Shown one piece after another: positions 1 to 64,000 of a stretch of DNA of 64,000 nucleotides. The first letter of the stretch is position 1. Every line of letters begins with the position of its first letter. The stretch comes from Thermococcus gammatolerans EJ3. GTDB taxonomy: Archaea; Methanobacteriota_B; Thermococci; Thermococcales; Thermococcaceae. The stretch lies in assembly GCF_000022365.1 (NCBI RefSeq), contig NC_012804.1, positions 744,001 to 808,000 of the forward strand. Reading direction: 5' to 3'. Made by a program: the position numbers and the translations under genes. The notes beneath the pieces are model-generated. The model was not told the DNA's origin. It saw only the letters and a program-made list of their open reading frames with translations, and did not search any database.

Positions 1-543
1 GTTGCCTTTGCACTCGCAGAGGAACCCGTTGAGGCGGCGGACCTGTTGAGGAAGCTCGACGGTGACAAAGCCCTCGTTGAAGTCGCCATCAGGCTCCTTG
101 AGGTTGCCCCGAGGTACCTCCCCTCGTTCATCCGCGTTCTGAACGAGCGCGAGGCGACAGAAGTTGGAAGGGCCCTCATGAACCGCTTCCTTGAGAACCC
201 CGACGAGGGGGAGTGGGAAACGATCAGGGCGATATGGGAGCGCTCCCGGAGCGAGGAGATCAGGGTTAAGATAGCGCGCTATTCCCTCGTCAAGGGCGAC
301 ATAGACGGCGCCATGAAGGTCGTTGAGCACATAGAGAACGAAAGGCTCCGCTCGATAGTCTTGGCAGATATAGCCCACAGGTTACTCAAGATGGGGGACG
401 TTTCAAGGGCTATTGACGTTGCCCTTGAAGTTAGGGATCCGAAGTTCTCTTCCATTCTGATAGCTGAAATCCTGATCGGAGCCCTTGACAGGGAGATAGA
501 GGCCAAGGTGATAGTCAATGGAAAGGCTAAGAATCACTCTTAG
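1..543 (+). CDS. Alpha-helical repeat protein, C-terminal 180 residues
   Basis: The frame is open from the first base, so the real start lies upstream of the window. The visible part is all helix: paired helices of about 30-35 residues, many ending in a pattern like 'A..I...E' (for example GDIDGAMKVVEHIENERLRS and GDVSRAIDVALEVRD). This resembles TPR/HEAT-like solenoids common in Thermococcales. The same style of repeat is seen in the proteins at 59980-60798 and near the end of 18860-20641. There is no signal peptide or membrane segment in the visible part. It overlaps the next gene by 26 bases, so the two are probably translated together. No function can be assigned; a scaffold or protein-protein interaction role is only inference. 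Confidence 0.75.
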   Translation, partial: VAFALAEEPVEAADLLRKLDGDKALVEVAIRLLEVAPRYLPSFIRVLNEREATEVGRALMNRFLENPDEGEWETIRAIWERSRSEEIRVKIARYSLVKGDIDGAMKVVEHIENERLRSIVLADIAHRLLKMGDVSRAIDVALEVRDPKFSSILIAEILIGALDREIEAKVIVNGKAKNHS

Positions 544-808
544 ACGAAAGAAGAGCGATCCCGTTGATTATGCAAGGGACCTTGCGGAGGCCCTGCTTGA
601 GGGCAGGGTTATTGGGGAGGACGTTCTCTTCAGGGACGCGGTGAACGAGATCTACACCACCCTGAAGGAGGCTCTCTTCAAGGGAAAGGAGGGAAACGAG
701 AACCTGATCCAGGCCTATGAGCTCGCCGTCGTACTCCGCTACCTTGTACAGGATGGCGTTAAGACCTCAAGGGAGATACTTGAGGAACTCGTTCAGATCC
801 TCGAATGA
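518..808 (+). CDS. Hypothetical protein, 96 aa
   Basis: The ATG at 518 lies inside the end of the preceding gene. The 96-residue product is charged and predicted mostly helical, with a basic N-terminus (MERLRITLRRKK) and no cysteines, membrane segments or recognisable motif. The overlap with the helical repeat gene suggests co-translation, and the stop at 806-808 lies shortly before the YjbQ start at 847, so all three probably form one transcript. I do not recognise the family. Confidence 0.65.
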   Translation: MERLRITLRRKKSDPVDYARDLAEALLEGRVIGEDVLFRDAVNEIYTTLKEALFKGKEGNENLIQAYELAVVLRYLVQDGVKTSREILEELVQILE

Positions 809-846
809 GTTTTAAGCTCTTTTTCCAACTTTCCCCGGTGGTCCCG

Positions 847-1272
847 ATGTTGCTGAGTTTTGAAGTGTCCACGACTGAAAGGTTTCAGATCATTGACGTG
901 ACCGACGAGGTTCAGCGGCTCGTGTGGAAGGGGAAGCTGAGGCACGGCATAGCTGTTGTTTTTACAAAGCATACGACAACCGGCCTGATGATAAACGAGC
1001 CGGAAAAAGGACTTCTTGAGGACATCAAGGCCAAGATGAAGGAACTAATTCCGAGGGGTGCCGGTTACAAACATGACAGGATTGACAGCAACGCCCACTC
1101 CCACCTCAGGGCAAGCCTGTTCCTGAACACCGAACTAGTCGTTCCCGTTGATGAGGGCGAGCTGGTTCTCGGCACGTGGCAGAGAATACTCTTCGTTGAG
1201 CTCGATGGGCCGAGACACCGGAAGATCATGGTTATGCTCTGTCCCTGTCCTGAGTATCCGGAGGAGGAGTGA
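847..1272 (+). CDS. YjbQ/UPF0047 family protein
   Basis: A 141-residue protein of the YjbQ (UPF0047) family, sometimes annotated as secondary thiamine-phosphate synthase because E. coli YjbQ has weak activity of that kind; the true role is not settled. Family landmarks are visible: KHTTTGLMINE near residue 40, DSNAHSHL near 80, and VPVDEGELVLGTWQ near 100, supplying the conserved histidines and acidic residues of the trimeric metal-binding pocket. An earlier in-frame ATG exists at 805. I prefer 847 because GGTGGTCC sits just upstream and the protein then begins MLSFEVST as family members do. The next gene begins two bases after its stop. Confidence 0.88.
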   Translation: MLLSFEVSTTERFQIIDVTDEVQRLVWKGKLRHGIAVVFTKHTTTGLMINEPEKGLLEDIKAKMKELIPRGAGYKHDRIDSNAHSHLRASLFLNTELVVPVDEGELVLGTWQRILFVELDGPRHRKIMVMLCPCPEYPEEE

Positions 1273-1273
1273 A

Positions 1274-2113
1274 ATGAGGGCGTTTATCTCGGTTGACCTG
1301 GAGGGCCTTCCCCATGTCGTCAGCAGGGAGCACCTCTTCGTTAAGGGGGCCCTGTACAGCGAGGCCCGGAGGATAGCGACTGAAGTCGTCAAAACCGCGG
1401 CCGAGGCCTTATACCAGAACGGTTTTGACGAGGTTGTGGTGGCTGACAGTCACGGCCCCATGGTGAACGTCATCCCGGAGGAGATGCCGGACTACGTGGA
1501 GCTCGTGAGGGGCTTTCCTAGGCCCCTGAGCATGGTCGCCTTCGCGAAGGGAAGCGATGCGGCAATTTTTCTCGGCTACCACGCTAAGGCGGGAACAGGC
1601 TACGCAACCTTCGACCATACATACAGCGGCTCGACCATTGATCGGCTCGAGATAAACGGAATCGAGGTCAGCGAGTTCCTCCTCAACGCGTACCTCCTCG
1701 GTAGCTGGGGGGTTCCAGTGATACTTGTCGGTGGGGACGCGAGGCTCATAGAGGATGTCAAAAAGTTTGCCCCTTGGGCGGTTGGAATAGCCTTCAAGGA
1801 GAGCCTCTCCCGTTACGCCGCCAAGAGCCCGAGCCTTGGGAAGGTGAAGGCTTTACTCAAGGCTGGTGTTACGGAGGCGGTCATCAAGCTTGAGGAAGGA
1901 GAAGCAAAGCCCCTAAAGGCAAAGGAACCCGTTGAGGTTAAGCTTCGCTTCCTGAGCAGCGCCTTCGCCGACGCGGCTGAACTGCTGCCCATCATCGAGC
2001 GCATTGACGGGAAGACAGTCAGGTTCGAAGCGGAGACGGTTGAAGATGCCTACCGGATCGTTGAACTGCTGATCCTCGCCGGGGCGGGCGTCAACGCGAT
2101 AGCAACGCGGTAA
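1274..2113 (+). CDS. D-aminopeptidase, peptidase family M55 (DppA-like)
   Basis: A 279-residue zinc peptidase of family M55, whose type member is Bacillus DppA, a self-compartmentalising decameric D-aminopeptidase. The N-terminus reads MRAFISVDLEGLPHVV, placing the metal ligands Asp8 and Glu10 exactly as in DppA. Later histidines (VADSHGPM near 59 and LGYHAKAG near 104) match further ligand and catalytic positions. Start 1274 is chosen because the motif must be N-terminal and GGAGGAG lies just upstream; the open frame reaches further back to 1148 but only as a shadow of the YjbQ gene. The likely role is cytoplasmic peptide turnover; the physiological substrate is unknown. Confidence 0.9.
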   Translation: MRAFISVDLEGLPHVVSREHLFVKGALYSEARRIATEVVKTAAEALYQNGFDEVVVADSHGPMVNVIPEEMPDYVELVRGFPRPLSMVAFAKGSDAAIFLGYHAKAGTGYATFDHTYSGSTIDRLEINGIEVSEFLLNAYLLGSWGVPVILVGGDARLIEDVKKFAPWAVGIAFKESLSRYAAKSPSLGKVKALLKAGVTEAVIKLEEGEAKPLKAKEPVEVKLRFLSSAFADAAELLPIIERIDGKTVRFEAETVEDAYRIVELLILAGAGVNAIATR

Positions 2114-2155
2114 CGGGCCGAAAAGCTTATGCGAAGAATTGATCAATTCGAACCG

Positions 2156-2518
2156 ATGAGGATAGTTAAGGTTCCGCGCGACGATCGAGTTGGTGTTATC
2201 CCCTATGGATCGGTTCCCGAGGTTGAGCTGATCATCGAGGTGGTTCCCAAGAGGGGTGAGCTGCTGATCCGAACAACGAACCCAAACACCGTGAAGGTAG
2301 AGATAACCAACGAAGTCGAGCTGTACAAGTACGACGGCTTCTGGGCCAGGCTCGACCCGGGGATAGTTTTCATCGAGAGGAGGATAGTGCTCCTGCCCGG
2401 TGAAACCTACGAGCAGAGGCTCCCCGTCGATTTAAGCCCCGGCCGCTACAAGGTCGTTAAGTTCGCCTACGTGGACGGCGCAAGGGTTAGGGTCGAGAAG
2501 GAGTTTACTGTGATGTGA
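2156..2518 (+). CDS. Hypothetical protein, 120 aa
   Basis: A 120-residue soluble protein rich in beta-strand pattern (ELIIEVVPKRGELLIRT and RYKVVKFAYVDGARVRVEKEF), looking like a small Ig-like or beta-sandwich domain. No catalytic motif or signal peptide is seen. A frame start exists at 2129, but the sequence AAAAGCTTATGCG at 2120-2132 looks like a box A promoter. That would put transcription start near 2150 and favour the ATG at 2156. Its 3' end overlaps the convergent ABC ATPase gene by 14 bases. Confidence 0.7.
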   Translation: MRIVKVPRDDRVGVIPYGSVPEVELIIEVVPKRGELLIRTTNPNTVKVEITNEVELYKYDGFWARLDPGIVFIERRIVLLPGETYEQRLPVDLSPGRYKVVKFAYVDGARVRVEKEFTVM

Positions 2519-3176
2519 AGGAGAGGGAGTAGAGGTTTCTCAGCACTTCCTTCATTTCAGTTACTTCTCCCTGCGCCACCAGCCTTCCGCCTGCTATAAC
2601 GTAGACCCTGTCGACCACTGGCAGGAGAGGCTCCCAGATGTGGCTTATCAGCAGAAAGTTGGTTTCCTTTCTCAGGGTTTTGATTATCTCCACGACCCTA
2701 CCCATGGCCTCAAAGTCGAGGTTAGCCAGAGGTTCATCGATCATAACCAGCTCGGGATCACCAACTAAAGCCTGAGCGAGGCTCAGCTTCTTCCTCATTC
2801 CCGAAGAGTACTCTCGGATCCTCCTGTCGAGGAAGTCGATGCCGAGCAGTTCCGCCACCTCATCCGGATTGCCGCCCCTGTATTCAGCGAAGAGTTCCAA
2901 CCACTCCCTGCCCGTGACGAAGGGCGGGAAACCCGCTGGATCGAAGGAGACACCGACTTTCCTCTTGAATTCCGCGTCCCTCCAGGGATCCTTTCCGAGA
3001 ACCCTTATTCTGCCGGAGGTCGGGCGGTAGACTCCGGCCGCTATCTTGAAGAACGTGCTCTTTCCGCCGCCGTTTGGGCCGACGATAAGGTTTACTCCCC
3101 CGGGAATCTCAACGGTCACGCCGTCGAGAGCCCTAATGCTCCCGAAGTACTTTTTCAGATCACTCGCCTCGATCAA
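2505..3176 (-). CDS. ABC transporter ATP-binding protein
   Basis: A 223-residue ABC ATPase. Visible motifs are Walker A GPNGGGKST near 33-41, signature YSSGMRKKLSLA near 122, Walker B LVMIDEP near 145, and the H-loop ISH near 178. The signature variant SSGM is typical of ABC-2 exporter ATPases. The TTG at 3176 is my preferred start: GGGGGTGGT precedes it and it overlaps the upstream stop as TTGA. The alternative GTG at 3185 adds three residues. It is the last gene of a four-gene operon with a secreted protein (4397), a six-helix permease (3634) and a two-helix membrane protein (3173), so it probably powers export by that permease. Confidence 0.88.
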   Translation of the reverse strand: MIEASDLKKYFGSIRALDGVTVEIPGGVNLIVGPNGGGKSTFFKIAAGVYRPTSGRIRVLGKDPWRDAEFKRKVGVSFDPAGFPPFVTGREWLELFAEYRGGNPDEVAELLGIDFLDRRIREYSSGMRKKLSLAQALVGDPELVMIDEPLANLDFEAMGRVVEIIKTLRKETNFLLISHIWEPLLPVVDRVYVIAGGRLVAQGEVTEMKEVLRNLYSLSFTSQ

Positions 3177-3637
3177 CGGGACCACCCCCTTATCATGACG
3201 GCGAGCAGAATCGAGGCGGCTATTCCTATGATGGAGTAACGCTCCTGGGTTCTTTCGGGTGCGTGGAAGTCCGTCACCACGAGACTGCAGATGGCCGAGC
3301 CGTTCCCCCTAAGAGCGAGCACGTAGGTGCCCTCGTGGGGAACTGGGAAGCTGGCCTTCAGGCTGCCATAGATGGGGGCCTCGAAAACGATCTTCCCGGT
3401 GAAGACGTTTTTGAGGTAGATTTGACCCCTCCCGTTTCCGCACGTGAGGTTCACCCTTGACCAAGCCGGGATGTGGAGGGAAAGCGTGCTCTGCATGGTG
3501 TAGTTTCCGCTCTCGAGCCTGCTCACCTGAACCGGGGGAATCGTTATTGATTCACCGGACTTGAGGGGATAGACAACCAAGAGAGCGACCGTCGAGAGAA
3601 CGAGGGAGAGCAGCACTCCCGCCAGAAATCGCCTCAA
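3173..3637 (-). CDS. Membrane-anchored outer-surface protein, 154 aa, TTG start
   Basis: A 154-residue protein with an N-terminal hydrophobic segment (RFLAGVLLSLVLSTVALLVV, residues 3-22), a beta-rich outside domain with several N-glycosylation sequons, and a C-terminal membrane segment (SIIGIAASILLAVMI). The open frame continues upstream to 4375, but that part is an out-of-frame shadow of the permease gene. The true start is the TTG at 3637: GGAGG precedes it and it overlaps the permease stop as TTGA, the same junction used by the next gene. The location between permease and ATPase suggests an accessory subunit of the exporter. I do not recognise the family. Confidence 0.75.
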   Translation of the reverse strand: MRRFLAGVLLSLVLSTVALLVVYPLKSGESITIPPVQVSRLESGNYTMQSTLSLHIPAWSRVNLTCGNGRGQIYLKNVFTGKIVFEAPIYGSLKASFPVPHEGTYVLALRGNGSAICSLVVTDFHAPERTQERYSIIGIAASILLAVMIRGWSR

Positions 3638-4392
3638 ACCACATCCCTCCTTTCTACCAGCGCTAGGGAAAGCGCAACAAAAACCGCCGGGACGACGACT
3701 CCTTGGAGGACGTAACCCGAACTGAAGGCCTGACCCAGATACTTGGGGATGGCGGTGACGAAACTGAAGGGCGGGAGGTTGAGGCCGAGGAAGCTGGGAA
3801 GGAGGATCAGTATGAAGGATATCATTATGGCCTGGGAGGAGTTTGGAAGCACGAGGGAGACGAGCACCGACAGAGAAGCCGAGTATAGGGCGAAATACAG
3901 GGCAAAGACCAGCAGGTGCCTGAAGCTCTCCCAGCCAAAGAGCCCGGAGAAGAGGTTGGGGACGCTGGCGAAGGCCATCGCAAGGAACAGAAACATTGGG
4001 AAATACAGCAGGAGGAGCGAGTACACGAGAAGAACCAGGAACTTGGTTCCAAAGAGCTTTTTCTTTGAAATGGGGAGGGTGAATATCGCCTGGGCGTAGC
4101 CGCCCTCCCTGTCGGCCCGGAAGATCATGGCGCTCATGATGATTATAAAGATCGAGAGGAGGATCCAGAAGTGATTCAGTCCAAAGGTGGAGAGAATAAC
4201 GCTCCCCGTTGGGCTCTTGGAAAGGGGCATCCCCTCGCTTCCCCCGCCGATGGACCCTCCGGTTGAGTAAGAAAACGCCCTGCCATGACTCAGCAGGTCT
4301 GAGGTCAGAACCATCAGGAGGGTAGGAATCCCAGCGACGAGCATTGAAACCCTCAGGTGCTCGGAGAGCTCCCACTTAAAGAGCCCCTTCAA
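3634..4392 (-). CDS. ABC-2 type permease
   Basis: A 252-residue membrane protein with about six hydrophobic segments, preceded by a cytoplasmic amphipathic N-terminus (LFKWELSEHLR) typical of ABC-2 permeases. A charged loop ADREGGYAQAIFTLPISKKKLFGTKFL, split by its hydrophobic turns, follows the second segment, as in this family. The start is a TTG at 4392 behind GGAGGTGAGAGC. It lies four bases after the secreted-protein gene and overlaps the next gene. With the ATPase at 2505 it forms a complete exporter of unknown cargo. Confidence 0.85.
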   Translation of the reverse strand: MKGLFKWELSEHLRVSMLVAGIPTLLMVLTSDLLSHGRAFSYSTGGSIGGGSEGMPLSKSPTGSVILSTFGLNHFWILLSIFIIIMSAMIFRADREGGYAQAIFTLPISKKKLFGTKFLVLLVYSLLLLYFPMFLFLAMAFASVPNLFSGLFGWESFRHLLVFALYFALYSASLSVLVSLVLPNSSQAIMISFILILLPSFLGLNLPPFSFVTAIPKYLGQAFSSGYVLQGVVVPAVFVALSLALVERRDVV

Positions 4393-4396
4393 GCTC

Positions 4397-5395
4397 TCAC
4401 CTCCTTTGATAGGCCACGAGCGGAAGGAACAGGGAGGCGAGAAAGAGGTAAACCAGGGGCGTCCTCGGAGGTTTGCCGGCGATGTGAAGGTTGCCGATGT
4501 TGATGTTTGCGTCGTAGAGGCTGAGGCCCTGGGGTCTTATTGTCTTCAGCTTTCCCTTGAGGAGTTCTTCCTTGTGAAGCATGTTGTAACGTTCTGCCTC
4601 AACGTCGTTCGGGGATATTGAGACTATCCCGATGGCCCTGAGATCCGGAGCGGAGCCCATCATGACCTCCGTGATGTCGAGGGCAGGATTGTAGTAATAA
4701 ATGTCTGCAAAACTGCTCTGATAGAAAGGCAGGGTGATGTGGGACCAGTTGGTTATGAGGTTACCGTTGGGGCGCTGGAACGTCCTCCAGTAGGTGATGA
4801 TATCGTAGTCGGTCTCGTCGTTTCTAACGACCGTCACGGCGCTCCCGTTGATGATTGCGAAAACGTCCCCGGGTTTGAGCTCTCGCAGGCCCCAGAGGAC
4901 GGTGTGGCCGAGATAAGTTCCCGAGCGGTCGTAGACCTTTCCGTCGGGTGTCACGATGTAGGTTCCCCTCAGCGTTAGGGGGTGCTCCACTATCACCGTA
5001 GTCACGTTTATCTGGACAGTTTTCCCGTCTTTTTCAAGTGGAACCTGTCCGATCAGGCTCTCCCCGGATCCCCAGAAGTTGCAGCGCGCCTTTCCCGTCA
5101 GAAACGTGATGTGAAAGCCCGGAGATCTGATCGTTGAGTTTCTGGACGGCTCAAGAAGAACGGTAACCCCTATTTCAACTCCGCCCTTGGAGACGTTCAA
5201 AACCGAGAAGTTCACTGTGAGGCTTGAGACGCCGATTATCAGGAAGTTCGTTCCGTTGCAGGAGTAGAGGAGACCGGTATTGCCGCTGGGATCCTCGGCG
5301 TGATAAGTCAGGTAAACCCCCGGTCTCAACCATGAGGGGTATGCTAGAACTCCCGGAAGGAAGAGGAGGGGTAGGAGCAGGAGAAGGCGCTTCAT
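4397..5395 (-). CDS. Secreted membrane-anchored protein, 332 aa
   Basis: A 332-residue exported protein: signal peptide MKRLLLLLPLLFLPGVLA, a long beta-rich domain with about a dozen N-glycosylation sequons (NCTG-like and NVTT-like), and a C-terminal hydrophobic anchor (LVYLFLASLFLPLVA) ending in basic residues. An in-frame ATG exists at 5413, but the box A at about 5425-5437 would place transcription start downstream of it, and GGGGGAAG lies before 5395. It is the first gene of the operon with the ABC-2 exporter genes. The outside domain may bind or present the exporter's cargo; that is inference. No family recognised. Confidence 0.78.
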   Translation of the reverse strand: MKRLLLLLPLLFLPGVLAYPSWLRPGVYLTYHAEDPSGNTGLLYSCNGTNFLIIGVSSLTVNFSVLNVSKGGVEIGVTVLLEPSRNSTIRSPGFHITFLTGKARCNFWGSGESLIGQVPLEKDGKTVQINVTTVIVEHPLTLRGTYIVTPDGKVYDRSGTYLGHTVLWGLRELKPGDVFAIINGSAVTVVRNDETDYDIITYWRTFQRPNGNLITNWSHITLPFYQSSFADIYYYNPALDITEVMMGSAPDLRAIGIVSISPNDVEAERYNMLHKEELLKGKLKTIRPQGLSLYDANINIGNLHIAGKPPRTPLVYLFLASLFLPLVAYQRR

Positions 5396-5421
5396 GATCT
5401 TCCCCCGAAACAACTTGGTGA

Positions 5422-5440
5422 GAAGTTCTTAAATACCTTT
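5422..5440 (-). promoter_or_regulatory. Box A promoter of the 5395-2505 operon
   Basis: Reading the minus strand, AAAGGTATTTAAGAAC contains a TATTTAAG box A. Its spacing puts transcription start near 5403-5407, consistent with translation from 5395. Confidence 0.5.
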
Positions 5441-5455
5441 CTCCTGCTTAAGGAT

Positions 5456-7378
5456 CTAACCCTTAGTCGGGGTTCCCCAGAACCTCCTCAGATACAGCCG
5501 CATCCTCGCGAGATCAACGGGTTTCATAGTTTCTACCATCCAGTCGGGGAAGTCCTTTCTAACGTTCCTCCAGAGGACGCGGTAGTCGAGGATTATTATC
5601 GAGCCCTTCTCCTCCGCCGAGCGGTGAACCCTTCCGGCGGCCTGAACGAGCTTCCTGTGGGCCGGCAAGTAATAGCCGTAGTAGCGGCCCTTTCCAGGGA
5701 ACTTGCGCTCGAAGTACCTTATCTGGGCCTGGACGCGCGGTGTGGGCCTCGCGTATGGAATCCCAACGAGGATCACACCGTTCATCTCGTCGCCCGAGTA
5801 GTCCTGTCCCTCGCTGTTTCTCCCTCCCATAACGCCGAGCAAAACTGCACCGTTGCCCCTCGCGTGGGCCTTAAAGCTCGCCACCATCGCGTCGTTCTCA
5901 GCAGAGCTCGTCCCCTGCCTCTCGATGAAGATGGCCTTTCCGGTCTCCTCAAGCCTGACCTGAAGGTTCGCAGACAGGAGGCCCTGGAGAACCTCGTAAG
6001 AGGCCGTGAAGACGCCGACGTTCTTGGGGATCAGCTTGACGGCTTCAACTATGTACTCCGTCATCCTCCGGTAGAGGTCGAGGGAGCGTTCCTCACCGCG
6101 CGTGGATACGTCTTTGGCAACGAGAACCTGGGCGTTTTCGCGCTTCACCATGCGCGGGAACTTCTTCAGCCTGGCGTTCTCGATGTCCATCACGTCGCGA
6201 AATGCCTCCAGAGGGGTGAGTGTGCCGGACATGAAAACCGCGCTCTGGACGTCGCGGATGAATGTCAAAGCCTTCGAGGGGTCCAGAGCAACTAGTTCAA
6301 GGCTCAACCCCCTCTCCCTGGTGAGGAGGAAGAGGTAATCGTCCCGTCCGATCAGCGAGAGCCACAGGAGAAGGAACTCCCCAACCCTTCCAATGTAGCT
6401 CCTCGGCGGCTTGTTCTTGTTTATCCTGTCCTCCCTTATTGAATCGCCGACCGCCACCATCTCGTTGAGGGTCTTAACGAGCCACCGGGTATCGAGCCCG
6501 AGGACGTTCATGACGTGGCCGAACACGAGCTCCGGCGCTATGGGGGTTTCCTCAACATCGCGGCTGCCGAGCTTCTCCGAGTACAGGATCTCCAGGCCCT
6601 TCCCGAATATGCTGAGAAAGTTGGCTATCTCGTGCTCCCTGTACTCATCTGCCTCTTTGATTGCTCTGTTCACGGTGTGGATGCTCATCCTGTCGCTCAA
6701 AGCCGAGATGGCCTGATCCGGCAGGTTGTGGGCCTCGTCAAAGATGACTATCAAATCGGAGTAATCGAGGTCAAGGTAGGTCATGAAGTTCTCCCGTATC
6801 GTGGGGTTGAGGGCGTAGAGGTAGCTCGCAACGATGACGTCAGCCTTGTATGCTATCATCCTGGTGACATCGTAGGGGCAGACCTCAAGGGTCTCGGCAT
6901 AGTTCAGGATCTCGGCCGGATGTCCGGGAGTTTCGAGGAAGAAGCGCGTGAGTTCCTCGACTTCCGCCTTTTTCTTCTTCTCGTTCTCGTAGAACTGGCA
7001 CTTCCCGCTCTTCCGCAGGTTCTTGCAGACCACCATGGCGGTGTAAGCGTCGCTGGTGTATTCCCTCAGGTAGTTGTGGAGGCACAGCTCTTTCCTGCTT
7101 CTCATCTCAACCCCCGAGACCCGCGCCTTCCGGTTTATTGCCTTGAGCTCCTCTATAACCCTGTCCATCTGCCTGTGGGTTCTGGCCAGGTAGAGAACCT
7201 TGAAGCCCAGCTCCTTGGCTACCGGAAGAACTCCAGCCAGAACGCTCACGGTCTTTCCGAAGCCAGTTGGGGCCTCGATGATAACGTTCTCGCCCCTCTC
7301 AACTGCCCCTCTAACCAGTTCGATGAACTCCAACTGGTGCGGACGTGGTTCGTAGGGTAGGTACTCGAGTTCAGTCAT
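5456..7378 (-). CDS. xpd: XPD/Rad3-type Fe-S DNA helicase
   Basis: A 640-residue superfamily 2 helicase of the XPD/Rad3 group, which unwinds DNA 5' to 3' in repair. Walker A is EAPTGFGKT at 35-43 and the Walker B DEAH box is at 214-217. Four cysteines at 99, 118, 127 and 167 lie between them with spacing suited to the XPD 4Fe-4S domain. Late helicase motifs include SGTLTP near 398 and a QAAGRVHRS motif VI near 582. The length fits archaeal XPD proteins. A box A (GGTTAAAAG, minus strand, near 7408-7416) lies about 30 bases before the ATG. It appears to be a single-gene transcription unit. Confidence 0.93.
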   Translation of the reverse strand: MTELEYLPYEPRPHQLEFIELVRGAVERGENVIIEAPTGFGKTVSVLAGVLPVAKELGFKVLYLARTHRQMDRVIEELKAINRKARVSGVEMRSRKELCLHNYLREYTSDAYTAMVVCKNLRKSGKCQFYENEKKKKAEVEELTRFFLETPGHPAEILNYAETLEVCPYDVTRMIAYKADVIVASYLYALNPTIRENFMTYLDLDYSDLIVIFDEAHNLPDQAISALSDRMSIHTVNRAIKEADEYREHEIANFLSIFGKGLEILYSEKLGSRDVEETPIAPELVFGHVMNVLGLDTRWLVKTLNEMVAVGDSIREDRINKNKPPRSYIGRVGEFLLLWLSLIGRDDYLFLLTRERGLSLELVALDPSKALTFIRDVQSAVFMSGTLTPLEAFRDVMDIENARLKKFPRMVKRENAQVLVAKDVSTRGEERSLDLYRRMTEYIVEAVKLIPKNVGVFTASYEVLQGLLSANLQVRLEETGKAIFIERQGTSSAENDAMVASFKAHARGNGAVLLGVMGGRNSEGQDYSGDEMNGVILVGIPYARPTPRVQAQIRYFERKFPGKGRYYGYYLPAHRKLVQAAGRVHRSAEEKGSIIILDYRVLWRNVRKDFPDWMVETMKPVDLARMRLYLRRFWGTPTKG

Positions 7379-7422
7379 GGCTCTCCGGAGGAGTAGGAAG
7401 GGGGGCTTTTAACCTTTCCCGA

Positions 7423-7851
7423 TCAGTCCTTCCAGATGTAGAACCTTATCTCGCATGGGAAGTATTCCTCCGGAACCGGCGTCCAGTAGTTGGCCCAGTA
7501 GTTGACGGGTTCGAGCGGTCCTTCGTGGGTGATCACCTGATAACCTGCCACATCGGGGGGTTTGTTAAAACACACTAGGGCTAGCTGAGCTTTTCTGACA
7601 GATGCCTTGAGCGCCCAGATTTTGTACTCCACCTTGTACGTTCCATCTCCGTTATCCACAAGGTGCGCCTCTATTTTCACATCGCCGTAGTCTGCGGTGG
7701 CGTTCTTGAAAATCAGCGGATCGAGGACGAGCTGGTTGTAGTAGGGGACGTTCCTGGTGGTCCCCCGGAGGTAGTGCACGCTGATACCGATAACTATCAG
7801 GACAGCAACGATGATCAGGAGGTACTCAACGGCGGACTGCCCCTTCCTCAA
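7423..7851 (-). CDS. Class III signal peptide (pilin-like) protein
   Basis: A 142-residue surface protein with a class III signal peptide: a short basic N-terminus, then KGQSAVEYLL and a hydrophobic helix (IIVAVLIVIGISV). This is the QXSXEXXXL pattern processed by EppA-type prepilin peptidase, with cleavage expected between Gly4 and Gln5. The rest is a beta-rich outside domain with aromatic residues near the C-terminus. A GTG at 7860 is in frame, but GGGTGGTTGCA immediately precedes the TTG at 7851 and gives the usual short leader. It is probably an adhesive pilus subunit; no other pilus gene is in the window. Confidence 0.82.
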   Translation of the reverse strand: MRKGQSAVEYLLIIVAVLIVIGISVHYLRGTTRNVPYYNQLVLDPLIFKNATADYGDVKIEAHLVDNGDGTYKVEYKIWALKASVRKAQLALVCFNKPPDVAGYQVITHEGPLEPVNYWANYWTPVPEEYFPCEIRFYIWKD

Positions 7852-7875
7852 TGCAACCACCCATCTAGACCTGCG

Positions 7876-7895
7876 ATAAAAATATCTTTAAACCT
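7876..7895 (-). promoter_or_regulatory. Box A promoter of the pilin-like gene
   Basis: On the minus strand GGTTTAAAGATATTTTTAT lies 25-45 bases before the TTG start at 7851. The window between it and the start is short, consistent with a nearly leaderless message. Confidence 0.45.
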
Positions 7896-7945
7896 ACTGG
7901 GGCCAAGTTTTTTAAGTGTCAGGCACATTCAATACGGCGATCAAA

Positions 7946-8263
7946 ATGGACGAGGAAAGGACACTGGAGCTCATTGAGTACGGTGTCGAGGCACTTCTCC
8001 TTGGGGCGTTCACGTACCTCTTCGCCTACCAGAACTACCTCCTCTACCGCTGGCATCGCGGCCTACCGCTCCCTGATAAGCTGCCCTTCCTCATCATCGG
8101 GGCCGTTGTGGGGCTGGGGTTCTTCCTTTATAAGTCTAGGGAGATTTTGAAAGAAGTGGAGACACGCCAGCCAGAAGTCAAACCGGTGAAGTCGGGAGAG
8201 AAGCCCCTCGAAGGGGAGGTGGGATCTCCAGAGGAATCAGACTTTTCTCAATGGTCTGACTGA
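7946..8263 (+). CDS. Two-helix membrane protein, 105 aa
   Basis: A 105-residue protein with two hydrophobic segments (ALLLGAFTYLFAYQNYLLY and LPFLIIGAVVGLGFFLY) joined by a short loop, then an acidic cytoplasmic tail rich in Glu, Lys and Pro. A GTG at 7916 is in frame, but TTTTTTAAG at about 7908-7915 looks like its box A, so the ATG at 7946 is preferred. It is divergent from the pilin-like gene. I do not recognise the family. Confidence 0.65.
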   Translation: MDEERTLELIEYGVEALLLGAFTYLFAYQNYLLYRWHRGLPLPDKLPFLIIGAVVGLGFFLYKSREILKEVETRQPEVKPVKSGEKPLEGEVGSPEESDFSQWSD

Positions 8264-8465
8264 AAGCAACTCTTTTTGCTTCGTTCTTGAATTGGAAGAA
8301 TTAGGGAGATAACTGAGATTATTGCTTACGTGTGCGGGAAGATCAATCATATCTATTCGGTGTTCCATTTATCTAAAAGCTCGCTTCCTGTCTCATCAAA
8401 GACGTTGCATCCTGCGCAACTGTTATTAAGAGTCACGACTTAACTATCAGCTGGGGTGTAATTCC
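8264..8465. other. Intergenic region with promoter of the receptor kinase gene
   Basis: About 200 AT-rich bases. A possible box A (GTTATTAAGAG, about 8421-8431) and GGGGTGT just before the ATG at 8466 serve the kinase gene. I see no small gene or structured RNA here. Confidence 0.4.
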
Positions 8466-11400
8466 ATGCGGAGAATACTCACTTTCTTCTGGATACTCTT
8501 ACTACTTGTTGGGGCGTTAATTCCAGTTGAAAAAGTGAGCGCTGAAGAGCAATCATACTGGGTCAAGACTTACGGCGGCAAATATGATGATTGGGCTACT
8601 GCGGTTGCCATCGCTGACAACGGGGACGTTATAGTGGCAGGATACACTTACAGCTTTGGTGCTGGAGGGAAAGACGTTTGGGTTCTCAGGCTTGACGAGA
8701 ATGGTAATGTAAAGTGGCAGAAGACTTACGGTGGAAAATACGATGATGGAGCTAGTGCGGTTGCTATTGCCCCAAACGGTGATATTATATTGGTAGGATA
8801 CACTAAAAGCTTCGGCGCTGGTGGTTATGACGTTTGGGTTCTCAGATTGGATGAGAATGGGAACGTGAAATGGCAAAAAACCTACGGCGGGAGCAATTGG
8901 GATGAGGCTCACGCGGTTGCCATCGCTGACAACGGGGACATTATTGTTACGGGTTCTCCTTTCACGATACGGCTTGATGCTAACGGAAACGTGATCTGGA
9001 CAAAAGACGTGGGCGGTAACGCGGTTGCCATCGCTGACAACGGGGACATTATTGTAGCAGGCAGTTATGGTGACGACGTTTGGGTTCTCAGATTGGATGA
9101 GAATGGGAACGTGAAATGGCAAAAAACCTACGGCGGGAGCAATTGGGATGAGGCTCACGCGGTTGCCATCGCTGACAACGGGGACATTATTGTAGCAGGC
9201 AGGACTTACGGCTTCGGCGCTGGTGGTGATGACTTTTGGGTTCTCCGCTTGGACGAGAATGGGAACGTTAAATGGCAAAAAACCTATGGCGGGAGCGGTA
9301 GTGATTGGGCTCGCGCGGTTGCCATTGCACCAAACGGTGATATTATAGTGGCAGGTTACACTTACAGCTTCGGCGCTGGTAGTGAGGATGTTTGGGTTCT
9401 TAGTTTGGACGAGAATGGGAACGTTAAATGGCAGAAAACATATGGAGGAAGCTCCTATGATTATGCTTACGCGGTTGCCATTGCGGATAATGGGGACATT
9501 ATAGTGGCAGGCTATACGAGAAGCTTCGGCGCTGGCTATAAAGATGTTTGGGTTCTCAGGCTCCCTTCATGGGGGTCAATTGTGGGTTTTTCAAAAGATT
9601 CCAATGGTTTTGCTAATGAACCAAGTATTCAGATAACAGACTCTAATGCTAAAGTATCAGATTCTGAAGCGTGGACAATGGACTCTGAGGCCTTGGAGTG
9701 GAGTTCTACTGCCACTATCACCACAGTGGTGAGTGCTGGAATTCTTGAGATTTTTTCAAATCCGGGTGGAGCCAAAGTGTATATTGATAACGAATACCAA
9801 GGTCTCACACCACTTACAGTAGTTGCAAAGTCTGGAACCTATACAGTGAAGATTATCAAGGCAAACTACAACGGTTACGAAACTACGGTAACAGTGGCTC
9901 CCGGAGAAGTAGAAGTAATCGAGGCAAATCTTACCCAGCCTCCTGGGACGCTTGAGATCTCCTCAAGTCCTTCTGGAGCTAAAGTTTACATTAACGGAAC
10001 ATACAAGGGAGTAACCCCATTAACTTTAACGATGGAGCCCGATACTTATGTTGTGACACTGGTCAAAGAGGGGTATAAGGAGTACTCAAAGACAGTTGTT
10101 GTGTATCCTGGCGGTACTACTGAGGTGTATGCCTTCCTAGAAATTGCACCTGCCCTTCTTAAGGTTGAATCCAATCCCTCAGAAGCAGAAGTTTACATCG
10201 ATGGGACTTACATCGGAGTCACGCCTGTTGGGAATTATGAGCTTCAGCCAGGGACTTATAAGGTAAAACTAGTCAAGTATGGATATCAGAATTACACAAC
10301 AACAATAACTCTCAAGGCAGGCGAGAATAGAACTCTGAAAGTTACTTTGACCCCGAACTATGCCCACCTGACTATTAATTCTGAGCCTCAAAGCGCAGAG
10401 GTCTACGTTAATGGGACTTACAAAGGTGTGACACCTTTGACTCTTGAGTTGCTAACAGGAAACTACTCTTTAAAGCTCACTAAGGAAGGTTATGAGAATT
10501 ATACTGCAATGGTTGAAGTCAAACCAGGAGAAACTAAAACAGTCTCAGCGACGTTAACGCCTGCTTATGGTTTCTTGAACGTTGATAGTGCGCCTTCTGG
10601 GGCAGAAGTTTACATTAACAGGACTTACATTGGAACAACGCCATTGGAAAACTACAAACTTCCTCCTGGCAAGTACACTATCACAATTAAAAAAGAAGGT
10701 TATGAAGAGTACACAAAGAGTGTGAACATTATTTCGGGTAAAGCAACAACTTTAAGCGCTTCGTTAACGGTTATTCCACAGCCAAGCTCAAGCACAACAA
10801 CCATGACAACCTCGACTCAAGCGGCGACCACTCCTAGCTCAACTTCTGAGTCAAAATCCCAATCAACTACCACAACTCCTTCGTCAACCTCAACAAAATC
10901 TTCCACTACATCACGGCCAATAAGCACTACAACTAAAGCATCTTCTTCAGATCTCTTTCCTTCATCTCCTTCTAAAACGGAAGAAGATTCTGGCGGTTTA
11001 AGCTTCAGCCTCCGCCTCATACTAGGTGTATTGATAGGGTTAATTATCATTAGCAAGATTGCAACAAAGAACAAAGGCGGGAAAAACAAACTACTCACTT
11101 CACCAAGAGAAGAAAAACCAGCTCAAACCCCTGTAAAATCCAAATCTCCAACTCCCGTGAAAGGGCAGAAGCAAGAATCAATCCGAGAAACTATCCCTAG
11201 CTTCCCGCCAGAGCTCTTAGACAAGTACGAGCCTCTAGAATTCCTTGGAGAGGGTGGTTTTGCCAAAGTCTTTAAAGCCAAACGTAAGAAAGACGGTAAA
11301 ATTGTCGCTATCAAAATCCCGCGCATCGACGAGAAGACGAGCTCACTCTTTTTAAAAGAAATTGCCGCCTGGTACAACCTTAATCATCCAAACATTGTCA

Positions 11401-12344
11401 GGCTTTACAAAGCAGACATTCTCCCAATCCCATACCTAGAAATGGAGTACGTTGAAGGCGTAAACCTCAACGGGAAGACTATCAGAGACTTAGACAAGTA
11501 TCCAAAGCCAGTAGATGAAAAGAAAGCCCTGCAACTTATCAGGGGTATTGCGGAAGGCCTGAAGTATGCACACTCCAAGGGGATCTACCACAACGACTTG
11601 AAACCCCTCAATGTGCTCTTGAAAAGTGACTTGACACCAAAGATTACGGACTGGGGTTTGGCAAAGATCAGCGCGAGGAGTTCCCTCTCAACGCACTCTG
11701 GCTACTCACCACTTTATGCTGCACCAGAACAGCTTGATGAGAGCTTGTACGGAACGCCAGACCACAGGACAGACATTTACCAGCTTGGAGTCATCCTTTA
11801 CGAACTGTTGACCGGGAAGCTACCTTATGAGGGCTACTCGCCTGGGGCGGTGATAGGCAAGATACTAGCTGAGAACGTGAAACCACTCCCTCCTTCGAAG
11901 ATAAACCCGGCCTTGGCGAAGTATGACGGTATTTTCGAGAGACTCTTGGCGAAGAGGAAGGAGGATCGCTACCAGAGTGTTGAGGAGTTCTTAGCAGCAC
12001 TAGAGATTCTTAGAAAGTTGGAGTGGGAGCTTAAGGAACTGAAAAAGACGAAGAGGAGTCTCAAAAGGAGCAAATCTATGTGGGAAATAAAGATGCTTAG
12101 GCGGGAGGCTGTTGAGAAGACTGCTAGGATAGCAGTATTGAGTGCTCGGCTTAATGATAAGGTTGGGTTGTTGAATGCTTTGGAGGATTTGAAGGTTTAC
12201 ACGCGGGAGAATTTGGATGACTTGTTGAATGCGATAAATCAGGTGGAGGTGCGGTTAAAGGAAGGGATCCCTGTTAGTGATGATTTGATTGAGCGGCTTG
12301 AGGTGTTGTTGCACAGGATCCAAAGGGAGAATGAGATATCTTAA
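8466..12344 (+). CDS. Receptor-like Ser/Thr protein kinase: beta-propeller, PEGA repeats, TM, kinase
   Basis: A 1292-residue single-span membrane protein. A signal peptide ends near residue 27 (KVSA). Residues 28-365 hold repeats of the SBBP/delta-60 type, each with WQKTYGGS, AVAIADNGDIIVAG and DVWVLRLDENGN, expected to form a beta-propeller. Five PEGA domains start near 425, 495, 563, 632 and 701. A Ser/Thr-rich stalk (about 775-845) leads to a membrane helix at 849-866. The cytoplasmic kinase has LGEGGFAKV at 927-935, VAIK with Lys950, HNDLKP with Asp1044, DWG with Asp1062 and APE at 1086-1088. An approximately 140-residue charged helical tail follows. The catalytic Lys and Asp residues are present; HRD and DFG are changed to HND and DWG. 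Third-position use is more AT-rich than in its neighbours. Sensing of an outside ligand or cell-surface state is inferred. Confidence 0.9.
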   Translation: MRRILTFFWILLLLVGALIPVEKVSAEEQSYWVKTYGGKYDDWATAVAIADNGDVIVAGYTYSFGAGGKDVWVLRLDENGNVKWQKTYGGKYDDGASAVAIAPNGDIILVGYTKSFGAGGYDVWVLRLDENGNVKWQKTYGGSNWDEAHAVAIADNGDIIVTGSPFTIRLDANGNVIWTKDVGGNAVAIADNGDIIVAGSYGDDVWVLRLDENGNVKWQKTYGGSNWDEAHAVAIADNGDIIVAGRTYGFGAGGDDFWVLRLDENGNVKWQKTYGGSGSDWARAVAIAPNGDIIVAGYTYSFGAGSEDVWVLSLDENGNVKWQKTYGGSSYDYAYAVAIADNGDIIVAGYTRSFGAGYKDVWVLRLPSWGSIVGFSKDSNGFANEPSIQITDSNAKVSDSEAWTMDSEALEWSSTATITTVVSAGILEIFSNPGGAKVYIDNEYQGLTPLTVVAKSGTYTVKIIKANYNGYETTVTVAPGEVEVIEANLTQPPGTLEISSSPSGAKVYINGTYKGVTPLTLTMEPDTYVVTLVKEGYKEYSKTVVVYPGGTTEVYAFLEIAPALLKVESNPSEAEVYIDGTYIGVTPVGNYELQPGTYKVKLVKYGYQNYTTTITLKAGENRTLKVTLTPNYAHLTINSEPQSAEVYVNGTYKGVTPLTLELLTGNYSLKLTKEGYENYTAMVEVKPGETKTVSATLTPAYGFLNVDSAPSGAEVYINRTYIGTTPLENYKLPPGKYTITIKKEGYEEYTKSVNIISGKATTLSASLTVIPQPSSSTTTMTTSTQAATTPSSTSESKSQSTTTTPSSTSTKSSTTSRPISTTTKASSSDLFPSSPSKTEEDSGGLSFSLRLILGVLIGLIIISKIATKNKGGKNKLLTSPREEKPAQTPVKSKSPTPVKGQKQESIRETIPSFPPELLDKYEPLEFLGEGGFAKVFKAKRKKDGKIVAIKIPRIDEKTSSLFLKEIAAWYNLNHPNIVRLYKADILPIPYLEMEYVEGVNLNGKTIRDLDKYPKPVDEKKALQLIRGIAEGLKYAHSKGIYHNDLKPLNVLLKSDLTPKITDWGLAKISARSSLSTHSGYSPLYAAPEQLDESLYGTPDHRTDIYQLGVILYELLTGKLPYEGYSPGAVIGKILAENVKPLPPSKINPALAKYDGIFERLLAKRKEDRYQSVEEFLAALEILRKLEWELKELKKTKRSLKRSKSMWEIKMLRREAVEKTARIAVLSARLNDKVGLLNALEDLKVYTRENLDDLLNAINQVEVRLKEGIPVSDDLIERLEVLLHRIQRENEIS
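8829..8947 (+). repeat. 119-bp direct repeat, copy 1 (propeller module)
   Basis: This stretch is identical, as far as I can read it, to 9075-9193. It encodes one propeller module boundary within the receptor kinase. Nucleotide identity beyond protein conservation points to recent duplication or gene conversion. Confidence 0.85.
9075..9193 (+). repeat. 119-bp direct repeat, copy 2 (propeller module)
   Basis: Second copy of the 119-bp repeat at 8829-8947. A shorter part of the same module (GCGGTTGCCATCGCTGACAA and onward) recurs at 9021-9063, between the two copies. Confidence 0.85.
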
Positions 12345-12359
12345 GAGCACCGACCACGG

Positions 12360-12378
12360 ATTCCTTTTTCTTTTTACT
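12360..12378 (+). terminator. T-rich terminator after the kinase gene
   Basis: Runs of five T residues (CCTTTTTCTTTTTAC) follow the kinase stop by about 20 bases, the usual form of intrinsic terminator in Thermococcales. Confidence 0.5.
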
Positions 12379-12432
12379 CGGGATTGAACGGGTAGCATAG
12401 ACTGAGTCCTCTTGAAAAGAGAGGCTTGAAAA

Positions 12433-12452
12433 GAAAGTAAGAAAAATTATGG
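12433..12452 (-). terminator. T-rich terminator after the M42 peptidase gene
   Basis: On the minus strand AATTTTTCTTACTTTCTTTT follows the stop of the peptidase gene, facing the terminator of the kinase gene. Confidence 0.45.
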
Positions 12453-12456
12453 AGCT

Positions 12457-13515
<1,059 letters not shown>

Positions 13516-13554
13516 TTAGACAGTCATCGTAATGAGCTTTTAAGGGTTTAGGTG

Positions 13555-14151
13555 CTAAGGGTATATCCTGATTCCCATTGCCCGCTCCCCGTTGTCGTAT
13601 ATTTCCTTGATTTTGAAGAGGTAGGCGGGCGTTTTAGTCCAGTCCCGGGGCTTTTTCGGCCTGTGGAAGACGTCGTGAACCGCGTTCGTGTACTCCCAGA
13701 CCTCATCCCCCTCATGTACCTCCACCTCGCACCGAACCTCGTAGGAGGTGCTCGGCGGGGTGAAGAAGAGCACCGTCGCCTCCCTGCTCCCGCCGGTGAT
13801 GTTGGTCCACGTGTGCTTCTTCGCCAGCTCCAGGGAAACAAGCTTGCCGAAGTCAATCTTCTCCCTCACGTAGATTTCGTTTAGAAGGAACCTAAGGGCT
13901 CTCCTGGGGTCGTAGGGCCTCCGAAGTTCCTCCCTGAGCTTCTCAATGGTTTCCCCAAGGTACTCCCGCTTGTGTATGAACCCAATCCCCTTTATCGAGC
14001 CGTTTGGTCCGGCTTTCCCGCAGGTTATTATCGCGGGGTTGTGCCTGGTGAAACCAATCAGCGCCTCGGGCCCGAACTTCCCCTCGGCGAGTTTCCGAAC
14101 CCCTTCGACCCTCTCATCGAAGGCGTAGCGTATGAACTCCTCTGGTATCAT
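13555..14151 (-). CDS. Conserved hypothetical protein, 198 aa
   Basis: A soluble protein of 198 residues without a motif I can name. It has a mixed alpha/beta pattern, one cysteine (IITCGKAG near 40), and a beta-rich C-terminal half (TVLFFTPPSTSYEVRCEVEV, then YEYTN-like segments). The ATG at 14151 is chosen because GGTGGTCCA lies just before it; ATG 14163 would place the start upstream of that site. It is divergent from sfsA with about 58 bases between the two starts. I do not recognise it. Confidence 0.7.
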   Translation of the reverse strand: MIPEEFIRYAFDERVEGVRKLAEGKFGPEALIGFTRHNPAIITCGKAGPNGSIKGIGFIHKREYLGETIEKLREELRRPYDPRRALRFLLNEIYVREKIDFGKLVSLELAKKHTWTNITGGSREATVLFFTPPSTSYEVRCEVEVHEGDEVWEYTNAVHDVFHRPKKPRDWTKTPAYLFKIKEIYDNGERAMGIRIYP

Positions 14152-14209
14152 TGGACCACCCATTGAACTTCCCCTAAGGTTAAAAACGCCTTTCGGTTAA
14201 GCTAACCCC

Positions 14210-14920
14210 ATGAAGCCCGTGTTAATGAAGCTCAACGTGGTTCCCTGCAGGTTCGTCAAAAGATTAAACCGCTTCGTGGCTCTGGTCGAGGTGAACGGCG
14301 AAATCAGAAAAGCTCTTCTCACGAACACAGGTCGCCTTGAGGAGTTCTTGATTCCAGGACGAAAGGCCTTCTGCACGCCTAAGAGCGGGGGAAAGACGGA
14401 CTTCGTCCTGATTGCCTTCGAGGATTTAGAAGGCAAGGGAGCGATAGTGGACACGAGAACCCAGGCGAAGGCCTTTGAAAGGGCGGTTGAGCTTGGTTTA
14501 GTCCCCTGGCTGAAGAACTGCTCGATAAAGCGGAAGGAAGTTCGCCTCGGCAATTCTCGCCTCGACTACCTCTTCGAGTGTCCCGGTGGAGAGCTCTACG
14601 GCGAGATGAAAAGCGCCGTTCTTAGGGGAGGGAAGAAAGGTGAATACGCGATGTATCCTGACTGCCCAACTTTGCGCGGGCAGAGGCACGTTAGAGAGCT
14701 GATTGAGCTCGTCAAAGCCGGAAAGGACGCGATAATCTTTTTCATCGGTGCGATGCCAAAGGTTGAGAAGTTCCGGCCCTACGAGAAGGGCGACCCGGAA
14801 CTCGCGAGGCTTTTGAGAGAGGCAAAGAGGGCAGGGGTTAGAATCGAGGGACTCTCGATTTCTCTTATTCCGGACGGGAGAGTGATTTTAGAAAAGCCAG
14901 AGCTCGAGATCGAGCTTTAG
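14210..14920 (+). CDS. sfsA: SfsA family protein (sugar fermentation stimulation protein homologue)
   Basis: A 236-residue SfsA family protein. The N-terminal OB-like domain (FVKRLNRFVALVEVNG) and the C-terminal nuclease-like core (RLDYLFECPGGELYGEMKSAVLR, read in two parts, and YPDCPTLRGQRHVREL) are both complete. The E. coli name comes from a maltose-metabolism phenotype. The fold resembles restriction-enzyme-like nucleases, and DNA binding has been reported for the family. Its archaeal role is unknown. Its last four bases overlap the convergent rpoP gene. Confidence 0.9.
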   Translation: MKPVLMKLNVVPCRFVKRLNRFVALVEVNGEIRKALLTNTGRLEEFLIPGRKAFCTPKSGGKTDFVLIAFEDLEGKGAIVDTRTQAKAFERAVELGLVPWLKNCSIKRKEVRLGNSRLDYLFECPGGELYGEMKSAVLRGGKKGEYAMYPDCPTLRGQRHVRELIELVKAGKDAIIFFIGAMPKVEKFRPYEKGDPELARLLREAKRAGVRIEGLSISLIPDGRVILEKPELEIEL

Positions 14921-15066
14921 ATGGCCTTGACCCTTCTGGCTACCCTCGGGCGGGGTTTGTAGAGTATCTTGCTCCCGCAGTACGGGCAGCGGACTTCCCT
15001 CGCCGTTTCGAGATCGAGCTCAACTTCCCGGCCGCACTTGGCGCAGCGGTATATGGCCTTGACCAT
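14917..15066 (-). CDS. rpoP: DNA-directed RNA polymerase subunit P (Rpo12)
   Basis: A 49-residue zinc-ribbon subunit of archaeal RNA polymerase, equivalent to eukaryotic Rpb12. The sequence MVKAIYRCAKCGREVEL supplies CxxC and VRCPYCGSKILYK the second CxxC, followed by the conserved basic tail. The ATG at 15066 follows GGGGTGAT. It is downstream of the L37Ae gene on the same strand with about 23 bases between them, an arrangement known in Thermococcales. Confidence 0.95.
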   Translation of the reverse strand: MVKAIYRCAKCGREVELDLETAREVRCPYCGSKILYKPRPRVARRVKAI

Positions 15067-15089
15067 AATATCACCCCAAAATGGGAGAA

Positions 15090-15350
15090 TCAGGCCTTGG
15101 AAGCGACAACGCGCTTCGCGACCTTTCCGGCAGGGGTGGTCGGCAGGTAGGCACCGCCGGCGAAAGTTGCCCCGCACTTCTGGCACTGCCATATGCCCGT
15201 ACTGATTCTCCTGACGGCCTTCCTTCCGCAGACCGGGCAGACGTGCTTCTGCTTCATCCTGGCTTCAACGGCGGCTACTCTCCTTCTGATCTTGAGACCG
15301 TACCTTGGACCGAACCTTCCAGCCGAACCAACTTTAACAGTCCTTCCCAT
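15090..15350 (-). CDS. rpl37ae: 50S ribosomal protein L37Ae
   Basis: An 86-residue zinc-binding ribosomal protein of the large subunit. The zinc motif is CPVCGRKAV then WQCQKCG, four cysteines near 36-57, within the expected L37Ae sequence ([14 protein letters not shown] start). The ATG at 15350 follows GGGGTGATG; in-frame ATGs at 15356 and 15359 are less likely. A box A reading TTTATAAAACG on the minus strand lies near 15402-15413. It is probably transcribed with rpoP. Confidence 0.96.
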
Positions 15351-15401
15351 GAGCATCACCCCTGATTAACTCCACTCCTGAGACTGTTGGGTTTTTTAGG
15401 G

Positions 15402-15413
15402 GACGTTTTATAA
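15402..15413 (-). promoter_or_regulatory. Box A promoter of rpl37ae-rpoP
   Basis: On the minus strand GGTTTATAAAACG gives a strong box A about 55 bases before the L37Ae start. Confidence 0.55.
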
Positions 15414-15442
15414 ACCTTTGCATGATCCGAAACCGCCACTGG

Positions 15443-15455
15443 ATTTATAAACACT
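15443..15455 (+). promoter_or_regulatory. Box A promoter of the ubiquitin-like protein gene
   Basis: GGATTTATAAACACT is a near-consensus box A about 35 bases before the ATG at 15483. Confidence 0.55.
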
Positions 15456-15482
15456 CCAGAGCAGGAAGGGCGGGTGAGCCGG

Positions 15483-15686
15483 ATGATCAGGGTGAAAGTC
15501 CTTGGAAGGGGAATTGAAAAAGAAGTCGAGTGGAAAAGGGGAATGAAAGTCGCCGACGTCCTCAGGGAGGTTGGCTTCAACACGGAGAGCGCGATAGCGA
15601 GGGTAAACGGAAAGGTGGTCCTTGAGGACGATCCCGTTGGGGATGGGGACTACGTGGAGGTCATTCCCGTCGTTTCAGGTGGCTGA
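15483..15686 (+). CDS. Ubiquitin-like small modifier / MoaD-ThiS family protein
   Basis: A 67-residue beta-grasp protein ending in VVSGG. The C-terminal Gly-Gly is the site activated as adenylate and then thiocarboxylate or conjugate in MoaD, ThiS and archaeal SAMP proteins. The fold pattern is right: MIRVKVLGRG, KVADVLREVG and ARVNGKVVLED. It may act as sulfur carrier for tRNA thiolation or cofactor synthesis, or as a protein modifier; the sequence does not decide between these. The ATG at 15483 is preferred over the GTG at 15474 because it begins with the first beta strand. No E1-like or ThiI partner is adjacent. Confidence 0.87.
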   Translation: MIRVKVLGRGIEKEVEWKRGMKVADVLREVGFNTESAIARVNGKVVLEDDPVGDGDYVEVIPVVSGG

Positions 15687-15780
15687 TCGACGAGTTTCAG
15701 AGAAGGATCTGCCTTTTGGACGGCGACGTTTTCAGCGTTTCGACAAAAGTTTTATTAAATGCTGCTGGATAACGGGGATC

Positions 15781-16017
15781 ATGATGATCTTTGTATTCCT
15801 TATCGCGGGCCTTTTGTTCGGTTATTTCCTCAGGAAAGCTGGAAAACGACCGAGCATGGAAACACCTATGAGTGTTGCGTTGCTCGCTATGATATTTTTC
15901 CTCGGAGTTAAAACTGGTGAGGTTCATGTGAACGGTCTCTGGCTCCTCGGCGTTTCTGCGGTTTTTGCAGTTCTGACGATAGCTGGAAGCCTTTTCTTGG
16001 CGGAGGTGGTCGGGTGA
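15781..16017 (+). CDS. lysO: LysO-type exporter, N-terminal half (separate gene)
   Basis: A 78-residue membrane protein with three hydrophobic helices (FVFLIAGLLFGYFL, ALLAMIFFLGVKTG and the LLGVSAVFAVLTIAGSLFL segment). It matches the N-terminal part of LysO/DUF340 lysine exporters, which are single proteins of about 300 residues in E. coli. Here the C-terminal half is a separate gene, beginning at the next base overlap (TGATG). The ATG at 15781 follows a box A-like TTTTATTAAAT near 15749. The two halves together give about 273 residues, so the split looks natural rather than a frameshift. Confidence 0.78.
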   Translation: MMIFVFLIAGLLFGYFLRKAGKRPSMETPMSVALLAMIFFLGVKTGEVHVNGLWLLGVSAVFAVLTIAGSLFLAEVVG

Positions 16018-16604
16018 TGTTTCTTTACCTCGTTCTCGCGTCGCTTGTTGCGGGGATCCTTGTGGGGCACCTCTTCACTCCAGACTTCGGGAACGCCTAC
16101 GAGATAATGCTCTACGCCCTCATATTCCTGATTGGAGTGGATCTTGGCTTGAGCTTCAGCACTGGAGAGCTCAGAAAGGTTGGACGGAAGGCCCTTCTCC
16201 TGCCGTTTTTAACGCTGACGGGCTCAATCCTTGGCGGACTTCTGGCGGCACTGGTTCTCGGGATAGAGATGAGATGGGGCCTCGCCATAGGGGCTGGCTG
16301 TGGGTGGTACTCGCTGACAGGCCCGTTGATAGCCCAGTACTCTGCCGTTTACGGTGCGGTCGGTTTCCTTGGAAACCTTCTAAGAGAAATCCTGACGATA
16401 ACGCTATATCCGCTTGCAATTCGAAAACTCAACCCGGAGAAGGCCATCGTCATTGGGGGAGCGACGACGATGGACACAACTCTTCCCATTATGGCAAGGT
16501 TTGGAGGCAAAGAAGTGGCGCTGGTCGCTTTTGTTCACGGTTTCATCCTGACCGCTATCGTTCCGTTTCTCCTTCCCCTTATCCTCACGCTCTTCGACTA
16601 TTGA
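16017..16604 (+). CDS. lysO: LysO-type exporter, C-terminal half
   Basis: A 195-residue protein with about six membrane helices and the LysO/DUF340 family core: LIFLIGVDLGLSFS near 40, GAGCGWYSLTGPLIAQ near 95, NLLREILTI near 120 and GGATTMDTTLPIMARFGG near 149. These polar stretches in the membrane region are the best conserved parts of the family. In E. coli LysO exports lysine and toxic analogues. The ATG at 16017 is preceded by GGAGGTGGT inside the previous gene and overlaps its stop. It probably pairs with the product of 15781-16017 in one transporter. Confidence 0.85.
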   Translation: MFLYLVLASLVAGILVGHLFTPDFGNAYEIMLYALIFLIGVDLGLSFSTGELRKVGRKALLLPFLTLTGSILGGLLAALVLGIEMRWGLAIGAGCGWYSLTGPLIAQYSAVYGAVGFLGNLLREILTITLYPLAIRKLNPEKAIVIGGATTMDTTLPIMARFGGKEVALVAFVHGFILTAIVPFLLPLILTLFDY

Positions 16605-16676
16605 CGAGTTTAATATTGGCATTAAGCGAAAACCTTTTAAGGCTCAAGTCCGTTATGGTTCTTTAGGTGAAAGCGT

Positions 16677-16892
16677 ATGGAGTCGGGAATAAAGTTGCTG
16701 AAGCGCAGGCTCGATGTTGTTAAGAAGCAGAAGGAATACCTGATCCTTGAGGAGGCCAAGCTCGTCAGGATGGCCCGCCAGAAGAAAAAAGTTGCCCACA
16801 AGCTTGAGCGGGTCAAGAGGGAGAAGTTCCGCGTTCTCGCTGAGGAGGCAAAGCTTCTTAGGGTTATAAAGCAGAGCGCCAAGCCGGCTTGA
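16677..16892 (+). CDS. Basic coiled-coil protein, 71 aa
   Basis: A 71-residue protein made almost entirely of Lys/Arg/Glu/Leu heptads, predicted as one or two long helices with strong positive charge. It has no cysteines and no known motif. AGGTGA lies just before the ATG and CCTTTTAAGG, a possible box A, lies near 16632-16641. The charge suggests nucleic acid or ribosome binding, but that is only inference. It precedes the translation-factor cluster on the same strand. Confidence 0.7.
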   Translation: MESGIKLLKRRLDVVKKQKEYLILEEAKLVRMARQKKKVAHKLERVKREKFRVLAEEAKLLRVIKQSAKPA

Positions 16893-16991
16893 GATCTTTC
16901 CTTTTAAATCGCCTCGCTTTTCTCCACTTCCACCAAGCTTAAAAAGGTCTTTTCCATAGACTTCCCGGGACAAAAAGGAGAGGTGATTCTC

Positions 16992-17813
16992 ATGCCAAGG
17001 AAGGCCAGAGAGTATCCTGAAGAGGGTGAGTTCGTCGTCGCCACCGTCAAGAACATTCACCCGTACGGAGCGTTCCTGATACTTGATGAGTACCCCGGAA
17101 AGGAGGGCTTCATGCACATAAGCGAGGTGGCTCCAACCTGGGTCAAGAACATCAGGGACTACGTGAAGGAGGGCCAGAAGGTAGTCGTCAAGGTCATTCG
17201 CGTTGACCCCGAGAAGGGTCACATAGACCTGAGCCTCAAGAGGGTAAACCAGCAGCAGAGGAAGGCCAAGCTCCAGGAGTACAAGCGCGCCCAGAAGGCC
17301 GAGAACCTACTAAAGATGGCCGCTGAAAAGATAGGCAAGGACTTCGAGACGGCCTGGAGAGAGGTCTGGGTTCCGCTCGAAGAAGAGTACGGCGAGGTTT
17401 ACGCCGCATTCGAGGACGCCGCCCAGAACGGAATTGAGGTTCTGAAGGGGCTCATTCCAGATGAGTGGCTCGATGCGCTCAAGCCAATCATCGAGGCCTA
17501 CGTCGAGATTCCGACCGTTACCATTGATGCGGAGTTCGAGATAACCGTTCCAAAGCCCAACGGAATCGAGATAATCAAGGAGGCCCTGATTAGAGCCAGG
17601 GACAGGGCCAACGAGGAGAAGGACATAGACGTCAAGTTCACCTACCAGGGCGCTCCCCGTTACAGGATTGACATAACTGCCCCGGACTACTACAAGGCAG
17701 AAGAGGTTCTCGAGAGCATAGCCGAAGAAATCCTCCGCGTCATAAAGGAAGCGGGCGGAGAGGCGACCCTCATAAGGAAGGAGAAGCGCATAAGGAAGAT
17801 TAAGAGGAGGTAA
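16992..17813 (+). CDS. Translation initiation factor aIF2 subunit alpha
   Basis: A 273-residue alpha subunit of archaeal initiation factor 2, which with beta and gamma carries initiator tRNA to the small ribosomal subunit. The N-terminal S1 domain is clear (GEFVVATVKNIHPYGAFLIL, then GFMHISEVAP and GHIDLSLKRV). It is followed by a helical domain and a C-terminal alpha/beta domain (DVKFTYQGAPRYRIDITAPD region). GAGGTGAT precedes the ATG at 16992; the GTG at 16983 falls inside that site. It heads an operon with nop10 and a PAC2 protein, an order typical of Thermococcales. Confidence 0.96.
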   Translation: MPRKAREYPEEGEFVVATVKNIHPYGAFLILDEYPGKEGFMHISEVAPTWVKNIRDYVKEGQKVVVKVIRVDPEKGHIDLSLKRVNQQQRKAKLQEYKRAQKAENLLKMAAEKIGKDFETAWREVWVPLEEEYGEVYAAFEDAAQNGIEVLKGLIPDEWLDALKPIIEAYVEIPTVTIDAEFEITVPKPNGIEIIKEALIRARDRANEEKDIDVKFTYQGAPRYRIDITAPDYYKAEEVLESIAEEILRVIKEAGGEATLIRKEKRIRKIKRR

Positions 17814-17815
17814 CC

Positions 17816-17995
17816 ATGAGGTTCCGCATAAGGAAGTGCCCGAACTGCGGCAGGTACACCCTCAAAGAGATCTGCCCGGTCTGTGGAGCCAAGACCAAGG
17901 TAGCCCACCCACCGCGCTTCTCGCCGGAAGACCCCTACGGTGAGTACAGGCGCAGGTGGAAGAGGGAAGTCCTTGGGATAGAGGTGAGAAAATGA
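17816..17995 (+). CDS. nop10: H/ACA ribonucleoprotein protein Nop10
   Basis: A 59-residue Nop10, part of the H/ACA complex that makes pseudouridine in rRNA with Cbf5, Gar1 and L7Ae. The N-terminal zinc ribbon is seen as RKCPNCGRYTL and EICPVCGAKT, followed by the conserved helix HPPRFSPEDPYGEYRRRWKR. GGAGGTAACC precedes the ATG, which lies two bases after the aIF2-alpha stop. Its stop overlaps the next start as ATGA. The gene is short and easily missed. Confidence 0.96.
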   Translation: MRFRIRKCPNCGRYTLKEICPVCGAKTKVAHPPRFSPEDPYGEYRRRWKREVLGIEVRK

Positions 17996-18792
17996 AGGAA
18001 ACTACCATCTACCTCCTTGAGAGGCCCCAGCTGAGGGACCCGGTGTTCATAGAGGGCCTCCCCGGCATAGGCCTCGTCGGAAAGCTCGCCGCGGAGCACC
18101 TCATCCAGGAGCTCAACGCGGTAAAGTTCGCCGAACTTTACTCACCGCACTTCATGCACCAGGTCATCATAAAGAAGGGCTCAATCGTCGAGCTCATGAA
18201 AAACGAGTTCTACTACTGGGTTAACCCCGACGAGAACGGAAGGGACCTAATTATCATCACCGGTGACCAGCAGGTTCCACCGACGGACAGTCCCGGCCAC
18301 TATGAGGTGGTCGGCAAGATGCTCGACCTCGTTCAGGAACTCGGCGTCAGGGAGATAATAACGATGGGCGGCTACCAGGTGCCGGAGCTCCAGGGTGAGC
18401 CGAGGGTTTTAGCTGCGGTAACCCACGAGGAGCTCGTGGACTACTACAAGGAGAAGCTCAAGGACTGCTCCGTCGAGGTGATCTGGAGAGAGGACGAGGG
18501 AGGAGCGATAGTCGGTGCGGCCGGTCTTCTGCTCGGCATCGGCAAGCTCCGCTCGATGTACGGCATAAGCCTGCTCGGCGAGAGCCTCGGTTACATAGTT
18601 GACCCCAAGGCAGCGAAGGCCGTTCTGACGGCGGTCACGAAGATACTCGGCATCGAGGTCGACATGACTGCACTGGAGGAGCGCGCCAGGGAGACCGAGG
18701 AGATACTCAGAAAAGTCCAGGAGATGCAGAGGGCGATGCTCGAGCAGACAATGCCCCCTGCTCCCGAGGAAGAGGACAGGGGCTACCTCTGA
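17992..18792 (+). CDS. PAC2 family protein (proteasome assembly chaperone-like)
   Basis: A 266-residue PAC2 domain protein. The family core is visible as FIEGLPGIGLVGKLAAEHL near 20-38, TGDQQVPPTDSPGHYEV near 92, and GAAGLLLGIGKLR near 178. In eukaryotes PAC2 helps assemble the proteasome alpha ring; in archaea homologues bind proteasomal subunits in some studies, but function is not settled. The C-terminal 40 residues are helical and acidic (EERARETEEILRKVQEMQ). The ATG at 17992 overlaps the nop10 stop. Confidence 0.9.
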   Translation: MKETTIYLLERPQLRDPVFIEGLPGIGLVGKLAAEHLIQELNAVKFAELYSPHFMHQVIIKKGSIVELMKNEFYYWVNPDENGRDLIIITGDQQVPPTDSPGHYEVVGKMLDLVQELGVREIITMGGYQVPELQGEPRVLAAVTHEELVDYYKEKLKDCSVEVIWREDEGGAIVGAAGLLLGIGKLRSMYGISLLGESLGYIVDPKAAKAVLTAVTKILGIEVDMTALEERARETEEILRKVQEMQRAMLEQTMPPAPEEEDRGYL

Positions 18793-18859
18793 ATTTACTT
18801 CACTTTTCAAGTGACATTAGTTTTTTAAATTCTTTAGCGTATATTACCCGGCGCTTGAA

Positions 18860-20641
18860 ATGAATCGCAAAAGTGCCTTGGCGCTTACCATCGTGATTCT
18901 CATCGGTTTAACGTACGTACTTCATGGTTTACCCAGACCTCCACATGATCAATTTCCAACTATTCCTCCTCATCCAAGGTCCAACGAACTCGTTGAACTG
19001 TTTAGACTCTATGAATCAAATCAAATCCATCAAAATCCAACAAAAAGTAGGTTGCTTGTTAATGCTTCAAAAATGGCAACGGACCCAAAATTAATGTATG
19101 AAATTGGAGCCGAGCTTGTGTTGTCAGGGAGCGTAGAAGAGGGAAGAGAACTCATAAGAAAGGCCTTGGAAAATCTAAGTCCCGAAGATAAAAGACGAAT
19201 TCTATACGACCTTGCCCAGAAGAGACTTCCATACACCGCACTGATTGTGGGATTTGAGTTAGGGGATGTTAAAGATGCGCTGTTGAAGGATGACTTGGGT
19301 CCCAGAATATTCAAGACCGAAGGATGCACGAACCAAGATGCGTGTGAGGTTCTCCTGAGTAAGTCCTTTGAGCTTGGTGAGGAAGAGTTCCTAGCCCAAC
19401 AGATAATTCAAAAAATGAAAGTTAGGGTATTACTTAGATACGCTTATGATAAAATTCCGTGGAACTATCAGAAGATGCTATCGAGGATAGAAGAGTCCAT
19501 AGTACAAAGGGGAGATCATTCCCTTGCCCTTAAAATCTTCAACGAAAGTCTTTCCACGCTGTATCCTGGATCGTATCTCAGCGGGATAAGGCTTGCGATG
19601 ATGTACGAAGCTGTTAACAGAACGGACTATTCGATGAGGGTAAAGGAACTCGTTCTTAACAAATACGACTGGGTGAGAAAGGAAAAGAGCAAGGAGAATT
19701 ACACCTCCCGGAGGAGATGGCAGTTAGAGGATGTTCTAAAGACAGAATGGTTTTTCCAAATTATGTGGGATCATGAAATCGAGGAAATGCCCCTCGACAA
19801 CGCCACATTAAAGACCATTGTTGAAAAAAGACACACGGTGGAAAACACCTGTGGATACGGGAATGGATGGATGATTGAGTATTTAATGTGGTTGGGAGAT
19901 ACAGACCTTGCGTATAACATAACCAATATCCTTGCCGAAAATTCCAGCACATTTGAGGCACTTAGATATTACATCCTACTCAAAAAGGAGAACAACACCG
20001 TCCTTGCGAGGCTTGTCAGAAAAAGGATTGACTTTAGATATAAAGATGATAGGAAGTCGGCCGAGTATTCGCGCGATTTATATCTATTTTCGCAAGGAAT
20101 TCTCACCGTTCAGGATATCGAACCATATTTCGACAATCTGACTCTATGCAATTTGCTCTGGGAACTAAACATGACTCAAGAGAGCTTTAAATATTGCAGG
20201 GAATACCTCAGCCGTGTTCCAGCTTCTACTGTATGCTACGACGGATTTGATGAGAAGGGTAATCCTATTGGCGGCTGCTACCCAGAGCCAACACCTACAG
20301 TCGAGATTATAGACACGTATCTGGAAAGATACGGCGACACTCAGACTGTTTACAACGTCTCCCTCAGGATGTTGAATACCTACGGATGTAAGTGGGGCAT
20401 GAAAGGATTCGTCAAAATTCTCAGGTACTTGCACAAAAATGATGTTGGGAAATATGACGAATTCCTCAAGCGAATTACTGAGATCACGTTCGATGATAGC
20501 GAACAGGAATGTATATCATTGCTGGCAATTGGGATATCCAAATGGGATCTTGATAACGCGCTTTTGTTATCCTCCAAGATAGCCGATAAAAACCTCCAAG
20601 CAAAGACGTTACTGGAAATAGCAAAAAATGTGAATAGTTAG
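18860..20641 (+). CDS. Exported Cys-rich alpha-helical repeat protein, 593 aa
   Basis: A 593-residue protein with one N-terminal membrane segment (LALTIVILIGLTYVLHGL, residues 6-24), then an outside region rich in helices. It has at least ten cysteines in pairs (EGCTNQDAC, CYDGFDEKGNPIGGC), and many N-glycosylation sequons. The end (LLLSSKIADKNLQAKTLLEI) resembles the helical repeats of 1-543 and 59980-60798. Codon use is clearly more AT-rich than in the genes on both sides, suggesting later acquisition. It ends convergent with manB, overlapping by four bases. No function recognised. Confidence 0.75.
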   Translation: MNRKSALALTIVILIGLTYVLHGLPRPPHDQFPTIPPHPRSNELVELFRLYESNQIHQNPTKSRLLVNASKMATDPKLMYEIGAELVLSGSVEEGRELIRKALENLSPEDKRRILYDLAQKRLPYTALIVGFELGDVKDALLKDDLGPRIFKTEGCTNQDACEVLLSKSFELGEEEFLAQQIIQKMKVRVLLRYAYDKIPWNYQKMLSRIEESIVQRGDHSLALKIFNESLSTLYPGSYLSGIRLAMMYEAVNRTDYSMRVKELVLNKYDWVRKEKSKENYTSRRRWQLEDVLKTEWFFQIMWDHEIEEMPLDNATLKTIVEKRHTVENTCGYGNGWMIEYLMWLGDTDLAYNITNILAENSSTFEALRYYILLKKENNTVLARLVRKRIDFRYKDDRKSAEYSRDLYLFSQGILTVQDIEPYFDNLTLCNLLWELNMTQESFKYCREYLSRVPASTVCYDGFDEKGNPIGGCYPEPTPTVEIIDTYLERYGDTQTVYNVSLRMLNTYGCKWGMKGFVKILRYLHKNDVGKYDEFLKRITEITFDDSEQECISLLAIGISKWDLDNALLLSSKIADKNLQAKTLLEIAKNVNS

Positions 20642-22017
20642 CCAGAGGCCTCGCGAGTGGAGATACTAAGAAGCTCAAGCCCCAGCTCAAGGTACTCCTT
20701 TGCCTTCTCCTCGCTCCTGGCCTCGCTGAAGACCCTTATTATCGGCTCGGTTCCGCTCGCCCTCACGAGAACCCAGCCGTCCGGGAAGAGTATCTTAGTC
20801 CCGTCGGTGGTGTCTATCTCGTAACCCCTCTCCCTTGCAAGCTCCGCTACCTTTGCCACGATCGCCTTTCTATCGCCTTCTACGTGCCTCTTCGTCTTGA
20901 ACTGGTAGTACTTCGGTAGCTCATCAATCAGCTCGCTGAACTTCTTTCCGCTCTTCGCGAAAATCTCGACTATCTTTGCGGTGGTCATCGCCCCGTCTCT
21001 CCCGAGGACGAAGTCCGGGAAGATGACTCCACCGTTCTCCTCGCCGCCGATGGTTCCGTTGTGCTCGAGGAGCGCGCGGGCAACGATTAAATCTCCAACC
21101 TTCGTGCGCATAACCCTAGCGTTGTTCCTCTTCGCGATGTCATCGAGCAGGTTCGAGGTCGCTATCGTGGTCACGAGCAGCCCACCACCGTTTTCCCTGA
21201 GAACCGCGTCGGCAACGAGCGCGAACGTCTTGTCGCCCTGAATGAAGCGTCCGTTCTCGTCTATGAAAACTGCCCTGTCCGCGTCGCCGTCCTGGGCAAC
21301 GCCGAAGTCGGCACCGAGGGCCTTCACGATCTTCATGAAGTCCTTAAGGTTCTCCTCGTTTGGCTCGGGGTTCCTTGCCGGGAAGTGACCGTCCGGGTGG
21401 GCGTTGACGCTGACGACTTTACAGCCGAGCTCCCTGAGCAAGTAGGGCAGAGTCAGACTACCAGCGCCGTTTGATGTGTCAACGACGACGAAGGGCCGTC
21501 TTTTCCTGATTGCTTCAACATCCACCCTGCTCTTTATCGCCTCGATGTAGGGCTTGATGATGTCCTCTTCGCGAACCTCGCCGATTTCGTCCCACTTCGC
21601 CCTGTCGAAGTCCTCCTTAAAGAAGACCTCCTCCACGACCGCTTCGCGCTCCTTCTTGAGGCCCATACCGTTGGGTTCAAGGAGCTTTATGCCGTTGTAT
21701 TCGGGCGGGTTGTGTGAAGCGGTTATAACCGCTCCTCCGTCGGCCTTGAAGTGGCTGGTGGCCCACTGTATTGCAGGGGTCGGCGCGATTCCAACGTCGA
21801 TGACGTCACAGCCGACGCTGAGGAGACCGCTGATGAGGGCGCTCTTCAGCATCTCACCGCTCACCCTCGTGTCCCTGCCGACTACCACTAGAGGTTTTTC
21901 CCTTCCCTCGCGCTTGAGCATCGTCCCGAAGGCCATGCCCATCTTGAGCGCGAACTCCGGGGTTATCTTCTCGTTGGCTATCCCACGAACACCGAAGGTT
22001 CCGAAGAGCCTTCCCAT
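20638..22017 (-). CDS. manB: Phosphomannomutase/phosphoglucomutase
   Basis: A 459-residue alpha-D-phosphohexomutase interconverting mannose-6-phosphate and mannose-1-phosphate (and probably the glucose forms). The phosphoserine loop ITASHNPPEYNG has Ser101. The metal loop is DGDADR near 241, the sugar-binding loop GEENGG near 325, and the phosphate-binding loop RASGTEP near 420. GGTGGT precedes the ATG at 22017. It is the last gene of the mannosylglycerate operon and supplies mannose-1-phosphate for the GDP-mannose step. Confidence 0.94.
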   Translation of the reverse strand: MGRLFGTFGVRGIANEKITPEFALKMGMAFGTMLKREGREKPLVVVGRDTRVSGEMLKSALISGLLSVGCDVIDVGIAPTPAIQWATSHFKADGGAVITASHNPPEYNGIKLLEPNGMGLKKEREAVVEEVFFKEDFDRAKWDEIGEVREEDIIKPYIEAIKSRVDVEAIRKRRPFVVVDTSNGAGSLTLPYLLRELGCKVVSVNAHPDGHFPARNPEPNEENLKDFMKIVKALGADFGVAQDGDADRAVFIDENGRFIQGDKTFALVADAVLRENGGGLLVTTIATSNLLDDIAKRNNARVMRTKVGDLIVARALLEHNGTIGGEENGGVIFPDFVLGRDGAMTTAKIVEIFAKSGKKFSELIDELPKYYQFKTKRHVEGDRKAIVAKVAELARERGYEIDTTDGTKILFPDGWVLVRASGTEPIIRVFSEARSEEKAKEYLELGLELLSISTREASG

Positions 22018-22027
22018 GTCCACCACC

Positions 22028-22423
22028 TCACGTTAATGAGTTTGCGAGTTTTATTATCATGAAGACGAAAATGTAGAGCCCGTAGACGAAAGCACCAGCC
22101 TGGACGATGCTGATCAGTATCTTCAGGGGCTTGAACTTCCCCGAGAACAACGGAACCGGGAGGCCTATAAGGATTGCCCCAAAGAGGTACAGAACGGCTG
22201 TCTTTATTGCGGCATAGTCTATCGGGATCTGAGTGGGGGGATAAGTTATGTTCGCCTGTTGACCGTTGATGTTCAGGGTTATCCCCTCACCCAGGTTGCC
22301 TGTGATGAGGTACGACATTATGAGCACGAAAAGCAGCGCTGGTAAAAGGTTCAATGAAAGGGAGGAAATGGAGGAGCTGAAACGCTCCCATGAGTCCGAA
22401 CAGTTCTTGTCACTCACCCTCAT
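22028..22423 (-). CDS. Small membrane protein in the mannosylglycerate operon, 131 aa
   Basis: A 131-residue protein with three hydrophobic segments (LNLLPALLFVLIMSYLI, TAVLYLFGAILIGLPVPLF, and the SIVQAGAFVYGLYIFVFMII segment) and a glycosylatable loop (GQQANITYPP). Its ATG overlaps the manC stop by four bases and its stop lies ten bases before manB, so it is co-transcribed with solute synthesis genes. It is unlike any enzyme of the pathway; a role in osmotic or thermal sensing is only speculation from context. Confidence 0.78.
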   Translation of the reverse strand: MRVSDKNCSDSWERFSSSISSLSLNLLPALLFVLIMSYLITGNLGEGITLNINGQQANITYPPTQIPIDYAAIKTAVLYLFGAILIGLPVPLFSGKFKPLKILISIVQAGAFVYGLYIFVFMIIKLANSLT

Positions 22424-23817
22424 GCCCTCCCGAAATCGTCGTCAAACCTTACTATGTCGTCCTCGCCGAGGTACTCGCCAATCTGAGTCTCTATGACCTC
22501 AAGGACCACCTTCCCGGGGTTCTCAAGGCGGTGCTTGACTCCAGCGGGAATGAAGGTGCTCTCACCTGGCCTCAGGAGTAGCTCTTTGTCCCCGACGATG
22601 ACCTTGGCGGTTCCTCTGACCACGACCCAGTGTTCCGAGCGGTGGTAGTGCATCTGGAGGGAGAGCTTCTTGCCCGGCAGAACGGTCAGGCGCTTTATCT
22701 TGTAGCGGTCGCCCTCTTCAAGGACGGTGTAGCTTCCCCAGGGCCTGTAGGCGGTTCTGTGGACAATGACGCGCTCGTCACCGAGCTCTTTAAGAGCTTT
22801 GTAGACCTCCTTAACGCGTTGGCTCTCGCCCTTCCTCGCCACGAGTAATGCATCGCCGGTGTCTATGATTATCAGGTCTTCAACGCCGACAGTCGCGGTA
22901 AGCCTTTCGGTCATTATGAGGTTGTTCTTCGAGTTGACCCCTATGTGGTAGCCGTTCTTTCCGCGAACCCTTACGGCGTTCCCGTCGTCGTCTTTCTCAA
23001 GAACCTCGTAGATTGCATCAAAACTGCCGAGGTCGCTCCACTTCGTGTTGAGGGGAACCACAGCTGCTTTGTCTGTCTTCTCCATGACGCCGTAGTCTAT
23101 GCTTATCTCAGGGACGCGGTTGTAGGCCTCCTCTATGTCACCGCTCTCCTCAAAGGCCTCCCAGACGTCGGGGGCATGTTTTCTTACTTCCTCGATGAAG
23201 AGCGAGCTCGAGAACGCGAACATCCCGCTGTTCCAGTAGTAACCGCTTTCAACGTAGCGCTTTGCAGTCTCAAGGTCGGGTTTCTCCTTGAACTCTGAAA
23301 CCTTGTACCCGATTATCCTTCCGTCCTCTTCAATCTTCTCGCCCGGCTTTATGTAGCCGTAGCCAGTGTGAGGTCTGGTCGGCTTGATTCCGAAGGTGAC
23401 GAGGTGGTCCTTGGCAAGCTTTTCGGCGTTCTCAAAGGCCCTTTCGTAGGCCTCGTTGACCTCTATGAGGTGGTCGCTGGGCAGAACTGCAACGACCGAG
23501 TCCCCGAACTCCTCCTCTATCCTGAGCGTCGCCCAGAGAATGGCGGGCAGGGTGTTCCTAGCGCTCGGCTCAAGGAGGATGTTGTCCTCTGGAATCTCAA
23601 TGCCTAGCTCCCTTAAATCGTCCAGAACGCGGAAGCGGTAGTCCCTGTTCGTTACGATGAATATCTCGCCCGGCTTCGAGAAGAGAAGTGCCCTCTCAAC
23701 ACTCTTCTGGAAGAGGCTCCTATCGTCGAGGAAGCGGATGAACTGCTTTGGCATCAGCTCCCTGCTCAGGGGCCACAGCCTCGTCCCCTTTCCTCCGGCA
23801 AGGATTACGGTCTTCAT
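22420..23817 (-). CDS. manC: Mannose-1-phosphate guanylyltransferase / mannose-6-phosphate isomerase
   Basis: A 465-residue bifunctional enzyme. The N-terminal nucleotidyltransferase domain opens with ILAGGKGTRLWPLSRELMPK and contains VLPSDHLI near 116 and FKEKPD near 178. The C-terminal cupin (LPGKKLSLQMHYHRSEHWVV) is the isomerase, with metal-binding His residues. Together they turn fructose-6-phosphate into mannose-6-phosphate, and mannose-1-phosphate plus GTP into GDP-mannose. It overlaps mpgP upstream and the small membrane protein downstream, each by four bases. Confidence 0.95.
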   Translation of the reverse strand: MKTVILAGGKGTRLWPLSRELMPKQFIRFLDDRSLFQKSVERALLFSKPGEIFIVTNRDYRFRVLDDLRELGIEIPEDNILLEPSARNTLPAILWATLRIEEEFGDSVVAVLPSDHLIEVNEAYERAFENAEKLAKDHLVTFGIKPTRPHTGYGYIKPGEKIEEDGRIIGYKVSEFKEKPDLETAKRYVESGYYWNSGMFAFSSSLFIEEVRKHAPDVWEAFEESGDIEEAYNRVPEISIDYGVMEKTDKAAVVPLNTKWSDLGSFDAIYEVLEKDDDGNAVRVRGKNGYHIGVNSKNNLIMTERLTATVGVEDLIIIDTGDALLVARKGESQRVKEVYKALKELGDERVIVHRTAYRPWGSYTVLEEGDRYKIKRLTVLPGKKLSLQMHYHRSEHWVVVRGTAKVIVGDKELLLRPGESTFIPAGVKHRLENPGKVVLEVIETQIGEYLGEDDIVRFDDDFGRA

Positions 23818-24557
23818 GGTATCACCCCCAGGAGTTCTTCAATCGAGCTTATATGCTTAGCCTTTGGATGAGAGAGTTTCCCAACGATGAAGGCGTTATC
23901 AACGACCTCGAAGAGGGGAAAGTCGTTCTCACCGTCTCCGAGCGCGTAGCTCTCAACCTCGCCGAGGCGGGAGTAGAGTTCGAGGAGGGCTCTGGCGCCT
24001 TTACCCTTGTCGGTGTTGCCGGTGACGTTCAGGAACCTCGTTCCCCTGCTTACTTTAAGGCCCACCCTTTCAAGCTCCGCCTCAAATCCTTCCTTCCCCC
24101 ACCTGAATATCGTCTCGCTGTATTCGCGCTTCATCGCGAGCTTTGCGAGCTCCTCGGGCAGGCCCGTGAAGGCCTTAACCTCGTCGAGGGTCGAGTTACC
24201 GTAGTATTTGAGGCCGTATCTCCGGGAGAGGCCGTCGAGCGCGCGCTTTATCTCTGGATATGGCTTCCCGAGCTCACCCACGCGGTACTTTCCGCGTTTC
24301 GCCCCGAACTCACCGACGACCCTAGGCGGAAAGTAGTTGTTCGGAACGTAGACCGCACTCCCGTTTTCAACTATGAAAGGCGTCTCAAGGTTCCATGCCC
24401 TCAGGTAGTACTCGACCTCAAAGCGGGTCTTTGAGGTGTTCACAACGACCTCGTAGCCCCGTCTCAGGAGCTCCTCAATGACGGGACGGGCATTTTCTGG
24501 CGAGTAGTCGTCTCCCAGTAGGGTTCCGTCGAGGTCGAGGAAGATGACCCTAATCAA
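23814..24557 (-). CDS. mpgP: Mannosyl-3-phosphoglycerate phosphatase
   Basis: A 247-residue HAD-superfamily phosphatase of the MPGP/Cof type that removes phosphate from mannosyl-3-phosphoglycerate to give mannosylglycerate. HAD motif I is DLDGTLLGDDY at 7-17, motif II is VVNTSKTR near 37, and the late motif YALGDGENDFPLF is near 204. Its start lies three bases after mpgS, and its end overlaps manC by four bases. The role follows both from motifs and from its fixed position beside the synthase. Confidence 0.95.
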   Translation of the reverse strand: MIRVIFLDLDGTLLGDDYSPENARPVIEELLRRGYEVVVNTSKTRFEVEYYLRAWNLETPFIVENGSAVYVPNNYFPPRVVGEFGAKRGKYRVGELGKPYPEIKRALDGLSRRYGLKYYGNSTLDEVKAFTGLPEELAKLAMKREYSETIFRWGKEGFEAELERVGLKVSRGTRFLNVTGNTDKGKGARALLELYSRLGEVESYALGDGENDFPLFEVVDNAFIVGKLSHPKAKHISSIEELLGVIP

Positions 24558-24560
24558 CGC

Positions 24561-25736
24561 TCACACCTCGAACTTGAGGAGAGTCTCGGCCTCGTCTTCA
24601 AGCGTTTTCATCCACTCGTTCACGTCTATCCCCTCAACCGGAGGCATGACCTTGGGCTTGGGCGGTTCCTCGTTCTCGCCGAGGAGGCCGTGAACGCGGA
24701 GCTCTTCAAGGATTCTCTTCTTCAGATTCTCGGTGGCGAGCTCGGAGTGATAAATCGTTCCAAGGGAGCTTAGAATCATGCCCTTCACGTGCTCCTGCCC
24801 CTTGTCCTCGTGGAGGTGCGGGTTGAGGGTCTCAATCTGGAAGATCTCGACGCCCTGGTCGTAGACCTCCTCCTTGCCTCTTCCCCACCTTCCGAAGGTC
24901 TCGAAGAGGTAGACCAGCTCGTAGGGTTCTATGGCGTAGCCAGTCGCGAAGGGCATTATCTCGGCAAGCTTTATGCTCATCGCGTGCTCGCCGGCGTTTC
25001 CCGTTGCTATGATGTTGGTCTCGAAGTTGGTGGCGACCCCGAAGAGCTCGTTCATGTAGCGGTTGGTTATCTCGCTTACGCGCCCCCACTTCTTGAAGTA
25101 GAGCCCCTTCGTCGTCACCTTGGGCTTGTGGCGCCAGCTCAGGCGAACCATCGTGTAGTCGCTCTCGCTCATGAGAAAGCCTGCGGCGTAGTCCTTGACG
25201 TACTCGTTCACCGAACCGGGGATGTAGTTGTCGGCATCGACGAAGCCGACGTATTTCGCGCCAATGGCCTTAGCCAGGAGCAGACCGATTAGCATGCCCT
25301 CCCCCTTACCGCTCCTCACGGAGTTACCCTCGAGTATCTCGGTGTAGCCCGTCTTTTTGAAGGCCTCGGTTAAACCGGGATCCTTCTGGTGAACCATTAT
25401 TATCCGCGAGCGCGTGAGGTTGTAGAAGTGCTTTACAAGGTCCACCTCCTGCTTGAAGATGTTCGGCCCTTCACGCTTGCTGTTCGAGACTATTATTATT
25501 GGGCACTGATGGGGAATGGCCTTGAGCACACCGTCAACGAGCTGAAGCTTTTCGTCCTTCATCGGAACGACTATCGCTATGTCCTCGAGGGTTCGGTAAA
25601 TGTCCTCCCTGGGAACGTTTTTGACGGTGAACGTCCCAACGTCTCTCGTCTCGCTGTCCAGCTTTATGACCTTCTGGACCTCGTAGATTTCAACTGCCCC
25701 GAAGAGCTCCTTATAAACGGGTGCCTCCAAAAGCAA
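24561..25736 (-). CDS. mpgS: Mannosyl-3-phosphoglycerate synthase
   Basis: A 391-residue GT55 glycosyltransferase that joins mannose from GDP-mannose to 3-phosphoglycerate, the committed step to the compatible solute mannosylglycerate. The GT-A core has [14 protein letters not shown] near 54, [11 protein letters not shown] near 84 and the metal motif [10 protein letters not shown] near 167. The start is a TTG at 25736 behind GGGAGGTG, giving the family N-terminus [15 protein letters not shown]. It is the first gene of the operon mpgS-mpgP-manC-membrane protein-manB; the promoter should lie in 25737-25818. Confidence 0.95.
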
Positions 25737-25818
25737 TTCGACACCTCCCGGACAATTTTTTGAAGTATGGGTAAAACCCCGTAAAAATTTTGGGAAAAAT
25801 CAAATAAAAAGGTTTGTC

Positions 25819-27186
<1,368 letters not shown>

Positions 27187-27234
27187 TCACCGGGAGTGAA
27201 AAGTAATTGGAACTAATAAGGGTTTCGTTCCCGC

Positions 27235-27975
27235 CTACAGGGGGACTATCACAGGGACTCCTCTTATTTCTCCTATCTCCACCCTAACGCCGTAAACTTC
27301 CTCAAAAAGCTTCTCACTCAGAACCTCAAGGCCTCCGTCTGCTATTTTTCTCCCGTCCTTCATGAAGACGAACCTCCTCGCAAAGCGAAGGGCCAGGTTC
27401 ACGTCGTGCATGACCATTATAACGGTCTTCCCCCCCTTCGCCAGTTCCCTCGCGAGCCTCATGACCTCAAGCTGGCTTTTGAGGTCGAGGTTGTTGGTAG
27501 GCTCGTCCATCAGAAGGATTTCCGGTTCCTGAGCCAAAGCCCTCGCTATGCTGACCTTCTGGAGCTCACCACCGCTTATCTCGTTCGTCCTCTTGAGGGC
27601 CAACTCCTCAATACCGAGCCTCTTCAGGGCTTCTTCGACGACCTCTAAATCCTTCTCCGACGGCGTCAGCCCCATGTAGGGCCTCCTGCCGAGGAGAACG
27701 GTGTCGAAGACCGTCAAAAACCCTGGCTCGACCCTCTGGGGGACGTAAGCTAAAACCCTCGAAAGCTCCTTCGGCGAATAGTCCCGAACGGACCTATCCT
27801 TGAGGAAGACTCCCTCGCAACGCAGGATTCCGGCGAGACATTTGAGCAGTGTGCTCTTTCCGGCCCCGTTCGGGCCGAGGATTGCCACGAACTCCCCCTC
27901 CCCGACTTCCAGGCTTATTCCCCTCAGGACTTCGCGCTCGCCGTAGGAGAATCTTAAGTTTCTCGTCTCAATCAT
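27235..27975 (-). CDS. FecE/BtuD-type ABC importer ATPase
   Basis: A 246-residue ATPase of the iron-chelate/cobalamin importer family. Walker A is GPNGAGKST at 35-43, the signature is ISGGELQKVSIARALAQ near 138, Walker B is EILLMDEP near 158, and the switch is MVMHDVN near 192. It overlaps the permease gene by four bases. It completes an importer with the permease at 27972 and the binding lipoprotein at 29013. Confidence 0.93.
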   Translation of the reverse strand: MIETRNLRFSYGEREVLRGISLEVGEGEFVAILGPNGAGKSTLLKCLAGILRCEGVFLKDRSVRDYSPKELSRVLAYVPQRVEPGFLTVFDTVLLGRRPYMGLTPSEKDLEVVEEALKRLGIEELALKRTNEISGGELQKVSIARALAQEPEILLMDEPTNNLDLKSQLEVMRLARELAKGGKTVIMVMHDVNLALRFARRFVFMKDGRKIADGGLEVLSEKLFEEVYGVRVEIGEIRGVPVIVPL

Positions 27976-29006
27976 CTCCGCCCCTCCATCCTCACGAGGA
28001 GGTATATGAACGCAGGCGCGCCGAGGAAGGAAGTTATGACGCCAACGGGGAGTGTCATAGGTGAAACGATTAGCCTCGCAACTGTATCGGCTGAAACGAG
28101 GAGCAGTGCTCCCGCTAACGCCGAGAGGGGAATCAGCGAGCGGTAATCACCGCCAGCGATGAGGCGCATCGAGTGGGGGGCGATTAGGCCAACGAAGCCT
28201 ATTACCCCCACGAAGGCCACCGTTACGGAGGTTATGAAGGCTGAGAGCAGGGTTCCGATTAGTCTTTCCCTCTCGATGTTGACCCCAACGCTCTTGGCTA
28301 TCTCATCTCCAAGGGTCGAGGCGTTCAAGTCCCACCGCTTGATGAGGAAGTATGCGAAAATGAGAGCGAACGCAACCGCCATTATCGCGTTTTCCCGCCA
28401 CGTTGCCCTCGCGAGGTTTCCGAAGCTCCAGTAGACCATCGCAGCAAGTTGAAGCTCGTTGGCGAAGTACTGAACGAGGGTGGTTAAAGCTGAGTAGAGG
28501 GAGCTCATCGCGACTCCTGCTAAAACTATCGCCTCAGGGCTCAGACCGCGGAGCCTCGCGAGAGCGAGAATCACGAGGGTTGCGCTTATCGCCCCGAGGA
28601 ACGCGAAGAGGACTACCGCGTAAGGGTTGTTGAGGAAGACCTGCCCCGAGTTGAGCGAGTAGCCAGCGCCGAGGATTATGGCGAGGGAAGCCCCGAACAT
28701 CGCCCCGTGCGAGACGCCCATCGTGAAGGGCGTTGCCAGCGGGTTCCTGAGGTAGCCCTGTAGAACTGCCCCAGCGACTCCCATTGAAGCCCCTACGAGG
28801 ATTCCAGCGACTATTCTTGGAAGCCTTATCCCGAGGAGCACGAGGCGGTCGTCTTTGCCTCCCCCGCCGAGGAGAACGGCGAGGACTTCCCTGAGGGGGA
28901 CGTGGTAGGGCCCGCTTGAGAGCGAGAATAAAGAAACAGCTAACAGGGAAAGGAAGAGGGCAATGCACAGGATGAGTTTCCTTCTCCTGTACGCTTTGTA
29001 GTCCAT
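27972..29006 (-). CDS. FecCD-type ABC importer permease
   Basis: A 344-residue permease of the FecCD family with about ten membrane helices. Family motifs include RLPRIVAGILVGASMGVAGA near 62-81, NPLATPFTMGVSHGA near 90, and GVIGFVGLIAPHSMRLIAG near 268-286. Substrates of the family are ferric siderophores, haem, cobalamin and related chelates; the sequence alone does not choose among them. It sits between the binding protein and ATPase genes. Confidence 0.93.
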   Translation of the reverse strand: MDYKAYRRRKLILCIALFLSLLAVSLFSLSSGPYHVPLREVLAVLLGGGGKDDRLVLLGIRLPRIVAGILVGASMGVAGAVLQGYLRNPLATPFTMGVSHGAMFGASLAIILGAGYSLNSGQVFLNNPYAVVLFAFLGAISATLVILALARLRGLSPEAIVLAGVAMSSLYSALTTLVQYFANELQLAAMVYWSFGNLARATWRENAIMAVAFALIFAYFLIKRWDLNASTLGDEIAKSVGVNIERERLIGTLLSAFITSVTVAFVGVIGFVGLIAPHSMRLIAGGDYRSLIPLSALAGALLLVSADTVARLIVSPMTLPVGVITSFLGAPAFIYLLVRMEGRR

Positions 29007-29012
29007 GGGGCA

Positions 29013-30173
29013 TCACGGGTTCGTCGGCAGGCCGTAGGTAACGTTCCCGCTGGCGAGATTTATCTTCCCGAACCCGCCGAACTCCTTGGCGAGCTCCCTG
29101 TAAACGGGCTTCCCGACGAGGAAGGTGAATATTTCGTCCGCTTTCTCGGCGGGGTTAACGTTCTTGAAGCGCTCGGGGTAGATAACCTTTCCGATGTAGT
29201 ATGTGTCCGCAATCGCTATCCCGATGTTGGTGTTGTAGAAGTTGTATGGTAAGACGCCGTAGAGGTTGCCTTCCCTGACGGCCTTGAGAGAGTTGTAGAA
29301 GTCGGGGTTGCTCCTGTAGTCGTCGAGGATTATCTTCAGACCACCCTCGTCGATGAAGATGTAGTCGGGGTCTTCCTTCAGGAGCCACTCTTTATCCACC
29401 TGAATCCAGCCGTGCCTGTTCGTGCTCGTCAGTTTCGAGGCGATGTTGTCGAGGTGCAGGACTGTGAAGGGGGTGTAGTAAACTGAGGTGCTCGTTATCC
29501 CGTGGGCGCCCTTGTAGCCTATTCCTCCGAGGTAGACCTTGGGACTTTCAAGGCCCTTCGTGAGGTTCTCAAGGTAGGCCTGCTGTTCCCTGATGAACTT
29601 TATTATCTCCCTGGCCCTCTCCTCCCTCCCGAGGATTTTTCCAGCTAAGAGGAGCGACTTGAAGAAGGTCTCGTCCGTGAAGTTCTCCAGCGTGCCGTAG
29701 CTGAGGACCACGACCGGGATTCCCGTCTTCTCCTGGACTTCATCGGCCGTTTCCTTGCTCGCAAAGACCCAGAATATCACCTGGGGGTGAACCTTAACGA
29801 GTGCCTCCATATCGGGGAGCTTTCCGGGGCCGCCCGGGCCGATTACCGGTAAGTTGAGAAGCTCGAGGTGAGCTAAGACGTAGGGCCTCCCGTAGGGGTA
29901 GCGCTTCTCCAGCTCCTCGATTCCAACCACCTTATCGGTCGCGTTGAGGTAGACGAGTATCCTCAAGGCTCCAGGCCCAACGGCTACGATACGGCTCACG
30001 TTTGCAGGAACCTTTACTGTTCTTCCGAGGGTGTCTGTAATCGTGATGTAACCCGCGCTTGAGCTCGTTGGAGAAGATACACTGGCTTTTGAGGAGCTTG
30101 AGGTTGATGTGCCAATGCACCCGGCGGTTGAAAGAACCAGCAGGATTACGAGGAGCGCGAGGGCCTTCCTCAT
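29013..30173 (-). CDS. Metal-chelate-binding lipoprotein of ABC importer
   Basis: A 386-residue FecB/BtuF-type binding protein. The signal peptide MRKALALLVILLVLSTAGCIG carries a lipobox-like TAGC, followed by a Ser/Thr-rich linker. The binding domain begins ITDTLGRTVKVPANVSRIVA near 45. The frame is open to 30215, but the ATG at 30173 follows GGTGATACAG and starts the signal peptide. A box A and an 18-bp palindrome lie immediately upstream, so expression is probably repressed by a metal- or chelate-responsive regulator. Confidence 0.92.
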   Translation of the reverse strand: MRKALALLVILLVLSTAGCIGTSTSSSSKASVSSPTSSSAGYITITDTLGRTVKVPANVSRIVAVGPGALRILVYLNATDKVVGIEELEKRYPYGRPYVLAHLELLNLPVIGPGGPGKLPDMEALVKVHPQVIFWVFASKETADEVQEKTGIPVVVLSYGTLENFTDETFFKSLLLAGKILGREERAREIIKFIREQQAYLENLTKGLESPKVYLGGIGYKGAHGITSTSVYYTPFTVLHLDNIASKLTSTNRHGWIQVDKEWLLKEDPDYIFIDEGGLKIILDDYRSNPDFYNSLKAVREGNLYGVLPYNFYNTNIGIAIADTYYIGKVIYPERFKNVNPAEKADEIFTFLVGKPVYRELAKEFGGFGKINLASGNVTYGLPTNP

Positions 30174-30180
30174 CTGTATC

Positions 30181-30198
30181 ACCAATTCCAAAATTGGT
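30181..30198 (-). promoter_or_regulatory. 18-bp palindromic operator of the ABC importer operon
   Basis: ACCAATT-CCAA-AATTGGT has perfect 7-base arms. It lies between the minus-strand box A (TTTAAAAGG, 30204-30212) and the ATG at 30173, covering the predicted start of transcription. This placement fits a repressor. A DtxR-like metal regulator is a reasonable guess, not shown. Confidence 0.7.
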
Positions 30199-30252
30199 GT
30201 TATCCTTTTAAACATTTTCGGGATTTTGGTAATACAGAAAAGTGGGGAAAGG

Positions 30253-31158
30253 TCACTCGGCGTACCTCAGAAGAATCTCCTTCAGCTCTAGGGCTTTTCT
30301 ATAGGTTGGAGACTCGGGGTTTCCAAGTATGGCCTCGACTTCGGGGTCGTATTCCTCCACGAGCTCATCGTAGGGGATTATCGTCTTGGTCATGAAGTCG
30401 TTAAAGCCAAGCTCGTCTAGTATTCTCTCGACTTTCTCAATCTGGCTCTCCTTCTTCACCTTGTTTATCACGAGGTGGACGTACTTGATGCCGAGCTCCC
30501 TCGCGAGCCTTGCGGCGTCAACCGCCACCTGGACCGAATTGTAAGTCGGCTCGGTGAGGACGACGGCCTGTTTGAAGCCCTTCGCTAGGGCCCTTCCGAA
30601 GTGCTCAAGGCCCGCTTGAGTGTCCATGAGGATTATCTCTCCCTTCCTGAGGTTTATATACTTGACAACGGCATCGAGGAGTGCATTTTCCGGACAGAGA
30701 CAGCCGGCGGCTGCCTGAACCACGCTTCCCATGACGAGGAGCATAACGCCATCGGGACCCACGACACCGAACCTGTCAACCACGTCCCTTACATCTGGGG
30801 TCAGCGAGAAGTACAGCCCCCAGTTTGTCCCGGGCCTTGCGCCAGTCTTTTCCTCGATATAATCAAGGTTCTTGTTGAGGGGCACGATTTTATCCCTAAC
30901 CTCCTTGGGAACGCCGAGGGCATGTGCGAGGTTCATCTGGGGATCCTCATCAACGGCTAAAACGCGGTAGCCGTCGCGCGCAAGCAACCTCGCAAGGAGC
31001 GCTGTCATCGTGGTCTTGCCGACGCCGCCCTTACCCGTTATTACGACCCTGAATCCCTCCTCGGGGGCCTGCTTTTTGGTTCGTTCTCGTAACTCCTCGG
31101 CTATTTGAAATAGCTTCTTCCGCCTTTCGTCTTCTCTACCTTTGAGAGGCTCTCTCAT
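30253..31158 (-). CDS. cooC: CO dehydrogenase maturation ATPase CooC
   Basis: A 301-residue MinD/ParA-type ATPase that helps put nickel into the C-cluster of CO dehydrogenase. The P-loop GKGGVGKTT is at 42-50. The CooC-specific Cys-x-Cys that binds nickel is GCLCPEN, Cys153 and Cys155. Walker B-like VDEDPQMN is near 69 and ILMDTQAGLEHFGR near 175. The first 30 residues before the core are charged and longer than in many CooC proteins. The frame is open to 31278, but a box A at about 31192-31200 puts the start at 31158. It is divergent from cooF-cooS across a 336-bp region. Confidence 0.94.
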   Translation of the reverse strand: MREPLKGREDERRKKLFQIAEELRERTKKQAPEEGFRVVITGKGGVGKTTMTALLARLLARDGYRVLAVDEDPQMNLAHALGVPKEVRDKIVPLNKNLDYIEEKTGARPGTNWGLYFSLTPDVRDVVDRFGVVGPDGVMLLVMGSVVQAAAGCLCPENALLDAVVKYINLRKGEIILMDTQAGLEHFGRALAKGFKQAVVLTEPTYNSVQVAVDAARLARELGIKYVHLVINKVKKESQIEKVERILDELGFNDFMTKTIIPYDELVEEYDPEVEAILGNPESPTYRKALELKEILLRYAE

Positions 31159-31494
31159 TGCCAACACCGAAAAAATTTTGAAAAACTTTCGTATAAATGC
31201 TTTTAGGTTCGAATCTAAAACCAAGCTTGTATACACTTTTATGGCCCCACATGAATAAATTTGCCCTCTAATGAACATTTAAGAACTCATGATCTTTTCA
31301 ATCCTCTAATGTATAACCTTAGGTTTCACACTTTTGGATAATTTGACCTCTGACTGTTCAGTCAGTGGGTTGGATAAGACCATTGGGGCAAAATTTAAGA
31401 AAAATGTAACATTTTATTTCACAATTTCTCGGTTTTTATTTAAAACGGAAATCCATTTATATACAAATTTGTTACATAAACCTCGGTGATTCCC
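31159..31494. promoter_or_regulatory. Divergent cooC / cooF-cooS control region
   Basis: 336 AT-rich bases without a gene. It contains a minus-strand box A for cooC (TTTATAC, about 31192-31200) and a strong plus-strand box A for cooF (TTTATATA, 31456-31463). It also holds a 16-bp palindrome CTGACTG-TT-CAGTCAG at 31350-31365, a 15-bp palindrome AAAATGT-A-ACATTTT at 31401-31415, and a second TGTTACA at 31470-31476 just after the cooF box A. These are candidate sites for CO- or redox-responsive regulators. Confidence 0.65.
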
Positions 31495-32100
31495 ATGCCT
31501 CCAGATTCAAAGCCTACCATTTTCATAAACCCAGCGAAGTGCATAGGCTGTCGGCACTGTGAGATAGCGTGTGCAGTGGAGCACTCAAAGAGCAAGAACC
31601 TTTTCTCGGCGATATTCGAGGACCCACTGCCCCAGCCCAGGATACACATCCTCCCGATGGGCGCCTACAACGTCCCCATGAACTGCCGCCACTGTGAAAA
31701 CGCACCCTGTATGGAAGTCTGCCCGACGGGAGCCATCTTCAAGGACGAAGACGGCGCGGTTTTAGTGGACACCTCCAAGTGCATCGGTTGCAAGATGTGT
31801 GCAATAGTCTGTCCCTTCGGTATCCCCGAGTTCGACACCCTCAACGGCGTGATGTTCAAGTGCGACATGTGCCCAGACAGGAGGGCCGAAGGAAGGCCGC
31901 CCGCCTGTGTTGAGGCCTGTAAGACGGGCGCACTGATGTTCGGAACGATTGACGAGGTGGTCTCGCAGGTCAGGAAGGAGACCGCCGAGAAGATAATCAA
32001 GCTGAAGGAAGGCGAATACAAGGAGGAATACAACGGTTGGGAGCTGTTTAGGTCTTTTCAGGCCGAGGTTATTCGGATTAATGAGGGGGAGTCAAAATGA
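31495..32100 (+). CDS. cooF: CooF-type four-cluster ferredoxin
   Basis: A 201-residue polyferredoxin that takes electrons from CO dehydrogenase. Four cysteine groups for 4Fe-4S clusters are seen: CIGCRHCEIAC at 16-26, NCRHCENAPCMEVCP near 63, CIGCKMCAIVCP near 98, and CDMC with CVEAC near 124-144. The ATG at 31495 follows GGTGATT; the GTG at 31486 lies within that site. It overlaps cooS by four bases. A second CooF-like protein lies at 35630. Confidence 0.94.
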   Translation: MPPDSKPTIFINPAKCIGCRHCEIACAVEHSKSKNLFSAIFEDPLPQPRIHILPMGAYNVPMNCRHCENAPCMEVCPTGAIFKDEDGAVLVDTSKCIGCKMCAIVCPFGIPEFDTLNGVMFKCDMCPDRRAEGRPPACVEACKTGALMFGTIDEVVSQVRKETAEKIIKLKEGEYKEEYNGWELFRSFQAEVIRINEGESK

Positions 32101-34067
32101 AGAAGTATAAGGAGGTATCTATAGACCCGACCACCCAGAAGATGTATGAACGCGCCCAGGAGCTGGGCATTGAGACAGTTTGGGAGAGGCTCGAAAAGCA
32201 GCAGCCCCAGTGCGGTTACGGCCTCCTAGGAATCTGCTGTAGGAACTGTATGATGGGACCGTGCAGGATCAACCCCTTCGGCGGAGAGCCGAAGAGGGGC
32301 GTCTGCGGTGCCGACGCTGACACCATAGTTGCTAGGAACCTCCTCAGGATGATAGCGGCCGGTGCCGCCGCACACAGCGACCACGGAAGGCACGTTGCTC
32401 TAACACTCCTCGTCGCGGCCGAGATGGCCGAAAAGTTCAAGAAGGAAGGAAAGCCCGTCCTCGAGCTCGACAACATGGCCTCAAATACACTGCCCTACCA
32501 GGTCAGGGACCCGGAGAAGCTCAAGGCCGTTGCTAAGAGGCTCGGCATAGAAACCGAGGGGAAGAGCATCCGCGAGCTCGCCAAGGAGGTTGCTGAAGTT
32601 GCCCTCAACGACTTTGGAAAGCAGGACGAGGAGCCCCTGGCCTTCCTCAAGGCCTACCTCAACCCGAAGACCTACGAGATATTTGAAAAGGCTGCCGAAA
32701 AGGCCGGCATGCCCTGGTTTGAGAACGGAATACTCCCGAGGAGCATAGACAGGGAGATAGTCGAGAGCCTCCACAGAACCCACATAGGAACCGACCACGA
32801 CCCGGTGAGCATACTCCTCCACGGCCTCAAGACTGCCCTTGGCGACGCCTGGGGTGGCTCGCTCATAGCCACTGAGCTCCAGGATGTGCTCTTTGGAACT
32901 CCAAAGGTCATAAAGGCCGAGGCCAACCTCGGCGTCCTCAAGGAGGACTACGTCAACATAGTCGTTCACGGTCACGAGCCGGTTCTCTCGGAGAAAATCG
33001 TCGAGGCGGCCCAGGATCCCGAGCTGATAGAGCTCGCCCAGAAGCTCGGTGCCAAGGGCATAAACGTCGTCGGAATGTGCTGTACTGGCCTTGAAGTTCT
33101 CATGAGGCACGGAATACCGATAGCGGGCAACTTCCTCCAGCAGGAGATGGCAATCGTTACGGGCGCCGTCGAGGCCATGGTCGTTGACGTCCAGTGTATA
33201 ATGCCCGCAACTGTCGACGTTGCCAGGTGCTTCCACACCAAGATAATAGACACCAGCCCGATAGCCACCTTCCCAGGTGCAATTCACATCAAGTTCGACG
33301 AGAGGAGGGCGGACGAGATAGCGAAGGAAATCGTCAGGACTGCAGTCGAGAACTTCCCGAACAGGTCGAAGCAGAGGGTGGAGATACCCAAGGAGAAGAT
33401 GTCCGGCTACGTCGGCTTCAGCGTCGAGGCAATACTCGAGCACTTCGGTGGTACACTCAAGCCCATTGAAGAGGCCATCGTCGAGGGCAAGATAAAGGGT
33501 GTAGCCGGATTGGTCGGCTGTAACAACCCGAAGGTGAAGCAGGACCACAACCACATCAAGATAGCGAACGAGCTCATGAAGAGGGACGTGCTCCTCGTGG
33601 GAACCGGCTGCTGGGCGACCGCGGCTATGAAGTACGGCATATTCCTGCCCGAGTACGCGGACACCGAGAACGTCGGTCCCGGCCTGAGGGAGTTCGCCAA
33701 GGAGTGGGGCATTCCACCGGCTCTCAACATGGGCTCGTGCGTTGACTGTACGAGGATACTTGTCCTGGCAGACCTGGTGGCGAGGGACCTCAACGTGCCG
33801 ATCTCGGCTTTGCCCGTTGTCGGCTCCGCCCCGGAGGCAATGACCGAGAAGGCTGTCTCGATAGGAACCTACTTCGTCGCCAGCGGAATAACAACGCACC
33901 TCGGTGTCGTTCCGCCCGTTCTCGGCGGGCCGAAGGTCGTGAAGATTCTCACCCAGGACCTCTACGACATCGTTGGAGCGGCCTTCATTGTCGAACCCGA
34001 CCCGTACAAGGCGGCAAAGCTGATGTACGAGCACATCATGAAGAAGAGGAAGGAGCTCGGCATCTGA
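32097..34067 (+). CDS. cooS: Carbon monoxide dehydrogenase, catalytic subunit CooS
   Basis: A 656-residue Ni-Fe anaerobic CO dehydrogenase that converts CO and water to CO2, two protons and two electrons. Cysteines 39 and 47 (D-cluster) and 48, 51, 56 and 70 (B-cluster) are at exactly the standard positions. C-cluster motifs follow: VHGHEP near 283, GMCCTGLE near 327, VQCIMP near 365, GCNNPK near 475, GTGCWATAA near 502, GSCVDCTR near 546, and the catalytic-lysine segment MTEKAVS near 580. Nothing is missing, so it should be active. No acetyl-CoA synthase genes are near, which favours an energy or redox role over carbon fixation. Confidence 0.97.
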   Translation: MKKYKEVSIDPTTQKMYERAQELGIETVWERLEKQQPQCGYGLLGICCRNCMMGPCRINPFGGEPKRGVCGADADTIVARNLLRMIAAGAAAHSDHGRHVALTLLVAAEMAEKFKKEGKPVLELDNMASNTLPYQVRDPEKLKAVAKRLGIETEGKSIRELAKEVAEVALNDFGKQDEEPLAFLKAYLNPKTYEIFEKAAEKAGMPWFENGILPRSIDREIVESLHRTHIGTDHDPVSILLHGLKTALGDAWGGSLIATELQDVLFGTPKVIKAEANLGVLKEDYVNIVVHGHEPVLSEKIVEAAQDPELIELAQKLGAKGINVVGMCCTGLEVLMRHGIPIAGNFLQQEMAIVTGAVEAMVVDVQCIMPATVDVARCFHTKIIDTSPIATFPGAIHIKFDERRADEIAKEIVRTAVENFPNRSKQRVEIPKEKMSGYVGFSVEAILEHFGGTLKPIEEAIVEGKIKGVAGLVGCNNPKVKQDHNHIKIANELMKRDVLLVGTGCWATAAMKYGIFLPEYADTENVGPGLREFAKEWGIPPALNMGSCVDCTRILVLADLVARDLNVPISALPVVGSAPEAMTEKAVSIGTYFVASGITTHLGVVPPVLGGPKVVKILTQDLYDIVGAAFIVEPDPYKAAKLMYEHIMKKRKELGI

Positions 34068-34101
34068 GCTCCCTCTTTTATCCCTCTTTTGAGGTGAGAG
34101 A

Positions 34102-34581
34102 ATGTTCAAGCACATCAGAGAGTTATTGGGTAGGAAAAAGGAGGCTCCAGACTCCTCAACTGAGACTCCAGAAGCATCTGGAAAGGGGGGAACCCTCAAA
34201 GCCGAGGCCTGTATCGGCTGTGGACTCTGTGCCCAGGTGTGTCCCCATAACGCGATATTCGTCATGGACAATGATAAAAGGGTCATCTCGTTCCATCCCG
34301 AGCTCTGTGGGGAGTGCAACTACGAGTGCAACAGCATATGCCCCACCAACGCGATTGAGGGAAGGCCAGAAAGGCTCGACCTGGAGTTTGAGTACGCCCA
34401 CTGTCAGGTCTGCGGTAAGAAGCTCGACTACACCGTCAAAACCGCCGAGTTCCTGTATCACAAGCTGGAGCGCTTCTACGACCACCCGGAGATAGTGTTC
34501 ATGTGCGACAGGTGCAAGCACGACCGCGTCAAGGAGTTCCCGAGCGAGTACCTGAAGTTCTTCGGGGGGGTGCTCAAATGA
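34102..34581 (+). CDS. Two-cluster ferredoxin-domain protein, 159 aa
   Basis: A 159-residue protein with a polar N-terminal linker, then cysteine groups CIGCGLCAQVCP near 37 and CGECNYECNSICP near 69, suited to two 4Fe-4S clusters. The C-terminal part has two further pairs, HCQVCGKK near 100 and MCDRCKHD near 135, likely a zinc or extra iron-sulfur site. The pattern resembles HycF/EchF-like hydrogenase subunits and electron-input subunits. GAGGTGAG precedes the ATG; the stop overlaps the flavoprotein start. It is likely an electron link between CooF and the flavoprotein. Confidence 0.82.
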   Translation: MFKHIRELLGRKKEAPDSSTETPEASGKGGTLKAEACIGCGLCAQVCPHNAIFVMDNDKRVISFHPELCGECNYECNSICPTNAIEGRPERLDLEFEYAHCQVCGKKLDYTVKTAEFLYHKLERFYDHPEIVFMCDRCKHDRVKEFPSEYLKFFGGVLK

Positions 34582-35630
34582 GGGGCATGAAGTTTTCGTT
34601 TCTCTGCAGGAGCAAACCAGAAAGAACAGGTAAAAGGGTCGCGATTATCGGTGCTGGGCCGGCGGGACTTACAGCGGCTGGCTACCTCGTCTGCAAGGGC
34701 CATGACGTCGATATCTACGATAAAATGCCGGAACCCGGCGGGTTGATGCTCTTCGTCATCCCCGAGTTTAGAATCCCGGTTGAGAGGGTCCGCCTCGGCG
34801 CGAAGGAGCTGGAGGAGGAGTTCGAGGTAACCTACTACCCGAGGACGAAGGTCATGGAAGGGGGGAGGGAAGACGAGGGCGACGAGTTCTACGAGAGAAT
34901 TGTAAAGCTCAGCGAGCTGAAGGAAAAGTACGACGCCGTGCTGATAGCAACGGGGATATGGAACGTGAGGAGGATTGGGATTCCTGGAGACGACCTCGAG
35001 GGTATACTCTCACCTCTCGAGCTCCTCTTCTGGATAAAGGGCCACGAGCTCGGCTACGTGCCCAAGGAGAAGGTTCCCGACTTAGAGGGCAAGAGGGTCG
35101 GCATAATCGGGGCGGGACTGACCGCGGTTGACGTTGCCTTCGAGTGCAACCGCCTCGGTGCAGAGGTCGAGATGTTCTACCGCAGGACGATAAGAGAAGC
35201 CCCAGCTGGAGCCTACGAGATAAACATCCTCAGGAACAGGGGGGTCAAGTGGTTCGAGCTCGTAACGCCGAAGCGCGTTATAGGCGAGAACGGGCGCGTC
35301 AAGGCCATCGAGCTTCTCAGAACTCGCCTCGGCGAGCCCGATGAAACCGGAAGGCGGAGGCCAATCCCGATTCCCGGCTCAGAGTTCCAGGTCGAGCTCG
35401 ACTACCTCGTCTTCGCAATAGGCATGGCTCCAACACCGCCCGTTAACGGTTCCTACCTGGCGACGGACAGGAGGGGAAGGATAGTCGTCGATTCCAGGCA
35501 CATGACGAGCGTTGAGGGAATCTTCGCGGCTGGCGATGTCGTCAACGGCCCAACCAAAGTGGGCAGGGCCATAAAGGACGGCCTCTACGCGGCGGTCTCA
35601 ATTGACAGGTGGCTCAGGGGTGAGCTCTGA
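34578..35630 (+). CDS. FAD/NAD(P)-dependent oxidoreductase, glutamate synthase small-subunit type
   Basis: A 350-residue flavoprotein with two Rossmann folds: the FAD site VAIIGAGPAGLTAAGYL at 21-37 and the NAD(P) site VGIIGAGLTAVD near 174-185. The late FAD motif GIFAAGDVVNGPTKVGRAI is near 314. It resembles the GltD/NfnB-type flavin subunit but lacks their N-terminal iron-sulfur domain, which here appears to be the separate protein at 34102. In bacterial CooS-CooF-flavoprotein clusters such a protein is thought to pass CO electrons to NAD(P). The same role is inferred here. It overlaps both neighbours. Confidence 0.86.
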   Translation: MRGMKFSFLCRSKPERTGKRVAIIGAGPAGLTAAGYLVCKGHDVDIYDKMPEPGGLMLFVIPEFRIPVERVRLGAKELEEEFEVTYYPRTKVMEGGREDEGDEFYERIVKLSELKEKYDAVLIATGIWNVRRIGIPGDDLEGILSPLELLFWIKGHELGYVPKEKVPDLEGKRVGIIGAGLTAVDVAFECNRLGAEVEMFYRRTIREAPAGAYEINILRNRGVKWFELVTPKRVIGENGRVKAIELLRTRLGEPDETGRRRPIPIPGSEFQVELDYLVFAIGMAPTPPVNGSYLATDRRGRIVVDSRHMTSVEGIFAAGDVVNGPTKVGRAIKDGLYAAVSIDRWLRGEL

Positions 35631-36154
35631 TGGAGAGGAAGTACCTCTACCTCGACTACCTCACCTGCATCGGCTGTGAGACCTGCGAAACCGTCTGCGC
35701 CTTCATACACGACGGGAGCCCTAACATCAGGATTTACGTCACCGAAAACAAGCAGTACGTCCCAATAAACTGCAAGCACTGCGACGATGCGCCCTGCTTG
35801 AGGGTGTGCCCCACCCACGCGATATACCGTGACGAGGACGGTGCAGTTAGAATCCACGAGGACAAGTGCATCGGCTGTCTCGCCTGCCTCCAGGTGTGCC
35901 CTTACGGCGTTCCCTTCTACAGCCTCAAGGTGAAGGCGATAACCAAGTGCGACATGTGCGCCGAGAGGCGCGAGGAAGGGCTCGAACCGGCCTGCGCCCT
36001 CATGTGCCCCGCAGAGGCTATTCAGTACGGTCCGCTCGAGATGGTTCTCGAACTCGTCAAGGAGAGGCGCGCCAAGAACATCCCCGAGCACCAGAGAGAG
36101 CTCAGTGACGAGGAGCTGAAGAAGAGCATCGTTTCGGGCTACTCGGTTCTCTGA
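35630..36154 (+). CDS. Second CooF-like polyferredoxin, 174 aa
   Basis: A 174-residue polyferredoxin of the CooF/HydN type. Cysteine groups are CIGCETCETVC at 13-23, NCKHCDDAPCLRVCP near 47, CIGCLACLQVCP near 82, and CDMC with CALMCP near 107-128. It is shorter than CooF at 31495 and only moderately similar. The start overlaps the flavoprotein stop as TGATG. It may be the electron carrier to a second acceptor, such as a hydrogenase or formate dehydrogenase; the neighbouring protease gene favours hydrogenase. Confidence 0.9.
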   Translation: MERKYLYLDYLTCIGCETCETVCAFIHDGSPNIRIYVTENKQYVPINCKHCDDAPCLRVCPTHAIYRDEDGAVRIHEDKCIGCLACLQVCPYGVPFYSLKVKAITKCDMCAERREEGLEPACALMCPAEAIQYGPLEMVLELVKERRAKNIPEHQRELSDEELKKSIVSGYSVL

Positions 36155-36182
36155 TCCTTTTTTGTTTCGGCGGGTGTCGAAG

Positions 36183-36653
36183 ATGGAAGCCGTTAGCCTT
36201 AGAGACGTGATCGGGAAGGCGAGGAGAGTCGTCCTGTGGGGGATAGGGAACGAGAAGAAAGGCGACTATGGCTTCGGTGCCTACCTCGCTGAGGCCCTGA
36301 TGATAGCGGTCAGGAACCCGAACTTCCTGCCCCTCAACTGCAGGGAGGTTCCCGAGAGCCAGGCAGGGGTCACCGTTCGCTTTGCCCCGGAGCTTTTGAT
36401 AGTGGCGGTACCCCTTGAGATTGGAGCGGAGCCTGGAAAGCTCGTCGTTGCCGAGCCTCAGGAGGCCCTCAAAGACGTTCCAGAAGAGTTCAGGCCCCAG
36501 CTTGAGGTCACGCTCAGGCACGTGAGCGAGCTCCTTCCGAGGACGAGAATAGTCGTTCTCGGCTGTCAGCCCGGAAACGAGAAGGAAGTAACGGAGGCCG
36601 TGAAGCGGTGTGTTAGAACCCTTTCAATCGCATTTCACGACATCTTCGACTGA
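36183..36653 (+). CDS. HycI-type hydrogenase maturation protease
   Basis: A 156-residue endopeptidase-like protein of the family that trims the C-terminus of NiFe hydrogenase large subunits after nickel insertion. The N-terminal motif LWGIGNEKKGDYGFG matches GxGNxxxxDxG with the nickel-sensing Asp in place; the later conserved VVLGCQPG is near 128. A usual conserved histidine late in the protein is less clear to me. The ATG at 36183 follows GGGTG. No hydrogenase structural genes occur in this window, so its substrate must be encoded elsewhere. Confidence 0.8.
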   Translation: MEAVSLRDVIGKARRVVLWGIGNEKKGDYGFGAYLAEALMIAVRNPNFLPLNCREVPESQAGVTVRFAPELLIVAVPLEIGAEPGKLVVAEPQEALKDVPEEFRPQLEVTLRHVSELLPRTRIVVLGCQPGNEKEVTEAVKRCVRTLSIAFHDIFD

Positions 36654-36782
36654 CTTTGAGTTCTTAGACATCTTTATCTTTCAGGAGTTCCCCCATGTCC
36701 TTTCTCATCTCCACACTTTCACGGTTCTGGACTGCTCGCGTGAATTTAACGAAGAGAAAGCCATGACCTCATTCCTCCCATA

Positions 36783-37322
36783 TTATATCAGGCCGTATTT
36801 TTCAAAATCCCTGGTGAGCTCCTCAACGGCCCTTCTGATGTCTTCCTCCGTCCTGGCCCCAGAAACCACAACCTTCCCGCTGTTGAAGATGAGGATTGTC
36901 ATCCTGGAGTTTCTGACCCTGTAAACCACACCGGGAAAGATTTCGGGCTCGTACTCGACGTTCGGGAGTGTTAGCGCAACTATGTCGAGGTCGAGCGTCC
37001 CAAAGCCCAGGTCGCCCGCGGCCACGATGTTCTGAACCTGTATCTCAGGCTCTCCTTTAAATTTCATGCCCATGGATTCAAGCGTCCGTTTTAGCTTCTC
37101 GGTGGCTTTCCTAATCGTCTCGACGCTCTTTGCCCCGGTGCAGACGAGCTTCCCTGAGTAGAATATCAAAAACGTCACCCCAAAGGACTCCATCTTGTAA
37201 ACGGCTCCGGGGAATACGGAAGGGTTGTACTGCACTGAGTCCAGTTTACTTGCCACCTTCTCAACATCTATCTCCCCGTGCAGGTCAATGGAAGCCACAA
37301 CGTTCTCGACCTTTAGGGACAT
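36783..37322 (-). CDS. tbp: TATA-binding protein (TBP), divergent paralogue
   Basis: A 179-residue TBP made of two direct half-repeats. All four DNA-bending positions are phenylalanine: VFPGAVYKM and FLIFYSGKLVCTGAKS in the first half, IFPGVVYRV and ILIFNSGKVVVSGARTEEDI in the second. It differs widely from the usual Thermococcales TBP as I recall it (for example in the first 80 residues) and lacks the acidic C-terminal tail of some archaeal TBPs. The ATG at 37322 follows GGTGGG. Its position between the CO dehydrogenase island and transport genes is not that of the usual tbp. It is probably a second TBP. Confidence 0.85.
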   Translation of the reverse strand: MSLKVENVVASIDLHGEIDVEKVASKLDSVQYNPSVFPGAVYKMESFGVTFLIFYSGKLVCTGAKSVETIRKATEKLKRTLESMGMKFKGEPEIQVQNIVAAGDLGFGTLDLDIVALTLPNVEYEPEIFPGVVYRVRNSRMTILIFNSGKVVVSGARTEEDIRRAVEELTRDFEKYGLI

Positions 37323-37479
37323 TTTGCCCACCGCTTTGAAGTTCGCAATGGAACCTTAACTTTAACGGAAGCTCATCTCCAGGTGCTCATCTCTTTCTTT
37401 CGACAATCATCAGAGCTAAATGGCATTGATTTTTCGCGTTCATAACAGCTTGGCGTGCCTCACGCACAAAATCGAGACC

Positions 37480-38379
37480 TTAATCATTTTTCCCGGTGCA
37501 GATGATGTTCTTGCCCCTACACCTGTCCACTTCGAGCTGGACGGTTATATGGGTTATTCCAAACTTCCTCAGCCTCTTTTCGGCCTCGTCGATAATCTTC
37601 TGCGCCTCGCTCAGGGGCATATCCTCAACATCAAGGTGACACTCGAGGTGAACCTCATCCTCCCCAACGCGCCAGGCGTGGAAGTGGTGGGCGTTTTTAA
37701 CGCGGGGGATTGATTCGAGCTCTGTCTTTATCGCCCTGAGGTCGAGCTCGGGGGATGCCTCCATGAGCACCTCGATGCTTTCCCTGAGGATTTCGTACGC
37801 CTCGCGGAGGATGTAGAGCGCTATGAGAACCGTGATGAGAGGGTCAATCCAGAGGACGTTCCATTTTATTATCGCGATTCCACCCGCGACGACGGCCACC
37901 GAGGAGAGGGTATCGCTCAACAGATGCAGGTACGCGGAGCGGACGTTGAGGCCGTGCGCGTGACTGTGCAGGAGGAGAACCGAGAAAAGGTTGGCGAAGA
38001 GGCCGATTAAAGCCACAACCAACATAAGCGGGCCGTCTATTGGTTTGGGGTTCTTATAGCGCCTGTAGGCTTCGACGAGGAGGAGCAACGAAACTCCCAC
38101 GAGAACTGCCGAGTTGACGAACGCCACGAGGATTTCGGCTCTCCTGTAGCCGAAGGTGTACTTTTCGTTGGCCTTCCGCTCGCCGATTTTTACTGCGAAG
38201 TAGCTCGCGAGCAGGCTCATGCTGTCGCCCAAGTTGTGGACTGAGTCGCTGAGAAGGGCCAGACTACCCGAGAGAATACCCCCAACTACCTCGGCGAGGG
38301 TTATGACGATGTTGAGGGCGAAGGAGAAGAGCAACCTTCCCTTTACTTTATGAGCGTGGTGATGATGGTGGTGGCCCAT
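37480..38379 (-). CDS. CDF family divalent cation exporter
   Basis: A 299-residue cation diffusion facilitator (CzcD/ZitB/FieF-like). It has six membrane helices, metal-site motifs SDSVHNLGDS in helix 2 and HLLSDTLSS in helix 5, and a cytoplasmic C-terminal domain with HHFHAWRVGEDEVHLECHLD, which binds metal ions. The N-terminus begins with six histidines and one more at residue 9; this is a natural metal-binding tail of the family. Zinc is the likeliest cargo, with Mn, Co or Fe possible. It stands alone. Confidence 0.94.
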   Translation of the reverse strand: MGHHHHHHAHKVKGRLLFSFALNIVITLAEVVGGILSGSLALLSDSVHNLGDSMSLLASYFAVKIGERKANEKYTFGYRRAEILVAFVNSAVLVGVSLLLLVEAYRRYKNPKPIDGPLMLVVALIGLFANLFSVLLLHSHAHGLNVRSAYLHLLSDTLSSVAVVAGGIAIIKWNVLWIDPLITVLIALYILREAYEILRESIEVLMEASPELDLRAIKTELESIPRVKNAHHFHAWRVGEDEVHLECHLDVEDMPLSEAQKIIDEAEKRLRKFGITHITVQLEVDRCRGKNIICTGKND

Positions 38380-38454
38380 TTTAATCCCCGTAAGGTGGCT
38401 TTGCCCGGCATATAATAAGGCTTTCGAACGCTAAGATTTTGGTGGAAAAGAATC

Positions 38455-39159
38455 TCACAGCACCCTCCTCTTAAAGAGCACCACCAGCGGAACGAGCCAG
38501 ACCAGATGCACGACCACAGCGGTCGGAAAGTCGCCGTAATCGTTGAGTGGAATCCCCTCGAACACCTTGTAGAGCCAGTAGGTCGGTAGGAACGCCGTGA
38601 ACTTGCTCCAGTCGGTTGAGAGGTTCCTCCACTCCACGACCAGCTTTATCAGCGGCGGTAGCATGAGGAGCCAGCCAATGATTTTTGACACCGTCAGCGC
38701 CTGCATCCTCGATTCGGCGAAGACTGTGATGAGCAGTCCGTAAATCCAGACCTCAAGCACGAAGAGAGCCATGAGCGCCAGCAGGCCGTTCCGCGAGATT
38801 TCAATGTCGAGGATTGTGGGTGCGAGGCCGGTCATCACCACCGTAACCACCGAGGCCCACGTAAGCCTGTAGGCGAGGAAGGCCTCGCTTGAGATGGGAA
38901 TCACCTGAAGGGCCTGTATGGTCTTGTCCTCCTTCTCGTCGGCCATCATGAAGCCCGGAATCATGCCGAATATCATGGGGATGAACAGCATCACCAGCAG
39001 GGTGAGCGTCGGGTAGTAAACCCCGATGCGGTCTTTGAAGTACCGGACTATGAAGAGGAACACCAGAGTCATTGCCACGGAATAGACCAGCATGGGGTCC
39101 CTGCGGAGGAGCTTAAGGTCGGTCTTGTAGATGGAAAGGAACTTCCCCACAAAGCTCAT
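38455..39159 (-). CDS. ABC-2 type permease
   Basis: A 234-residue membrane protein with six hydrophobic helices, last gene of a three-gene exporter operon. The loop DEKEDKTIQALQVIPISSEA between helices 2 and 3 is the typical ABC-2 permease cytoplasmic loop. It overlaps the second permease gene by four bases. The two permeases are different proteins, so the exporter is likely a heterodimer driven by the ATPase at 39851. The cargo is unknown. Confidence 0.88.
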   Translation of the reverse strand: MSFVGKFLSIYKTDLKLLRRDPMLVYSVAMTLVFLFIVRYFKDRIGVYYPTLTLLVMLFIPMIFGMIPGFMMADEKEDKTIQALQVIPISSEAFLAYRLTWASVVTVVMTGLAPTILDIEISRNGLLALMALFVLEVWIYGLLITVFAESRMQALTVSKIIGWLLMLPPLIKLVVEWRNLSTDWSKFTAFLPTYWLYKVFEGIPLNDYGDFPTAVVVHLVWLVPLVVLFKRRVL

Positions 39160-39854
39160 CTTAATCCCTCCACCGCATACCTGTAAAAGCGGATTTTAGC
39201 GAGCTGATAGGCTATTCCAGACCAGGCGAGCAGGGCTGCCGCTGAATAGGCCAGCGTTTTCCTCGCTATCTCCTCGAAGGGCGCCTTAAAGAAGTATATC
39301 GCCGGATAGCTCGGGACTGCATAGAGGACCTTCCAGACGTCACCCGTCAGATAGCCGTGGTAGTGCGCGAAGGGCAGGAGCGAGACCACCAGAACCCCCA
39401 GTATCGGGATGAAGTAGTCGTCGAGGTCGCGGTATTTGGCCGAGACCGCTATTCCAAGGAGCGTGTAAACTATGGAGACGAGAAAGGTCCCAACAACCAC
39501 ATACGGAAGCCCGTTGAGGGAGCGGGTGCCTACTGCCATTATGAGCACCGCCCCGATGACTGAGAGCAGGCTCAGGAGGAGTGTTTTGGCCAGGATGTAG
39601 CTCCTCCAGTCTATCGGTGTGACCGCCAGAGCGCCTATCGCGCCGTCCTTCTTTTCGGCGAATATCTCCGTGCCAACGAACATGAAGCCAACGAGCCCCG
39701 GCTCGAAAAGGAGGAAGATCGGCACCATCGTCGGGAGGTAGCGCTCCGGGAAGGCAAGGAGCATGAGGCCATAAGCTAAGGCCACGAGCAGGTATATGGG
39801 ATAAACGTAGCTCCTCACCCCGAGAACAATGTTCGTTCTGACGATATTCCTCAT
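39156..39854 (-). CDS. ABC-2 type permease
   Basis: A 232-residue membrane protein with six hydrophobic helices, paired with the permease at 38455. The loop AEKKDGAIGALAVTPIDWRS after helix 2 is typical of ABC-2 permeases. It overlaps genes on both sides by four bases, showing tight co-translation with the ATPase. Confidence 0.88.
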   Translation of the reverse strand: MRNIVRTNIVLGVRSYVYPIYLLVALAYGLMLLAFPERYLPTMVPIFLLFEPGLVGFMFVGTEIFAEKKDGAIGALAVTPIDWRSYILAKTLLLSLLSVIGAVLIMAVGTRSLNGLPYVVVGTFLVSIVYTLLGIAVSAKYRDLDDYFIPILGVLVVSLLPFAHYHGYLTGDVWKVLYAVPSYPAIYFFKAPFEEIARKTLAYSAAALLAWSGIAYQLAKIRFYRYAVEGLR

Positions 39855-40702
39855 ACGAGCCTCCTCCCCGTCACCTTTAGGAATATCTCCTCCAGGGTGG
39901 GCTCCTCCGTGTTTATTCTCCTAACTTCGTGCTCCCTAATGACCCTAAGGAACTCCTCGTTCTGGCCGATGTTCTCCAGCGGGAACTCCTTCACGGCAAC
40001 ACTGCCGTTGGCGACGTACTCCACCTTAACGAGCCGCTTGCCCATCTTCACCTTCAGCTCGCCGGGGTTGTCCACAAGCCTTATGGAGCCGTCCACGATG
40101 AAGGCGACCCTGTCGCAGAGCTCGTCGGCCACGTACATGTTGTGGGTGGTCAGGAAGACCGTCTTTCCGCTTTCACGCATCTCCAGGAGCAGGTCCTTTA
40201 TCCTCCTCGCGCTCGCCGGGTCGAGGCCTTCGAGCGGCTCGTCGAGGAAGAGAATTTCCGGGTCAGGGAGCAGAGCCCTCGCGAGGTCGAGCTTCTTCTT
40301 CATGCCCTTCGAAAAGCCACTAACGAGTTCGTCCGCCTTCTCCTCCAGGCCGACCATCTTGAGCACTTCGGTGGGGTCGAGGTGCTTTTTGTAGAAGCTC
40401 GCGAAGAACCCGAGGTTTTCCCTGGCGGTGAGCCTTGAATAAACGGCCGGAAACTCGAAGGAAACGCCGATTTTGTTGTAGTACTCCTTACCCCACTCCC
40501 TCAAATCTTTGCCGAGCACCCTAACCTCTCCAGTGTAGTCCTTGATGATCTTCACGAGGATTTTGACGGTCGTAGTCTTTCCAGCCCCGTTCGGTCCGAG
40601 AAAGCCATATATCTCGCCCTTCTCTACGGAGAAGCTCAGTCCATCAACACCTCTGACTTCGCCGTAGTACTTCTTAACGTTCGCAACCTCAATCACCGGC
40701 AT
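39851..40702 (-). CDS. ABC exporter ATPase
   Basis: A 283-residue ATPase of the ABC-2/DrrA type: Walker A GPNGAGKTT at 35-43, signature FSKGMKKKLDLARALLPD near 130, Walker B EILFLDEPLEGLD near 150, H-loop TTHN near 185, then an 80-residue C-terminal domain usual for this subfamily. It starts the operon with two permeases. A possible minus-strand promoter lies around 40731-40745. Confidence 0.92.
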   Translation of the reverse strand: MPVIEVANVKKYYGEVRGVDGLSFSVEKGEIYGFLGPNGAGKTTTVKILVKIIKDYTGEVRVLGKDLREWGKEYYNKIGVSFEFPAVYSRLTARENLGFFASFYKKHLDPTEVLKMVGLEEKADELVSGFSKGMKKKLDLARALLPDPEILFLDEPLEGLDPASARRIKDLLLEMRESGKTVFLTTHNMYVADELCDRVAFIVDGSIRLVDNPGELKVKMGKRLVKVEYVANGSVAVKEFPLENIGQNEEFLRVIREHEVRRINTEEPTLEEIFLKVTGRRLV

Positions 40703-40747
40703 GTTTTCACCAATTTAAAATAGGGCCTCAAAGTAGTTATAGTTAGT

Positions 40748-40763
40748 CCTGCACATGTGCGGG
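40748..40763. promoter_or_regulatory. Palindrome upstream of the exporter operon
   Basis: CCTGCACATGTGCGGG contains the perfect 10-bp palindrome GCACATGTGC, with two more pairs outside one mismatch. It lies about 50 bases before the ATPase start and next to the remains of an HTH regulator gene, so it may be that regulator's former operator. Confidence 0.45.
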
Positions 40764-40815
40764 AGTATATGACCCAATAGCAAATTTGTTAGGGAATAGT
40801 GAATTTCCCAAAATT

Positions 40816-41198
40816 CTAGGATAACAGGAGCCAACCCCCGAAGGAATCCTAAGGAAGGTGCTCCTTCACCGTTGAGGGGCCGAGTTCAGCATCTCGGCGA
40901 GATCTCTTAGAGTAACCCTCCCCGGACTGTCGAAGTAGCCGCTCTTGTATGCCAGGAGCAGTGTTTCAAGCTGCTTTCCGATGAGCTTTGCGTCCTTGAC
41001 GTGGGGGATTTCGAGGAGTCTTTTAGTGATTTCTTCCGGGTTCACCTCTTCCTTGAACTTTATCTCAACGAGCTTCATCACGTCGCTCCCGAGGAAGAAG
41101 TAGGTGTCCCCGTAGCCCCACTCGACCAGCTCCATGAACCATTTGAAGGCGTCAAAAAACTCATAGTTGATTCTGTCTATGAGAATCCGGAAAAGGGT
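40816..41198 (-). pseudogene. Decayed Bat-type HTH regulator (HTH_10 family)
   Basis: The open part (stop at 40866) ends GYFDSPGRVTLRDLAEMLNS then APQR and stop. HTH_10 proteins continue here with a second helix. Moving one base at the run of four G at 40876-40879 (plus strand) restores APSTVKEHL, the expected recognition helix, before the frame ends at 40816. Upstream, the frame stays open with coding-like sequence (INYEFFDAFKWFMELVEWG) to about 41198, far short of a normal N-terminus. So the gene has a one-base loss and a missing 5' part. A sequencing error at the G run could explain the frameshift but not the truncation. Confidence 0.72.
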
Positions 41199-41297
41199 TG
41201 AAGGACAAGGTTATTAGGTTTTGTACGCCCTTTCCACCGTGCAACTTCTGACATAGAAAAGGGTTTTATTTGAAGGGAACTTCATAGCAGGTGGGGG

Positions 41298-41717
41298 ATG
41301 AATATGGAGCGCCTTGAATACAACGCCGAACTCAAATGGGATGGCAACGTTGGGAGTGAGGCGAAGGTTAGGGAGTTCTCCTTCAGGATAGACACGAACA
41401 CGGACGGCAACAACACCGGGCCGAACCCGACCGAATATCTGCTGGCGGCCATAGGCGGTTGTCTGACAGTGAACTGGGGCAGACTAATCAAGAAGATGCG
41501 CCTGAAGGTGGATGGTATGGAGATAACCGTCTCGGGATGGAGGGACAGAAAAGAGCCCCAGCTGAGGGAAATTACATACGAAGTCTGCATCGTGACGGAC
41601 GAGCCCGAGAAGAAGATACTCCGCGTCAAGGAGCTCGCCGAGAAGTACGGGACGGTCTTCAACACCGTCGGGGCGAAGAAGATAAAGGGAAAGGTTGAAA
41701 TAATCAGGCCTAAGTGA
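41298..41717 (+). CDS. OsmC family protein lacking the second cysteine
   Basis: A 139-residue OsmC/Ohr/YhfA-like protein. The first redox cysteine is present in LLAAIGGCLTVNWGRL near 54. The second cysteine, usually in a CTVSN- or CPV-like segment, is replaced: the sequence is EKYGTVFNTVG. Without it the usual two-cysteine peroxidase cycle cannot run, so it may be a thiol carrier or a single-cysteine enzyme. GGTGGGGG precedes the ATG. It converges on the permease gene at 41710 with an eight-base overlap. Confidence 0.87.
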   Translation: MNMERLEYNAELKWDGNVGSEAKVREFSFRIDTNTDGNNTGPNPTEYLLAAIGGCLTVNWGRLIKKMRLKVDGMEITVSGWRDRKEPQLREITYEVCIVTDEPEKKILRVKELAEKYGTVFNTVGAKKIKGKVEIIRPK

Positions 41718-42450
41718 ACCTCCTCTCCAGAACTTTTCTGTGGATTGCCGTGCCCGTGAGAAAGAACGCGAGGCCAAACAGGGCCAGCATCAGAAGGTCG
41801 AGCCACACTGGCAAATATCCACTACCGAGGGAGTGCCTCAGGGCGTCAACGTAGTATGTCAGCGGCGAGACGAGGGAAATCCACCTGCCGTAGGCCGGCA
41901 GGTTCTCAATTGGAACGAAGATTCCGCTGATGAAGAGGAGCGAGAACTTAACGAGCGACGACAGCATCATGACGTCGGCTGGGACGTCCGTGGGAGGGTA
42001 GGAGGACATGAGCACCGTCATCGCAGAGAAGCACCCGATGGCCAGGAGCGTGGACAGTATGAAGAGCCAGATAGCAGGGCGGACTGAGAGGTAGAGCATC
42101 GCGGGAACCGCTATCGCGAACGTTATCGCCAGCCCGAAGTAGAGGGAAGCCTGGAAGTCGCCGAGGAGCACCGTCGTCAGTGAAACTGGAGCGGTTATGA
42201 GCCTCTCGAAGGTTCTTCCCCTGCACTCCCACGGGATTATCGTGGGGCCGACGGCCGTTGACGTGAAGAAGGCCGTCATGGCAGTTAGACCAACGAGGAG
42301 ATGGTCGCCAGAGAGGTTACGCCCTATCATGAAAGCTAAGAATAGGAAGAAGGGGAAGAGGAGGCCCATTATTACAACCGGTCCCTTGAGGTAGAAGATG
42401 CGCATGTCCTTCTTCGCTATGGCGAAGGAACGTTTGAGCGTTTCAATCAT
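41710..42450 (-). CDS. ABC-2 type permease
   Basis: A 246-residue permease with about six membrane helices; the C-terminal half carries the family pattern FISGIFVPIENLPAYGRWIS near 172-191. The ATG at 42450 follows GGTGAGGG and lies within the end of the ATPase gene (eight-base overlap); an upstream in-frame start at 42459 is part of that site. It forms a two-gene exporter with the ATPase, of the drug or polysaccharide type. Confidence 0.88.
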   Translation of the reverse strand: MIETLKRSFAIAKKDMRIFYLKGPVVIMGLLFPFFLFLAFMIGRNLSGDHLLVGLTAMTAFFTSTAVGPTIIPWECRGRTFERLITAPVSLTTVLLGDFQASLYFGLAITFAIAVPAMLYLSVRPAIWLFILSTLLAIGCFSAMTVLMSSYPPTDVPADVMMLSSLVKFSLLFISGIFVPIENLPAYGRWISLVSPLTYYVDALRHSLGSGYLPVWLDLLMLALFGLAFFLTGTAIHRKVLERRFT

Positions 42451-43369
42451 TTCCCTCACCCACCAGCTTGATGAAGACGTCCTCCAGTGAGGGCGACAGC
42501 GTTTTGAGGCTCACTATCCGCAGGTTATTTCTCTCGGCGTAGTGGACGAGCTCCTTAACCGTTGCATCTGGGTCGTTCGTGAAAACCCTCGCCTTGTCCC
42601 CCATCAGCTCGACCCTCGTTGCCGAGGCTATCTCCGAGGGGTCGAGTTTCATGGGCTCGAAGCTGACCTCGACCGAGACACTTCCTTTGACCAGCTGCTT
42701 GAGCTTCTCGGGCGTGTCAATCGCTATGAGTCGCCCTTTCCTTATGATTCCAATCCTCTCGCACAGCTCGTTTGCGTCAACCATGTTGTGGGTCGTCATG
42801 AATATCGTCTTCCCCTTCCTCTTCTCCTCGCGGATGACGTCCTTTATCAGGCGTGCGCTCAGGACGTCGAGCCCGCTCGTCGGTTCGTCGAGGATTAAAA
42901 GCTCTGGGTCGCTTATCATCGCCATCGCGAGGATAAGGCGCTGTTTCATGCCCTTGGAAAAAGCTTTTACCTTCACGTTCCTCTTCTCGTAGAGGTCGAA
43001 GAGCTTGAGAAGCTCAACCGAGCGCCTCTCTATCTCCCTCCTTCCCATCCCGTAGAGCTCGCCCATGAGCCTGAGGTTCTGCATCGCCGTTAAATCCACG
43101 TAGGGGTTGGCCATCTCTGGGACTATTCCCGTCCTCTCCCTCGCCCTTATCTTTTCCCTCTCGTCAAGCATGTCGTAGCCGAGAACCCTTATCTCTCCTG
43201 AATTCGGCCTTAAAATACCGGTAATCGTTCTGACTGTTGTCGTCTTTCCCGCCCCGTTCGGGCCGAGGAAACCGAAGATCTCCCCCTTCCTAACCTCAAA
43301 GCTCACGTTATCAACGGCGAGAAAGGAGCCGTAGTACTTGGTGAGTCCGACGACTTCTATGGCCTTCAT
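42443..43369 (-). CDS. ABC exporter ATPase
   Basis: A 308-residue DrrA-type ATPase: Walker A GPNGAGKTT at 36-44, signature FSKGMKQRLILAMAMISD near 134, Walker B ELLILDEPTSGLD near 155, H-loop TTHN near 190, plus a long C-terminal domain. It pairs with the permease at 41710. It is not closely similar to the ATPase at 39851, so the two exporters are not a recent duplication. Confidence 0.92.
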   Translation of the reverse strand: MKAIEVVGLTKYYGSFLAVDNVSFEVRKGEIFGFLGPNGAGKTTTVRTITGILRPNSGEIRVLGYDMLDEREKIRARERTGIVPEMANPYVDLTAMQNLRLMGELYGMGRREIERRSVELLKLFDLYEKRNVKVKAFSKGMKQRLILAMAMISDPELLILDEPTSGLDVLSARLIKDVIREEKRKGKTIFMTTHNMVDANELCERIGIIRKGRLIAIDTPEKLKQLVKGSVSVEVSFEPMKLDPSEIASATRVELMGDKARVFTNDPDATVKELVHYAERNNLRIVSLKTLSPSLEDVFIKLVGEGND

Positions 43370-43445
43370 GTTTTCAGCACCCGGATGAAGTAGGGTTCAT
43401 GGGTTAAAACCCTTTGGGGAAGCATTCTCTAAGTTCCGGTATTTC

Positions 43446-44444
43446 TCAGGTTTCATCTTCTCCAGACACGCTCTTTGCCCTCAGTAGGGCGAAGAGCCTT
43501 ACGAAGAGTATCATGAGTATCATGTCGCTGAAGGGGCCTCCTAAAGCCGTTCCAACGGCCGCGAGGGGACCAAACGTCCCTATTGCCATCGCCGTCGCGA
43601 GGGTCATGTTGGAACCGGTTGAATACACGAGCGATATAATGTGCTCCAGAGGAAAGCCAAGCGCTTTTCCGGTGAAGTAAGCTATGGCCGCACGCGTTAG
43701 GAAGTATGCGTTCATTATGAGCGCTCCGACGACTATAACCTCCGGCTTCTCGGCTATAATCTTCCCGTTTATGCCGAAGACCACGGTTATCATCCAGTAC
43801 ATGCCGAGGAGCGAGAGGCCCACGAGGGGCTCCTTGAGCTTCATGAGGGCATCCTTTCCCTTCCACCTCAGAACTGCGTACTTCGTTAGCTGGCCCGCCA
43901 CGAGGGGCACTATGATGTAGAGGACGAGCGACTTGAGGAGCAGCCACGTGGGGACTTTTATGAGTGTGTGGAGGAGCAGCTTAGCGTAGACGGGCATGAC
44001 GAAGAGCGAGAGGACGAACGTCCACACGACGCCGACGAGCGTCAGCTGGAACTTTCCGCCCGCGAGGTTAGTGAATGCTGGAGCCGAGCTCGGGAGCGGA
44101 GCGAGGCTTATCAGCACGATCCCAGCGAGCAGCCTCGGGTCGGTGTTCGGCATTACCGCGAGCCAGAACTTGATGAGAAGCCACGTTAAAGCCGGAAAGA
44201 TGATGACGTAGAAGGCCGTCACAGCTATGAGATACTTCGTCTTTATCTCGGTTCTCGTCGCAAATGCCTTTTTTATGTCCATGAAGACCATCGGCTGGAA
44301 GAGCATCATGAAGAGTGCAATCGGCAGCGTCCATTTGAGGGACAGGAAGACATCCCTGTGATGAACGCCGGCGTAGCTCGATAGGATAATGAGCGTGAAG
44401 ACGATGTAAATCATCTTATCCTTCAGGAACTTCACAATTTTCAT
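43446..44444 (-). CDS. ACR3/BASS superfamily permease lacking the arsenite cysteine
   Basis: A 332-residue membrane protein with about ten helices, similar to ACR3 arsenite exporters and bile acid:sodium symporters. Landmarks are FQPMVFMDIKKAF near 50, LISLAPLPSSAPAFTNLAGG near 111-130, and STGSNMTLATAMAIGTFGP near 275. I find no cysteine anywhere, and the segment where ACR3 has its essential cysteine reads APLPSSAPAF. Arsenite export by the known mechanism is therefore unlikely. The ATG at 44444 follows GGTGGTTGAG. It is the last gene of an operon with a 104-residue protein and a TSUP permease. Confidence 0.82.
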   Translation of the reverse strand: MKIVKFLKDKMIYIVFTLIILSSYAGVHHRDVFLSLKWTLPIALFMMLFQPMVFMDIKKAFATRTEIKTKYLIAVTAFYVIIFPALTWLLIKFWLAVMPNTDPRLLAGIVLISLAPLPSSAPAFTNLAGGKFQLTLVGVVWTFVLSLFVMPVYAKLLLHTLIKVPTWLLLKSLVLYIIVPLVAGQLTKYAVLRWKGKDALMKLKEPLVGLSLLGMYWMITVVFGINGKIIAEKPEVIVVGALIMNAYFLTRAAIAYFTGKALGFPLEHIISLVYSTGSNMTLATAMAIGTFGPLAAVGTALGGPFSDMILMILFVRLFALLRAKSVSGEDET

Positions 44445-44475
44445 CTCAACCACCTCCCATTGGAAAAATAAAGGC

Positions 44476-44790
44476 TCAGGCGAGCCATAGGAGGCCCACC
44501 ACCCTTCCGTCCTTCACGAGCTGGACTTTCGTCCCCCACTTCCCGTGCCAGTAGGCGCCGACTTCGAGTTCTCTCGGCTCGACGTCCTCCCAGAGCTCCC
44601 CGACTATCTCCCCGTCAACGAGGAGGGGGACGTGGAAGGTTCCGCAGCGGCAGTGCCACGCGGGCCCCTTCGTGGCCTTCTCGAGCAGTGCCTTCGCCTT
44701 TGCCTTAATTTCCTCGTAGCTCGGCTCGTTTCCCATCACGTAGCCAAACCTTCCAACCTTCCATTTCCATCCGGGAACACCGAACGGCAT
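44476..44790 (-). CDS. Small protein with CxC and twin beta motif, 104 aa
   Basis: A 104-residue soluble protein. It has one CxC followed by a histidine (WHCRCGTFHVP, near 47-57) and two similar beta segments, VPLLVDGEIVGELW and VQLVKDGRVVGLLW. The ATG at 44790 follows GGAGGTGGTTGAG, so the earlier frame start at 44817 is not used. It lies between two permease genes in one operon, with gaps of about 30-40 bases. The cysteines may carry a sulfur species or metal for the permeases; this is inference. I do not recognise the family. Confidence 0.75.
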   Translation of the reverse strand: MPFGVPGWKWKVGRFGYVMGNEPSYEEIKAKAKALLEKATKGPAWHCRCGTFHVPLLVDGEIVGELWEDVEPRELEVGAYWHGKWGTKVQLVKDGRVVGLLWLA

Positions 44791-44829
44791 CTCAACCACC
44801 TCCTTCTTTTTGCTCAAACAACGAAAGGG

Positions 44830-45669
44830 TCACGGGGCGGGGGAGGGCCTTCTCGCCATGCGCCTTCCCATTCCGTACAGGAAGGCCAGGAAGCCGCCCA
44901 CCACGGCCTCCACGCTGAGCACGTGGAGCGTCTCGGGCACGTTCGCCTCGAATATCTTCATCACAATCTCAACGAGGGCCAGCGAGAGTATTGCTAGCAT
45001 CGTGTAGCGGACGTAGAGTGGCTTTATCCTGTGCATCAGGAGCGAGCCCGTTATCCCGCCGAGGAAGCCAGCAGTCCCCACCGCCGCGAGGGTTTCAATC
45101 GCTATGGGTATCTTCGGTAGTAAGAGGACGTACGTCAGCAGGGTAACGCCCGAAACTCCGAGCGCAGTTGCCGCCGTGTTCGCCGAGACCTTCTTCGGGT
45201 TTCTGAAGAGGTATGAGAAGGCTATGAGCGCTATTGGGGCCGCGTCCATGCCTATGAGTCCCGCGGTGAAGCCCTCGACGGCCCCGAGCGCGTAGATCTT
45301 CCAGCCGTCGTCGCCTTCCGCCATCCCGCTGGAGAGCATGCGGTAGAGGGCAAAAAGCAGGAACAAAGCAAAGACCACCAGCACGAGGACCCTTGGAATG
45401 TGGACGTTCACGTACGCCCCCAGAGGCACGAAGAGCGCCGCGGGAACGAGAACCCTTGCAACCTTCCTCCACTCTATGAGGCCCTTCTTCCAGTTCATGG
45501 CGGTTGCCACCGTCAGCTCCGCCGTGTTCTGGGTCAGCCCGAGCAGCATGGCCGCGTGAACGCCCAGCCCCATGGCTATGTAGTTGGGTATGAGCACTCC
45601 CGCCGCTCCCATTCCAGCTATCGCGAACACGCTCGCGAGGATGTAGGTGAGTATCACCATCCCAAACAT
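44830..45669 (-). CDS. TSUP family permease (TauE/SafE-like)
   Basis: A 279-residue membrane protein with about eight helices and TSUP family features: a GMGAAGVLIPNYIAMGLG turn near 19-36 and the half-repeat GFTAGLIGMDAAPIALIAF near 135. Members export sulfite, thiosulfate, sulfoacetate or take up thiosulfate. It is the first gene of the operon TSUP-104 aa-ACR3-like. It is divergent from an HTH regulator across a shared promoter. A second, unlike TSUP gene lies at 49890. Confidence 0.86.
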   Translation of the reverse strand: MFGMVILTYILASVFAIAGMGAAGVLIPNYIAMGLGVHAAMLLGLTQNTAELTVATAMNWKKGLIEWRKVARVLVPAALFVPLGAYVNVHIPRVLVLVVFALFLLFALYRMLSSGMAEGDDGWKIYALGAVEGFTAGLIGMDAAPIALIAFSYLFRNPKKVSANTAATALGVSGVTLLTYVLLLPKIPIAIETLAAVGTAGFLGGITGSLLMHRIKPLYVRYTMLAILSLALVEIVMKIFEANVPETLHVLSVEAVVGGFLAFLYGMGRRMARRPSPAP

Positions 45670-45712
45670 CCTCCATCACCTCCGTCTTCTCTGTTTTGTA
45701 ATATCACAAAAG

Positions 45713-45723
45713 TCTTTATAAAG
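45713..45723 (-). promoter_or_regulatory. Box A promoter of the TSUP-ACR3-like operon
   Basis: On the minus strand AACTTTATAAAGACT gives a strong box A about 45-55 bases before the ATG at 45669. A TGTAATATCACA imperfect palindrome lies downstream of it at about 45697-45708 and could bind the neighbouring regulator. Confidence 0.55.
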
Positions 45724-45764
45724 TTTTCTATAACATTCGAGCTAAACTCGCCTGAAAGCGGTAA

Positions 45765-45774
45765 TTTTATAAAG
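45765..45774 (+). promoter_or_regulatory. Box A promoter of the HTH regulator gene
   Basis: TTTTATAAAG lies about 35 bases before the GTG at 45805. Transcription would begin near 45795, which rules out the GTG at 45796. Confidence 0.55.
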
Positions 45775-45804
45775 ATAAAGAGGTAATAATCAACGGTGGT
45801 GAAG

Positions 45805-46134
45805 GTGCCGAAGTGGATGATGGGTGACATGGCAGTTTTGAAGAACCTCATGATGACCCTCAAGCCCTTGATGGCCGAACCTAGGCGGAGCATCATAAGA
45901 ATCCTGAGCGATGGCATAAAGGGGACAAACGAGATATACCAGGCCCTTCAGGAGAGGGGCCTCAACATGCCCCGCTCAACGCTCTACTACCACCTCTCTG
46001 CCCTCGAGGACATGGGGATAATCGAGATGGCGGGTTACAGAGAGGTTGGTGGCGGAGCGCCCGAGAAGCTCTGGAAGCTTAAGGTCAGGAAGGTCGGCAT
46101 AGATCTCGTCACGGGGGAGATATTCAGGGAGTGA
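45805..46134 (+). CDS. ArsR/PadR-like winged-helix regulator
   Basis: A 109-residue winged-helix DNA-binding protein. The helix-turn-helix is GTNEIYQALQERGLNMPRST followed by LYYHLSALEDMGIIE, with a wing at GYREVGGGAPEKLWKL. There are no cysteines, so it is not a classical metal-thiolate ArsR sensor. The start is a GTG at 45805 behind GGTGGTGAAG. It is divergent from the TSUP-ACR3-like operon and is likely its regulator. Confidence 0.82.
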   Translation: MPKWMMGDMAVLKNLMMTLKPLMAEPRRSIIRILSDGIKGTNEIYQALQERGLNMPRSTLYYHLSALEDMGIIEMAGYREVGGGAPEKLWKLKVRKVGIDLVTGEIFRE

Positions 46135-46164
46135 GTTACCTGCCTTGAAGCGGAGTTTCGTTGT

Positions 46165-46182
46165 TTTGTGCCTATGCACAAA
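46165..46182 (+). promoter_or_regulatory. 18-bp palindromic operator upstream of the NifX-like gene
   Basis: TTTGTGC-CTAT-GCACAAA has perfect 7-base arms and abuts the box A CTTATATG at 46184-46191. This upstream position, over the BRE element, suits a regulator that blocks or recruits the basal factors. Confidence 0.65.
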
Positions 46183-46224
46183 GCTTATATGAGAAAAAAA
46201 TTTCAATTAAGCGGGGGATGTGGC

Positions 46225-46611
46225 ATGAGGATAGCGGTTCCGGCTGTGGATGACAGAGGCTTAGAAAGCGAAGTTAGCGGGCACTTCGGCAGGGCAAGGT
46301 ATTTTGTTTTCGTGGACGTTGAAGACGGCGAAATAAAGGATTTCGAGGTCGTTGAGGTTCCCTTCGAGGAGCACGGGCCCGGCGACCTTCCGAGGTTCGT
46401 CAAGGAGCACGGCGGGGAGGTCGTCATCGCCTACGGAATGGGTCAGAGAGCTATCTCATTCTTCAACGAGCTCGGCATAGAGGTCGTTACTGGTGCCTAT
46501 GGAAAAATAAGGGACGTTGTCGAGGCGTTCATCCATCAGGTTCTTGAGGTTGATCCCCACTGGAAGGAGAAGATAGAGCGCGAAAAGGAAAGGGAAGGGC
46601 ACCGCCACTGA
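46225..46611 (+). CDS. NifX/NifB-domain dinitrogenase iron-molybdenum cofactor family protein
   Basis: A 128-residue NifX-type protein (Fe-Mo cofactor biosynthesis family, ribonuclease H-like fold). Family features are MRIAVPAVDDRGLESEVSGH with the conserved HFGRARYFVFVDVEDG, and GEVVIAYGMGQRAISFFNELG near 70-90. Members bind or carry metal-sulfur clusters; Thermococcales have no nitrogenase, so the substrate must be another metal-sulfur compound. The His at the C-terminus (EGHRH) may also bind metal. The ATG at 46225 follows GGGGGATGTGG. It precedes a TDT permease gene. Confidence 0.88.
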   Translation: MRIAVPAVDDRGLESEVSGHFGRARYFVFVDVEDGEIKDFEVVEVPFEEHGPGDLPRFVKEHGGEVVIAYGMGQRAISFFNELGIEVVTGAYGKIRDVVEAFIHQVLEVDPHWKEKIEREKEREGHRH

Positions 46612-46674
46612 GTTTGGGAGGCGTTCAGGAAAGTTTTTAAATTTTTTTCATATGAGTTTCCCCCGGTGAAGCAG

Positions 46675-47679
46675 ATGAAGGTGAGCGTAAAGGACTTCGC
46701 ACCGAGCTGGTTCGCGAGCGTTATGGGAACGGGAGCTCTCGCTTTGGCCAGCAAAGCTTATTCATCGAGGATTCCGGCCTTAGGTGGACTGGCGGAGTTT
46801 CTCGTCTACTTCAACACGCTCCTGTTCTTCATCCTCCTAATCCCATGGCTCCTCAGGTGGGTGAAGTACACGGAAAACGCCCTGGAAGACCTCAAGCATC
46901 CAATGGTGAGCCACTTCTACGGGACGATAGCCGTGGCCATGCTCGTACTCTCGGCGGATTACCTCTTCATACTCAAGAAGACTGCAATAGCGAAGGCGTT
47001 CTGGATTCCGGGAGCAGTTCTAACGATATTCTTTGCCCTGCTCATCCCCTACCTGATGTTCGTTGAGAAGGAGATAGACCTAAAGTCCGTTACCCCGGCC
47101 TGGTTCATTCCCCCGGTCGGCTTAATCGTGATTCCCATGAGCGGCGCGGCTTTGATATCGAGCTTCTCGGGAACGTTTAGGGAGGTTGCCTACGCGGTCA
47201 ACTACTTCGCCTGGGGTGCGGGCTTCTTCCTCTACCTCGGCCTCTTCGCGATAGTCTTCTTCCGCTTCATAAGGCACGAGCCGATGCCCTGCGGTATGGC
47301 CCCAGCGGTGTGGATAAACCTCGGTCCCATTGGAGCTGGAACCTCAACGCTCTACGCGCTCGTTAAGGCCAGCGACTTCCTTACTGTCAAAGAACCGTTC
47401 TTCGCCTTTGGCTTAATCCTCTGGGGCTTCGGCGTCTGGTGGCTGGCGATGGCCATCATAATGACCCTATACTACATCAGGAACCTTCGCTTGCCCTACA
47501 GCCTCGCCTGGTGGGCCTTCATCTTCCCGCTCGGGGCCTACGTGGGGGCAACGCACAACGTTGGCACGGCCTTTGGCATAGGGGTAATAGACGGCTTCGG
47601 CTTCGCCCTCTACTGGCTTCTCCTCACCATATGGCTGGTAACGGGTTTGAAAACAGCAAAGCACGTGCTCCTCGAATGA
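46675..47679 (+). CDS. TDT family permease (TehA/SLAC1/Ssu1-like), copy 1
   Basis: A 334-residue membrane protein with ten helices, typical of the TDT family. The N-terminal PSWFASVMGTGALAL and the later YSLAWWAFIFPLGAYVGAT near 277 are characteristic. Family members move anions: sulfite (yeast Ssu1), malate (Mae1), chloride/nitrate (SLAC1), tellurite resistance (TehA). GGTGA precedes the ATG at 46675 and the box A TTTTTAAAT is at 46634-46642. A paralogue lies at 50771-51784. Its company with TSUP genes favours a sulfur oxyanion, but this is inference. Confidence 0.88.
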   Translation: MKVSVKDFAPSWFASVMGTGALALASKAYSSRIPALGGLAEFLVYFNTLLFFILLIPWLLRWVKYTENALEDLKHPMVSHFYGTIAVAMLVLSADYLFILKKTAIAKAFWIPGAVLTIFFALLIPYLMFVEKEIDLKSVTPAWFIPPVGLIVIPMSGAALISSFSGTFREVAYAVNYFAWGAGFFLYLGLFAIVFFRFIRHEPMPCGMAPAVWINLGPIGAGTSTLYALVKASDFLTVKEPFFAFGLILWGFGVWWLAMAIIMTLYYIRNLRLPYSLAWWAFIFPLGAYVGATHNVGTAFGIGVIDGFGFALYWLLLTIWLVTGLKTAKHVLLE

Positions 47680-47687
47680 TTTTCTTT

Positions 47688-48641
47688 TTACCATTCTCCG
47701 AGGAGGCCCTTTATTATAAGCTCCGCCGCCTCGTCCTCGGTCAGGCCCTTGGCCATGAGCTGGATGAGCTGGGCCTCGTTTATCCTGCCTATCGAGGCCT
47801 CGTGAGTAAGCTCGGCCTTCTCGTTCTTCACCCTCAGCAGGGGAACTGTCTGGACGTCGGCGTCGCCCTTAACTATTTCGTGGCACTCGACGTGCCCCTT
47901 CGCGTAGTCACCGAAGCCATAGGCCTCGTTTATGACGTTTACCTTCGCCCTGTCGAAGGCTATTGCCGTGCTCCTCAGGTTCGCCCTCGAGTGGGCTCCC
48001 TCCAGGTAGGCGACTTCCTTCATCTCAACACAATCATCTTTAACGGCCTTGACCTTCGTCTCAAGCTCGAGAACAGCCCTCTCACCGAGCCTCGCGACCA
48101 TCTCAAGCTTCAGCTCCTTTGCTCTATGTTTCGTCAGGGTGAACTTCCCCGTGTAGCGGGCGTTTTTGCCGACCTCGACCTCTGTTTTACCAACCATCCT
48201 CACGCCCTCGCCGTGGACGTGCTCGTCGTCGTAGAGCACGCTCGAACCTTCCCCGATTTTTATCCTCGTTATTGCCTCGTGGGTAAAGTCCTTGGCGTAG
48301 GGAAAGATGCAGTGGGAGGTGAACCTGACCTTCGAGTTTTTGCCAACGTTTATGTCAAAGATAACCCTCTGGTAGCCCTCGCTTTTCAAATAGCCCGTGC
48401 AGAGGTGTATTGGGAATGGAAGCTCAACACCCTCGGCTATTTTAACTTCAGCCCTAACGCCGTTCTCAATCTCCTCGCCCCTTATCTCAACCCCCGGAAC
48501 GTTGTTGAGGCCGATGATTTTGTCCCCGCTGATGATTATCGCCGCTATCCTGTCCCCGAAGAGGGATGTATCGAGGCCCTCCCGCTGGTAGGCCTCAACC
48601 AGCGCCTCGTATTCCCTGGTGAGATCAACCTTTATCGCCAT
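47688..48641 (-). CDS. SufB/SufD family Fe-S assembly protein
   Basis: A 317-residue SufB/SufD scaffold-type protein: a helical N-terminus, then a right-handed beta-helix core (for example TRIKIGEGSSVLYDDEHVHG and GKTEVEVGKNARYTGKFTL), ending with GRINEAQLIQLMAKGLTEDEA, which contacts SufC. The frame is open to 48809, but the ATG at 48641 gives a family-like N-terminus and lies two bases after sufC. It is shorter than typical SufB (about 450). A single SufB/D with SufC resembles the minimal SufBC (SMS-type) systems of archaea. Confidence 0.87.
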   Translation of the reverse strand: MAIKVDLTREYEALVEAYQREGLDTSLFGDRIAAIIISGDKIIGLNNVPGVEIRGEEIENGVRAEVKIAEGVELPFPIHLCTGYLKSEGYQRVIFDINVGKNSKVRFTSHCIFPYAKDFTHEAITRIKIGEGSSVLYDDEHVHGEGVRMVGKTEVEVGKNARYTGKFTLTKHRAKELKLEMVARLGERAVLELETKVKAVKDDCVEMKEVAYLEGAHSRANLRSTAIAFDRAKVNVINEAYGFGDYAKGHVECHEIVKGDADVQTVPLLRVKNEKAELTHEASIGRINEAQLIQLMAKGLTEDEAAELIIKGLLGEW

Positions 48642-48643
48642 AC

Positions 48644-49348
48644 TCAGCCCTCCGCAAAGGAGCATCTCCTGCAGGTTTTCCGATAGTAGTCGACAACCTC
48701 CTGCGAGAAACCCTTTCTGACGATCCTCCCGCCACAGACGAAATAGGCGAAGTCCGTCTTGAGCGCAATCCCCTCGTGGTGGGTGATTAGGATTACCGTG
48801 GTTCCGCACTTCCGGAAGCGATCGAGGATTACCTCTATCAGCTTCCCCGCCGTTATGTCGAGGCCAGAGTCGGGTTCGTCGAGGATGGCATACCTCGGTT
48901 TCAGTAGGAGGAGCGACGCAAGCTCCACCCTCTTCCTCTCACCGCCGCTCAGACTTTTGTCCACAAAACGATGGGCGTAGAGTTCGTAGGGAAGGCCAAC
49001 GAGCTCAAGGACTTCCCTTATCTCGTCCTCACCAATTTTGAGCTTCCCGCCAAGGGTGAGGTAGTTCCTCACGGTTATTCCATCGTATCGGGCAGGCTCC
49101 TGCCAGGCCATGCTTATCCCCCGCTTTGCCCTCTCAGTAACGTTCAGCCCGGTTACGTCCTCGCCATCGAGGAGAACCTGGCCCGAGGTTGGTCTAAGCT
49201 CCCCCATCAGAATACGGGCTATCGTCGATTTCCCCGCGCCGTTGGGCCCGAGTATCGAGTAGCTCATTCCCTCCCTGAAGGTCATGTTTATCGAGTGGAG
49301 TATCCTCCTGCCGTTTTGAGAGTATTCAACGTTCCTCAGGCAGAGCAT
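48644..49348 (-). CDS. sufC: SufC-type Fe-S assembly ATPase
   Basis: A 234-residue SufC ATPase: Walker A GPNGAGKST at 34-42, Q-loop MAWQEPARYDG near 81, signature KSLSGGERKRVELASLLLL near 131, Walker B AILDEPDSGLD near 155, and ITHHEG near 192. The DEPDSGLD form is typical of SufC. The C-terminus has two close cysteines (KTCRRCSFAEG), not usual for SufC. It forms a two-gene operon with the SufB/D-like gene. A minus-strand box A (TTTTAAGT) lies near 49378-49386. Confidence 0.9.
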   Translation of the reverse strand: MLCLRNVEYSQNGRRILHSINMTFREGMSYSILGPNGAGKSTIARILMGELRPTSGQVLLDGEDVTGLNVTERAKRGISMAWQEPARYDGITVRNYLTLGGKLKIGEDEIREVLELVGLPYELYAHRFVDKSLSGGERKRVELASLLLLKPRYAILDEPDSGLDITAGKLIEVILDRFRKCGTTVILITHHEGIALKTDFAYFVCGGRIVRKGFSQEVVDYYRKTCRRCSFAEG

Positions 49349-49388
49349 TTTTCATCGCCGAGATTTCATTTGAAGAGAACTTAAAATT

Positions 49389-49410
49389 TTCTGGCCAAGT
49401 TCGTCCAGAA
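49389..49410. promoter_or_regulatory. Inverted repeat between sufC and the ferredoxin gene
   Basis: TTCTGG and CCAGAA form perfect 6-base arms separated by 10 bases, midway between the divergent box A elements of sufC (about 49378-49386) and the ferredoxin gene (TATTTTAAAC, about 49441-49450). One regulator bound here could act on both. Confidence 0.4.
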
Positions 49411-49483
49411 CCGTTGGTTAAGAACAAAAACATATGAAAATTATTTTAAACCAATTTGGACAACTCTCTATGGAGGTGATAAA

Positions 49484-49900
49484 ATGTCCGGAGGAGAAGC
49501 TCCCGTCATAGGAAAGGATGCCCTTGGAAGGCCCGTCAAAGACCTGAGCGTCATCCCTTGGTGGGGCGTTGACAGGAAGGATATAGAGTGGTACCCGAGG
49601 ATAAACTACGACAGATGCGCGGGGTGTGGAATCTGCTTCATAACCTGCGGAAGGCGCGTCTTCGACTGGGATAGGGAGAAAGGGAAGCCCGTTGTTGCGA
49701 GGCCCTACAACTGCATGGTCGGCTGTTCAACGTGTGCAACGCTCTGCCCCTGCGACGCGATAGAGTTCCCGCCGAAGGAGTACATCAAGAGGCTGGTCAT
49801 TGAGAACAATATAATAAGCAAGGCCTTCGAGATAACGAGGCCCCTGAGAAAGAAGAAGGAAGAAAAGGTGGAGGGAACCGAGAGCGAGTTTAACCCATAG
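49484..49900 (+). CDS. Two-cluster 4Fe-4S ferredoxin-type protein, 138 aa
   Basis: A 138-residue protein with a proline- and tryptophan-containing N-terminal extension (VIPWWGVDRKDIEWYP), then two 4Fe-4S groups: CAGCGICFITCGRR near 45 and CMVGCSTCATLCPCDA near 77. The first group replaces the usual proline after the last cysteine by Gly. A basic helical C-terminus follows. It is likely an electron donor to a redox enzyme of this region, such as the radical SAM protein. GGAGGTGAT precedes the ATG. Confidence 0.88.
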   Translation: MSGGEAPVIGKDALGRPVKDLSVIPWWGVDRKDIEWYPRINYDRCAGCGICFITCGRRVFDWDREKGKPVVARPYNCMVGCSTCATLCPCDAIEFPPKEYIKRLVIENNIISKAFEITRPLRKKKEEKVEGTESEFNP

Positions 49901-50627
49901 CCACGAGGAGCGTTTTCAGGGCTATGAGGTACATTATGACCCCTATCACCTTTTTTACCTGCTCCGAGCTCATCTTGAAGTGCATGAGGTGCGTTCCCAG
50001 CCAGCCTCCAGCTATGGCGGGAATCGAAACCCAGAGGAGCAGTTCCCAGTCCAGCGTTCCCATCCCCCAGTAGGTTAGGAACCCGCTCAGCGATGAGAAG
50101 AACACGACCAGCGCGGTCGTTGCGGCGACTTTTTTCGGCTCGTATCCGAGCATTATGAGAGCGGGGCTGATTATCCCGCCCCCACCGACGCCGAGGAGGC
50201 CGCCGAGGAAGCCCGCTATTCCACCGATGACAGAGCCCTCGACGATGTGGTTTCCACCGCTTCCCCTTCTTCTGGGCCTGAAGAAAATCATCATCGTGCC
50301 CGAATAGATGAGAAACGCGACAAAAACCCAGAGGACGTAGACCTTGGGAATGAACTTGCCCGCGTAGGCTCCAACAGGGGCCATCGCCGTTGCGACGATT
50401 AAAATCGGGAGCCCAAAGCGATGGTCGAGCTTCCCGTGCTTTATGTTCTTGAGAGTTGCCGAAAGCATCGAGAGCGTGTTTATGAAGAGACCAGTGGGCT
50501 TGGCCGTCATGAGAGGTATTCCAAGCCAGCCCATAACCGGGACTATCGCTATCGCTGAACCCACCCCACCGATTGAAAAGACGATGCTCAGGATGAAGGC
50601 TATGAGTGCCAGCTCTGGGTAGTTCAT
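49890..50627 (-). CDS. TSUP family permease, second type
   Basis: A 245-residue TSUP permease with about eight helices. The two half-repeats are clear: FSIGGVGSAIAIVPVMGWLG near 18-37 and FLGGLLGVGGGGIISPALIM near 138-157, followed by KVAATTALVVFF. This is the classical TauE/SafE pattern, unlike the degenerate one at 44830. The ATG at 50627 follows GAGGTGAGTCT; the frame start at 50654 is not used. It is divergent from TDT copy 2, and both probably answer to the palindrome at 50715. Confidence 0.9.
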   Translation of the reverse strand: MNYPELALIAFILSIVFSIGGVGSAIAIVPVMGWLGIPLMTAKPTGLFINTLSMLSATLKNIKHGKLDHRFGLPILIVATAMAPVGAYAGKFIPKVYVLWVFVAFLIYSGTMMIFFRPRRRGSGGNHIVEGSVIGGIAGFLGGLLGVGGGGIISPALIMLGYEPKKVAATTALVVFFSSLSGFLTYWGMGTLDWELLLWVSIPAIAGGWLGTHLMHFKMSSEQVKKVIGVIMYLIALKTLLVAMG

Positions 50628-50714
50628 TAGACTCACCTCATTTTCTTTTGCCACCCAAATGAAAGAAAAGCGGTTTATAAGCTTTTGTGTCCGGTGAATC
50701 TAACACATCAAATA

Positions 50715-50728
50715 TTTTGGGACCAAAA
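50715..50728. promoter_or_regulatory. Palindrome in the TSUP-TDT divergent promoter
   Basis: TTTTGG-GA-CCAAAA has perfect 6-base arms, immediately before the plus-strand box A (TTTTTAAGC, about 50729-50737) and about 20-30 bases from the minus-strand box A (TTTATAAGC region near 50674-50682). Confidence 0.5.
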
Positions 50729-50770
50729 ATTTTTAAGCTATCCTAATTCTGGATTGAAAAAAAGTAAGGG

Positions 50771-51784
50771 ATGGATGATCATATGGAGAGAGCTAGGAAC
50801 TTCAATCCAGCGTGGTTCGCGAGCGTCATGGGAACCGGTGCGGTGGCAATTGCCTCCTACAAGTACTCCTCATACTGGAGCCCCCTGAAGGAAGTGGGAA
50901 TCGCCCTGACGTACCTGAACGTCGTCCTCTACGTAGCTCTACTCATCCCGTGGATTCTGAGGTGGATTCTATACAGGAAGGACGCCTTGGAAGACCTCAG
51001 GCACCCATCAAAGGGGCACTTCTACGGAACGAGTGGAGCGGCCACGATTGTTTTAGCGGCCCAGTTCTTGGCGGTACTGCACAACCAGACTGTGGCGTGG
51101 TACCTCTGGCTCTGGGGGCTTGTCCTGACGTTCATCTTCGCGTTCTGGATGTCCTACGAGGTTTTCATAGCGGGTGAAGTTGACCTCAGGCACCTCTCAC
51201 CCGCCTGGTATATCCCGCCCGTTGCCCTCGTTATACTCCCCTTCGGGGCGGCCTTCATGAGAACGACAAAGGGCTACACTCAGGAATTCGTCACAATCGT
51301 TAACTACCTCGGCTGGGGCGCGGGTTTCTTCCTGTACCTCGTCCTCTATGCCGTCGTGACGCTCCGCTTCATAAGGCACGAGCTGATGCCACCGCAGATG
51401 GCCCCGCTCATATGGATGAACCTCGGACCCATCGGAGCCAGCATCACTGCCCTCTTCGCCCTCGTGAACAACTCGAGCATAGCGACCTCGAAGGACCCGC
51501 TCTTCATCTTCGCCTTCTTCCTGTGGGGGCTCGGCTTCTGGTGGCTGGTTATGGCGGTGGCCTTAACTCTCCACTACATCAGAAACATGAGCCTGCCCTA
51601 CAGCCTCGCCTGGTGGGCCTTCATCTTCCCGCTTGGAGCCTTCACAAACGCAACAATGGACCTGGGAAGCGTCTTCGAGCTTGAGCTGATGAGGCTCTTC
51701 GGCTACTGCCTGCTATGGTTACTGCTCGCCCTCTGGTCGGTTACCTTCACAAAAACTTTAAAGATGGGCCTCACGAGCTCGTGA
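50771..51784 (+). CDS. TDT family permease, copy 2
   Basis: A 337-residue ten-helix TDT permease, clearly paralogous to 46675-47679: NPAWFASVMGTGAVAIAS near 12, the DALEDLRHPSKGHFYGT loop near 75, and YSLAWWAFIFPLGAF near 277 all align. The ATG at 50771 or 50783 could be used; GGATGAT before 50783 makes it a fair alternative. The box A near 50729-50737 puts transcription start near 50762. The last 14 bases overlap the convergent HTH gene. Confidence 0.88.
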   Translation: MDDHMERARNFNPAWFASVMGTGAVAIASYKYSSYWSPLKEVGIALTYLNVVLYVALLIPWILRWILYRKDALEDLRHPSKGHFYGTSGAATIVLAAQFLAVLHNQTVAWYLWLWGLVLTFIFAFWMSYEVFIAGEVDLRHLSPAWYIPPVALVILPFGAAFMRTTKGYTQEFVTIVNYLGWGAGFFLYLVLYAVVTLRFIRHELMPPQMAPLIWMNLGPIGASITALFALVNNSSIATSKDPLFIFAFFLWGLGFWWLVMAVALTLHYIRNMSLPYSLAWWAFIFPLGAFTNATMDLGSVFELELMRLFGYCLLWLLLALWSVTFTKTLKMGLTSS

Positions 51785-52241
51785 GGCACTCGCTTTCCTC
51801 CTCTTCCAGACGGATTATGCGTTCAAGGACGCACTCAAGCTTTTTCAGGTCGTTGAGAATCGCCTCCAGCCTGCCTCTCATCTCGTCGTCGCTCTTTTCA
51901 ATCATGGCCTCAACTATTTTCTCCAGCGGGCGAACCTCGCGTTCAAGTGTCTCCCTCGGCTGGCGGAGGAACTTCTCCAGAAAGGCGGGAACCGCAGTGA
52001 AGTACTTCGTCCTGCCTTCCCTCCTGCAGGTTACGAGGTATTCCCTGACGAGACGGCTTAGGGCGACGGATATCGAGGAGCGGCTCAAACCCGTTTCTTT
52101 CGCGAGCTCGGCTATCGTCATCGGTCTGTTAGAGAGCAGTAGGATTGCATACACCTTTCCATCGGTCGCCGTGTAACCCCAGCGAACCATGATTCGCTCG
52201 ACGATCTCTATGAACTTCCTGCGCTCCGTTCTGGCCCTCAT
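51771..52241 (-). CDS. GbsR/MarR-like winged-helix regulator
   Basis: A 156-residue regulator. The DNA-binding domain covers about residues 25-80: RWGYTATDGKVYAILLLSNR, then TIAELAKETGLSRSSISVAL and a wing CRREGRTKYFTAVPAF. A helical dimerisation region follows. Cysteines at about 71, 136 and 152 could sense redox or metal. GGGGGATGTGG precedes the ATG at 52241. Its place beside the second TDT and the membrane protein at 52320 suggests local control. Confidence 0.85.
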   Translation of the reverse strand: MRARTERRKFIEIVERIMVRWGYTATDGKVYAILLLSNRPMTIAELAKETGLSRSSISVALSRLVREYLVTCRREGRTKYFTAVPAFLEKFLRQPRETLEREVRPLEKIVEAMIEKSDDEMRGRLEAILNDLKKLECVLERIIRLEEEESECLTSS

Positions 52242-52319
52242 CCACATCCCCCTCTAAAAATCGAAAAAGAACTTATAAATGTAAAGGCACGAAAGCAGAA
52301 AACTAAAAGGAACCGGGAT

Positions 52320-52637
52320 TCATTCCTTGGCGGTTGCTATTATGATTCCGCCTATCAGGGCGACAATTGCGCCTATCAACCAGAAGCCACCGTCGAAGGG
52401 CATCGTTATCAGCGCTAAAATCACTACGCTCCATCCCACAAGGCTCTTGTTGCTCTTGTAGTAATACGCCAGGCCCATCATCATCAGGCTGAGGATTATT
52501 TCTACCCAGCCGACAGTTGATGCGCTACCGTAGTGCCAGCCGTAGAAGTTCCCCGTGCTCAGGACAGCTATTCCGTCTATCAGTATCAGAAGGGCACCCA
52601 GCAGGGCGGTCCACATACCGGTTTTCGCAGAGGCCAT
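52320..52637 (-). CDS. Four-helix membrane protein, 105 aa
   Basis: A 105-residue protein with four hydrophobic helices (TALLGALLILIDGIAVL, VGWVEIILSLMMMGLAYYY, and two near the C-terminus: VGWSVVILALITM and FWLIGAIVALIGGIIIAT). The ATG at 52637 follows GGGAGGTGAAAGCC. A minus-strand box A (AATTTAAATAATC) lies near 52684-52694. It is divergent from the radical SAM gene. I do not recognise the family. Confidence 0.72.
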   Translation of the reverse strand: MASAKTGMWTALLGALLILIDGIAVLSTGNFYGWHYGSASTVGWVEIILSLMMMGLAYYYKSNKSLVGWSVVILALITMPFDGGFWLIGAIVALIGGIIIATAKE

Positions 52638-52700
52638 GGCTTTCACCTCCCAAAGTTCTTTCAATTAACTGTTGTCTACCCGATTATTTAAATTTTTTGG

Positions 52701-52754
52701 TTATGTCTAACATATCAGAAAAAATCGACATAAGCTATAACTCTTTTATGTCGA
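52701..52754. promoter_or_regulatory. Three copies of TTATGTC in the radical SAM promoter region
   Basis: TTATGTC occurs at 52701-52707 and 52746-52752, and inverted (GACATAA) at 52727-52733. The last two are part of a perfect inverted repeat, TCGACATAA (52725-52733) and TTATGTCGA (52746-52754), with 12 bases between. They lie upstream of the plus-strand box A (CCTTTAAACG, about 52757-52766), which fits an activator or a DNA-looping repressor. Confidence 0.65.
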
Positions 52755-52800
52755 AACCTTTAAACGCAATGGTGAGTACCACATATTGGGGGTGAGATAC

Positions 52801-54462
52801 ATGAAGGCTCCAAAAACGATAAAAGAACCCTTCCCAAACGCTATGAATCCCTCGGTGGATGTGGAGGAGGCTGAATCCGAAGAAGGTGGAAGTCAGGTGA
52901 CCACCGCGCTGAGGGCCTTCAAGCTCATCCTTGGAAATCCCCTGGCTAGGGCACTCATAAGGCCGAGCCTCAAAAAGTACAAAATCAACGGGCGCGAGCT
53001 TCCAGCTTTATACTGGGCGCTCAGCATCTACGCGGGCGAGAGCATAAACGCGCCGATGATGGTTCGCTTCCAGGCGGACACGATAAAGCTCCTGCTCAAG
53101 CTCGGCATAAAGCTCGCCCACGGCGACGAGGAGGCCGCCAAGGAAGCCCTTCTGCGTGACCCGCACATAAGGCGTGGAATCTGGGTCGTCCTTGAGGGCA
53201 TAGCGAAGTACGGAGTAACCGTTCCCCAGCGCCTTGCCGGGCCCTTCCTGATAGTGTGGAACTTCACCAACATGTGCAACTTCAGGTGCAAGCACTGCTA
53301 CCAGAGAGCAGACAGGCCACTTCCAAGTGAGCTCAGCCTTGAAGAGAAACTGAATCTAGTTGACCAGCTCGACAAAGCCGGTGTCGCGGCGGTTGCGATA
53401 AGCGGCGGTGAGCCGACGATACACCCGCACTTCCTCAGAATCGTCAGGGAGCTGTCGAGCAGGGGGATACACACCTCGGTCGCCACGAACGGCTGGACTT
53501 TCGCCAGGAAGGAGGAGCTTGAGAAGGCAGTTAAGGCGGGAATAAAGTATGTTGAGGTCAGCGTTGATTCCGCAAAGCCCGAGAAGCATGACGAGTTCCG
53601 CGGGATTCCAGGGGCGTGGGAGCACGCGGTAAAAGCCTTAGAAAACGCGGTCGAACTGGGGCTCAGCCACGGGATGGCCACGATAATGGACAAGGAAACC
53701 TATCAGGAGATAGACGACATACTCGACCTGGCGGAGAGCATAGGCGTCAAGCGTGTCATATTCTTCAACCTCGTGCCGACGGGAAGGGCAGAGGACATGA
53801 TTAAGGTGGACCTCTCGCCGGAGGAGCGCGAGGAGTTCATGAAGGAAGTCTACCGCCAGATGAAGAAGAGGAAGCTTGAGATACTCACAACGGCGCCGCA
53901 GTACGCGCGCGTTACCCTGCTCATGAGTCAGGGAAAGAGCGTCACGCCGGCGCACTTCTACATAGGCGAGAACAACGCCGTGAAAACTCTCGCAGAGTTC
54001 ATAGGGGGGTGTGGAGCCGGAAGAATTTACGCGGGGATAGAGCCCGACGGAAGCGTTGTGCCGTGTGTCTTTCTCCCACTGCCAGTCGGGAACGTCAGGC
54101 ACAGGCCGTTCAAAGAGATATGGGAGAACAGCAGGATATTCAACATCCTCCGCGACAGGGACAGCTGGGAGGGCCAGTGCGGAAAGTGCCCCTACAAGTA
54201 CATCTGCGGCGGCTGTCGCGCGAGGGCCTACCACTACACGCTCGACTTGAAGGGCGATGACCCAGGATGCATCATAAACAAGCGTCTCTGGGAGGAAATA
54301 GTCAAACACGGCAAGCCGAAGGGGCTCACAGAGGTCAACTGGGTCGATGAGACGGTAGTTCTCCGCGGGCCGAGCCTCTACGTGCCGAGCTACTACAGGG
54401 CGGTTGAGCACATCGCCGAAAAATTGATTGAAATCGGAGAAAAGCAGGAAGTTCACGCCTGA
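52801..54462 (+). CDS. Radical SAM/SPASM domain enzyme, 553 aa
   Basis: A 553-residue radical SAM protein. An N-terminal extension of about 145 residues is helical. The SAM cluster motif is MCNFRCKHCYQ with Cys159, 163 and 166, followed by GEPTIHP, a TNGW segment, and SVDSAKPEKHDEFRGI. The C-terminal SPASM region has cysteines CGAGRIYAGIEPDG, VPCVFLPLPVG, and CGKCPYKYICGGCRARAYHY with a final GCI, suited to one or two extra 4Fe-4S clusters. Such enzymes modify peptides or build cofactors (haem d1/AhbD-like and tungstopterin-related enzymes are relatives). No short substrate peptide gene is evident nearby. GGGGTGAG precedes the ATG at 52801. Confidence 0.9.
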   Translation: MKAPKTIKEPFPNAMNPSVDVEEAESEEGGSQVTTALRAFKLILGNPLARALIRPSLKKYKINGRELPALYWALSIYAGESINAPMMVRFQADTIKLLLKLGIKLAHGDEEAAKEALLRDPHIRRGIWVVLEGIAKYGVTVPQRLAGPFLIVWNFTNMCNFRCKHCYQRADRPLPSELSLEEKLNLVDQLDKAGVAAVAISGGEPTIHPHFLRIVRELSSRGIHTSVATNGWTFARKEELEKAVKAGIKYVEVSVDSAKPEKHDEFRGIPGAWEHAVKALENAVELGLSHGMATIMDKETYQEIDDILDLAESIGVKRVIFFNLVPTGRAEDMIKVDLSPEEREEFMKEVYRQMKKRKLEILTTAPQYARVTLLMSQGKSVTPAHFYIGENNAVKTLAEFIGGCGAGRIYAGIEPDGSVVPCVFLPLPVGNVRHRPFKEIWENSRIFNILRDRDSWEGQCGKCPYKYICGGCRARAYHYTLDLKGDDPGCIINKRLWEEIVKHGKPKGLTEVNWVDETVVLRGPSLYVPSYYRAVEHIAEKLIEIGEKQEVHA

Positions 54463-55622
54463 TTTCTTTTCCTGAAGTACTTTCTTCCCTTTACCTCGAC
54501 CATCCTGTAGACCTCACCCTCACCCAACTCAAAAGGTGGCCGGTTGAGCTCGTACGTTTCGTAGCTCTCCATGTCCATCATCTGAACCTCGTCACGCCCT
54601 ATGCTCGTCACCATCGCCTCGCTTTCCTCGTGCTCAACAGTGTCCACCTGCTCCCTTTTCGCGGTTTTCCAGTCGAGGTGCTCGCTCTCCCAGTTCTCGA
54701 GGTTCTTGAGCGTCAGGCCCTTGCCGTCAACGCGCTCAACCTCGTAGACGTTGCCCCTTCTATCGGCCACGATGTCGCCCTTCCTGAACTTTGGCAACCT
54801 AACGCTCACGCTCGTCCTGTAAACTTCCCTGCTCGTCTGCCTGTCGAGACCAACGAGCTCGTAAGCCTCGCTTATCGTCCCGCCAAAGCGCTCGCGGATT
54901 GCCTGCGCTATCTTTCTCGCGGAGCTCGTGGAGCCCATGTAGAAGTCGAGGCCTTCCTCCTTCTCTATTGTGTCCTGTATGAAGCCCATCCTGTCCTTTC
55001 GCATTATTTCGTCAACCTTCTCCTCGACGAGCTTCCCGATGGCCTTCCGCTCCTCTTCACTCAGGGGCCTCCCCTCGGCGCGAACCTGAAGGATGGCCTC
55101 GAAGTAGCCGCCGAGGAACTTCTGACAGCGGGGACAGACGGTCTGGCGGACGTAGACGGTGACCTTTTTCCTCTCGTCGTGGAGCTCCCTCTGTAGCTCG
55201 TGGGTCTTGGCCTTAACGCGAACCTCATAGACGATTATCGCAGGAAAGTGCTCAATGTGAAAATCCAGGGGCTCGAAGGAAACCACTGCCCTGCCGACGG
55301 ACAAATCCTCTATCTCCTCCATATCCTCAGGTGAGACGACCTCGTATTCCCTGATTTTCTCGCTGAAGGAATCCTCAAGCTCCTCAAGGAGGGCATTTTC
55401 GGCGACCTCAAAGATGAGCTCCTCAAGCTCGTAGCTCCTCGGGTCAACCCAAACCCCTCTCTTCTTGTAGCTCCCGCAGTTCTGGCAGAGCTCCGTGTTT
55501 ATCTCGTCGCCTATGAGCAGGACTGGATTCTCCTTGCGGTAGCAGACCTGACAGAGCCCCTCGATGAGCGGACCTCCTTCCTCCTCGCTTATTCCACACC
55601 GATAACAAAATCTCTCGCCCAT
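54453..55622 (-). CDS. NMD3-like ribosome-associated protein
   Basis: A 389-residue NMD3 family protein. Zinc motifs at the N-terminus are FCYRCGIS and LCQVCYRK, then LCQNCGSYKKRG; a fourth group is TVCPRCQKFLGG near 165. The C-terminal part contains an SH3/OB-like domain (FRKGDIVADRRGNVYEVERV). Eukaryotic NMD3 is the export adaptor of the 60S subunit; the archaeal role is probably in large-subunit assembly or recycling. GGTGAG precedes the ATG at 55622. Its 3' end overlaps the radical SAM gene by ten bases. Confidence 0.9.
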   Translation of the reverse strand: MGERFCYRCGISEEEGGPLIEGLCQVCYRKENPVLLIGDEINTELCQNCGSYKKRGVWVDPRSYELEELIFEVAENALLEELEDSFSEKIREYEVVSPEDMEEIEDLSVGRAVVSFEPLDFHIEHFPAIIVYEVRVKAKTHELQRELHDERKKVTVYVRQTVCPRCQKFLGGYFEAILQVRAEGRPLSEEERKAIGKLVEEKVDEIMRKDRMGFIQDTIEKEEGLDFYMGSTSSARKIAQAIRERFGGTISEAYELVGLDRQTSREVYRTSVSVRLPKFRKGDIVADRRGNVYEVERVDGKGLTLKNLENWESEHLDWKTAKREQVDTVEHEESEAMVTSIGRDEVQMMDMESYETYELNRPPFELGEGEVYRMVEVKGRKYFRKRNQA

Positions 55623-55664
55623 TCCTCTCACCAGTTTCGAGTTGGGATGAGGGTTTAAAAAGTC

Positions 55665-55964
55665 TCAGAAGAGGAGCTTCGCCATCTGGGCGTGGGGAAC
55701 GCCTTCAATCCTGAGAACCCTTTCGGGGTTAACGTAGCCGAGTTCGATGGCCTTGGTGACACAGCGCTCCCCTGTTAAGTTCGCTATCGTGGCCTCCTTG
55801 AGGAGCTCCCCGAGCTTTGCCTCCTCAACAAGTTCGCCCTTGTAAAAGCGCTCCTTGACCTCGAGCTTTAGCTCGCCCTCCCGGAATGTCTTTCCAAGCA
55901 GTTCTTCGTCACAGGCCGCAAGGAGTACCTCCCCCTGGACACGGTAGATCCTGACGTATATCAT
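55665..55964 (-). CDS. DUF424 family protein
   Basis: A 99-residue archaeal protein of the DUF424 type: MIYVRIYRVQGEVLLAACDEELLGKTFREG, read in parts, then KERFYKGELV and GERCVTKAIELGYVNPERVLRIEGVPHAQ. The fold is known but the role is not; it is often near translation or ribosome-assembly genes, as here with NMD3. The ATG at 55964 follows GGGGGATGGG. A box A (TTTATAAG, minus strand) is at about 55996-56004. Confidence 0.85.
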   Translation of the reverse strand: MIYVRIYRVQGEVLLAACDEELLGKTFREGELKLEVKERFYKGELVEEAKLGELLKEATIANLTGERCVTKAIELGYVNPERVLRIEGVPHAQMAKLLF

Positions 55965-56032
55965 TCCCATCCCCCGCTGTGGTGTGAGGTGCATCTTATA
56001 AACCTGCTCCAACCAAAAAACTTAAAGGCAGT

Positions 56033-56055
56033 TTTTCTAACATTAAGTTAGTAAG
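56033..56055 (+). promoter_or_regulatory. Phr operator in the phr promoter
   Basis: TTTTCTAACATTAAGTTAGTAAG matches the published Phr consensus as I recall it (TTTnnTnnC-n5-GnnAnnAAA) at all but the last position. It lies right after the box A (AACTTAAAGG, 56019-56028) and covers the expected transcription start near 56049. This is the arrangement by which Phr blocks its own promoter. Confidence 0.8.
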
Positions 56056-56073
56056 TGAGTTGGGGGTGAGATT

Positions 56074-56664
56074 ATGGAATCAGAGATGGGAAAGCTCCTT
56101 GATATCCTTGGGAACGAAACCAGAAGAAGGATACTCATCCTTCTCACCAAAAGGCCCTATTTCGTCAGTGAGCTGAGCCAGGAGCTTGGAGTTGGTCAGA
56201 AGGCGGTACTGGAGCACCTGCGGATCCTCAAGAGCGCGGGTCTGATAGAGGAGAGGACCGAAAAAATACCCCGGGGACGGCCAAGAAAGTATTACACCAT
56301 AAGGCGAGGCTTCAGGCTTGAGGTAATGCTCACTCCCTACCTCTTTGGGACGGAGCTCTACGAGCCCAAGGAAGTCAGGAAGACCAGCGTTTATTCAGAA
56401 GCTCAGAGGCTAATAAAGTCCACGGAGCCAACGGAGGAGAAAGTGAGAGAGCTCGTTGAGTTCCTCGATAGCCTTGAGACGAGACTTAACGAGATGCTGG
56501 AAGTCAAAAGGGAACTTGAAGAAGTCAGGCTTATGGTCGAGACCTACATCGAGAACCTCCTTAGGAGGGTTGCTCAGGAGGATGAACGACTCTTTGAGGA
56601 AATAATGCACGAGCTGGGTCCAAAACTCCCGAGGAGAATTTCAACGAACCTTAACGACTTTTAG
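56074..56664 (+). CDS. phr: Archaeal heat-shock regulator Phr
   Basis: A 196-residue ArsR-fold repressor closely similar to Pyrococcus Phr: GNETRRRILILLTKRPYFVS near 12-31, ELGVGQKAVLEHLRILKSAG, and the wing EKIPRGRPRKYYTIRRG near 70, then a helical dimerisation region. Phr represses heat-shock genes such as hsp20 and an AAA ATPase at normal temperature, and also its own gene. The operator just upstream supports autoregulation. GGGGTGAG precedes the ATG at 56074. Confidence 0.92.
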   Translation: MESEMGKLLDILGNETRRRILILLTKRPYFVSELSQELGVGQKAVLEHLRILKSAGLIEERTEKIPRGRPRKYYTIRRGFRLEVMLTPYLFGTELYEPKEVRKTSVYSEAQRLIKSTEPTEEKVRELVEFLDSLETRLNEMLEVKRELEEVRLMVETYIENLLRRVAQEDERLFEEIMHELGPKLPRRISTNLNDF

Positions 56665-56709
56665 GAAGCGGAAAAAGCTGAAAAATGAAGAAGACACTTG
56701 ATACCCTGA

Positions 56710-56913
56710 TCAGAGAATTTTGCCCTCTTCCTTCATTCTGACGAGCCTGGTTATATATCCCGCTATCCTGTTTCTTATGGTCTTGCTCGTTACGTTTGTG
56801 AGCTCCTGAACCATCCTCTTGTTGTGCTCAAAGTCCCTTGTGAACTTGTCAGGATACCTATCAAAGAGCTCGCGAGCGGTCCTCTTGATGAAAGCCTGCT
56901 TTATGTTTCCCAT
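56710..56913 (-). CDS. rps17e: 30S ribosomal protein S17e
   Basis: A 67-residue S17e: [20 protein letters not shown] start, [20 protein letters not shown] core, and [15 protein letters not shown] end. This is full length for the archaeal form. GGTGATGAG precedes the ATG at 56913; two earlier in-frame ATGs are unlikely. A minus-strand box A (CTTTTAAAAAG) lies near 56960-56971. Confidence 0.96.
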
Positions 56914-56971
56914 TCTCATCACCTCGGATTAGCTTAAGCCGTAACCCAATCCGGGGAATCTTTTTAAAAGT

Positions 56972-57173
56972 TTTCCCTGGGGGAGAAAAAGCTACCGTTT
57001 TCTCAGCTTCTCGTAAATTCATTCGCCGAGGTGGATTGAGGTTTTCTCTGGCCAGACGATGCTGAGGGAGTAGCACCTCACCAGTGCAAAGCCAAAGTTA
57101 ATCATTTCGAAATGGCTGAGCTCTTCTGTCAATTGAGAGGACAGAGTTAGACCCCGAACCTGAATCCTAAAAA
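56972..57173. other. Intergenic region between rps17e and tRNA-Ser
   Basis: About 200 bases with no convincing gene. Two possible stems are GAGGTG (57028-57033) with CACCTC (57074-57079), and TCTGTC (57125-57130) with GACAGA (57140-57145). I see no convincing C/D box pair on either strand. Confidence 0.35.
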
Positions 57174-57181
57174 TTTATAAA
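57174..57181 (+). promoter_or_regulatory. Box A promoter of tRNA-Ser
   Basis: AAATTTATAAACT is a near-consensus box A about 30 bases before the tRNA 5' end. Confidence 0.6.
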
Positions 57182-57209
57182 CTCCATTCCTTTCTCGTCA
57201 TTGGTGAGC

Positions 57210-57296
57210 GCCGGGGTAGCCTAGCCTGGGAAGGCGCGGGACTCGAGATCCCGTGGGCGTCCGCCCGCCAGGGTTCAAATCCCTGCCCCGGCGCCA
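57210..57296 (+). tRNA. tRNA-Ser (anticodon CGA)
   Basis: An 87-base type II tRNA. The acceptor stem pairs GCCGGGG (57210-57216) with CCCCGGC (57286-57292), then the discriminator G and an encoded CCA (57294-57296). The anticodon stem is CGGGA (57237-57241) with TCCCG (57249-57253) and the loop CTCGAGA holds CGA at 57244-57246. A long variable arm (GTGGGCGTCCGCCCGCC region) and TTCAAAT T-loop complete it. It reads UCG. No intron. Confidence 0.95.
57234..57249 (+). repeat. 16-bp direct repeat in the tRNA anticodon arm (copy 1)
   Basis: GCGCGGGACTCGAGAT, inside tRNA-Ser. It is repeated exactly at 57522-57537 in the same direction, 288 bp downstream. Confidence 0.85.
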
Positions 57297-57521
57297 CTCA
57301 ACTGCCGAGCCCGTTGGGGATCCCTACCCAAATTTCTACCCTTCTATCGTTTTCAACTATCAAAAAATATCCTTCGGACGTTGGGAAACAGAAAACATAA
57401 CTCAATTCGGTGTGTTTGAAAGAACCCGTAACTTAGCGCCAAAGTTGGAAAAAGAGATGCGGAATTTTACATCCTCTTAGAGGGGGCTTCTTCCTATACT
57501 TCTCTTACATCCCCAATAGAA
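57297..57521 (+). other. AT-rich segment between tRNA-Ser and its partial duplicate
   Basis: About 225 bases. A frame is open from 57220 inside the tRNA to a stop at 57478-57480; past the tRNA it encodes about 60 residues of unknown type (ITQFGVFERTRNLAPKLEKE near the end). The overlap with tRNA is reminiscent of integrase fragments of SSV-type elements that integrate into tRNA genes, but I see no tyrosine-recombinase motif. It could equally be non-coding. Confidence 0.4.
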
Positions 57522-57537
57522 GCGCGGGACTCGAGAT
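57522..57537 (+). repeat. 16-bp direct repeat of the tRNA anticodon arm (copy 2)
   Basis: An exact copy of 57234-57249 outside any gene. It looks like one side of a former attachment site. Confidence 0.8.
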
Positions 57538-57576
57538 GTTGTAGTCATTCTAAAAACAAACAAAAGAGAAGAGAAT

Positions 57577-58467
<891 letters not shown>

Positions 58468-58560
58468 TCAGCACCGCCTGATTTAGGAGGACCTAACCCT
58501 TAAACCTTTTGATCTCGAAAACCTTTTATTCCAGCCCTCCCTCTATATCCCGGTGGGCGG

Positions 58561-60030
58561 ATGTTCGAATTCAAGAGGTACGTTAATCTCGGCGAGGATC
58601 TGTTCGTCGTCAGAAATTTAATCGGAGCCATCCTGGAGGGTGTTGGAATAGCCTATCTGATTCCCGTTCTCCTTATGTGGTTCTATCCGTCCGAGGTTAG
58701 ATACGTTTACTACTTTGCCATACCAGGGTTTATGAGCATTCTCCTTGGGGCTTGGCTCTCGAGGCATCAGGAGAGAATCGAGGATGTTAACCTGAGACAG
58801 GCCATGATCTCAGCCGCCTTTATCTGGCTCTTCGCGTCCTTTGTTAGCGTTGTTCCCTTCATGGAGATTGCGGGGATGAGCTTCATAGATTCGTATTTTG
58901 AGAGCATGAGCGCCTGGACGGGAACGGGCTTAACTATGATGAGTAATCTCGAGAGCTATCCAAGGGTTCTCCTCTTCTGGCGTGCTTGGATGCAGTGGCT
59001 CGGTGGCATAGGCATAGTCCTCGTTGCCCTGACGGTCTTGATACGTCCCGGGGTCGCCGCGGCCAGGCTGTACAAGGCGGAGGCGAGGAGTGAGAGAATC
59101 CTTCCAAACCTCGCGAACACGGCTAAGGTCATATTCCAGATATACTTTGCCCTAACCCTCGTCGGTGCGTACCTCTACCACATCAACGGCATGAATCTCT
59201 TCGACGCGATAACGCACTCCATGACCGGCCTCGGTACCGGTGGAATGAGCGGTCACGACGCGAGCATTGGTTACTTTCACAGCATGAGCATAGAGGCCAT
59301 CACGATTTTCCTCATGATCCTTGGTGCCGTTAACTTCACGGTTCACTACAAGGTTTTCAAGGAAAAGCGGCTTGGACCCTTCTTCGACGACATTCAGGTT
59401 CGATACATGTTCCTCTTTTTGATACCTGCGATATCCATTATAGCCTACGGTCTTGTACGGTACGGTGATGGTATCGCGGACTCTCTCAGACAGGCAATCT
59501 TCCACGCCGTTTCGGCGATAACCTGCACGGGTTTTGGAATATCAGACCTGTCAAAGTATCCAGAGCTTTCCAAGTTCATTATCGCCCTTCTGATGGTCAT
59601 TGGTGGCGGGGCCGGGAGCACCGCCGGTGGAATCAAGCTCATCCGATTTACCCTCATGTACGAGAGCCTGAAGTGGACGGTTCAGCAGTCCATTCTTCCC
59701 AAAGGTGCCGTTATCAGGAGGAAGGTGGGGAGCTACGTCTTTACCGTTGAGGATCTTCAAGAGGTTACCAGCTTCACGATGACTTACCTTGCTTTCCTCC
59801 TCCTGGGGACACTTTACGTTATGATCCGGGTGAAGGCTTCGCTCGTGGACGCGTTCTTCGAGGTCGCCTCCGCCCAGGGAAACGTTGGTCTGAGCGTTGG
59901 CATAACCTCCCCCTTCCTCCCCCCTGACGTTAAGACGGTTCTCATATTCCTAATGTGGACTGGGAGACTGGAGATCTTCTCAATCCTTGTGTTCCTCGTT
60001 AGCGTTGCCGCCATCTTTAGGAGGAGGTGA
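58561..60030 (+). CDS. trkH: TrkH/KtrB-type potassium transporter
   Basis: A 489-residue cation channel-like transporter with four M1-P-M2 repeats. Pore loops are SAWTGTGLTMM near 118, SMTGLGTGGMSGH near 220, AITCTGFGISDL near 320 and AQGNVGLSVG near 438, the last three keeping the central selectivity glycine. GGTGGGCGG precedes the ATG. It needs a TrkA/KtrA regulatory subunit, which is not in this window. Its last 51 bases overlap the convergent gene at 59980. Confidence 0.94.
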   Translation: MFEFKRYVNLGEDLFVVRNLIGAILEGVGIAYLIPVLLMWFYPSEVRYVYYFAIPGFMSILLGAWLSRHQERIEDVNLRQAMISAAFIWLFASFVSVVPFMEIAGMSFIDSYFESMSAWTGTGLTMMSNLESYPRVLLFWRAWMQWLGGIGIVLVALTVLIRPGVAAARLYKAEARSERILPNLANTAKVIFQIYFALTLVGAYLYHINGMNLFDAITHSMTGLGTGGMSGHDASIGYFHSMSIEAITIFLMILGAVNFTVHYKVFKEKRLGPFFDDIQVRYMFLFLIPAISIIAYGLVRYGDGIADSLRQAIFHAVSAITCTGFGISDLSKYPELSKFIIALLMVIGGGAGSTAGGIKLIRFTLMYESLKWTVQQSILPKGAVIRRKVGSYVFTVEDLQEVTSFTMTYLAFLLLGTLYVMIRVKASLVDAFFEVASAQGNVGLSVGITSPFLPPDVKTVLIFLMWTGRLEIFSILVFLVSVAAIFRRR

Positions 60031-60798
60031 GGCCTTTAGAATATCAACGAGGCTCACTCCCTTCCCCGTCAGTTCGGCCTTGAGGTCGTTCAGCTTTATC
60101 AGAAGTTCAAGCCTTGCGTGCCTGTTCTCTATCTTCTCCGCGTTTTCTATTGCTTCCTCAAGGAAGGCGAGGGCTTTGAGTCTGTTTCGGGGAGCCTCAT
60201 AGAGGGCCAGACGGTACAGTGCAATCGCCTTATGGAAGGGATCCTCTATAGCGTTGAGGGCTTTTCTGGCCTTTTCATGGTCGCCAGATAGGTAAAAGAA
60301 CTCCACGAGTTGGCTGAGAAGGAAGTCCAGTCTCTTCCTGTCCTTAACTAAGGAGAAGGCGTAGGCTCCCTTCTCCAGAAGGCCGTTCCGTATGAGCTCT
60401 CTGAGTATCTCGACAAGCACGTCTTCACCTGAAGCGTATGCAAGGTTTATGGCAGTTTTCAGAGCTAGATCGCCGTTGAAGTCGTCCCCAGCCCGGTAAA
60501 AAGCCATAGCGATGTCCGCCATAAGGATTGCCCTGTACCTCCAGCTCGAGAGCCCGTTGACTATTGGTATCAGCGCTTTCAGGTATCCAACTATATAACC
60601 CGGCTCGAGTTCGAGCTTTGAGAGGCTCTTTATTATCATCTTGACTCCAACGTAAACGTTCTCGTCTTTTCGGACTTTTTCGAGCTCGGCTATTGCCTGC
60701 TCTATTTCTCCCGCGTCCAGCAGGTCCTCTATCCTTTCGAGTCTGTCCAGATCGGAGCTCTCCTCCGAGAGGCCGAGTAGCTTTTCAAGGGGTTTCAT
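59980..60798 (-). CDS. Alpha-helical repeat protein, 272 aa
   Basis: A 272-residue helical repeat protein without membrane segments. Repeats of about 33-35 residues resemble TPR-like units: GDHEKARKALNAIEDPFHKA, then ALYRLALYEAPRNRLKALAF. The style is the same as in the protein at 1-543. The ATG at 60798 lies within the end of the CYTH gene (14-base overlap). The unusually long 51-base overlap with trkH at its 3' end means both proteins share coding DNA there. Function unknown. Confidence 0.75.
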   Translation of the reverse strand: MKPLEKLLGLSEESSDLDRLERIEDLLDAGEIEQAIAELEKVRKDENVYVGVKMIIKSLSKLELEPGYIVGYLKALIPIVNGLSSWRYRAILMADIAMAFYRAGDDFNGDLALKTAINLAYASGEDVLVEILRELIRNGLLEKGAYAFSLVKDRKRLDFLLSQLVEFFYLSGDHEKARKALNAIEDPFHKAIALYRLALYEAPRNRLKALAFLEEAIENAEKIENRHARLELLIKLNDLKAELTGKGVSLVDILKASPPPKDGGNANEEHKD

Positions 60799-61333
60799 CC
60801 TCAGCTCTCCCGAGGAGTAGCTCAAGGTAGGAGCGCCTCTCAAAGCGCGTAACCCCGAGATCAAAGAGGATCTTCTTCAGCTTCTCAACGAGTTCGGGGA
60901 CCTTCCTTTTATCCTCGGTTAGGGCTTCAACCTCGACGAACTTACCGAGCCCTTCAACCTCGTCGAGGGTCAGCGTAATGCCCTTCTCGACGTAATACTT
61001 CTCCCGGATCTTTTCAACGGTCAGAACCTCCGTGAAGCCCAGGGCCTCTAAAATGCGGGCGTGTTCATCGGGATCGTTTATTTGAACCTCTATCTCCTCC
61101 CTGGTCTTCGAAACTGAGTCAATCTTGGGTCCCTTGTAGGTTAAAAACGCCTCGAAGTGGCCGTTGAAACGCCTTATTCTGATTCTCAATGCTTCGTCCG
61201 TTTTTGAGAAGTCCCTGCAGGGATGCTGGTAATAGGTGTCCTCGTGGTACTCCCTCCTTATTAGTCTAAACTCCTCACGAACTCTCTCAAACACGGAATC
61301 GTCCGCGTAGCCCTTCAGCTCAACTTCAATCAC
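60785..61333 (-). CDS. CYTH domain protein (class IV adenylate cyclase-like)
   Basis: A 182-residue CYTH protein (CyaB/thiamine triphosphatase fold), which acts on organic or inorganic triphosphates with metal. The signature ExExK is the VELKG at the N-terminus in MIEVELKGYADD. Further tunnel residues are ALRIRIRRFNG near 49, LTYKGPKID near 64, and LDEVEGLGKFVEVE near 122. The GTG start overlaps the archaemetzincin stop. Whether it makes cAMP or hydrolyses triphosphates is not decided by sequence. Confidence 0.9.
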   Translation of the reverse strand: MIEVELKGYADDSVFERVREEFRLIRREYHEDTYYQHPCRDFSKTDEALRIRIRRFNGHFEAFLTYKGPKIDSVSKTREEIEVQINDPDEHARILEALGFTEVLTVEKIREKYYVEKGITLTLDEVEGLGKFVEVEALTEDKRKVPELVEKLKKILFDLGVTRFERRSYLELLLGRAEDETP

Positions 61334-61893
61334 GACAACACCCCCAGTTTTCTGAGGTTCCCCTTGAGTTTACCCTCACACCTTGGGCAGTAGAGGGGCC
61401 CTTTGACATCTGTGTCGTGGATGGAGTTTGAGAAGTGCATAACGCACCTCGGATTGGGACAGTGCTCCAGACCGAAGACGTGACCCAGCTCGTGCATCGC
61501 CTCTTTTATGGCCCTTTCAAGGAGGAGATCATCGTCAGGAGGCAGGCCATAGAACTCGTTTCTCAACCTCCGGGTGGAGATTAGGGCACTCCTGAGGGAG
61601 CGGTTGGCGAGCCCGAAGATGAAGTTTAGGCCTTCCTCATAGAGGTCGAGATCGGTGACCCCCAGTATGGCCGTTGCCCCTATTTTTCGCCTCAGGGCGG
61701 CGAGTGTGGGAAGGAATACCCTCCCGAGGTACTGGCCCCTGGATGGATGGAGCGCAACGGAGAAGGGTTCCCCGGGAAGATTGCCTGAAAACTTGACCTT
61801 GAGGTTAAAGCGTGAGTAGTAATAGCCCACGAAATCGAGGATCCCCTCTATAAGCCATTTCTCAACCGGGCCGATAGAAACGATCGCTATCAT
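61330..61893 (-). CDS. amzA: Archaemetzincin metalloprotease
   Basis: A 187-residue archaemetzincin. The zinc site is HELGHVFGLEH, with His134, Glu135, His138 and His144, followed by the family's second zinc site: Cys145, Cys150, Cys169 and Cys172, and the met-turn Met152. The protein thus has the full HEXXHXXGXXHCX4CXMX16CXXC pattern. Substrates are unknown. GGGGTGGGAG precedes the ATG at 61893. It is the first gene of an operon with the CYTH and helical repeat genes. Confidence 0.95.
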   Translation of the reverse strand: MIAIVSIGPVEKWLIEGILDFVGYYYSRFNLKVKFSGNLPGEPFSVALHPSRGQYLGRVFLPTLAALRRKIGATAILGVTDLDLYEEGLNFIFGLANRSLRSALISTRRLRNEFYGLPPDDDLLLERAIKEAMHELGHVFGLEHCPNPRCVMHFSNSIHDTDVKGPLYCPRCEGKLKGNLRKLGVLS

Positions 61894-61941
61894 CTCCCAC
61901 CCCAATAGGGAGAAGAAAGAGAGGCCAATAAACCTTTCCCC

Positions 61942-62979
61942 TCACGGGATGAGGTTCATTGGCCTGAGTTCCTCAAGGAAGTGCTTGGCAAACTCGATGG
62001 TCTTGTCGATGTCCCTCAGGTCGGCAGTTTCGACCTGACTGTGCATGTAGCGTATCGGTATGCTGAGGACAGCAGTTGCAACGCCCTCCCTGTTGATCTG
62101 CATTATGTTGGCGTCGGTTCCTGTCGGTCTTGGAGATGCCTCCACCTGGAGTGGGATGTTGTACTTCTTTGCAACCTCGTCGGCAAAGGCACGAACCTTG
62201 GGGTTGATGTTTGGGCCGACGTCCATGACCGGGCCCCCACCGAGCTTGGGCACAATCTTGCCCTTGTCGCCGACCTGCTTGGCAAAGGTGACGTCCATCG
62301 CAATGCCTATCTCGGGATCGATGGCATAGCTGGCAACTCTAGCACCCCTCAAACCGACCTCCTCCTGCACGGAGGCGACGAAGTAGATGTCTGCCTCGTG
62401 GTTCTCAACGGCCTTGGCGGCCTCTATCATGGCGTAGAGGCAAACGCGGTCGTCGAGATATGGCGTTGCAATCCTGTTCTCGTTTAGCTGAGTAAAAGCC
62501 GGAGCGAACTCGCCAACGGTTCCAACGCGGAAACCCATCTCCTCTGCTTCTTCCTTGCCCTCAGCGCCAACATCCACAACGATGGTGTCCCAGTTCGCCG
62601 CTTTCTTTCTGTCCTCGGGTTTCTGAAGGTGGGGGGGTATGTGGCCGACAACCCCAAACCTCTCACCCTTCTCTGTGAAAAACCTTATCCTCTGGGCAAC
62701 GAGGGTTCTGGGGTCAACGCCACCGACTGGAACGATGTGAAGGTAGCCCTCCTTGTCTATGTGGTTGACCATGACACCTATCTTGTCCATGTGGGCGGCG
62801 ATCATGATCTTTGGCCCGCTGCCCTTCTTGTGAGCTATAACGTTTCCGAGCTTGTCCACTTTGATCTCGTCGACATAGGGCTTGAGCTCCTCCATAACGA
62901 CGTCCCTTATTCCGAGGAACTCATAGCCAGAAACGCCGGGGGCCTCAACGATCTTCTTGAGCAGTTCGAGGTTCACCAT
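61942..62979 (-). CDS. M42 family TET aminopeptidase (second copy)
   Basis: A 345-residue M42 peptidase, paralogue of 12457-13503. Motifs are [10 protein letters not shown] near 67, YLDDRVCLY near 175, QEEVGLRG near 207, [11 protein letters not shown] near 229 and RYMHSQVE near 313. The central loop [20 protein letters not shown] differs from the other copy's, as expected for TET enzymes of distinct specificity. They may form mixed particles, as described for Pyrococcus TETs. GGAGGCG precedes the ATG. Confidence 0.94.
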
Positions 62980-63077
62980 GGTTTTCGCCTCCTTTAGATC
63001 TTCATCTGAATGTGTTCGGGTGGCTTAATAAGGTTTACCTTATGGGGAAAACGAATGAATCAGAAAAGTGGGAGAGA

Positions 63078-63680
63078 TCAGGCTTCCGGTTCGGCCAGAA
63101 CCTTGATCTTCCGGATCTCGGCGCGCTTAATCGGGTAGATCTTCCTCGCTTCCTTTGCTATTTCGCTAGCTATCTGGCCGTTGACCGACTGGAGAACGAA
63201 GTCAGCGAAGTTGAGCTCCTCTGCCTTCTTGTATATGATGTCCTGGATGATCCTCCTTATCGCCCTCTCCTGGCTGGTCTGAATCCTCCTGTAGGCGATG
63301 ACCATGCCCATGACCCTCAGCTTGTAACCGTCCTTGGTTGTGATGTTGAATATCCCGTCAACGCGCGTCGTCCTCCTCCTGACGAGCGAGCGGATGTATG
63401 AGCGCGCCAGAGTGTGCCCCTTGAACTTGGTGTAGGCGTTCTGGCCCTTGACGTCGTAGACCTGGAAGTAGAGCTTGACGTGGCCCTTGGTGAAGTCTCC
63501 GGTGAGATCCTTCAGGGTGGTCTCAACAACCCTTCCTATGACCTTTTCGGGTTCGTCAGCTGGTGTGAGGCCGATCTCCTTGCTCCCGAAGAAGTCGGGA
63601 GCGTAAACGACGAACCACTCTTTCATCTTCCACTTATCCTTGGCCGCGGTGGCCCTTCTTCTCGGATTAGCTCTTGCCAT
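63078..63680 (-). CDS. rps3ae: 30S ribosomal protein S3Ae
   Basis: A 200-residue S3Ae (eukaryotic S1e): basic N-terminus [20 protein letters not shown], core [20 protein letters not shown] and [20 protein letters not shown], and basic C-terminus. The length and start are those of archaeal S3Ae. GGAGGTGT precedes the ATG. It follows pcc1 on the same strand. Confidence 0.96.
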
Positions 63681-63695
63681 CTTAACACCTCCACT

Positions 63696-63956
63696 TCACA
63701 CCTTTTCGGCGATTTCCTCGGCGATCTTGACCGAAAACACAAGGTCATCGAGAGCCTTGATGAGGGTCTCAATATCCCCCGAGTATTTAATCTTTGTCCT
63801 TACGATCCCATCAACCCATCGGGTTTCCACATTTAAACTTTTCTTTAGTTTAGCTGGCATGGACTCGTTATCAACCTGAACAGCCTCGGCAACGGCCTTC
63901 GCAGTTTTCTCATCCCCGTACCTCCAGGTGATCTCAGCCTGAGCCTCAATCTTCAC
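63696..63956 (-). CDS. pcc1: KEOPS complex subunit Pcc1
   Basis: An 86-residue Pcc1, dimerisation subunit of the KEOPS complex, which makes t6A in tRNAs. The pattern KIEAQAEITWRYGDEKTAKA, then VQVDNESMP and the C-terminal helix IETLIKALDDLVFSVKIAEE is typical. The start is a GTG at 63956 behind GGAAAGGAC. The gene overlaps the end of an upstream frame and precedes rps3ae, a known Thermococcales order. Confidence 0.92.
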   Translation of the reverse strand: MKIEAQAEITWRYGDEKTAKAVAEAVQVDNESMPAKLKKSLNVETRWVDGIVRTKIKYSGDIETLIKALDDLVFSVKIAEEIAEKV

Positions 63957-64000
63957 TGTCCTTTCCTCCGGCCACTTGCTTTGCCAGAGCCTCGTTGAAC
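63946..64000 (-). CDS. 3' end of an upstream gene (17 residues)
   Basis: Reading in from the window edge, one frame gives FNEALAKQVAGGKDSED and a stop at 63946, overlapping the pcc1 start by 11 bases. In related genomes a DHH-family (RecJ-like) gene precedes pcc1, as I recall; the piece is too short to confirm. Confidence 0.4.
   Translation of the reverse strand, partial: FNEALAKQVAGGKDSED

Follow-up and report, generated by a model that had tools for sequence, protein, structure and literature searches.

A propeller–PEGA receptor-like kinase of Thermococcus gammatolerans and its relatives in ESCRT-like loci

A single-pass protein joining a repeat-rich outer part to a Hanks-type kinase raises the question of what such a receptor would sense in an archaeon and what its kinase would act on. 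The gene lies in the window, the 64,000-nucleotide stretch of T. gammatolerans EJ3 DNA analysed here. The reading that we regard as probable is that it encodes a receptor-like Ser/Thr kinase of the ESCRT-III/Vps4-locus family, an orphan copy that would link surface sensing to kinase action on an ESCRT-type machine, with a PP2C phosphatase opposing it.

Architecture and topology of the protein

The open reading frame begins with ATG, is bounded exactly by positions 8466 and 12344 of the plus strand and encodes 1292 residues. Its features are as follows:

8466..12344, plus strand: whole gene, propeller–PEGA–TM–kinase–CTD receptor-like protein of 1292 residues (ORF call, Pfam)
8466..8543, plus strand: signal peptide or signal anchor, residues 1–26 (hydropathy)
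8553..9590, plus strand: seven-unit beta-propeller of the delta-60/SBBP type, residues 30–375 (NCBIfam, repeat units)
9738..10775, plus strand: five PEGA domains, residues ~425–770 (Pfam)
10776..10991, plus strand: Ser/Thr-rich stalk, residues 771–842 (composition)
11001..11063, plus strand: single TM helix, residues 846–866, positive side inward (hydropathy, charge)
11220..12005, plus strand: Hanks-type kinase domain, residues 919–1180 (Pfam, PDB match)
11313–11315, 11589–11597, 11649–11657 and 11721–11729, plus strand: kinase sites K950, HND, DWG and APE, respectively
12006..12341, plus strand: conserved C-terminal five-helix domain (CTD), residues 1181–1292 (profile, AF2 model)

The propeller repeats score above the NCBIfam cut-off (delta_60, 80.2 vs 76.5) and comprise seven AVAIAxNGD units, starting at residues 46, 98, 150, 186, 232, 284 and 336. 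A fourth strand is missing from the last unit, and the N-terminal YWVKTYGG (31–38) could provide it, so that the propeller may be a seven-bladed ring with a ‘velcro’ closure. Five PEGA stretches are detected by Pfam (PF08308, E 5e-89), which finds no Ig model match in the ectodomain, and all eight ectodomain N-x-S/T sequons lie at 488–718, within or beside the PEGA domains. The stalk reaches a Ser plus Thr content of 63% over residues 771–840.

Hydropathy reveals only two hydrophobic segments, 1–25 and 846–866. Since the latter is flanked by charges of +6/−2 just inside and +1/−4 just outside, the kinase half is predicted to be cytoplasmic by the positive-inside rule. The sequence-only reading had proposed this same build (an exported half with a propeller and five PEGA domains, one TM helix and a cytoplasmic kinase), and it was borne out by Pfam, the NCBIfam repeats, hydropathy and flanking charge.

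The single pass, the inner Hanks kinase and the outer repeat ectodomain are shared with the PASTA kinases PknB and StkP, and M. tuberculosis PknB is the best PDB match of the kinase domain (E 4.6e-39). However, the window protein is non-RD, carries DWG and has an additional CTD. Membership of the PASTA/PknB group was ruled out, with no PASTA domain in Pfam and 199.6 bits for the NCBIfam PASTA-kinase model against a cut-off of 450. Unlike the bacteria that carry PknB or StkP, the Thermococcus host has no peptidoglycan.

The kinase domain is recognized by Pfam at residues 921–1128 (Pkinase, E 9.7e-44, 150 bits, cut-off 31.7), with a complete catalytic set: K950, E965, D1044, K1046, N1049, D1062, APE 1086–1088 and D1103. 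This agrees with the earlier proposal of an active-looking kinase, made from Lys950, Asp1044 and Asp1062, in which HND and DWG were judged unusual but not fatal. DWG is present in 45 of the 47 kinases of the family. HND is a singleton among the family kinases compared, and represents one form of the non-RD position that the whole clade shares (18/18 sequences). Because DWG is a family hallmark and the non-RD position is clade-wide, neither motif argues against activity; a degenerate or dead kinase was ruled out on these grounds and by the complete catalytic residues. DWG is also the native motif of the constitutively active CK2, where it disfavours the inactive DFG-out state (PMC9608649). The replacement of DFG by DWG is the only motif in common with CK2 alpha, which, in contrast, is a soluble kinase from a different group.

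Relatives in ESCRT-like loci and the orphan copy

Five paralogues are encoded in one minus-strand locus of the same genome (897–943 kb, ~143–188 kb from the window gene), which also encodes two Vps4-like AAA proteins, three Snf7-like proteins and a PP2C. The Vps4-like proteins (L038:4413-5564 and L039:2643-3854) have a single AAA domain (PF00004, E 4e-40 and 6e-38) with a Vps4_C tail (E 1e-8); their ~80-residue N-domain gave no Pfam MIT match up to E 10. The Snf7-like proteins do not reach the Pfam threshold of 27.3 bits (scores of 16.6 and 17.5). The one with 16.6 bits (L038:5566-6132) is a neighbour of a paralogue and adjoins the gene of a Vps4-type ATPase; its model contains helices 9–51 and 54–108, with a pLDDT of 85–94 across much of the hairpin and 70 overall. 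Its top Foldseek match is CdvB (9s9k), a weak one (prob 0.98, E 0.083), and the Snf7-like alignment used as a profile against the PDB gave no match (best E 2.6).

The gene order kinase, Snf7-like, Vps4-like recurs in G000, G029 and L137. Moreover, the kinases nearest in sequence (75–82% over kinase and CTD) lie inside ESCRT loci, several of them directly upstream of Vps4. Membrane STKs and STP have been tied to the ‘Main’ euryarchaeal ESCRT loci (Makarova et al. 2024, PMC10936438). The STKs described there resemble the window protein in the kinase, the TM segment, the repeat-rich extracellular part and the small helical C-terminal domain, and the relatives of the window gene likewise adjoin ESCRT-III, Vps4 and a PP2C-type phosphatase. 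However, the window sensor is a seven-unit propeller with five PEGA domains, whereas Ig-like repeats are described in PMC10936438 (PEGA is named in a figure legend), and the PCI/wH likeness reported for the CTD was not recovered: a Foldseek search with the window CTD returned nothing significant from the PDB, and none of the top-ranked structures was PCI/wH. Judged by sequence, the window kinase is a member of the STK family of euryarchaeal ESCRT-III/Vps4 loci. For its spread beyond Thermococcales, the locus of Methanosarcina sp. KYL-1 (L140) is better evidence than L133, which is not counted because its ‘Archaeoglobus’ label is doubtful; L133 DNA is 94–96% identical to a Thermococci contig.

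Unlike the ‘Main’ clade STKs, the window gene lies outside the locus, with no ESCRT gene beside it, on an insertion:

8301..12441, no strand assigned: ~4.14-kb stretch absent from the matching site of G020, where 12 other bases stand between the flanks

The G020 site is otherwise near-identical to the window flanks. The GC content of the inserted stretch is 42–51%, against 54–60% in the nearest flanking genes, and neither a target-site duplication nor an exact repeat of at least 9 bases was found at its ends. The window gene is thus an orphan copy carried on a ~4.1-kb insertion, a relocated relative of the ESCRT-locus STK family and no locus member. An orphan propeller–PEGA kinase of G029 (L177:9038-12808) and the in-locus propeller–PEGA–macro kinases of L133 and L145 have the same domain order (86% identity to the window protein in the kinase, 66–70% in the CTD and 46–64% in the propeller). 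Pfam counts four or two PEGA stretches in them instead of five, and those of L133 and L145 also carry a cytoplasmic macro domain (PF01661, 2.6e-19 in L133), which is missing from the window protein.

The insertion is recent and its site is empty in G020; this, the lower GC content and the singleton HND would also suit a relic or decoy that moved with its domains intact and became uncoupled from the ESCRT machine. However, the 1292-codon frame is open with all catalytic residues, identity to these relatives is kept in both kinase and CTD, and a similar orphan exists outside the locus in G029; we consider a relic quite unlikely.

The shared C-terminal domain

The AF2 model of the CTD has five helices and no strands (pLDDT 91). 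The window CTD is 55% identical to that of an in-locus paralogue, and its profile retrieves kinases encoded in the loci with E values of 1e-18 to 1e-38; the same domain recurs in a TIR protein (E 6.7e-15) and in TPR proteins whose genes adjoin ESCRT genes. Across 94 genomes, a CTD kinase is present in 38/38 with a locus-type Vps4 and in 9/56 others (Fisher p 9e-18), and among good genomes in 32/32 with it and 5/42 without (p 1e-15), these p values being overstated as the genomes are related to one another. CTD proteins may act elsewhere too, since five good genomes (G020, G034, G056, G057 and G075) have a CTD match without a locus-type Vps4; the G034 match is weak (E 8e-9) and that of G075 is a 142-aa ORF.

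The TIR protein also bears on a possible antiviral defence island of kinase, TIR, STAND-like ATPases and AAA proteins. By PADLOC, the matches are mad6 and PD-T4-6 for the kinase domain, ThsB for the TIR and PDC-S27 for the ATPase. However, the kinase matches span the generic kinase domain only and the full-length MAD6 equivalog model scores 140.8 bits against a cut-off of 460, by which a MADS6/PD-T4-6 defence kinase was ruled out. Furthermore, the core partners are ESCRT-like proteins and PP2C rather than a described defence set, and housekeeping genes surround the window copy. A defence island is, in our opinion, highly improbable.

Exchange of the sensor and proposed mechanism

In pairs of family members, the kinase halves are ~85–99% identical, while the N-parts are often only 22–40% identical. 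One sharp ectodomain swap was found between near-identical loci, whose flanks are 94–96% identical DNA. These comparisons show in the relatives that the sensor sequence is exchanged by recombination, with kinase and CTD constant. The receptor-like topology and intact kinase of the sequence-only reading stood, while it missed the CTD, the five paralogues and the ESCRT-III/Vps4 link. The analysis spoke neither for nor against the ligand that it suggested (S-layer, glycan or surface protein). Because the ectodomain is the swapped, variable part, a broad structural ligand common to all members is unlikely. The propeller–PEGA sensor build, the CTD on TIR and ESCRT-locus TPR proteins, the macro domain in two relatives and the ectodomain swapping are new, or we found no published description of them.

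What the receptors recognize may itself be variable, as the swapping of sensors suggests. In contact, kin or non-self recognition, the ectodomains would form a polymorphic surface, and an encounter with cells of like or unlike kind, with viruses or with vesicles would trigger an ESCRT output (vesicle, nanotube, membrane fusion or fission). This is consistent with the sharp cassette swap, with the many pairs combining 85–92% identical kinase halves with N-parts at 22–40%, with the extra propeller-only and PEGA-only proteins encoded nearby and with the TIR protein sharing the CTD. However, some locus kinases keep the N-part fully (667-aa type, 96–100%), and sensor diversity is also compatible with sensors adapted to differing nutrients or mineral surfaces. 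We regard this recognition role as unlikely.

In the preferred reading, a kinase linking surface sensing to an ESCRT-type machine, the exported propeller–PEGA arm would sense a surface or extracellular feature, and the TM helix would pass the signal inward, probably through clustering. The kinase, with its non-RD position and DWG, is predicted not to need phosphorylation of the activation loop for activity. The sharing of the CTD among proteins and its co-occurrence with ESCRT loci suggest that this domain serves in docking the kinase, either onto the ESCRT-type machine or onto a partner common to other CTD proteins. The kinase would phosphorylate a component of that machine or one of its regulators, the locus PP2C would reverse this phosphorylation, and recombination would replace the sensor while leaving kinase and CTD unchanged. 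Against this reading, the putative ESCRT-III identity of the Snf7-like proteins depends on sub-threshold Pfam scores and a weak fold match of a model, and the window gene stands outside an ESCRT locus with no adjoining ESCRT gene.

A 2021 review stated that Thermococcales lack ESCRT-III, and cited unpublished T. kodakarensis Vps4 disruptions without a vesicle phenotype (PMC10117752), whereas the 2024 survey reported ESCRT loci in some Thermococcales (PMC10936438). The genome scan found neither a CTD kinase nor this ESCRT-III in G023, taken as T. kodakarensis KOD1, while both are present in T. gammatolerans EJ3, which suggests that the Vps4 knock-out was made in a species without this system. 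T. gammatolerans is known to make vesicles. The receptor half offers a handle on what switches the ESCRT machine in Thermococcales. With a small probability, the family could form a recognition system of this order, in which swappable ectodomains are coupled to the ESCRT machine through a kinase that stays constant and a shared helical docking domain that TIR and TPR proteins also have, some relatives adding an ADP-ribose-type macro domain. Membrane budding or scission would then be gated by contact, be it with a partner, a virus or a vesicle. If true, this would be a prokaryotic counterpart of receptor-kinase control of ESCRT.

Architecture and active site of the window protein

The window gene (8466-12344, plus strand) is a complete ORF encoding 1292 aa, with the features listed below.

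Features of the window protein (residue numbers; gene on the plus strand)
1-25: hydrophobic signal peptide, by hydropathy
46, 98, 150, 186, 232, 284, 336: starts of the AVAIAxNGD cores of seven propeller units, two of them short
425-770: five PEGA domains
771-840: Ser/Thr stalk (63% Ser/Thr)
846-866: TM helix; the side facing the kinase carries the positive residues
919-1180: Hanks kinase
1181-1292: C-terminal helical extension (CTD)

The sequence-only reading had described the ORF, propeller, five PEGA domains, single TM helix and kinase with its catalytic residues, a layout that is real and complete, without the C-terminal extension. The fourth strand is missing from the last propeller unit, and it is just this strand that the N-terminal YWVKTYGG resembles; a ring with the usual velcro closure is therefore probable. 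By the charge rule, the kinase would be cytoplasmic.

The kinase, predicted to be active, carries the full set of catalytic residues (K950, E965, D1044, K1046, N1049, D1062, APE and D1103). Its HND and DWG motifs, earlier regarded as unusual, are both present but are not oddities of one protein. DWG occurs in 45 of the 47 aligned family members (the remaining two have DFG or have lost the motif), and the HRD arginine is absent in all 18 rows of the protein's clade (support 100/98); DWG is therefore a family trait and the missing arginine a clade trait. The non-RD variants follow groups: Thermococcales members have HLD, the Methanosarcina group has HHD and the window protein has HND. Rows outside the clade have HRD, with two exceptions (a diverged copy with HGN and a row in which no motif can be read). 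Non-RD kinases generally do not depend on a phosphate in the activation loop, so gating of the window kinase would lie in clustering, docking or a phosphatase. DWG is shared with CK2 alpha, in which the inactive DFG-out state is thereby disfavoured (PMC9608649).

Two proteins carry tandem kinase copies (L024:220-2670 and L019:1489-3669). The first copy in L024 has HGN for HRD and no intact DWG/DFG, which gives the protein the look of a pseudokinase joined to a kinase that seems active.

An orphan copy of the ESCRT-locus kinases

The T. gammatolerans EJ3 chromosome is a single contig of 2,045,438 bp (PMC2718504), of which the window covers 744001-808000. The chromosome encodes five further Hanks kinases with the same kinase-CTD half, all within one minus-strand locus at 897-943 kb, together with two single-AAA proteins with Vps4_C tails, three mutually alignable proteins forming an ESCRT-III-like set, a PP2C, a TIR protein, a pentapeptide-repeat ion channel, STAND-like ATPases and several propeller/PEGA proteins without a kinase. 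The nearest paralogue (61% over 562-1289) is directly followed by Snf7-like and then Vps4-like genes. The 2009 proteome paper on this species detected several predicted Ser/Thr kinases by mass spectrometry and very few phosphopeptides.

A very large open frame of about 3044 aa (L038:10540-17970, continuing into the start of L039) separates the locus's two Vps4 genes; its product has delta-60 and PQQ-type propellers, at least seven PEGA domains and no kinase of its own. The channel (L039:3858-4985) joins pentapeptide repeats to a C-terminal two-TM ion-channel domain (PF07885), and its gene is kept beside Vps4 or a kinase in several ESCRT loci, including those of genomes G029 and G045.

Elsewhere, the kinases most similar to that of the window (75-82% over kinase plus CTD) also lie within ESCRT-like loci, several of them directly upstream of a Vps4 gene (G018, G081 and G089) or between ESCRT-III and Vps4 (stretches L133 and L145); for several relatives the source is a MAG contig whose label is doubtful. 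A 62% relative adjoins the same ESCRT genes in Methanosarcina sp. KYL-1 and in contigs allied to it. Across 94 Thermococcaceae genomes, one per species, a CTD match, almost invariably on a kinase, is found in 38/38 genomes with locus-type Vps4 and in 30/30 with a close homologue of the Snf7-like protein, and is absent from 47 of the 56 without locus-type Vps4 (Fisher p 9e-18 for Vps4 against CTD, relatedness ignored). Kinship of the window kinase with the ESCRT-locus kinases is established at the level of homology. The STK-ESCRT link itself was already known, since Makarova et al. 2024 described membrane STKs and a phosphatase accompanying 'Main' euryarchaeal ESCRT loci, Thermococcales included (PMC10936438).

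The window gene stands outside this locus. Of 24 related loci examined, 22 retain the gene order helicase, small membrane gene, M42 peptidase, and in none of the 24 does a kinase lie within 1.5 kb on either side of the M42 gene. In genome G020 the site is empty, with 12 bp replacing window 8301-12441 (about 4.14 kb) between flanks of 94.7% and 89.7% DNA identity. The insert has a GC content of 42-51% versus 54-60% in the flanks, and no target duplication was seen at the insertion. As judged from the empty site, the window gene is an inserted orphan copy. Two comparable propeller-PEGA kinases of genome G029 likewise lie outside that genome's ESCRT locus; orphan copies therefore recur. Adjoining the insertion, and kept in G020, is a gene (7423-7860, minus strand) whose 145-aa product has a class III-type signal/pilin-like N-terminus.

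Exchangeable sensors and a shared C-terminal domain

DNA identity between L133 and L145 is 94-96% on either side of the kinase gene, and the kinase proteins are 97-100% identical from residue ~540 to the gene end, but the propellers are only 24-53% identical. Among 44 kinases with complete frames, compared in non-independent pairs, those pairs whose kinase halves are 85-92% identical often have N-parts that are 22-40% identical and of unrelated length (for G022 versus G044, 90% and 24%). Some kinases are exempt, such as the 667-aa type, 96-100% identical throughout. The best matches to the window propeller are a free-standing propeller protein encoded at 1.117 Mb on the same chromosome (65%) and the propellers of diverse kinases. 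Constant kinase halves joined to divergent N-parts establish, at sequence level, sensor exchange with a constant output.

The CTD is modelled by AF2 as a confident five-helix bundle (pLDDT 91). The model had no significant match in the PDB, so the PCI/wH likeness reported for the STK C-terminal domain (PMC10936438) was not reproduced. The kinase-CTD profile matches the locus TIR protein (259 aa; L039:9402-10181, ~920.4-921.2 kb of the chromosome) at residues 173-246 (E 6.7e-15), the CTD forming its C-terminal half. By blastp, two euryarchaeal contigs with Methanosarcinales-type ESCRT loci encode TPR-repeat proteins that end in a kinase-type CTD. These are located next to ESCRT genes, with w611 on one side and the kinase gene on the other:
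L141:7261-8238
L144:7262-8281

The domain order and intact catalytic residues of the window protein, and the sharing of its CTD, are established by sequence comparison. The CTD is taken here as a putative docking module through which several inputs reach one machine, a reading not found in the largely open-access literature searched and perhaps already published.

The ESCRT-type machine and a proposed mechanism

Support for the Snf7-like proteins as ESCRT-III is cumulative rather than decisive. The best Pfam match of two of the three is Snf7, below the cut-off, and the genes of the set adjoin Vps4 genes. The AF2 model has a long alpha1-alpha2 hairpin (pLDDT 85-94 in much of the hairpin, 70 overall). 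Foldseek ranks CdvB of S. islandicus first among its PDB matches (prob 0.98, though at E 0.083), and the list includes CdvB2, CHMP1B, CHMP2A-CHMP3 and Asgard ESCRT-IIIB, as well as BAR-domain and designed helical proteins.

The sole Vps4-like gene of G023 (putative T. kodakarensis KOD1) is a solo, diverged copy, in a genome without the CTD kinase and the Snf7-like protein. Because of this absence, negative Vps4 results in T. kodakarensis may not bear on species having the locus.

In the mechanism proposed here, the exported arm of the window protein would meet a surface ligand, the CTD would dock the kinase to the shared ESCRT-type machine, ESCRT parts would be the kinase substrates and PP2C would act as the off-switch. 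In the propeller-PEGA kinases at L133:5563-9345 and L145:4780-8598, a macro domain (PF01661, 2.6e-19 in L133) separates the TM helix from the kinase. Along with the TIR protein, these kinases hint at ADP-ribose signalling in ESCRT loci. The CTD-bearing TIR protein may provide an NAD-linked input to the ESCRT-type machine.
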